Below are positions 1 to 21,354 of a stretch of 21,354 nt of DNA, one piece after another; position 1 is the stretch's first letter, and every line of letters starts with the position of its first letter. The notes beneath the pieces were generated by a model. That model ran no database searches. It was not told the origin of the DNA and saw nothing but the letters and a program-made list of their open reading frames with translations. The stretch comes from a virus. Location of the stretch: the IMG/VR virus record IMGVR_UViG_3300045135_000278, positions 1 through 21,354 of that record; one strand, given 5' to 3'. Made by a program: the position numbers and the translations under genes.

Positions 1-447
1 GGTGGGTATTGTTATGCGACATACGCTCAAAATAATGGTGGCACATATTACCATTTTAATTTTACAGAGACTGGTTCACAGCGAGGTTCAATAACCTCAA
101 ATGGTTCATCAACGTCATATAACACTGGTTCAGATTATCGTCTGAAAGAAAACGTAGTGGATATGACTGGTGCGATTGATAGAGTTAAGCAGTTAAACCC
201 ATCACAGTTTAACTTTATTGGAAGTGACGCAACCGTTGATGGATTTATTGCACATGAAGTTGCTGATGTTGTACCTGAAGCTATTGTAGGCGAGAAAGAC
301 GCAGTAGATGATGAAAACAATCCAATCTATCAGCAGATAGACCAATCTAAACTTGTACCGCTACTCACTGGTGCGCTTCAAGAAGCGATTGCACGAATTG
401 AAACATTGGAAGCTGAAGTAGCTACACTGAAAGGAGCTTCTGCATGA
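1..447 (+). CDS. Tail fibre/spike C-terminus with peptidase S74 chaperone domain (5' truncated)
   Basis: The reading frame is open from base 1, so this is the last 148 residues of a longer fibre or spike whose start lies outside the window. A Gly/Ser/Thr/Asn-rich stretch (residues 1-43) leads into a Ser-Asp-Tyr-Arg-Leu-Lys-Glu-Asn motif, the signature of the S74 intramolecular chaperone domain. In that family a Ser/Lys dyad (here S44 and K49) cleaves the domain off after it has guided trimerisation of the fibre. An IAHEVADVVPEA segment and a C-terminal coiled coil (about residues 120-145, with heptad Leu/Ile/Val) match the usual end of such domains. The stop overlaps the next start as ATGA (444-447). 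It probably contributes to host-surface recognition. The domain call is confident; the receptor is unknown. Confidence 0.88.
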   Translation, partial: GGYCYATYAQNNGGTYYHFNFTETGSQRGSITSNGSSTSYNTGSDYRLKENVVDMTGAIDRVKQLNPSQFNFIGSDATVDGFIAHEVADVVPEAIVGEKDAVDDENNPIYQQIDQSKLVPLLTGALQEAIARIETLEAEVATLKGASA

Positions 448-1523
448 GCGAACTCTTAGTCAACACAATCAAGAAAGCTGACGGCACAGGCTCACTCTCT
501 GTACCGGCTGAGTCGGGTACTGTCGTCACCACAGCATCACCATCGTTGGGTAGACGCAATCTGATTATCAATGGTGCGATGCAGGTTGCACAGCGTGGGA
601 CATCAACTACTGGTATTAGTTCTGGTGCGTCTTACTACACCTCTGATAGATGGAATTTTTCAGTAGGCACTGGCGGAACATGGACAGCAACTCAAAGCAC
701 TACTGCACCTGAAGGGTTTTCTAATTCCTATAAACTTGAATGTACAACGGCTAACGCAAGCCTCTCATCAGGAAGTCTTGCCGTATTACAACAAGCTATT
801 GAAGGTCAAAACTTACAACACCTCAAGTACGGGACAGCTAATGCTGAAACTATTACCATGTCTTTTTGGGTAAGGTCTGCAAAAACTGGGACATACATTG
901 CTGAGATTTACGGTATAGATAACGCCAGACAAATTAGCAAGTCATACACGATTGACTCAGCAGATACATGGGAAAAGAAGACTATCGTCTTTGAAGGAGA
1001 TACAGTAGGGTCACTAGATAACGATAATAATGTATCTTTCTGGTGTATATTTTGGCTAGCCGCAGGTACTGATTTTACCTCTGGTACTTTATCAACAACA
1101 TGGACAGCGAATACAAACGCAAACCGTGTGGTTGGTCAGGTAAACCTTGCAGACACTGTTGGTAATAATATTTACATCACCGGAGTCCAACTAGAAGTCG
1201 GAAGCGTTGCAACACCGTTTGAACACAGAAGCTACGGTGAGGAAGAAATGCTTTGCAGACGGTATTTTCAGTTAATAACCCGGAGCGCAACGGCAGGTGA
1301 CGTATATGACAATAAAATATATGGAGCTGTTTATGGTGCTAGTGGTTCTTTTATACAACGACCCTTTGTCCCTCCTATGAGAGCAACCCCAGACTTAAGT
1401 TATTCAGTTGGGGGTAGTAATGGTTATAGCGAAATTTATACAAGTAATGTCAATTTAGGATTATACGATGATGATGACGTTACCAACCGAATTTACAACG
1501 CCAGAGCGGATGCAGAGTTATGA
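444..1523 (+). CDS. Tail fibre / receptor-binding-type structural protein
   Basis: This 359-residue protein begins at an ATG inside the ATGA overlap with the upstream fibre gene. It carries a layout I recognise from fibre-region proteins of marine phages: an N-terminal RNLIINGAMQVAQRG segment (about residues 38-52), an SDRW motif, a beta-rich carbohydrate-binding-like middle with SFWVRSAKTGTY and SYTIDSADTWEKKTI, and a FEHRSYGEE motif near residue 260. After that the last 90 or so residues are compositionally different and probably variable, as expected for a host-range determinant. No transmembrane segment or signal is visible. Its position between a self-cleaving fibre and the lysis block supports a virion-surface role. 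The ligand cannot be predicted, and an enzymatic role is not excluded. Confidence 0.75.
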   Translation: MSELLVNTIKKADGTGSLSVPAESGTVVTTASPSLGRRNLIINGAMQVAQRGTSTTGISSGASYYTSDRWNFSVGTGGTWTATQSTTAPEGFSNSYKLECTTANASLSSGSLAVLQQAIEGQNLQHLKYGTANAETITMSFWVRSAKTGTYIAEIYGIDNARQISKSYTIDSADTWEKKTIVFEGDTVGSLDNDNNVSFWCIFWLAAGTDFTSGTLSTTWTANTNANRVVGQVNLADTVGNNIYITGVQLEVGSVATPFEHRSYGEEEMLCRRYFQLITRSATAGDVYDNKIYGAVYGASGSFIQRPFVPPMRATPDLSYSVGGSNGYSEIYTSNVNLGLYDDDDVTNRIYNARADAEL

Positions 1524-1699
1524 ATATTGTTAGCGCAAAATACAAAGCCAATGAAGATGGCGTAAATGTTCGTATTCAATGCCATTTAGGTGGAGACGAT
1601 TATATTAGTGTTGTCATTGACCCAGACCGTGAGTCGTACCAAGAAATCATGCGACAGGTTGATGCGGGTGAGCTAACGATTCAGGATGCGGATAGCTAA
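1520..1699 (+). CDS. Small acidic protein downstream of the tail fibre
   Basis: This 59-residue ORF starts at the ATG of another ATGA overlap (1520-1523) with the fibre stop and ends with TAA at 1697-1699. The protein (starting MNIVSAKYKANEDG, ending TIQDADS) is acidic, without membrane segments, and contains a VVIDPDRESYQEI stretch. Short proteins of this style commonly sit directly after fibre genes in marine phages and may help fibre assembly or be a minor fibre component, but that is inferred from position only. The tight coupling and sensible composition make it a real gene; its function is unknown. Confidence 0.7.
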   Translation: MNIVSAKYKANEDGVNVRIQCHLGGDDYISVVIDPDRESYQEIMRQVDAGELTIQDADS

Positions 1700-1708
1700 G
1701 GGTAGGAT

Positions 1709-1900
1709 GTGAAAGACATGGCAACAGAAGGCACTAAGCAGGTTATTGACGCAGTTAGTGTAGTCACAGTAGTAGGAACAATCGGTGATGTGTTGCCACC
1801 TCTGGCGGCCTTATTCACATTAATATGGACAGGCATCCGCATCTACGAAACACAGACAGTACAGGGCTTATTAGGCAGGAAGCCTCCTAATGATAGCTGA
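1709..1900 (+). CDS. Holin-like small membrane protein
   Basis: This 63-residue protein has a single strongly hydrophobic segment (about residues 18-45, containing TVVGTIGDVLPPLAALFTLIW) followed by IRIYETQTVQGLL and a basic tail. That is the shape of short holins found in T7-like and cyanophage lysis blocks, which make membrane lesions that release or activate the endolysin. The GTG at 1709 has an AAGGGTAGG stretch just upstream; an in-frame ATG at 1718 is an alternative that changes only three residues. Its stop (1898-1900) lies just inside the next gene, so the two are coupled. The holin call rests on size, topology and the adjacent membrane proteins. No endolysin is present in the window. 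Confidence 0.68.
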   Translation: MKDMATEGTKQVIDAVSVVTVVGTIGDVLPPLAALFTLIWTGIRIYETQTVQGLLGRKPPNDS

Positions 1901-2333
1901 GCTTGCCGCCGCTAATGCCGCCTTTGGTGTCATCAAAGAAGCGATAGCCAACGGTAAGCAACTATACGAAGCCGGTGATGCACTAGCAGACTACTTTGGC
2001 TTCAAGGCAGAACTACAAAAGAAGGCGCACGAACACGGATACAAGTCCGATATGCAAGCCTTCCAAGCGGCAGAACAGCTTAAAGAATATGAAGCTACGC
2101 TGAAACAAATGATGATATGGCAGGGCAGAGCAGGACTATGGGAGGACTGGTTAGCCTTCCAGAAACAAATGAAGGACAGTAGAGACAGTGCTGAACGTGA
2201 AGAGAAGGCCAAGAAAGCTAAACGTAAAAAACAAATTACTGATTGGTGCATTGGGATTGGTCTGGGCATTAGCGTTCTCACAGCCATTGGTTTGGTAATC
2301 TACATCTTCTACTGGTTAAGTAAACAGGGATAA
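1890..2333 (+). CDS. Coiled-coil protein with C-terminal membrane anchor (lysis block)
   Basis: This 147-residue protein begins MIAELAAANAAFGVIKEAI, continues through a long charged helical region (about residues 25-115, rich in Lys, Glu, Gln and Trp) and ends with one hydrophobic segment (about residues 119-143, GIGLGISVLTAIGLVIYIFYW). It is therefore predicted to be a tail-anchored protein with a large helical domain on one side of the inner membrane. It sits between two holin-like genes. Inner-membrane spanins (Rz) have the anchor at the N-terminus, so this is not a standard Rz, and I do not assign a spanin function. Similar proteins occur in marine podovirus lysis regions without a proven role. 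A lysis accessory role is an inference from context. Confidence 0.7.
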   Translation: MIAELAAANAAFGVIKEAIANGKQLYEAGDALADYFGFKAELQKKAHEHGYKSDMQAFQAAEQLKEYEATLKQMMIWQGRAGLWEDWLAFQKQMKDSRDSAEREEKAKKAKRKKQITDWCIGIGLGISVLTAIGLVIYIFYWLSKQG

Positions 2334-2338
2334 TCGTA

Positions 2339-2521
2339 ATGTGGCTACTATTTGCAATACTAATTCAAGCTGATGGCTACGCTGTCTATCCTCAAGGCCC
2401 ATTCGCAACAATGGATCAGTGCTTTGAAGCCCGTGAGTATTTTATGGCAACAGCACCACAGCCTAAGATCAACTACGATGCTATCTGCATACAGACGGAT
2501 GTAACAGGTAATGCCACATGA
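2339..2521 (+). CDS. Small exported or membrane-associated protein of unknown function
   Basis: This 60-residue protein starts with a short hydrophobic stretch (MWLLFAILIQADG) and then becomes polar, with two cysteines (C28 and C50) and the phrases TMDQCFEAREYF and YDAICIQTD. The N-terminus could be a signal or weak anchor, but there is no clear signal-peptidase site and no lipobox, so it is not an obvious outer-membrane spanin. An AGGG sequence lies about 9 bases before the ATG, and the stop overlaps the next start as ATGA. Its place within the membrane-protein block suggests a periplasmic or lysis-linked role; the two cysteines could form a disulphide. The function is unknown. Confidence 0.62.
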   Translation: MWLLFAILIQADGYAVYPQGPFATMDQCFEAREYFMATAPQPKINYDAICIQTDVTGNAT

Positions 2522-2883
2522 TTGGGTTAGTCACAGCTATCACGAACTTGGCAGGTACATGGGTCAGTGCCAAGGCGGAGTCAACCAAGGCCACCGCAGA
2601 GGCCAAAGCCACAGCACTGAAAACAGCGGCACAGTCTACAGCGGACTGGGAACGCATCATGGCAGAGGCATCAAAGAATTCGTGGAAGGACGAGTGGCTG
2701 ACGATAGTGTTCAGCATACCCCTGATCCTTGTCTTTATACCAAGCATGGTGGGACATATTCAATCGGGATTCGACGCATTGGCAACTTTGCCGACTTGGT
2801 ATCATGAGATTCTCATGGTAATTGTACTGGCCTCATTCGGTGTCAAAGCCGGTAAAGGTCTAATGGAAATGGTAAGGAAATAA
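2518..2883 (+). CDS. Holin-like protein of the GTA 3-TM holin type
   Basis: This 121-residue protein has an amphipathic Ala/Lys/Thr-rich N-terminal half, then a SWKDEWLTIVFSIPL segment that starts a first hydrophobic helix (about residues 60-78), a central loop and a second helix (about residues 95-112), ending with basic residues. A weaker hydrophobic stretch lies at the extreme N-terminus. The WKDEW...P...F.P pattern and overall organisation resemble the three-transmembrane holin family known from gene transfer agents and many alphaproteobacterial and marine phages. Together with the 63-aa protein this gives two candidate holins in one block, possibly a holin and a partner or antiholin. Start is at the ATGA overlap 2518-2521. 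An overlapping 98-aa ORF in another frame is a shadow. Confidence 0.65.
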   Translation: MIGLVTAITNLAGTWVSAKAESTKATAEAKATALKTAAQSTADWERIMAEASKNSWKDEWLTIVFSIPLILVFIPSMVGHIQSGFDALATLPTWYHEILMVIVLASFGVKAGKGLMEMVRK

Positions 2884-2884
2884 T

Positions 2885-3004
2885 ATGCCGAAGGTAGCAG
2901 GTAAAGAGTATCCATACACTAAGAAAGGCATTGCAATGGCTAAGAACAAGGCCAAAGCAACTGGCAAGAAAGTTAGTTACACTAAAAAGAAAAAGAAGAA
3001 GTAA
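2885..3004 (+). CDS. 39-aa lysine-rich protein
   Basis: This very short gene encodes MPKVAGKEYPYTKKGIAMAK followed by an even more lysine-rich tail ending in six lysines. The stop of the holin-like gene precedes it by one base, and its own stop overlaps the next ATG (TAATG at 3002-3006). The PKVxxKEYPYTKKG opening is a pattern I associate with tiny conserved proteins in marine podoviruses, where no function is established. It is too basic and too short to be an enzyme, so nucleic-acid binding or packing inside the virion is a guess. The conserved-looking start and the stop/start coupling on both sides support a real gene. Confidence 0.7.
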   Translation: MPKVAGKEYPYTKKGIAMAKNKAKATGKKVSYTKKKKKK

Positions 3005-3141
3005 TGGCTACTCCTACAAACAAGGCTCTGTACAATCGTGTGAAGGCTGAGGCTAAAAAGAAATACAAGGTCTGGCCTTCTGCGTATGCGTCAGGTTGGT
3101 TAACCAAGGAGTACAAGAAGCGTGGCGGGAAGTACAAATAA
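3004..3141 (+). CDS. 45-aa basic protein with WPSAYASGW motif
   Basis: The 45-residue product begins at the ATG of a TAATG overlap and is rich in Lys, Tyr and Trp. It contains NKALYNRVKAEAKKKYKVWP and SAYASGWLTKEYKKRGGKY, a recognisable short module of aquatic phage genomes that I believe has no known function. It is the second in a run of five basic mini-genes, and its 3' end overlaps the next gene by 20 bases in a different frame. No membrane segment is visible. Confidence 0.7.
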   Translation: MATPTNKALYNRVKAEAKKKYKVWPSAYASGWLTKEYKKRGGKYK

Positions 3142-3376
3142 ACCGAAAGGTGGTCTGACCAAATGGTTTAAAGAAGACTGGCGCGACTTAAAGACAGGGA
3201 AGGAGTGTGGACGTAAGTCTGCAAAAGGTAAAAGCAAAAGACCTTATCCTTCTTGTCGTCCTAAAGCAGTAGCCGCTAAGATGACTGCCGCTGAGAAGCG
3301 TAGTAGCATCAAACGTAAGACTGGCCCTGCTAAGATTAAACACAAAGTAACTGCATCAGGTAAGCGGAGAAAGTAA
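3122..3376 (+). CDS. 84-aa basic protein, DUF5872-like
   Basis: A GTG at 3122 with AAGGAG ten bases upstream (3106-3111) starts an 84-residue basic protein. It contains KGGLTKWFKEDWRDLKTG, a CGRKSAKG stretch, YPSCRP and a KMTAAEKRSSIKRK helix. I recognise this layout as the DUF5872 type, which occurs in aquatic phages and some large eukaryotic viruses without a known function. The two cysteines (C29 and C44) with many Lys/Arg residues could bind nucleic acid or a metal, though this is only inference. The gene overlaps the preceding one by 20 bases and is joined to the next by TAATG (3374-3378). Confidence 0.72.
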   Translation: MAGSTNKPKGGLTKWFKEDWRDLKTGKECGRKSAKGKSKRPYPSCRPKAVAAKMTAAEKRSSIKRKTGPAKIKHKVTASGKRRK

Positions 3377-3552
3377 TGGCAAAGCCTAAGTTCCCACCAA
3401 ACCCACAACCAAAGATTGACAACCGTAGTATTCCAAAAGGTTATACATATATTCCGGGTGAGACTGTCAACTCAGAGAAAAAAAAGTCTAAGATTGATGA
3501 TGACAAGAACTGGAAGCGGTTACCTAACCAACCAAAAGGATATAGATTCTAA
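3376..3552 (+). CDS. 58-aa proline/lysine-rich protein
   Basis: The product begins MAKPKFPPNPQPKIDNRS, has an IPKGYTYIPGE segment and ends with PNQPKGYRF. The repeated PKGY motif near the middle and the end, with proline-rich surroundings, suggests an extended rather than globular protein. It starts and stops within TAATG overlaps (3374-3378 and 3550-3554), fixing both ends. I do not recognise a family. As one of five consecutive basic mini-genes just before the tail operon, it may be a minor virion or packaging component, but the sequence does not prove this. Confidence 0.65.
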   Translation: MAKPKFPPNPQPKIDNRSIPKGYTYIPGETVNSEKKKSKIDDDKNWKRLPNQPKGYRF

Positions 3553-3839
3553 TGGCTGAAAGAGATCCAAGACTCAAACGAGCAGGTGTATCAGGGTTCA
3601 ACAAACCAAAACGTACTCCTAACCATCCTAAGAAGTCACACGTCGTTGTGGCTAAAGAGGGTGACAAGGTAAAAACAATTCGGTTTGGCGAGCAAGGTGC
3701 AAAGACTGCAGGTAAACCAAAAGCAGGTGAGAGTGATCGCATGAAGAAAAAACGTGCATCATTTAAGGCTCGTCACGGTAAGAACATCGCAAAAGGAAAG
3801 ATGTCAGCGGCATATTGGGCTGATAAAGTTAAGTGGTAG
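3552..3839 (+). CDS. 95-aa basic conserved phage protein
   Basis: This 95-residue Lys/Arg-rich protein opens MAERDPRLKRAGVSGFNKPK and contains SHVVVAKEGDKVKTIRFGEQG and, near the C-terminus, SFKARHGKNIAKGKMSAAYW. The RLKRAGVSG..NKPKRTP..HP.KSH and RH.KNI.KGKMS.AYWA patterns recur in aquatic phages, and related sequences are found in some large viruses; I am not certain of the Pfam number. The function is unestablished. The strong positive charge suggests a nucleic-acid-associated role, possibly in the virion. It is the last gene before the promoter at 3843; its stop lies only four bases upstream of the -35 box, so transcription of the following genes can be boosted independently. Confidence 0.75.
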   Translation: MAERDPRLKRAGVSGFNKPKRTPNHPKKSHVVVAKEGDKVKTIRFGEQGAKTAGKPKAGESDRMKKKRASFKARHGKNIAKGKMSAAYWADKVKW

Positions 3840-3842
3840 GGG

Positions 3843-3871
3843 TTGACAAAATAGCAAAAGTATGCTATAAT
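3843..3871 (+). promoter_or_regulatory. Consensus sigma70-type promoter before the tail operon
   Basis: TTGACA (3843-3848) and TATAAT (3866-3871) are both exact consensus hexamers separated by 17 bp, with TGC directly before the -10 box giving an extended -10. The predicted start near 3878 leaves a leader of about 20 bases, which contains AGGA (3887-3890) seven bases before the ATG at 3898. The 58-bp gap that holds it is one of very few noncoding stretches. It would let host RNA polymerase drive tail and ejection genes. Confidence 0.85.
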
Positions 3872-3897
3872 ATTAAACTCTTAAGTAGGAAACGCAA

Positions 3898-4542
3898 ATG
3901 ACGTATCTTGAAATTGTAAATAATATTCTCAAACGCTTAAGAGAGCGTACAGTCTCGACAGTCAATGAGACTGCGTACTCAACACTCATTGGTGTGTTAG
4001 TCAACGATGCCAAAGAAGAGATTGAGAATGCATGGAATTGGTCTGCGTTGCGTACTACCTTGTCAGCCACTACATCCTCTGGCGTATTTAACTACGAACT
4101 GAACGGTACTCAGAATCGTTTTAAGATTCTTGATGTTGTGAATGACACTAGCAACTTCTTCATGACTTACCGTACAGCGTCTGAGTTTAACAACTGGTTT
4201 TTAAATACAACTCCTACAAGTGGAGCACCTCGTTATTATTCTTTCAATGGAATCTCTGACGATGGAGACACGCTTGTTGACTTGTATCCTATTCCTAATG
4301 GAGCATATGACTTACGCTTTAACGTTGTCATGCCTCAAGCAGAATTATCAGCAGATAGCACAACTCTTTTAATTCCTGCAAAGCCTGTTCAAATGCTTGC
4401 GTATGCAAAGGCTGTTGAGGAACGTGGTGAAGACGGTGGTGCATCAGCTAACTCTGCATACTCTACAGCAGAACGTGTACTGAATGATGCAATTGCGTTT
4501 GATTCAGCTAAACATCCTGAAGAGATTATCTGGAGTTCTTAA
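3898..4542 (+). CDS. Tail tube protein A-like (T7 gp11-type adaptor)
   Basis: This 214-residue protein has the features of podovirus tail tubular protein A, which forms the ring connecting the portal to the tail nozzle. The N-terminus (TYLEIVNNILKRLRERTVST) is followed by an LVNDAKEEIENAWNWSALR helix, a pattern typical of this family. The central beta-rich part includes YRTASEFNNWF and APRYYSF segments, and the C-terminal helix has PVQMLAYAKAVEERGEDGG. Its length is close to T7 gp11 (about 196 residues). The next gene, coupled by TAATG, is tail tube B-like, the usual order. AGGA lies seven bases before the start, downstream of the promoter at 3843. The gp11-type assignment is confident, although sequence identity with T7 itself is probably low. 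Confidence 0.82.
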   Translation: MTYLEIVNNILKRLRERTVSTVNETAYSTLIGVLVNDAKEEIENAWNWSALRTTLSATTSSGVFNYELNGTQNRFKILDVVNDTSNFFMTYRTASEFNNWFLNTTPTSGAPRYYSFNGISDDGDTLVDLYPIPNGAYDLRFNVVMPQAELSADSTTLLIPAKPVQMLAYAKAVEERGEDGGASANSAYSTAERVLNDAIAFDSAKHPEEIIWSS

Positions 4543-6080
4543 TGGCTACTCCTTTACAGTCAGCTAGTATTGCCGCACCGGGATTCTACGGTCTTAACAC
4601 ACAAGAGTCTGGGATTACCCTTGAGTCTGGCTTTGCGCTACAGGCTACTAACTGTGTGATTGATAAGTTTGGTAGACTAGGTGCTCGTAAAGGGTGGCAG
4701 TTTCTGGATGAGTCAACAGGGATTGACTTACAAGGTACGCATCGGTTTGTAGATATTAATGGTGCTGAGTACTTTGGTGCTTGGTCTAACACATCATTTT
4801 ATATTTACTCTAGTGGTACACTCAATCCTGTTACGTACACAAATACTCCGGGTATTAACAATGTAACAACAGGTAACTGGCAAGCGGCTACATTGAATGA
4901 TGCGGCTTACTTGTTCCAAGGTGGTTATGAACCTATTTACTTTAGCCCTACCACTGGTGTACTTGATGACATTACTACTCAGGGTAAAGGTACTCCGCCA
5001 CAAGCTAACACAGTATTGTCTGCATATGGTAGACTGTGGGTAGCAAACACACCATCTAACAAGACAACTGTATACTGGTCTAACTTGCTTGATGGTGCAG
5101 AATGGAGACCCGGCACAGGCACTGTAGGCTCACTAGATATCTCAAGTATTCTTGTCAACGGTAACGATGAGATTGTTTCATTAGGTGCTCACAACGGTTA
5201 TTTGATTATCTTCTGTAAGCAGAATATTGTTATCATGGGTGACTCTGACAACAATCAGACATACCTTGATCCTGCTACAATGCAACTTGTCGAAGTAATT
5301 TCTGGTGTTGGCTGTATTGCAAGAGACTCTGTTCGTAACACGGGTACTGATATTGTGTTCTTGTCTGAGTCTGGTGTGCGTAGTCTTGGACGAGTAATTC
5401 AAGAGAAGTCACAACCAATGCGTGAACTTTCACGTAATGTGCGCGATGATCTTGTACAGTTAATTGAATCTGAAACACCATCAAAGATTAAGTCTGTATA
5501 CTCAGAATCAAATGCATTTTACTTGTTAGCATTCCCAACAACACGACAAGTATACTGTTTTGATATGCGAGCACCCTTACAAGATGGCTCATCTCGTGTG
5601 ACTATCTGGAACAATATGGACTTTACATCTTGGTTAGGTTTTGATGGTGAAGTGTATATGACTCATGCGGATGGTCTTGCACGATACACTGGCTACCAAG
5701 ATAATGGTGAGAAGTATCGTATGGTGTACTTCACAAACTACTTTGATCTCAGTGCTCCATCGGCAGTAAAGATTCTCAAGCGATTAGCTATTACTGTAAT
5801 TGGTGCAACAGGTCAAGACTTTGTTGTGAAATCAGGTTTTGATTATAGTGACGTATACAATAACTATGCGTTGACTGTAAAGCAAGCAACAATCTATGAG
5901 TATAACGTTGCAGAATACAATGAGTCTGAATACTCAGGCGGTAACATTGTAGATACTGTACGTGTTGCAGGTTCTGGAGCAGGTTCGGTTATGCAATTAG
6001 GTTTTGAAGCAGACCTTAATGGTGGTGCTTTATCAATTCAAAAGATGGACATCTATGTTAAACAAGGTAGAACACTATGA
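4542..6080 (+). CDS. Tail tube protein B-like (T7 gp12-type nozzle)
   Basis: This 512-residue structural protein starts at the TAATG overlap with tail tube A. The opening (APGFYGLNTQESGITLESGF, then ATNCVIDKFGRLGARKGW) is a recognisable signature of the nozzle/stabilisation protein family in marine podoviruses. The rest is dominated by short beta-strand segments with repeated Gly/Asn turns, including an RLWVANTPSNKTTVYWS region, as expected for a beta-propeller-like nozzle. T7 gp12 is longer (794 residues), so this is a compact version. It forms the distal tail channel that contacts the cell surface. The stop overlaps the next ATG as ATGA (6077-6080). Confidence 0.8.
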   Translation: MATPLQSASIAAPGFYGLNTQESGITLESGFALQATNCVIDKFGRLGARKGWQFLDESTGIDLQGTHRFVDINGAEYFGAWSNTSFYIYSSGTLNPVTYTNTPGINNVTTGNWQAATLNDAAYLFQGGYEPIYFSPTTGVLDDITTQGKGTPPQANTVLSAYGRLWVANTPSNKTTVYWSNLLDGAEWRPGTGTVGSLDISSILVNGNDEIVSLGAHNGYLIIFCKQNIVIMGDSDNNQTYLDPATMQLVEVISGVGCIARDSVRNTGTDIVFLSESGVRSLGRVIQEKSQPMRELSRNVRDDLVQLIESETPSKIKSVYSESNAFYLLAFPTTRQVYCFDMRAPLQDGSSRVTIWNNMDFTSWLGFDGEVYMTHADGLARYTGYQDNGEKYRMVYFTNYFDLSAPSAVKILKRLAITVIGATGQDFVVKSGFDYSDVYNNYALTVKQATIYEYNVAEYNESEYSGGNIVDTVRVAGSGAGSVMQLGFEADLNGGALSIQKMDIYVKQGRTL

Positions 6081-6703
6081 GTTCATATACTAAATCAACT
6101 GACTTTGCGTCTAAGGATGCCTTGCTTACAGGGAATCCTCTTAAGGTTGTCAAGGGTACAGAGATTGACGATGAGTTCAATGCAATTCAAACAGCAATCA
6201 ACTCAAAAGCAGATCTTAACTCTCCTGCATTAACTGGTACACCAACAGCACCTACTGCGTCTGCAGGCACAAACACAACACAGTTAGCCACTTGTGCATT
6301 TGTACTCGCTAATGGCGTTCCTTCTGGAATGATTGCTATGTGGTCTGGCGTTAGTGTTCCAAGTGGATGGTACTTATGTGATGGTACTAACGGGACTCCA
6401 AACTTAACAGATCGTTTTGTTGTAGGCTCTGGTAATACATACTCTATCGGAGACACAGGCGGTAGCGCAGACGCTGTTGTTGTGTCACACACGCACACAA
6501 TTACTGATCCGGGTCACTCGCATACTCAGTACTCAACAGGGCCAAAGAACAACTCGTTTGACTCTGGTACTTCTGTTGGTAACGATAGCACTGGCCCAAC
6601 AAGCACAGAAACAACTGGTATTAGTATTAACTCTTCTGGTGAATCAGGTACTAACAAGAACTTACCTCCATACTATGCACTAGCATACATCATGAAGGCT
6701 TAA
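6077..6703 (+). CDS. Tail collar-domain fibre protein
   Basis: This 208-residue protein has an N-terminal attachment region (about 1-45), a low-complexity linker with NSPALTGTPTAPTASAGTNT (about 48-67), and a C-terminal phage tail collar domain. The last begins at GMIAMWSGVSVPSGWYLCDG and continues through GTPNLTDRFVVG and a His-rich VSHTHTITDPGHSHT segment. In this family the paired His motifs often bind metal ions along the fibre axis. The end (NLPPYYALAYIMKA) is the standard collar-domain terminus. The protein is probably a short fibre attached to the nozzle made by the preceding gene. It overlaps the next gene by TAATG. The 68-aa ORF over its 3' half is a shadow. Confidence 0.82.
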   Translation: MSSYTKSTDFASKDALLTGNPLKVVKGTEIDDEFNAIQTAINSKADLNSPALTGTPTAPTASAGTNTTQLATCAFVLANGVPSGMIAMWSGVSVPSGWYLCDGTNGTPNLTDRFVVGSGNTYSIGDTGGSADAVVVSHTHTITDPGHSHTQYSTGPKNNSFDSGTSVGNDSTGPTSTETTGISINSSGESGTNKNLPPYYALAYIMKA

Positions 6704-6990
6704 TGGTAAAGACACCAGTCGTAATACAACCTGCATATACAATCTACTTTGAGCGTTTTGCAGACAGAACTTGGACACACGCAGATGTACGTAAGTGGAC
6801 TCCAAGTATAAAGAAAGAATTTAAAATGGTACACGGTCTCTTGCAGACAATGCATAATGAACCGTTCTTTTGTTTGACTGACAATCCTAAGTTAGAGAAA
6901 TTCGTCAAGTCATTAGGTTATGAATATGTACAAACCCTACCATGTGACGATGGTGTAGAAAGACCTATGTGGAGATATACAAATGGGTAA
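6703..6990 (+). CDS. Small protein in the T7 gp13 position (acetyltransferase-like)
   Basis: This 95-residue protein lies where T7 encodes gp13 (internal virion protein A), between the tail genes and the gp14-like gene. It begins VKTPVVIQPAYTIYFERFAD and includes FFCLTDNPKLEKFVKSLGYE, a segment like the end of a GNAT-type acetyltransferase fold; gp13-like proteins in marine podoviruses are often labelled that way. Full GNAT acetyl-CoA motifs are not visible, so enzymatic activity is doubtful. T7 gp13 is needed for assembly of the internal core proteins, and a similar role here is inferred from position. The 3' end overlaps the next ATG by eight bases. Confidence 0.55.
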   Translation: MVKTPVVIQPAYTIYFERFADRTWTHADVRKWTPSIKKEFKMVHGLLQTMHNEPFFCLTDNPKLEKFVKSLGYEYVQTLPCDDGVERPMWRYTNG

Positions 6991-7747
6991 TATCGTAGGC
7001 GGTGTTACTAACGCCTTATTTGGAAAAGGTGGTGCAGGTACTGCCGCTGAAGCTGTTGCTCGTGCAAGAGAGCTAGGCAAAGAAGCAGTCTTTAGACCAT
7101 ACACTGTAACCACTGGTGCAGGTTCTGCTCAGTATCTAGGTGATGGACAGTTTCGTACTACTCTTGCACAACCGTATCAAGATATTCTTGGAACATCGCT
7201 TGCAGGTGCAGGTAGTTTGTTTGAACAAGCGGCGGCGTTTGATCCTACACGTAGAGGTCAAGAAGTCTTTGCAGAGCAAGCGGCACTGTTACAGCCAGAG
7301 TTCCAACGTCAAGCAACAGAGCTACAGTCTCGTTTGTTTGGCTCTGGACGCTTAGGGCTACGCCTTGCAGGAGAGTCTCAAGGATTAGGTACAGGAGCAG
7401 GAATGGTTCAACCTGATGCACTGGGTCTTGGACGAGCACAACAGCAGACTCTTGCACAGATTGCGGCAGGTGCTAGACAGCAAGCTCTTGGTGAACAAGC
7501 TCAGCTACAGCAACTTGCAGGTGGTATGTTGCAAGCAGGTATGGGTATCTCTGGTCTTGAGTCTCAGCTTATGTCTCAAGGATTGGATGCAGAGACTGCT
7601 CGTGCGGCGGCGGCATATGCTTCAGGTCAAATGCAATTGTCTCCTTATGCAACACAAGCGCAAATTCAGCAACAACAGCGTGGTCAGAACGCAGGCTTCT
7701 TTGGGTCGCTCCTTGGTGGTGCGATGTCTGGTGGTCTTTTTTCGTAG
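6983..7747 (+). CDS. Internal virion protein, gp14-like, zero-frame product
   Basis: In the zero frame this encodes 254 residues. The start MGNIVGGVTNALFGKGG is Gly-rich and hydrophobic; the middle is Ala/Gln/Leu-rich helix (about 75-190: EQAALLQPEFQRQATELQSR and AGARQQALGEQAQLQQLAGG); the end returns to a hydrophobic SLLGGAMSGGLF segment. Small Ala/Gln-rich proteins at this place resemble T7 gp14, an ejection protein that forms an outer-membrane pore, and the hydrophobic ends suit that role. The TAG at 7745-7747 comes straight after a six-T run, and a plausible coding extension continues in the +1 frame to 7850, so the natural product may be 288 residues (see the separate entry). Confidence 0.72.
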   Translation: MGNIVGGVTNALFGKGGAGTAAEAVARARELGKEAVFRPYTVTTGAGSAQYLGDGQFRTTLAQPYQDILGTSLAGAGSLFEQAAAFDPTRRGQEVFAEQAALLQPEFQRQATELQSRLFGSGRLGLRLAGESQGLGTGAGMVQPDALGLGRAQQQTLAQIAAGARQQALGEQAQLQQLAGGMLQAGMGISGLESQLMSQGLDAETARAAAAYASGQMQLSPYATQAQIQQQQRGQNAGFFGSLLGGAMSGGLFS

Positions 7748-7850
7748 TACCCCCGGTGAGGTTACTGGCTTAGGGGGCTACGGTGGAACTGGTGCAAGTA
7801 GTGCATATCAATTTTACAGAAACCCAACTGGATATATGGGATCATTCTAA
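7736..7850 (+). other. Probable +1 frameshift site and 35-residue extension of the gp14-like protein
   Basis: The zero frame reads GGT CTT TTT TCG TAG (7733-7747). If one base of the T run (7737-7742) is skipped, translation continues from CGT (7743) for 35 codons to TAA at 7848-7850. The extra segment (starting RSTPGEVTGLGGYGGTG, ending FYRNPTGYMGSF) is Gly/Tyr-rich, unlike the Leu/Val/Arg-rich shadow translation upstream in the same frame. Its stop makes exactly the TAATG overlap with the next gene that most genes here have. No start codon opens the extension separately. Phe-tRNA can re-pair TTT to TTT in the +1 frame, with TCG waiting in the A site. A one-base difference or assembly error in the T run is the alternative. 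Confidence 0.65.
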
Positions 7851-8884
7851 TGGCAACACGTAATCAAGTATTATCTTTATTTGGTGCAACACCACAGCAA
7901 GTGATGGAGCGTCAGCGTCAACAACAAGCAGAGTTCCTTGCATCTCAGCGTGATGGTTTTCAACAATCTGGTGCGGCTATTGGATTAGGTCTTGCTCGTT
8001 TGTTTGGTGGTAAGTCTCCAGAGATGGAAGCGGCAGAGCAAATGCAAGCGGCTATTGCAGGTGTTGATCCTAATGATCCTGCGGCTCTGCGTGAACTTGC
8101 ACAGACTGTATCTTCTTTTGCACCAGAGCGTGCGCTACAGATTGCGGCATATGCAGGTGAGCTAGAGAAGTCAAAGCAAGGGGCTGTTGTTAACGTACCT
8201 ACAAAGGTGGGACAGAAGCCAATATACAAGCAAGACGCTAAGACTCTTGAGTGGTCTATTGTTGGGTATGAAGATCAATATGAAAACATTCCACATGAGC
8301 GTACTGCTGATGGTTTAGTGCCTCTTGTTGATATCTCCCAGTATGGAGCGAAAGCCGCTACTGATACAGGTACAGAACAGCCTCAAGCTCCGGTACCAGA
8401 TTATATTACTAATGAACAAGGTGTTGTGGTACGTAATCCTGCTAAGACTGGTGAGGCTACTGCTCCGACAACGACTCAAGCTACTCCTGCGGCAACTACT
8501 CAACCTGCTCCAACGCAAGAACCATTTGTGCCACAGCAAGGACGTATCATTACAGACCCTGCAGAGATTGCTCGACTTGAACAAAGCTTGTTAACTCCGG
8601 GAGCACAGGCGGCTCCTCGTATTGCACAGGCTTTACCTAAAGGTGAGATTGAGTACGCTGATCCAGAAGCTTTACAGGAAGCAAGTGATGCGTTACGTGA
8701 TCAGATCGTAGCTCTTGAAAAATCAAACGATAAAAACAAAACGGCTAAGATTAAACGACTCAAGAAGCGTAGAGCAGAAATTCAAAAGCAACGTATCGCA
8801 AGTAGACGAAGAGGATCACCTGCAGATTTACAAACCACTGGACAAGTGAGTGATGTTTTCTCTGGATTTAGGAACGCTAAGTAA
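7850..8884 (+). CDS. Internal virion protein, gp15-position structural protein
   Basis: This 344-residue protein starts with a Gln-rich helical region (TPQQVMERQRQQQAEFLASQ, about 13-32) and a short Gly/Leu-rich segment (GAAIGLGLARLFGG). It has a disordered Ala/Thr/Pro/Gln linker (about 178-235), then a second helical part, and ends with a strongly basic stretch (KIKRLKKRRAEIQKQRIASR, about 304-323). The order after a gp14-like gene and before very large proteins is that of the T7 ejection (core) proteins, so a gp15-like role is likely by position, although T7 gp15 is about twice as long. The basic C-terminus could contact DNA. TAATG overlaps join it to its neighbours at both ends. Confidence 0.6.
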   Translation: MATRNQVLSLFGATPQQVMERQRQQQAEFLASQRDGFQQSGAAIGLGLARLFGGKSPEMEAAEQMQAAIAGVDPNDPAALRELAQTVSSFAPERALQIAAYAGELEKSKQGAVVNVPTKVGQKPIYKQDAKTLEWSIVGYEDQYENIPHERTADGLVPLVDISQYGAKAATDTGTEQPQAPVPDYITNEQGVVVRNPAKTGEATAPTTTQATPAATTQPAPTQEPFVPQQGRIITDPAEIARLEQSLLTPGAQAAPRIAQALPKGEIEYADPEALQEASDALRDQIVALEKSNDKNKTAKIKRLKKRRAEIQKQRIASRRRGSPADLQTTGQVSDVFSGFRNAK

Positions 8885-10875
8885 TGGCCGTTACGGTACG
8901 ACATCCTACCTATGGACTCATAGAGTTTCCTGATGGGTACACAGAAGCGCAGATTAATAATGCACTGATTGATCTTGATGCTCGTGAAGGTGAGCAGTAC
9001 GGTATCGGTGAGACTCTATATCGTGCCGCTGAGCGTGGACTAACAGGCACTGCACGTGGTCTTGAGCAGTCAGCAACTGGAGAGATTGCTCCGGGTCTCA
9101 GTCTGTTTGGCATGAACGATATGACTGACCTTGAGAAAGAGCGTCAGTTGCGTATCATGCTTGAGCAGAATCCTGTTGCGGGCTACAGTGCATTGTTACT
9201 AGGTTCTCTTGCAGATCCAGTCACCCTTCCTTTTGCATTCACTAAGCTAATCAAGTCAGCTAATCTTGTTAAGCAAGGTCTCTCTCGTGGTGCGGCAGGT
9301 GGTGCAGTCGGTGGTGTTCTTGAACCTACATATGAAGAGTTTGGTGACTCCACTGTACTCAACATTATGGCAGGTACAGGTTTAGGTGCAGGCTTAGGTG
9401 CGGCGGCAGGTAAGATAATACAGCGTGTCACAGAAGGCCCATCAGTTAAAGTTGAAGGTGATGAAGACGGTATCATTGTTCCTGAGTCAGTCAAGCGTGA
9501 TGGTAAGCTGAAGGATGAAGTCTATCAGGCTCTTGATGATACAGAGCTTGCGGCTGTTGAGGCTCGTGTCGGTCAGAACTTACAAGAAGCAGGAGCTATT
9601 GAGGATGTACAAAAGTTAGCTCAGCGTACATATAATGAAGTAGCTACTCCTCTTGCACAGTTTGAACCTCCTGCGGCTCGTGCGTTCAATCCTGTTGTCA
9701 AGTTAAAAGAAGAACTAACACCTATTGCGGCCAAAGCATTACCTCGCAGAGAAGTACAAACACTTCAGCGTTCATTAGATTCTGTCAACCAACAACTTGC
9801 TAAAGCACAGCAGATTGCAGGAGCACGTAAGACTGTTGCGGCTAAAGCAAGAGCAGAAGAAACTGTAGCTAAGATACAAGCAACACAACAGAAGATTGCA
9901 GGTAAGTTAGCTGAAGCGCAAGAGGCCGCAAGAGCACAGCGTTATATTAATACCATTGACTCAGGACGTATCGAGCGTTTACCTTCAGCACAGAAATCTA
10001 GGCTTGCAGAACTATCACAAGAAGCAGGTGCTGATCTGAGGGCAGTTAATATTGCTGTACGTCAAGAAGCTCAGAAGTTACCAGAGCCTTTTGAAGCACA
10101 GTTAAATGAACTGAACTCTCGTTTAAATTACGTACTCTCTACACCTGAGACTAAACCTCCTCGTGTGCCACTAGGTCTTGATCCTCTTGCGGGTGTAGGC
10201 TCAACAGGTGCTCGCCCAGGTGGACGCTTTGAAGCTACCTCTCCAGATGCTCCGGGTACAGAAGCAGTACAGCGTGCATTCACTGGCCGTACAGTACCAG
10301 AGCAAGAGCGTTTCTCTGTAAGTAGAACTGAAGAAGGTGTTGTTAAAGAACCTACTCAGATTGTGGGTGAGACAGCGGCAGAGCGTAACTTCCATTCTCG
10401 TTTACAGGCTGAGTCTGCTGATCAGTTAGCTCGTTTACGTGATGAAACTATTCGTGGACGGTACACATGGAGTAATGTTGTTGATGGTGCTATTGCTGTT
10501 GAGAACAGAATCCTTGAAGACTACGATGATCTTGCGTCTTGGTTAGCAGAGAATGAACAGAACATCCTCAAGGCTGATGAGTTAGAAGCGATCACACCTT
10601 TAATCCAAGAAGCACAACAGCGTATGTTTGATTCACGTAAGATTCTTAATGCTTTAATGCGTGAAGGTAGACTCGATAGTGAAGAAGGTGTCCGAGTCAT
10701 GCAAGATATTCAATATTATAATTACATTAGTAACGCAGGTTACATTGCACAGAAGACAAAGATTTCTAACGCAATGACACAGCTACGTAGAATGCGTCAC
10801 TTTATTCAAATACAAGAAGGGCAACTGGAGCGTGGTGAAGCAATCAATGCGGCAATGTTTGGAGTGAAGTGCTAA
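8884..10875 (+). CDS. Large internal virion/ejection protein, first half
   Basis: This 663-residue protein starts with VRHPTYGLIEFPDGYTEAQI (about 5-24), an EFPDG-type opening found in large ejection proteins of marine podoviruses. Residues 137-178 are Gly/Ala-rich and hydrophobic (RGAAGGAVGGVLEP and AGTGLGAGLGAAAGKI), suitable for membrane insertion. Residues 275-350 form a long Gln/Ala/Lys-rich probable coiled coil, followed by a Pro-rich linker near 420-470 and a helical C-terminus. I do not see the lytic transglycosylase domain that opens T7 gp16. Its size plus that of the next gene (708) is close to the 1318 residues of gp16, suggesting the giant core protein is divided here. It ends in TAATG (10873-10877) overlapping the next start. 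Confidence 0.65.
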   Translation: MAVTVRHPTYGLIEFPDGYTEAQINNALIDLDAREGEQYGIGETLYRAAERGLTGTARGLEQSATGEIAPGLSLFGMNDMTDLEKERQLRIMLEQNPVAGYSALLLGSLADPVTLPFAFTKLIKSANLVKQGLSRGAAGGAVGGVLEPTYEEFGDSTVLNIMAGTGLGAGLGAAAGKIIQRVTEGPSVKVEGDEDGIIVPESVKRDGKLKDEVYQALDDTELAAVEARVGQNLQEAGAIEDVQKLAQRTYNEVATPLAQFEPPAARAFNPVVKLKEELTPIAAKALPRREVQTLQRSLDSVNQQLAKAQQIAGARKTVAAKARAEETVAKIQATQQKIAGKLAEAQEAARAQRYINTIDSGRIERLPSAQKSRLAELSQEAGADLRAVNIAVRQEAQKLPEPFEAQLNELNSRLNYVLSTPETKPPRVPLGLDPLAGVGSTGARPGGRFEATSPDAPGTEAVQRAFTGRTVPEQERFSVSRTEEGVVKEPTQIVGETAAERNFHSRLQAESADQLARLRDETIRGRYTWSNVVDGAIAVENRILEDYDDLASWLAENEQNILKADELEAITPLIQEAQQRMFDSRKILNALMREGRLDSEEGVRVMQDIQYYNYISNAGYIAQKTKISNAMTQLRRMRHFIQIQEGQLERGEAINAAMFGVKC

Positions 10876-13001
10876 TGGGTCAATACTTTTCAGATAACTG
10901 TTTAACAAAGGTTCTACCAGAAATAGCAAACTCAATGCCTGCAAATACTCTGTCTCGTGAGGCTGAAGCTCTTGCACTTGCAGATGCAATTGGTGAGATT
11001 GGTAAGCGTAAGACTATTGCTGATTATACACTTGAGGCAGTTATCAATGGTTACCTTTCTGGTACGATGACTCCGATTGCTAACGCATTATCTATTGCGG
11101 TGCAGAATATGTTGCGTCCTACTGTGTACGCAATTGGTGCGCTCACTGATGCGACTAAACTAACCAAAGGTGATCGTACATTAGGTGAAGCATACGCTAT
11201 GTTGCAAGCCGCAACAGAAGGATTCGTAGCTGACTTACATTACTTCCGCACTGGTTGGACTCGTGGGTATCCGATTGACGTACAGGCAACAGTTAAAGAA
11301 CTCGCGGCAGGAACAGGACGTACAGTACCAGAAGTTAAAGCCTCAATCTCTCAAGCATACGCAAGACGTAGTGCATTAGATGAAGGGCTGCAGGAAGGTA
11401 CTCCTGAGTTTACTGCTCGTGTTGATGCGTTGTCAGAGTTTGAGCCTACACCAGAGCAGATCAACCAGTATGTACATGAAGGGTACGACTACGTTCGTAA
11501 AGCAATCCCGGGTAAAGGTGGTGAGATTGTTCGTATCCCAACCAAGCTGACTGTTGCGATTGATGAGTATGGTAAGGCTCGTTTCCGTAGACAGAAGATT
11601 GCACAGATGGCGGCTATCAAGGCTCGTCAGGAAGCAGGTAATGATGATGTACGTTATCGTGAACTACTTGACAGCTACAAGAAAGAAGCCTCAGTAATCA
11701 CTAATGACTTTGGTGAGATGGAACGTAGACTAGGTAAGATGTTCGGAGCTAGTGAGAAAGACTGGCTACCGTACACAACAGTACGAGAGTTTGCTCTTGA
11801 CAATACATTCCAGTCTCGTCTCTATGGATTACCTGCCAACATTCAGAAGCTCAAGAATGAAGCAGGAGATGATGCGGCAGGTGAAGCGAGACGTTTGCTA
11901 CTAGGTACAATGGTTCCCTTTGTCAAGACTCCTTGGAACATTCTCAAGGAAGGTGTGACATACGTACCCGGTTTACCTTTTGCATTCAGACCAAAGTATT
12001 CAGAAGGTGGTGTACCAGTCAAGATGGATAACGATGAGTTGATTCCTCGTCAGATTCTAGGACTTGGTATGTTTGCAGGGATCATGTCGTTGTATGCGGC
12101 AGGGCGTGTGACAGGTGCTCCACGTGATGGACAAGAAGCGCAGTCATGGAAGGATGAAGGTAAGTCTGCGTTTGCGATTAAGATCGGAGACACATGGATT
12201 CCTTATCAGCGTATTGAGCCTATCGCAACAGCCTTTGGTTTAGCAGGTGACTTACAGCGAGCCATTGAAGATTACAATGCTGACAAGAACCCAGACAAGA
12301 AGTTCTATGGTGACTTGATCACTGACATTATGATTGGTCTCAAGTATCACATTCTGTCTAAGTCATTCATGGAAGGCTTCTCGTTGGTGCTTGAAGGTGT
12401 CACAGATCCTGCTCGTGTTGATGAGAAGATTGCATCTCAATTACTACGTCCACTGACTCCTGCGATTGTCAACGAGGCGGCACGTATCCTTGATCCATAT
12501 GAGCGTCAGGCCACAACACCAATCGAGAAACTACAACAACGTGTGCCATTCTTGCGTGAGTCATTACCACAAGAGTATGGTCTATATGGTGGGCCGCGAG
12601 AGACCAATCGTATTCAAGCAATCACAGGCTTTGGTATCATCTCTGACAGCGAACGCTCACCAGTGCAGATGGAACTCTCTCGATTGAACTACACGAAAGG
12701 TAGGGTGGGTGATAAGATCAAAGGACTTGACATGACTAACGAACAGATTGCGCGTTATCGTCAGTTGAGTGCAGAGATGGTGACACCTGCGTTGACTGGA
12801 CTGGTTGAGTCAGATAGTTATCAACAGTTACCAGACTCTCGTAAGAAAGTAGTCCTTGATAATGTGATCGATAAGATGAAGAAATCTGCAGGCAAGAGAA
12901 TGTTTGCTGAGCTATACTCAACAGACCCAGACTTTGCAAGAAGATTCTACAATAAGATTATCCTTGAGAAAGGATTAGAAGACTCAGTAGAGTTACAATA
13001 A
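10875..13001 (+). CDS. Large internal virion/ejection protein, second half
   Basis: I choose the ATG at 10875 (708 residues) because it completes the TAATG overlap used throughout this arm; a GTG two codons upstream is possible. The N-terminal third is helical with hydrophobic YLSGTMTPIANALSIAVQN (about 55-75), a pattern seen in giant ejection and polyvalent phage proteins. Further on are FVKTPWNILKEGVTYVPG, a hydrophobic segment with ILGLGMFAGIMSLYAAG (about 390-410) and WIPYQRIEPIATAFGLAGD, an arrangement also familiar from such proteins. No enzymatic motif is evident. It is the last gene of the left arm; its stop codon (12999-13001) merges with the A-tract of the convergent terminator. A gp16-like role in DNA ejection is inferred from context. 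Confidence 0.65.
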   Translation: MGQYFSDNCLTKVLPEIANSMPANTLSREAEALALADAIGEIGKRKTIADYTLEAVINGYLSGTMTPIANALSIAVQNMLRPTVYAIGALTDATKLTKGDRTLGEAYAMLQAATEGFVADLHYFRTGWTRGYPIDVQATVKELAAGTGRTVPEVKASISQAYARRSALDEGLQEGTPEFTARVDALSEFEPTPEQINQYVHEGYDYVRKAIPGKGGEIVRIPTKLTVAIDEYGKARFRRQKIAQMAAIKARQEAGNDDVRYRELLDSYKKEASVITNDFGEMERRLGKMFGASEKDWLPYTTVREFALDNTFQSRLYGLPANIQKLKNEAGDDAAGEARRLLLGTMVPFVKTPWNILKEGVTYVPGLPFAFRPKYSEGGVPVKMDNDELIPRQILGLGMFAGIMSLYAAGRVTGAPRDGQEAQSWKDEGKSAFAIKIGDTWIPYQRIEPIATAFGLAGDLQRAIEDYNADKNPDKKFYGDLITDIMIGLKYHILSKSFMEGFSLVLEGVTDPARVDEKIASQLLRPLTPAIVNEAARILDPYERQATTPIEKLQQRVPFLRESLPQEYGLYGGPRETNRIQAITGFGIISDSERSPVQMELSRLNYTKGRVGDKIKGLDMTNEQIARYRQLSAEMVTPALTGLVESDSYQQLPDSRKKVVLDNVIDKMKKSAGKRMFAELYSTDPDFARRFYNKIILEKGLEDSVELQ

Positions 13002-13021
13002 AAAAGCCCCCTTTCGGGGGC
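13000..13021 (-). terminator. Rho-independent terminator of the minus-strand operon
   Basis: GCCCCC (13006-13011) pairs with GGGGGC (13016-13021) around a four-base loop. Read on the minus strand the loop is GAAA and the stem is followed by six T residues (13005-13000), a textbook intrinsic terminator 19 bases after the last minus-strand gene. On the plus strand the hairpin is preceded by A residues but followed by AAGCCACTGG, so it lacks a U-tract and should terminate plus-strand transcripts less well. Confidence 0.9.
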
Positions 13022-13039
13022 AAGCCACTGGAGGGTGGT

Positions 13040-13228
13040 TCAGTCTTCAATGATGCCGTAAACATCACCAATCATAATCTTACAGAACGGGATGTTAATA
13101 ATATAACCATCAAAGAAATATACATCAGCCTCGTCAATCCCTTGATCCTTAGTGAATCCTAGTACGGGCTGTCCTTCTACTGTCTCTGCTGACAGTCCAA
13201 ACACGTTGTGAAATCTAGCGGTTACCAT
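13040..13228 (-). CDS. 62-aa protein downstream of nrdB
   Basis: This small protein (MVTARFHNVFGLSAETVEGQ at the start, GDVYGIIED at the end) is acidic and mainly beta-like, with a YFFDGYIINIPFCKIMIG hydrophobic stretch in the middle that is too broken to be a clear membrane helix. The ATG at 13228 overlaps the nrdB stop by seven bases and has AAGGAG ten bases upstream, inside nrdB; a TTG two codons earlier is a weaker alternative. It is the last gene before the terminator. I do not recognise a family; its coupling to nrdB may only reflect operon packing. Confidence 0.6.
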   Translation of the reverse strand: MVTARFHNVFGLSAETVEGQPVLGFTKDQGIDEADVYFFDGYIINIPFCKIMIGDVYGIIED

Positions 13229-14175
13229 CCCCAATCTTCTCCTTCCAATCCATGTGCGTTGTAGTCTGTGACTCTCTTCTCAAAGAAGTTAGAAATAGAA
13301 CTACCTCCCAACAATTCTTCCATCCACGGTAAAGGGTTCTCCTTAACCTTCCAGTTCGTCTTGAGACCAAGTTGGAGTAAACGTCTGTCTGCGAGGTAGC
13401 GAATGTACTGCTTAACATCTGCCGCCGCGAGACCTTCCAAGTCACCCATCTCATACGCAAGATCAATAACCTTGTCTTCAAGTTTGACTGCAGTACGAAA
13501 CATCTCGTATATATCTTTCTTAAAATCATCATTCACTACTCGTGGGTGTTCATCACAGAAGGCTCTGAATAACTTAGCCATACCCTCTGCGTGTTGTGAC
13601 TCGTCACGTACAGACCACTCAACAACAGTACACATACCCGGCATCTTACCGTAACGTTGGTAGTTCAACAGCATAGCAAACGCTGAGAACAGTGACATAC
13701 CTTCGTTGAGTACACTACGTGCAATAGCCATCGCTGTACCCTGATGAGAATGTACGTCAATATCGGACATGAACTCCAGTTTAGCAGACATTTGCTGATA
13801 CTCTAGGAATGCTCCGAACTCTTCTTCAGGTAATCCAAGAGTATCATTAAGGAGGGCATATGCGCGTTGATGGATGAACTCTCTACTAGCAAAGGCTGTG
13901 AGCATCGCCCTGATCTCATTGTTCTTGAACTTGGGTATATAATACTCCAGATAGTTTGTTCCGACTGCCACGTCAGTTTGAGTGAACAACCGCAGAATCT
14001 GGGTGATATGGTTCTTCTCTGCTTGCGATAGCTTATCGGATTTCCAATGGTTGACATCTGTTTGCAATTCCAGTTCATCTTCAATCCAGTGAATACGCTC
14101 GTGTTGTGTTGCGTACTCAACAGCCCAAGGGTAACTAAATGGTTTATAACTTTTGTTCTGTTCCAACAGACTCAT
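13222..14175 (-). CDS. nrdB: Ribonucleotide reductase class I beta subunit
   Basis: NrdB houses the diiron (or related) centre and tyrosyl radical that start reduction of ribonucleotides in NrdA, raising dNTP supply for phage replication. Ligands are visible, numbered from the ATG at 14175: D68, E99 and H102 in REFIHQRAY, E158 in LNEGMSLF, and E192 and H195 in RDESQH. The radical tyrosine is Y106, four residues after H102 as in E. coli Y122. The 317-residue length is normal, and the Trp-containing acidic C-terminus (EGEDWGW) would dock on NrdA. The second ATG (14175) is preferred to 14181 because GGAG is then seven bases away instead of one. The 5' end overlaps a 58-aa ORF by about 30 bases. 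Whether iron or manganese is used cannot be told. Confidence 0.95.
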   Translation of the reverse strand: MSLLEQNKSYKPFSYPWAVEYATQHERIHWIEDELELQTDVNHWKSDKLSQAEKNHITQILRLFTQTDVAVGTNYLEYYIPKFKNNEIRAMLTAFASREFIHQRAYALLNDTLGLPEEEFGAFLEYQQMSAKLEFMSDIDVHSHQGTAMAIARSVLNEGMSLFSAFAMLLNYQRYGKMPGMCTVVEWSVRDESQHAEGMAKLFRAFCDEHPRVVNDDFKKDIYEMFRTAVKLEDKVIDLAYEMGDLEGLAAADVKQYIRYLADRRLLQLGLKTNWKVKENPLPWMEELLGGSSISNFFEKRVTDYNAHGLEGEDWGW

Positions 14176-14320
14176 AAACATTCTCCAGTGTTTGTTCCAG
14201 TGTTTCTAGTCGTTCTGATAATTCAGTGATGATCTCATAACAATCATTCAGTATTCTTTTGTTAAACGGGTCAGAGTCTTTGATCAACTCTAAGCGTTTA
14301 ATTATTGTGCTTCTGTCCAC
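14144..14320 (-). CDS. 58-aa coiled-coil mini-protein
   Basis: A GTG at 14320 opens a 58-residue ORF ending with TAA at 14146-14144. The protein starts VDRSTIIKRLELIKDSDPFN and has a clear heptad-like stretch near ITELSERLETLEQTLENVYE (about residues 31-50), so a short coiled coil that may dimerise is likely. It overlaps the preceding 50-aa gene by 23 bases and the nrdB start by about 32 bases, and it fills the gap between them with no other frame open. GGAG lies ten bases before the GTG. No family is recognised. The GTG start and heavy overlaps leave some doubt, but the amino-acid pattern looks selected. Confidence 0.55.
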   Translation of the reverse strand: MDRSTIIKRLELIKDSDPFNKRILNDCYEIITELSERLETLEQTLENVYESVGTEQKL

Positions 14321-14450
14321 GTACCTTAAGCTCCAGTTCTAATCCAATAATCTTTGCGTGTAAGTTCCTTGCTTTGTTCCACTTCTTGTTGCACTGAGCC
14401 TTCAGAAGTTTGAGGTACACCTTCTTTAGTTTGGTTACTATATGATCCAT
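14298..14450 (-). CDS. 50-aa lysine-rich mini-protein
   Basis: An ATG at 14450 follows a strong AGGAGG ribosome-binding site (14460-14455) with four bases between. It encodes MDHIVTKLKKVYLKLLKAQC, a further Lys/Asn/Trp-rich part and LELELKVRGQKHNN, ending at TAA (14300-14298). The protein is basic and probably helical, with one cysteine (C20). It is the first gene after the 120-bp noncoding gap with the palindrome and repeats, so it heads the nrdB subcluster. No family is recognised; the excellent ribosome-binding site is the main support. Confidence 0.6.
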   Translation of the reverse strand: MDHIVTKLKKVYLKLLKAQCNKKWNKARNLHAKIIGLELELKVRGQKHNN

Positions 14451-14454
14451 GTGA

Positions 14455-14460
14455 CCTCCT
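14455..14460 (-). promoter_or_regulatory. Strong ribosome-binding site for the 50-aa gene
   Basis: AGGAGG on the minus strand, four bases before the ATG at 14450, is the best Shine-Dalgarno match noticed in this arm. It decides the start of an otherwise easily missed mini-gene. Confidence 0.8.
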
Positions 14461-14469
14461 TATGGTTCA

Positions 14470-14527
14470 TATGTTATCCATTTGCAATTATATAAACAGG
14501 TTTTAGATATTATGCTATCCAAACGCA
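14470..14527 (-). repeat. Pair of imperfect direct repeats upstream of the nrdB cluster
   Basis: Two 17-bp copies on the minus strand, 14527-14511 and 14486-14470, match at 13 of 17 positions and share TGGATARCATA. They are offset by 41 bp, close to four helical turns, so a protein could bind both on one face of the DNA. They may be operator half-sites or activator sites. An exact TATAAT (14494-14489) between them has no acceptable -35 box at normal spacing. Confidence 0.4.
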
Positions 14528-14547
14528 CTTTTATGTACATATAAGTG
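14526..14547. promoter_or_regulatory. Palindromic operator-like element in the 120-bp gap
   Basis: A 22-bp inverted repeat, CACTT...AAGTG around a TGTACA centre (14534-14539), pairs at 10 of 11 positions. It runs into a second 8-bp perfect palindrome, GTGTACAC (14545-14552). It sits in the longest noncoding stretch of the window (14451-14570), between the Cys-rich gene and the nrdB subcluster. A dimeric regulator binding site is the natural reading; a cruciform or transcript hairpin is an alternative. The regulator is unknown. Confidence 0.5.
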
Positions 14548-14570
14548 TACACAAACAACACTTTTTTGCA

Positions 14571-14819
14571 CTATTCGTGTAGACTATACTCCTTGTTCTC
14601 TGCATCAATAGCTTTCTCAAGGAGGGCTGTTAAGCCCACCTCAACAAGAAGACGAGTAGCTTCAGGACTGGTCTCGATATCCATCGTTGCACTGCCGTCC
14701 TCATGCTCTTGCAAATTACTCACTGTAATGAGTGAAATGTCATTCGTTCTTCCTATACTACAATCCATCTTATGAGCACCGTCTCTCATGTAACACTCCG
14801 GACAATTTACCCCTGACAT
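14571..14819 (-). CDS. Cys-rich small protein between nrdA and nrdB
   Basis: From the ATG at 14819 this is an 82-residue protein. C6, C9, H16 and C20 (MSGVNCPECYMRDGAHKMDC) form a C-x2-C-x6-H-x3-C pattern that could bind zinc or act as a dithiol. The rest is beta-like (ISLITVSNLQ, SATMDIETSP) and ends with a helix (ATRLLVEVGLTALLEKAIDA). An ATG at 14828 is in frame but lies one base after the GAGG site, so the second ATG is preferred. The start overlaps the nrdA stop in another frame. Being next to reductase genes, it could be a redox or regulatory partner, but it lacks the size and motif of glutaredoxin or thioredoxin. The function is unknown. Confidence 0.65.
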   Translation of the reverse strand: MSGVNCPECYMRDGAHKMDCSIGRTNDISLITVSNLQEHEDGSATMDIETSPEATRLLVEVGLTALLEKAIDAENKEYSLHE

Positions 14820-16564
14820 GATACACATACCTCATCATCTGTAAAGTCTTTCAAAGCATTGCGATCTACCTGCGTTCCAACCTTCTCAGCAGTAACACCC
14901 GCAGTCGTGCGTAAGTAGTATAGTCCTTTAAGGCCTTCCTTCCACGCCTTGAGATGCACTTGATTAACAATAGCCTTGTCAGTACCGGACGGGAAGAAGA
15001 CGTTAACACTCTGGCCTTGGCATATGAAATCCTGTCTCTTAGCGGCGTGTTCAACAACCCATCCCTGATCCAACTCAAACGCTGTCTTAAATGTTGCTTT
15101 CTCATCGTTGGATAAGAACTCCAAGTGCTGTACAGAGCCTTCGTTCTCAATGATAGACTGCCAAACCTTCTTGGTATTCTGCCCGTGTTCATTCAGTACT
15201 GCCTCCAAGTATGGATTACGAACCGTGTGAGATCCTGCTCTCGTCCGATGCACATAGCAATTAGATATGCGAGGCTCAATAGAGGCAGAGCAACCGCATA
15301 GGATACTGCTGTTAGCGTTAGGAGCGATAGCCAGAAGATGCATATTACGCACACCTGTACCACGTCCATCAGGACACTCGCCACGCTCGATAGCCAACTG
15401 GTATGTTGAGTACTGAGCCTGTTGCTTGATGTCCTGAAAGATCTTGTAGTTCTCACTTGCGGCCTGCCATGATTCCCAAGCTATTCCTTTGGATTGGAGG
15501 TAGCCGTGGAAGCCCATTGCTCCAAGACCGACTGAACGTTCTCTGTATGCTGAGTAAACAGCTTTTGATAATTGTTCTGGTGCGTTGTCAATAAAGTATT
15601 GAAGCACGTTGTCCAAGAATCGGATAAGGTCTCCAACCATGCCGCTTGTTCTCCACTCATCATAGAGTTCAAGGTTGACTGAGGAGAGGCAACAGACTGC
15701 TGTTCGCTCTTCATTCGTTGCGAGATGGATTTCATTGCAGAGGTTGCTACCATTAATTGTGAGTCCAAGTGCTTTCTGGCGTTCTGGTAAAGCTCTTCTG
15801 GCTGTGTCGATAAAGTTAAGGTATGGACTGCCAGTTCTGAAGCGAGCTTCAAGGATTCGTTGCCATAGTCTACGAGCTTGGATTGTATCTCTGACAATTC
15901 CTGTATTCGGGTCTGTAAGATTCCATTCTGTATCATTGATTACCGCCTCCATAAAAGCGTCAGTGATATTCACTGCATTAAAAAGATTAAAACATTTGCG
16001 ATTGATGTCGCCACCAGTCGGTACTTTGAAGGAGATGAACTCCTCGATGTCAGGATGCGACACATCTAGGTAAGCCGCATAGCTACCCTTCCTTGTCTTG
16101 CCCTGTTTGTAAGCAGTCATCTGACTGTCCACTACTTTCATGAATGGGATCGGGCCGGGTGCTTTGTCGCTGATACCACGCACGTCTCCCCAATGTCCTC
16201 CTACGCCTCCTCCTTTGACGCTGAGCCAAGCTACTTCACCATTATGTTCAATAAGAGAATCAAGATTGTCGCCCACGTAAGTAAGGAAACAACTAATAGG
16301 CAAGCCCCTATTGCCTCTGCCATGTTCAGGTGCGTTCGACAACACAGGTGACGCAAACATAAACCAACCTTTAGAAGCATAGTCGTAAATGCGTTGAGCA
16401 AGATCGAGGTCATCGTAACAATAAGCAACTGCGGCACGTGCAAAAGCTTGTTGAGGAGACTCCTCATGTTCGAGCATATAGTAATCACGCATGAGCGTAA
16501 CCGCTTGCTCACTAAGGCGACTGTCTCTTTCATAGTCAATCGTTATCCCAAGGTGTTGAGTCAT
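14807..16564 (-). CDS. nrdA: Ribonucleotide reductase class I alpha subunit
   Basis: This 585-residue catalytic subunit converts ribonucleoside diphosphates to deoxy forms using the radical from NrdB. The expected active-site residues are present: C92 in PISCFLT (E. coli C225), N274, C276 and E278 in SNLCNE (N437, C439, E441), C291 (C462), the radical-transfer pair Y549-Y550 in GLYYLRT, and the C-terminal redox pair C580 and C583 (CVSCQG). It is much shorter than E. coli NrdA (761) because the N-terminal ATP-cone domain is absent, so the overall-activity switch that lets dATP shut down the enzyme should be missing. The ATG at 16564 overlaps the preceding 58-aa gene by 29 bases, with GGAG ten bases upstream. 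Several ORFs on the opposite strand and other frames are shadows. Confidence 0.95.
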   Translation of the reverse strand: MTQHLGITIDYERDSRLSEQAVTLMRDYYMLEHEESPQQAFARAAVAYCYDDLDLAQRIYDYASKGWFMFASPVLSNAPEHGRGNRGLPISCFLTYVGDNLDSLIEHNGEVAWLSVKGGGVGGHWGDVRGISDKAPGPIPFMKVVDSQMTAYKQGKTRKGSYAAYLDVSHPDIEEFISFKVPTGGDINRKCFNLFNAVNITDAFMEAVINDTEWNLTDPNTGIVRDTIQARRLWQRILEARFRTGSPYLNFIDTARRALPERQKALGLTINGSNLCNEIHLATNEERTAVCCLSSVNLELYDEWRTSGMVGDLIRFLDNVLQYFIDNAPEQLSKAVYSAYRERSVGLGAMGFHGYLQSKGIAWESWQAASENYKIFQDIKQQAQYSTYQLAIERGECPDGRGTGVRNMHLLAIAPNANSSILCGCSASIEPRISNCYVHRTRAGSHTVRNPYLEAVLNEHGQNTKKVWQSIIENEGSVQHLEFLSNDEKATFKTAFELDQGWVVEHAAKRQDFICQGQSVNVFFPSGTDKAIVNQVHLKAWKEGLKGLYYLRTTAGVTAEKVGTQVDRNALKDFTDDEVCVSCQG

Positions 16565-16712
16565 CTAAATCTATCTCCAGTGTATCTTCTTTTTGTTCGA
16601 TCCGATCTACGAACCGTTCCACTAAGTCTTCTGAGGTGATCTCAAGAACTTCCATGAGAGTCACCTCGTCCAACTGCTTGAGCTTATCCTTAATATCTTC
16701 AAGCGTAAACAT
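16536..16712 (-). CDS. 58-aa acidic protein preceding nrdA
   Basis: An ATG at 16712 opens a 58-residue acidic protein beginning MFTLEDIKDKLKQLDEVTLM and continuing VLEITSEDLVERFVDRIEQ; it ends at TGA (16538-16536), 29 bases inside nrdA. The opening pattern (LEDIKDKLKQLDEVTLMEVLEITSE) is one I recognise from short proteins carried by many cyanophages and marine podoviruses, with no assigned function. It looks all-helical and soluble. The ribosome-binding site is weak, but the start lies five bases after the upstream stop, so re-initiation is plausible. Confidence 0.7.
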   Translation of the reverse strand: MFTLEDIKDKLKQLDEVTLMEVLEITSEDLVERFVDRIEQKEDTLEIDLDDSTPWDND

Positions 16713-16717
16713 CTATT

Positions 16718-16945
16718 TTACCATACTTCTTTCAGTTTGTCAAGATAATGTGAACACTTTTCTAAGTCAATCTTACCGCCCTTATCCTGAAAGCGAGAGA
16801 TGTATTTGATTACATTACCAATAAGATATCCTTTGAACTGCTCTTCAGTTAGGACTACCTCCATGTAATCCCAAGGCTGAATTGCTTTCTGATAGTGGTC
16901 ACCTCCTACTTGATGGTTGCGGGCTACCTCGTGTAAGTCAGGCAT
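16718..16945 (-). CDS. DUF3310-family protein (related to T7 gp1.7)
   Basis: This 75-residue protein has the DUF3310 signature: VGGDHYQK (about residues 13-20), IQPWDYMEV, then GYLIGNVIKYISRFQDKGGK (about 39-58) and a closing CSHYLDKL. In T7 the related region is part of gp1.7, reported as a nucleotide (dGMP/dTMP) kinase, which fits the neighbouring reductase genes; the short stand-alone form lacks other recognisable kinase motifs, so activity is uncertain. The ATG at 16945 overlaps the metallophosphoesterase stop by eight bases. The family call is firm, the biochemical role inferred. Confidence 0.85.
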   Translation of the reverse strand: MPDLHEVARNHQVGGDHYQKAIQPWDYMEVVLTEEQFKGYLIGNVIKYISRFQDKGGKIDLEKCSHYLDKLKEVW

Positions 16946-17702
16946 ACTTATTCCTCAAGTAGTTGATCGACACTGGCATCTCATCGAATGTGCCATCCAT
17001 TACTTCATGCAACATCCAGACACCAGACCAAGAGCCATTCGTTTGTGGATTCAAATACTCCTCATCATGTTGATAATAAATACCTGCGAACAAACCAGTG
17101 ATACGTTTACCATCAGCACGTCTTGCGTATGAGATTGAACGATCCTGCACGTGACCCATAACACACGACATATGTTGCTTGTTGATCAGTGCATTGGATG
17201 AACTCACTGGTCTTCCCATAACACCGCTAACAAAATAATGGCAATAACAGATGCCATCGATAACCACAGGCTGTAAGAAATCATAAACCTCCCATCCCAT
17301 CTCAGTTAAATAGAGATCATCAAATGACATGAGACCTTCAAGCTTAGGGTCTGCATTGATTGCTCGTGCAATACGGTACTCATGGTTACCTAGTGTGAAT
17401 ACCAAACGAGGATTCCACTGCTTGTCTTTGTTACGCTTGAGTCTGTCCTGCTCTTTACGAATAGGATCAAGGAACTCTTGCATTGCTTCGATGCCTGCAT
17501 TGATATCATTGATGTACCGTCTACCCTCGAATGACTTCTTACCGACATCATAGGTTGATAGACTTGGCATATCAAAGTGATCTCCGATGTGTATGATTAC
17601 ATCAGGTTTCTTCTCAACGGCATATTGCCCTGCCCAACGCAAGTGATCAGTACGGTTTCCCGGCTTGACCTGCGTGTCAGGTATGACCATATGTTTAATC
17701 AT
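16938..17702 (-). CDS. Calcineurin-like metallophosphoesterase
   Basis: This 254-residue protein carries the blocks of the binuclear-metal phosphoesterase fold: PDTQ (D9; the usual DxH has Gln at its third position), GDHFD (G40-D44), GNHE (105-108), a histidine at 155 and MGHVQD (G183-H184). A basic helix (KEQDRLKRNKDK, about 83-94) may contact the substrate. Family members hydrolyse phosphate esters ranging from nucleotides and cyclic nucleotides to DNA ends; the substrate cannot be read from sequence. In the replication arm, nucleotide recycling or DNA-end processing are both plausible. Its start overlaps the preceding nuclease gene by eight bases. The Gln replacing the first-motif His also occurs in some active relatives, so loss of activity cannot be assumed. 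Confidence 0.82.
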   Translation of the reverse strand: MIKHMVIPDTQVKPGNRTDHLRWAGQYAVEKKPDVIIHIGDHFDMPSLSTYDVGKKSFEGRRYINDINAGIEAMQEFLDPIRKEQDRLKRNKDKQWNPRLVFTLGNHEYRIARAINADPKLEGLMSFDDLYLTEMGWEVYDFLQPVVIDGICYCHYFVSGVMGRPVSSSNALINKQHMSCVMGHVQDRSISYARRADGKRITGLFAGIYYQHDEEYLNPQTNGSWSGVWMLHEVMDGTFDEMPVSINYLRNKYA

Positions 17703-18039
17703 GCTTAACTTTCCTTAACAGTTCAAAGAAGTGCTCTGCGTCTAGGACTGCGAGTGGTCTTCTTCTGTTTTCTTTAACGATGACAAGTGGTTGTGTATCA
17801 CCTCGATTGTTGCACTGGTCAATATAACGATAGACTCCAACTCTCGCAAGACTCTTACATTCGACATCGTAGTCAAAAGACTTACGAGCGAGAGGACTAA
17901 GCTGAACGTCACTGCCACTTGCACCCATAGAGGTACTTCTAACATCATCTTCCTCCAAGTGGGGATAGGTTTCGAGGACTTGATCTCTTGTCCATTGCTG
18001 TAGCTTACGCCCTTTAGCTTTCGCTGATTGCGTCTTCAT
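17695..18039 (-). CDS. PD-(D/E)XK-type endonuclease
   Basis: I start this gene at the ATG at 18039 (114 residues), with GGAG eight bases upstream; a longer 138-residue frame to 18111 lies wholly inside the exonuclease gene and is not needed. The protein has SAKAKGRKLQQWTRDQVLE, then SMGASGSDVQLSP (D44) and a VECKS motif (E60 and K62), the Asp...Glu-x-Lys arrangement of PD-(D/E)XK nucleases. The AVLDAEHFFELL ending is typical of the marine phage form. T7 endonuclease I (gp3) is at a comparable point in the replication region, so Holliday-junction or host-DNA cleavage is a reasonable guess, but the sequence is not gp3-like. It overlaps the exonuclease gene by 26 bases. Confidence 0.75.
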   Translation of the reverse strand: MKTQSAKAKGRKLQQWTRDQVLETYPHLEEDDVRSTSMGASGSDVQLSPLARKSFDYDVECKSLARVGVYRYIDQCNNRGDTQPLVIVKENRRRPLAVLDAEHFFELLRKVKHD

Positions 18040-18703
18040 ATGGAGGACTCCAGATCTCGCCTTCTTTACGTTGTAAATACAATAGTATGCCGTTCTCAAT
18101 GGCACGGTCACGACTGCCTAACTTCTCAACACAGATGTCAAACATCTCTTGCTCTGTCTTACCCTCAAGAAGCTTCCTTGCTTTCACTGGGCCGATGCCT
18201 TGCACACCGATGATATTGTCGATACGATCACCAACAAGAAACTGACAGTAGAAGTTGAGCAGTCCCTCTTCAGGGGTAACGTAGTACTTGTCCTGCTTAA
18301 CAAAGTTGTAGTGCCATCCTTGCACCTGATCAAAGTCTTTGTCTAGGGATACGATGATGGAATCGTCACCGAACTTTGTTGCTTCAATAGCAATCGCATC
18401 GTCAGCTTCGATCCCCTCATACACGTCACCGTTCCATGAGAACTGCAGATACTCACGCAGGAGACCATGATGTTTAGGTTTCTCTCCCTTGCGATTCCCC
18501 TTGTAAGGGGCAGTGATAGCGTAGTCATGCCGATAGTTTGACGAGCCTGTTAGGTAGGTTCTCCATTCACTACACTCTATGTCAAACATCAACATGTCCT
18601 CCAAGAACTTAGCCATCGTCCTGATAGCTATGTCCTCAGACTCCTCTTGTGTTGCAAATCCTATGCGGTAACAGAGGATGTCGCCATCGATCAGTGCAAT
18701 CAC
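18014..18703 (-). CDS. 5'-3' exonuclease, FEN/T7 gp6-like
   Basis: This 229-residue protein has the metal-dependent flap/exonuclease layout: ALIDGDILCYR (D6 and D8), APYKGNRKG (67-73), EADDAIAI (E99, D101, D102), VSLDKDFDQVQG (D121, D123), and LVGDRIDNIIGVQGIGPVKA (156-175), whose acidic residues D159 and D162 lead into the helix-three-turn-helix DNA-binding motif. In T7-like phages this enzyme removes primer RNA, degrades host DNA and creates ends for recombination. T7 gp6 is about 300 residues, so this is a compact form retaining all catalytic blocks. It overlaps the ssDNA-binding protein gene by four bases (ATGA) and the nuclease gene by 26. Confidence 0.92.
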   Translation of the reverse strand: MIALIDGDILCYRIGFATQEESEDIAIRTMAKFLEDMLMFDIECSEWRTYLTGSSNYRHDYAITAPYKGNRKGEKPKHHGLLREYLQFSWNGDVYEGIEADDAIAIEATKFGDDSIIVSLDKDFDQVQGWHYNFVKQDKYYVTPEEGLLNFYCQFLVGDRIDNIIGVQGIGPVKARKLLEGKTEQEMFDICVEKLGSRDRAIENGILLYLQRKEGEIWSPPYEDAISES

Positions 18704-19107
18704 AGGATCTCTACGTCCTCTTCTGATTCCTCCTTGACATACTTGTTAAGGTCTGTGACTACCAACTTTGTAACGCCTAGCGATACACCCTTGTTACCTG
18801 TTGGGCCTTTCCATGCGTAAGGCTTGACAAGTACATCACCACGTGATCCGTTACCAACCTTGATGCTACGCGCAAGTGCGTCACCATTTGTATCGTAAGG
18901 TACGATCTCATAGTTAGACTTACATGTAACAAAGAAGCCACGCTCATCGTCTTTCGACTTGACTTCAATACCAAGACCTTCAAGCTTCTCGATCTGCTTG
19001 GCATTCAGATTGACAAGATCAACTTGATACTTCTTTGAGGTTGGGTTGATCTCATACAGAGAAGGCCAATACAACTCGATGTCTTGGAACTTAAATAATT
19101 CGCTCAT
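18700..19107 (-). CDS. Single-stranded DNA-binding protein, gp2.5-like
   Basis: The 135-residue protein begins MSELFKFQDIELYWPSLYEI, continues with an OB-fold-like beta-rich core (residues 30-118, including YQVDLVNLNAKQIEKL and the DVLVKPYAW stretch) and ends in a short acidic tail (KEESEEDVEIL), the hallmark by which T7 gp2.5-type proteins recruit polymerase and helicase. T7 gp2.5 is longer (232), so this is a reduced version seen in marine podoviruses. It lies between polymerase and exonuclease genes. AGGAG lies six bases before the ATG, and its own sigma70-type promoter (19168-19139) would raise its expression, fitting a protein needed in large amounts. Confidence 0.82.
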   Translation of the reverse strand: MSELFKFQDIELYWPSLYEINPTSKKYQVDLVNLNAKQIEKLEGLGIEVKSKDDERGFFVTCKSNYEIVPYDTNGDALARSIKVGNGSRGDVLVKPYAWKGPTGNKGVSLGVTKLVVTDLNKYVKEESEEDVEIL

Positions 19108-19138
19108 ACTTTTCTCCTGAGGAAGTAATTGAACATAT

Positions 19139-19168
19139 ATTATACCACAGATAACTAGTGGGTGTCAA
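19139..19168 (-). promoter_or_regulatory. Consensus sigma70-type promoter before the ssDNA-binding gene
   Basis: On the minus strand TTGACA (19168-19163) and TATAAT (19144-19139) are exact consensus boxes with an 18-bp spacer, and TGG directly before the -10 gives an extended -10. The -35 box lies in the last codons of the polymerase gene and the -10 just beyond its stop. Transcription should begin near 19132, giving a short leader with AGGAG before the ATG at 19107. Confidence 0.85.
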
Positions 19169-20774
19169 ACCAATTGTTACCTATTTTTGCTTCGGCATCA
19201 ACAGGACACCGAAACCCTAGCACCTCTCCGGCTTTCGCCGCAGAAGCTATCATGATTGACGCAACTTGTTCGCCATAGCGTTCCGCTGTTTCAATCTGAA
19301 TTTCATCATGCACGAATGCAACCTGCCGCACAGGGAGTGAAAGTCTCCTGAAGGTTTTGTGCGCTTCAATACACCACTGCTTTGCAATAATAGCCCCGCA
19401 ACCTTGAAGGAGGCTGTTGAGTGCGGCATGCTCAGATCTAACAATGATCCTTCTACCATCCAACCCCGGCACGTACCCTTTGCTTGCCACTTTCTTAACC
19501 TTTTCCATAAGCCTTGAGAGCGCAGGGGTGTTAGCATAAAAGCGCGACAACACTTCTTGCCCCTCACGCGCACCGCCGCCGACAATACTGCCAATCTTAC
19601 TTGGCCCTGCTCCATATAAGGTTGCATAGATAAGCGTCTTTGCCTGCGGTCTCGTAATACCTGCGGCATCAGCGTTCTTCTGATGGATATCTCCATTCAA
19701 TAATTCCTCTTGCCACTCTGGGTCTTGCATGTAATGCGATAAACATCTCAACTCGATCCCAGATAAATCGGTTCCGCATAGCACATTACCATCATCAACA
19801 GTCCACAGCTTGCGACAGTCAGCACCATACTCACTGTTGACACTAGGTATCTGTCCCATGTTGGGTTTCTGATGTGTCATGCGTCCAGTCACAGCACCAT
19901 TGGTAATCACTCTACCATGCACACGCTCGTCATCCTTGACGTTATCAATCCATGAATCCAACAGACCAACACGCTTCTGTAACATGAGGTACTCAGCAAT
20001 CAACTGCGCTTCTGGTTTGTCAATAGACTTGAGCGTTGTCTCGTCAACTATGATACTGCCTTTCTCAGTCTTCTTAGTAAACGTAACACCAATGCTCTGC
20101 AACCTGTCGGCGATCTGCTGACGTGACCCCACATTGAATACGGTAACCTTGTCCTTGAGTCTCTTGCCTGTCTTTTCTGACCAACGCTCCTCAACAATAG
20201 GAGGGAATACAGCTTGCATCTCGTCAGTAATAACAGACATTCGATCCTTAAGTTGAGCCAATAAAGCGATAGCTTCCGGTACATTGAGCTTGAATCCATT
20301 GTCCTCTTGCCTCTTCATGATGTGAGCAATACGATGCTCTAGGTCTACACTACTACCGTAATTTTGTAGCTCTCGTGCCAACCTGTCATACAACAATGAT
20401 GTAACGTGTACGTCCTGCTTACAGTAATCAATCATCTCTCGTGTGAGACCACAATCAAAGTCAGTGAAGTCATCCTTGTAATCACCAAGTCTTTCACCCC
20501 ATGCACGCAGGCTATGCCCACCCTCCAGTTGTGGATTCCATAGCCTTGACATGACCAGAGTGTCACGAACTTTGGAGAGGGGAATCTGGACTCCCCAAAC
20601 CCGTGACAGCACTGGCCCGTCAAACCCTATGATGTTGTGACCTACAATGATATCGTGCGAATCAATTAGTTGTTGCAAACCGTTCGCATTTGTATACACA
20701 TCGTCATTGCAGACGCAACACCAGATCGTATCGTGAGCGAGGTTGGTCTCTATGTCGAGTACCAATACATTCAT
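19155..20774 (-). CDS. Family A DNA polymerase with 3'-5' exonuclease
   Basis: This 539-residue polymerase replicates the phage genome. Proofreading motifs are intact: DIET (D7, E9), GHNIIGFD (N47, D52) and YCKQD (Y117, D121). The polymerase motifs follow: A, DLSGIELR (D336); B, RPQAKTLIYATLYGAG (R375, K379, Y383, Y387); C, VHDE (H489-E491). Y383 corresponds to T7 Y526 and E. coli PolA position 762, so this is a Tyr762 enzyme. T7 gp5 is 704 residues; the inserted thioredoxin-binding loop and other segments are shortened here, so processivity may not depend on host thioredoxin in the T7 way. The ATG is joined to the helicase stop by TAATG (20776-20772). Overlapping ORFs in other frames are shadows. 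Confidence 0.96.
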   Translation of the reverse strand: MNVLVLDIETNLAHDTIWCCVCNDDVYTNANGLQQLIDSHDIIVGHNIIGFDGPVLSRVWGVQIPLSKVRDTLVMSRLWNPQLEGGHSLRAWGERLGDYKDDFTDFDCGLTREMIDYCKQDVHVTSLLYDRLARELQNYGSSVDLEHRIAHIMKRQEDNGFKLNVPEAIALLAQLKDRMSVITDEMQAVFPPIVEERWSEKTGKRLKDKVTVFNVGSRQQIADRLQSIGVTFTKKTEKGSIIVDETTLKSIDKPEAQLIAEYLMLQKRVGLLDSWIDNVKDDERVHGRVITNGAVTGRMTHQKPNMGQIPSVNSEYGADCRKLWTVDDGNVLCGTDLSGIELRCLSHYMQDPEWQEELLNGDIHQKNADAAGITRPQAKTLIYATLYGAGPSKIGSIVGGGAREGQEVLSRFYANTPALSRLMEKVKKVASKGYVPGLDGRRIIVRSEHAALNSLLQGCGAIIAKQWCIEAHKTFRRLSLPVRQVAFVHDEIQIETAERYGEQVASIMIASAAKAGEVLGFRCPVDAEAKIGNNWFDTH

Positions 20775-21354
20775 TACAACTCCTCTTCTTGAACCTCTGT
20801 CATTCTACCAGTGGAGCGTGAGTAAAGCAATGCACTGGCAGGCCCAGTCGTACCAGAGAATCTGTTCTTGAGTACACGCACACGGGTAGTGTTACGCTCT
20901 GTCTCATCCTCTGCCTGACCGTTACGCTCAAGACCAATCACCATGTCAGATAACTGAGCGATAGACCCAGAGCCACGTAGCTGTGCCAGTGACGTAGCCG
21001 CACCTTCCTCGTGACCCTTGGAGTCAGGACGCTTGAGGTGTGACACTACAATCAGAGCAATGCCTGTCTCTTGCACAACCATACGCAGTCGAGTCATGAT
21101 CTCATCAATAGCTTTTCTCTCATCGCCACTTGCCTGTGCAGAAACCACAATAGAAATATGGTCAAGGAAAATGTAACTACAGCCCAAGCCTTTTGCGAGG
21201 TACTTAACTCTGTTGATAATATTGTCAACGCTTGTAGAACCAAAGTGATCGAACAGATAAATACGGTCTGTCCCAAGAGTCTTATCGAAAGCATCACGCT
21301 TCTCCTCTGCTGTTGCATCTGAGTCTGGTAGATGCAGTGGTTGGTTAGCCGCAA
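20774..21354 (-). CDS. Replicative helicase, T7 gp4-like C-terminal part (5' truncated)
   Basis: The frame is open to the window edge, so this is about the last 192 residues of the hexameric helicase (probably helicase-primase) that unwinds DNA ahead of the polymerase. Walker B is visible in GCSYIFLDHISIVVSAQAS, followed by DERKAIDEIMTRLR, the VVSHLKRP motif (H4-like sensor), AQLRGSGSIAQLSDMVIGLE, and an RVLKNRFSGTTG segment carrying the probable arginine finger. These align segment by segment with the end of T7 gp4. The C-terminus (EVQEEEL) is acidic, as in gp4, where it contacts the polymerase. Walker A and any primase domain lie beyond the window. The ORF beginning at 21187 is only an internal Met, not the true start. 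Confidence 0.93.
   Translation of the reverse strand, partial: AANQPLHLPDSDATAEEKRDAFDKTLGTDRIYLFDHFGSTSVDNIINRVKYLAKGLGCSYIFLDHISIVVSAQASGDERKAIDEIMTRLRMVVQETGIALIVVSHLKRPDSKGHEEGAATSLAQLRGSGSIAQLSDMVIGLERNGQAEDETERNTTRVRVLKNRFSGTTGPASALLYSRSTGRMTEVQEEEL

Follow-up and report, generated by a model that had tools for sequence, protein, structure and literature searches.

Small basic genes m2, m3 and m5 of tailed phages: a candidate head-assembly module

Why are five very small and strongly basic proteins encoded one after another in a viral genome, and do they have a role in common? The question is raised by the record of an aquatic virus of bacteria, 21,354 bases long (IMG/VR record IMGVR_UViG_3300045135_000278), the whole of which is referred to here as the window. 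Five open reading frames (m1 to m5; Table 1) lie in tandem on the + strand and span positions 2885–3839. The original prediction had described five basic, chained mini-genes here, and both the coordinates and the lengths proved to be exact. The isoelectric points of m1 to m5 are 10.4, 10.2, 11.0, 10.0 and 10.9, and their net charge per 100 residues ranges from +14 to +36, whereas that of all neighbouring + strand genes is between -7 and +2. Overlaps of a single nucleotide (TAATG) join m1 to m2, m3 to m4 and m4 to m5; m2 and m3 overlap by 20 nucleotides.

Table 1. The five small genes and the features that follow them (positions of the window)
Feature	Coordinates	Strand	Length (codons, aa)	Description
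m1	2885..3004	+	39	Lys-rich; phrog_33179; optional member
m2	3004..3141	+	45	N-terminal half of DUF5872 (PF19197 positions 1-39)
m3	3122..3376	+	84	C-terminal half of DUF5872 (positions 47-112); phrog_23735
m4	3376..3552	+	58	Basic; lineage-specific
m5	3552..3839	+	95	Tlr6F/DUF5754-superfamily; phrog_7595
Promoter	3843..3871	+		Extended -10 sigma-70-type (TTGACA-17-TATAAT); 12/12 match
SU10-type head-tail adaptor	3898..4542	+		PF24175, 5.2e-14; downstream of the cluster

When these genes are compared with their relatives by raw nucleotide BLAST (its gap counts left out), the substitutions fall mostly at the third position of the codon. The counts at positions 1, 2 and 3 are 417, 447 and 1702 for m2; 877, 655 and 3331 for m3; and 1509, 1268 and 6833 for m5. 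The pattern for m1 and m4 is likewise of the coding type, from few sequences. Because the substitutions pile up at codon position 3, all five look like real coding genes.

The cluster had been placed between lysis and tail genes. Downstream, this agrees with the SU10-type adaptor; upstream, there is only a weak holin-like match (1890–2333, E 0.001). The cluster is closed by the only promoter of its kind within the window, in which TG precedes the -10 element and which stands before the adaptor gene. A promoter matching at 11 or more of the 12 positions is present in 22 of 25 m5–adaptor loci (the window itself and one or more duplicated contigs are counted), and since the spacer sequence differs among the loci, the promoter looks selected. 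Elsewhere in the window, the ORFs at 8884–10875 (663 aa) and 10869–13001 (710 aa) overlap, and the product of the latter matches the late part of phrog_6651, an internal virion protein family of 1,375 positions; the pair could represent a single long protein, divided either by a frameshift or by a genuine gene break. A terminator-like hairpin on the - strand (13006–13021; GCCCCCGAAAGGGGGC, then a run of T) separates the + strand structural genes from the - strand replication genes.

What families do the proteins belong to? A single DUF5872-like gene had been predicted, and there are two. In a Pfam profile search against PF19197, which has 116 positions, m2 scores 48.2 bits (cut-off 27.5) over positions 1–39, and m3 scores 26.3 bits, just below the cut-off, over positions 47–112; a relative of m3, P-SCSP2 gp22, passes the cut-off with 53.3 bits. 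The residues WF, W, C29 and C45 are invariant in m3. The GTG start of m3 lies inside m2, with AAGGAG upstream of it, and in each of the 172 pairs of relatives that were scored, m2 and m3 each occupy an open frame of their own. As there are two separate ORFs, m2–m3 is best described as a split variant and not as a plain member of DUF5872. The simplest reading is that each half is a protein in its own right and that the two overlapping genes are probably translationally coupled. The predicted structure of m3 is of low confidence (pLDDT 65) and was left out of the argument.

The halves could also be joined in one DUF5872 protein by a programmed +1 frameshift at the stop codon of m2, given that m3 is in the +1 frame in 88 of 88 close relatives and that the lengths of the linker differ by multiples of three. 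However, an ATG, GTG or TTG start lies inside the overlap in all 70 distinct junctions, the codon preceding the m2 stop is variable (AAG, GAG, GCC, GGC), and in distant relatives m3 is in the +2 frame (36 cases) or in frame 0 (two cases). It is for these reasons that two proteins are preferred; the starts in every overlap and the other frames in distant relatives rule out the frameshift for practical purposes, leaving it highly improbable.

The placement of m5 is by transitive evidence. On its own, m5 scores 12.8 bits against DUF5754 (PF19058; cut-off 27.4, E 0.13). Five of 12 aligned homologs of m5 match DUF5754 at E values up to 1, the best being that of Phage NCTB (43.8 bits, 2.5e-11; CRP-235, 2e-4), and those that match align with m5 along its full length. 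By way of these homologs, m5 is assigned to the Tlr6F/DUF5754 superfamily. Its predicted fold is a beta hairpin with two helices, and the sequence ends in SFKARH...SAAYWADKVKW. A structure search with this model returned the Tunisvirus protein V9SE36 (prob 0.99, E 0.009, TM 0.58), an XkdF protein, ORF125 of ICP1 and a protein of 1,393 residues, the same length as the portal protein of CL131. A fold search of the PDB gave no significant match to the m5 model, and the solved structures searched by sequence gave no convincing one. Nearly all polinton-like viruses have a conserved Tlr6F, as do several virophages, many giant viruses and some phages, and it was described as having no similarity to domains of known structure or function (PMC4642659). 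One giant-virus genome lists DUF5872 and DUF5754 proteins together (PMC12085832).

Another family, DUF6321 (PF19846), can hold the place of m5 beside m2–m3. It is likewise basic and has a similar S-[FY]-C-A-R motif, but its C-terminus contains cysteine (W-N/K-C) where m5 has AAYW...W. The DUF6321 profile does not match m5 and matches only two of 12 m5 homologs (best 0.023), and a comparison of the two profiles gave a prob of 18.7. At positions 2333–2581 of locus L129, a homolog of m5 with a DUF6321-like motif (RKKSYCARSGG) matches both profiles, and is a possible intermediate between the two families. A search of a limited literature collection found no paper giving DUF5872 or DUF6321 a function.

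Do the genes travel together? Of 181 loci with m3, 179 also have m2, 125 have m5 and 42 have DUF6321; no locus has both m5 and DUF6321. The m3–m5 pairs are all on the same strand, at a median distance of 676 bases. Whole records that carry m3 number 35; m2 was found in 34 of them, and each of the 35 has exactly one of m5 (21 records) or DUF6321 (14 records). In one record (G008), a weak DUF6321 match falls on the m5 ORF itself. In 32 of the 35, m5 or DUF6321 lies within 1.3 kb of m3, compared with 2.2 expected from uniform random placement, although these records are partly related and the counts overstate their independence. The set with m3 covers phages of Roseobacter, SAR11 and cyanobacteria as well as freshwater phages, with differing gene orders. 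Among 84,980 prokaryote species genomes, m3 has two matches, both on metagenome-assembled contigs that also have m2 plus either m5 or DUF6321, and m3 appears to be essentially confined to viruses.

The dependence is one-sided. A requirement of m5 for m2–m3 was considered and rejected, as in 71 of 80 loci found through m5 the flank lacks both m2 and m3; an m3 match is absent from the whole genomes of HMO-2011, SIO1, P12053L and ICP1. By these sequence counts, m5 is frequent without m2–m3. Nor is there a fixed set of five genes: m1 occurs in 28 of the 181 m3 loci and m4 in four loci (first survey), neither has a match among named phages, and both are considered optional. The predicted conserved set with a joint role is strongly supported, and across unrelated phages, for m2, m3 and m5; for m1 and m4 it finds no support. 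In public records, m3 of CRP-207 and CRP-2 and m5 of C72C1 and SIO1 (L163 4691–4920, L174 2299–2538, L164 4609–4878 and L171 5001–5213) go unannotated, are annotated incompletely or are covered by another ORF.

In some relatives, the same domains are parts of larger proteins. In T4-like cyanophages, parts resembling m3, m2 and DUF6321 are fused in one protein (T4-GC 119), the gene for which adjoins the terminase genes or sits between them. The label of this protein varies by record, between hypothetical and structural: in S-E7 and RN05-S it is called a structural protein (basis unstated in the records), and in S-SM1, for which a virion proteome has been published, it is labelled hypothetical and other proteins are labelled structural. 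An m5 domain lies within the portal protein of CL131 (residues 527–604), between the portal and minor-head regions. This portal protein was detected by LC-MS/MS in purified virions (PMC6293099), and is the only relative reported from a virion. In gp125 of the Vibrio phage ICP1, an XkdF-type protease (36–160) is followed by a C-terminal m5 domain (184–261; m5 match 1.7e-16), and in gp101 of Aeromonas phage 2L372X the m5 domain is N-terminal (71–150; 5.2e-18) and the protease follows (176–287). Both of these loci contain portal, decoration and coat genes. Since the order of the domains is reversed between the two phages, m5 and the protease may have been joined, or their arrangement changed, on more than one occasion. 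The family phrog_1530 (seen with L327 and L331) is named "DNA methyltransferase"; the proteins that match it consist of an XkdF-type protease and an m5 domain, and the name looks like a mislabel.

In P-SCSP2, P-SCSP1u, DSL-LC04, CRP-2, CRP-207, CRP-7 and MED4-184, the small genes adjoin scaffold, coat, adaptor or terminase/portal genes. In SIO1, P12053L, HTVC106P and HTVC203P, they are near lysis or early genes and not near head genes.

We lean towards reading m2, m3 and m5 as a head-assembly module of small proteins, most likely acting inside the procapsid. Among the roles that the original prediction offered, head assembly is the best fit, because capsid proteases, a portal protein and the product of a gene flanked by terminase genes all contain the same domains. 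Fusions and gene neighbourhoods speak for the link to the head; that the proteins enter the procapsid, what they bind there and when they are made is what we infer. According to this proposal, m2 and m3, as the halves of DUF5872, would probably act together, with m5 as the Tlr6F-type domain and DUF6321 taking its place in other phages. The three proteins would be made late and would then enter the procapsid, where, during packaging and maturation, their positive charge could keep either the genome or the acidic interior of scaffold and coat in position around the portal.

The same charge, unlike that of all neighbours, could mean instead that the proteins, if packaged, neutralise the charge of the DNA in the manner of protamines or internal head proteins, with no part in the assembly of the shell. 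That giant viruses and polinton-like viruses have related families (PMC4642659, PMC12085832) is consistent with such genome condensation. However, fusions to a capsid protease and a portal point to assembly and not to bulk packing, no match to known DNA-binding families was found in Pfam or the PDB, and the fused protein of S-SM1 bears no virion protein label, so that we regard condensation as unlikely. Less probable again is a host-directed role, in which small late proteins would bind host nucleic acid or ribosomes and aid lysis or takeover, their clustering reflecting co-expression only. Small, basic proteins would suit this role, as would neighbours of the lysis type (lysozyme in CRP-207; M15 peptidase in HTVC023P, HTVC106P and HTVC203P). 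Yet the genes are common to phages of alphaproteobacteria, SAR11, cyanobacteria and Vibrio, and with hosts so diverse and families related to those in viruses of eukaryotes, a host-specific target is improbable; moreover, the fusion partners are head proteins and not host-interaction proteins. The anti-host function once suggested for the cluster finds no support here.

If the preferred head-assembly reading is correct, what would it mean? The fusions of Tlr6F to capsid proteases and to a virion portal, together with the exchange of m5 for DUF6321 next to a split DUF5872, would point to a single function, open to testing, for three families that are so far unexplained. For the named phages CRP-2, CRP-207, P-SCSP2, HTVC023P and ICP1, the record or the name gives a host strain, and therefore a laboratory test is feasible. 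A three-gene set that travels in this way suggests a route to the function of several widespread unexplained viral proteins. A wider idea, doubtful but worth stating, is that DUF5872, Tlr6F and DUF6321 are one portable head-interior system used across unrelated capsid builds; if so, it would span tailed phages as well as giant viruses, virophages and polinton-like viruses, with a part in packaging the genome or in maturation in each of the two virus realms.

The genes of the window can be compared with several known systems. Tlr6F/DUF5754 proteins occur in polinton-like viruses, virophages, giant viruses and some phages, whereas the m5 of the window itself scores below the family cut-off. DUF5872 is one protein, whereas here it is two overlapping genes. 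The T4-GC 119 protein is several hundred residues long with its parts in the order m3–m2–DUF6321, whereas the genes of the window are separate. The XkdF-type head maturation protease (PF14550) of ICP1 and 2L372X bears an m5-type domain, whereas the m5 of the window stands alone, with no PF14550 protease match in its 95 residues. In HK97-type proteases, parts other than the catalytic ones matter for encapsidation, and these non-catalytic parts are the closest analogy for an accessory m5 domain on a capsid protease.

Follow-up and report, generated by a model that had tools for sequence, protein, structure and literature searches.

The stretch of DNA analysed here (the window) is a 21-kb fragment of a marine phage from IMG/VR (21,354 nucleotides), in which a noncoding gap between nrdA and nrdB holds a palindrome and a pair of direct repeats. 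The locus raises the question of whether these elements form a regulated promoter, as an earlier note had proposed, and, if so, which genes it serves and which protein reads it. On the minus strand, the genes run from helicase and DNA polymerase to exonuclease, phosphoesterase and nrdA and then to nrdB, and the virion genes lie on the plus strand. The polymerase shares 46% identity with its counterpart in Pelagibacter phage HTVC103P, and when the annotated phage collection was searched at the DNA level with positions 13800-15400, no close relative appeared. The gap with the element is flanked by an 85-aa ORF and a 50-aa ORF, both on the minus strand (Table 1). Pfam and PHROGs searches gave no match for the 50-aa ORF, and a Pfam search gave none for the 58-aa ORF that follows it. 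A consensus scan of 13800-15200 detected no sigma-70 promoter in the gap, the -10 candidates of the window being without a -35, and the number of intrinsic terminator-like sites in the same region was zero.

Table 1. Positions of genes, putative operators, repeats and promoter-like motifs around the nrdA-nrdB gap of the window.
Feature	Positions	Strand	Basis or remark
nrdA	14807..16564	-	ORF list and phrog_84
85-aa ORF, upstream of the element	14571..14828	-	ORF list; relatives in 4 loci
GTCTACAC, 32 bp from GTGTACAC	14577-14584		
Possible weak upstream operator copy (ACACGAATAGTGCAAAAAAGTG), 33 bp from the operator	14559..14580	-	fits the 32-33 bp phasing; scores only -7.3 bits
GTGTACAC, overlapping the outer arm of the operator	14545..14552	.	
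22-bp operator palindrome; minus strand CACTTATATGTACATAAAAGTG	14526..14547	-	24.6 bits, matrix from bacterial copies only
Upstream copy of the 41-bp-phased direct repeat	14511..14527	-	GGATAGCATA at 14511-14520
Possible -10 hexamer CATAAT, 11 nt after the operator	14509..14514	-	
Second possible -10 hexamer TATAAT, without a good -35	14487..14492	-	
Downstream copy of the 41-bp-phased direct repeat	14470..14486	-	GGATAACATA at 14470-14479
AGGAGG ribosome-binding site, before the 50-aa ORF	14455..14460	-	
50-aa ORF, first gene downstream of the element	14298..14450	-	start region common to L017
58-aa ORF, before nrdB	14144..14320	-	ORF list
nrdB	13222..14181	-	ORF list and phrog_86

The nearly perfect 22-bp palindrome described in the earlier note, CACTTTTATGTACATATAAGTG with the centre TGTACA, was confirmed, with 10 of its 11 base pairs matching. 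It is the strongest palindrome of the 21-kb window (score 8; the next scores 6), and its score was reached by 15 of 2000 dinucleotide shuffles of 14451-14570. The adjoining palindrome of the same note, GTGTACAC, is also present, but it shares the outer CAC with the 22-bp palindrome, so that it represents an extension and not a separate element. The corresponding pair, GT[CGT]TACAC-N24-GTGTA[CGA]AC, was found in 13 of the 58 non-redundant nrdA-nrdB gaps described below and nowhere in their flanks. The two imperfect 17-bp repeats offset by 41 bp, which are identical at 13 of 17 positions, exist as reported; they are weak on their own, since 31 of 300 shuffles did as well, yet they recur in relatives.

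The surroundings of the element were compared using 80 loci from a scan with NrdB and 4 more from a scan with the 85-aa ORF. Both nrd genes are held by 79 sequences including the window, and 58 non-redundant gaps remained after 21 of the 79 were dropped as near-duplicates. In the 79 sequences, nrdA and nrdB are separated by 123 to 1499 bp, and the flanking proteins are 85-97% identical to those of the window. The gaps contain small ORFs and palindromic modules, and hardly any of these modules occur in the flanks (499 kb). Sequence comparison marks the nrdA-nrdB gap as a hypervariable insertion site and a hotspot for small ORFs. The palindrome, which we interpret as an operator, that is, a predicted binding site for a dimeric protein, is present in 23 of the 79 sequences. 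Among the non-redundant gaps, the 19 with the operator have a median length of 840 bp, compared with 422 bp for the 39 without it. On the nrdB tree, its distribution needs 15 changes, of which at least 11 are forced by well-supported branches, and the nearest sisters of the window, L002 and L003 (NrdB 97% identical), have a nrdA-nrdB gap of 147 bp without the element. This scattered occurrence and the absence from the nearest sisters indicate a mosaic cassette that is gained and lost. Conservation of the elements was found in relatives that keep the gap; the element goes with the inserted small-ORF cassettes, and nrdB is simply the last gene downstream. The gaps also contain a GCATAG-N5-CTATGC hairpin (25 of 58 gaps, never in flanks; for example, L010, L027, L049, and L075), which often lies directly before the ribosome-binding site of the first small ORF of the gap and whose loop occurs in both orientations (TATTC and GAATA).

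The proposal of a regulated promoter therefore needs to be divided. The element is operator-like, promoter-associated and conserved where the insert is retained, but a regulator of the nrd genes as such is not supported, because the gap is hypervariable, the nearest sisters lack the element, and the same operator stands before unrelated phage genes and a candidate bacterial defence gene. NrdR boxes have the 16-bp consensus ACACWATATATWGTGT and occur in pairs before nrd genes. They resemble the arrangement seen here in their paired dyads about three helical turns apart and in the nrd neighbourhood, but their sequence is unlike that of the window operator, and the comparison suggested by the earlier note gave no match with up to 3 mismatches in the whole window, which rules out an NrdR box. 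A general phage repeat or promoter was also ruled out, as two modules were nearly always single-locus in 26 longer contigs.

Outside the nrd loci, the operator recurs in other phages and in bacteria. The pattern CACTTNTAWGNNCATANAAGTG gave 33 stretches in viral contigs, comprising 2 nrd loci, 15 with a variant and 16 non-nrd stretches. The 16 phage stretches carry the operator without nrd genes nearby, in about 7 unrelated contexts, near a holin gene, a T4-like DNA polymerase, RegA-like genes, and nameless genes; several of these operators are in tandem 32-33 bp apart or lie beside sigma-70-like promoters. The variant, CACTTATAAGTACATAAAAGTG, was set aside as unrelated, being terminator-like in the three stretches that were read (L141, L144, and L172), where the palindrome is flanked by aag...ctt. 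With a stricter pattern, 72 stretches were found in genome contigs, mostly of Gammaproteobacteria, against a hand-estimated chance expectation of about one in 257 Gb; L178 and L232 look like chance matches inside ORFs and were kept in the denominator of 72. In 60 of the 72 stretches, a second copy is spaced 32 or 33 bp from the first, compared with 3.8% for shuffled flanks under a slightly stricter cut, and marine Gammaproteobacteria carry the operator in 2-5 tandem copies 32-33 bp apart.

A matrix was built from 65 distinct second copies in bacteria, on which the search pattern had placed no constraint. With this matrix from bacterial copies alone, the window palindrome scores 24.6 bits, and 28 sites of at least 13 bits were found in 32.6 kb of phage gaps versus 1 in 495 kb of flanks (58 loci), showing that these sites are confined to the gaps. 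Paired operators in the phage gaps mostly have a spacing of 32-33 bp. The window itself contains a single strong copy; a possible second copy, 33 bp upstream, is weak (-7.3 bits) and overlaps the 3' end of the 85-aa ORF, which ends at 14571. Strong second copies are present in relatives such as L010, L042, and L043. The single strong copy and the chance level of the repeats alone would fit a chance match or a relic, a leftover fragment without function. However, this is hardly credible in view of the contrast between gaps (28 sites) and flanks (1 site) and of the repeated occurrence in unrelated phages.

The operator is also associated with promoter-like sequences. In the window, a -10-like hexamer, CATAAT, follows the operator at 11 nt downstream. 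Of 66 distinct bacterial upstream regions, 27 have a -10-like hexamer 10 nt behind the last operator, and 43 have some hexamer matching at 5 or more of 6 positions no further than 25 nt from it. In the phage gaps, 12 of 19 have a -10-like hexamer after the operator versus 33% in shuffles. In promoters with that hexamer, the operator occupies the -35 position.

In bacteria, the operator is found beside one particular gene. In 45 of the 72 stretches, the operator is followed after 10-112 bp by the start of an AAA_14-DUF4143 ATPase gene, and decayed remnants of this gene are found in 3 more. In the other 24, the ATPase was not found near the operator; a few of these operators adjoin unrelated genes, and in L212 the operator lies between convergent genes. 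Conversely, the operator is present at each of the 37 full-length ATPase genes with 67% identity or more, and 36 of these genes have two or more copies. The operator array of these gammaproteobacterial genes is described here from sequence. PADLOC names the gene PDC-S01, a candidate defence system. In the passages of PMC12988326 that deal with it, PDC-S01 is reported to be widespread and to rank fourth in frequency among (candidate) defence systems of prokaryotes, and most such candidates are said to await validation. Searches of open-licence PubMed Central found no publication on PDC-S01 or DUF4143 regulation and no relevant paper for the operator sequence, in both cases among the matches listed, and no paper linking DUF4143 with AAA_14 or phage defence.

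The spacing of the upstream repeats is retained in distant members of the ATPase clade. In a set of members with 27-55% identity, from which genes above 55% identity and short upstream regions were left out, repeats 32 or 33 bp apart were found upstream of 28 of 33 genes, with a sequence specific to each lineage; any other spacing was seen in at most 5 of the 33, with 0.74 per spacing in shuffles. Bacteroidota members of the clade showed the 32-33 bp phasing in 18 of 24 upstream regions (6 of 30 were dropped as near-duplicates), compared with only 2 of 29 for other DUF4143 families in Bacteroidota (1 of 30 was dropped for lack of a usable ORF). Because the spacing stays fixed even as the repeats diverge together with the protein, the ATPase probably binds its own operator, and the two probably co-evolve. 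The 32-33 bp rule defines a directly testable PDC-S01 operator and suggests self-regulation. The structure model of the ATPase was too poor (mean pLDDT 59, 26-row alignment) to show a DNA-binding domain, and a sequence search found no solved relative. PDC-S01-clade genes with upstream repeats 32-33 bp apart, from two phyla, are found in L270-L297, L335-L342, L382-L385, and L416-L445.

The operator could alternatively be bound by a chromosomal or defence-island regulator, such as a HipB-like XRE protein, for which the ATPase gene would be just one target. HipA/HipB-like genes do occur near several operators, some of them without the ATPase, and operator arrays without the ATPase exist, as would be expected for such a binder. 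In the family of L229 (Shewanella), however, the operator within 3 mismatches is present in only 37 of 152 genomes, usually at one locus, and the ATPase (E 1e-100 or better) in 25 of 152; since most genomes of the family lack the operator, no wide regulon is indicated. The 32-33 bp phasing, moreover, tracks the ATPase clade across two phyla despite the changed sequence, and arrays that follow one gene across lineages argue against a general host regulator. The HipB-type genes that were looked at had different upstream repeats, as judged by eye. We therefore regard another binder as unlikely. Operator copies near HipB/HipA-like gene pairs were seen in L197, L209, L223, L226, L237, and L356, some of them without the ATPase.

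Taken together, the window element is probably a mobile promoter-operator cassette that carries the operator of a host defence gene of the PDC-S01 ATPase family. The operator family would sit over the -35 region of the AAA_14-DUF4143 gene in marine Gammaproteobacteria, where the ATPase itself is probably the binder, and the phage cassette, placed in the hypervariable nrdA-nrdB site, would read into the 50-aa ORF, the 58-aa ORF and nrdB. The host copy of the ATPase might then act on the phage promoter. Because the operator covers the -35 position, repression is the first guess for this effect, with activation or a decoy role as alternatives. The window copy shares with the gammaproteobacterial array the 22-bp dyad CACTTWTATG-YR-CATAWAAGTG and the -10-like hexamer close behind, and the phage family shares the 32-33 bp phasing of that array. 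The window copy differs in its location, ahead of small ORFs and nrdB of a phage, in its core TGTACA in place of the usual TGCGCA, and in having one strong copy. As no AAA_14-DUF4143 gene is among the downstream genes (the 50-aa ORF, the 58-aa ORF and nrdB), the window element is a homologue of the operator and not the same gene system.

Through these copies, promoters of phages are connected with a defence gene of the host, and a phage promoter may thus be read by a protein of the host's defences; the small phage ORFs are candidates for counter-defence. A more extended interpretation is tentative and rather doubtful: several unrelated marine phages would have acquired the self-operator of the host defence ATPase PDC-S01, allowing a phage promoter to sense the defence protein or a phage decoy to titrate it, and the small ORFs would be counter-defence genes switched by host carriage of the system. 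A comparable arrangement is described for RptR in the part of PMC12255303 that treats its operators, where a self-repressing protein runs a defence island via tandem palindromes over the promoter. The RptR operators are likewise palindromic tandem sites over a defence-island promoter. However, as that part of PMC12255303 gives them, they consist of 9-bp repeats whose 6-bp core is TAGCTA, and they overlap the -10, and both the protein and the spacing are different.

The palindromes might also act in the transcript, as hairpins of a leader RNA controlling processing, stability or translation of the small ORFs. Several modules fold well (z -3.4 in L010, -2.6 in L042, and -2.1 in L076), and the GCATAG-N5-CTATGC hairpin stands right before a ribosome-binding site in many of the gaps that have it. 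The window segment itself, however, folds in an ordinary way (z -1.4), and Rfam gave no match in 14200-14850 with E up to 1. The innermost pair of the palindrome changes from TA in the window to CG in L004 (the same contig as L140), a difference that is relevant to a DNA dyad but has no bearing on a hairpin loop. If the last operator is followed by a -10, which is the case for many bacterial copies, the operator would fall outside the transcript. A leader RNA is thus quite unlikely.

The 41-bp-phased repeats behave as a further module of these gaps. The pair, roughly GGATARYATA...GGATARYATA, was found in 17 of the 58 non-redundant gaps, and when pairs were counted without a fixed distance, 15 of 15 were exactly 41 bp apart. 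The interior between the repeats has at least four different sequences. These repeats are probably a second type of operator, for another dimeric regulator. A single GGATAACATAGTATTCC unit is present in L044 and two units 41 bp apart in L076, as if one unit had been deleted or added via recombination between repeats.

Such changes recall the PeSL elements of T4-type phages, which, as outlined in part of PMC4503421, combine an early promoter and a terminator-like stem-loop at sites where small ORFs shuffle. The window could accordingly hold a shuffling cassette of this kind, in which small ORFs spread by recombination at the palindromes and no regulator takes part. The likeness lies in cassettes of promoter and stem-loop where small ORFs are shuffled; the mosaic content of the gaps, the at least 11 changes that the operator needs on the nrdB tree, and L044, which resembles a one-repeat deletion of the two-repeat form of L076, are consistent with it. 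However, shuffling accounts for mobility and not for the fixed phasing of 32-33 and 41 bp, and it does not explain why the sequence coincides with operators that bacteria carry before one gene. Unlike PeSL as presented in that part of the source, the window region has no terminator-like site and its sequence matches a bacterial operator. We therefore consider a cassette without a regulator improbable, and the probable reading is still a cassette carrying the operator of the PDC-S01 family.

In viral contigs at large, the 41-bp pair was found in 30 stretches, 18 of which are nrd loci. Judged by eye, L375 and L380 look real among the 12 non-nrd stretches, and L376 partly so. In bacteria, the pair was found in 0 of 398 Pseudomonadota genomes. 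The E. coli-type HipB operator, TATCC-N8-GGATA, was rejected, with no match in 14451-14570 at up to one mismatch and 2 matches elsewhere in the window. L375 has two perfect GATAATATATTATC dyads spaced 41 bp. In L380, a GATAAYATRTTRTC-type dyad pair 41 bp apart (~6014-6070) lies upstream of a HipA-like gene, a single case that hints at the type of regulator for the 41-bp repeats of the window.
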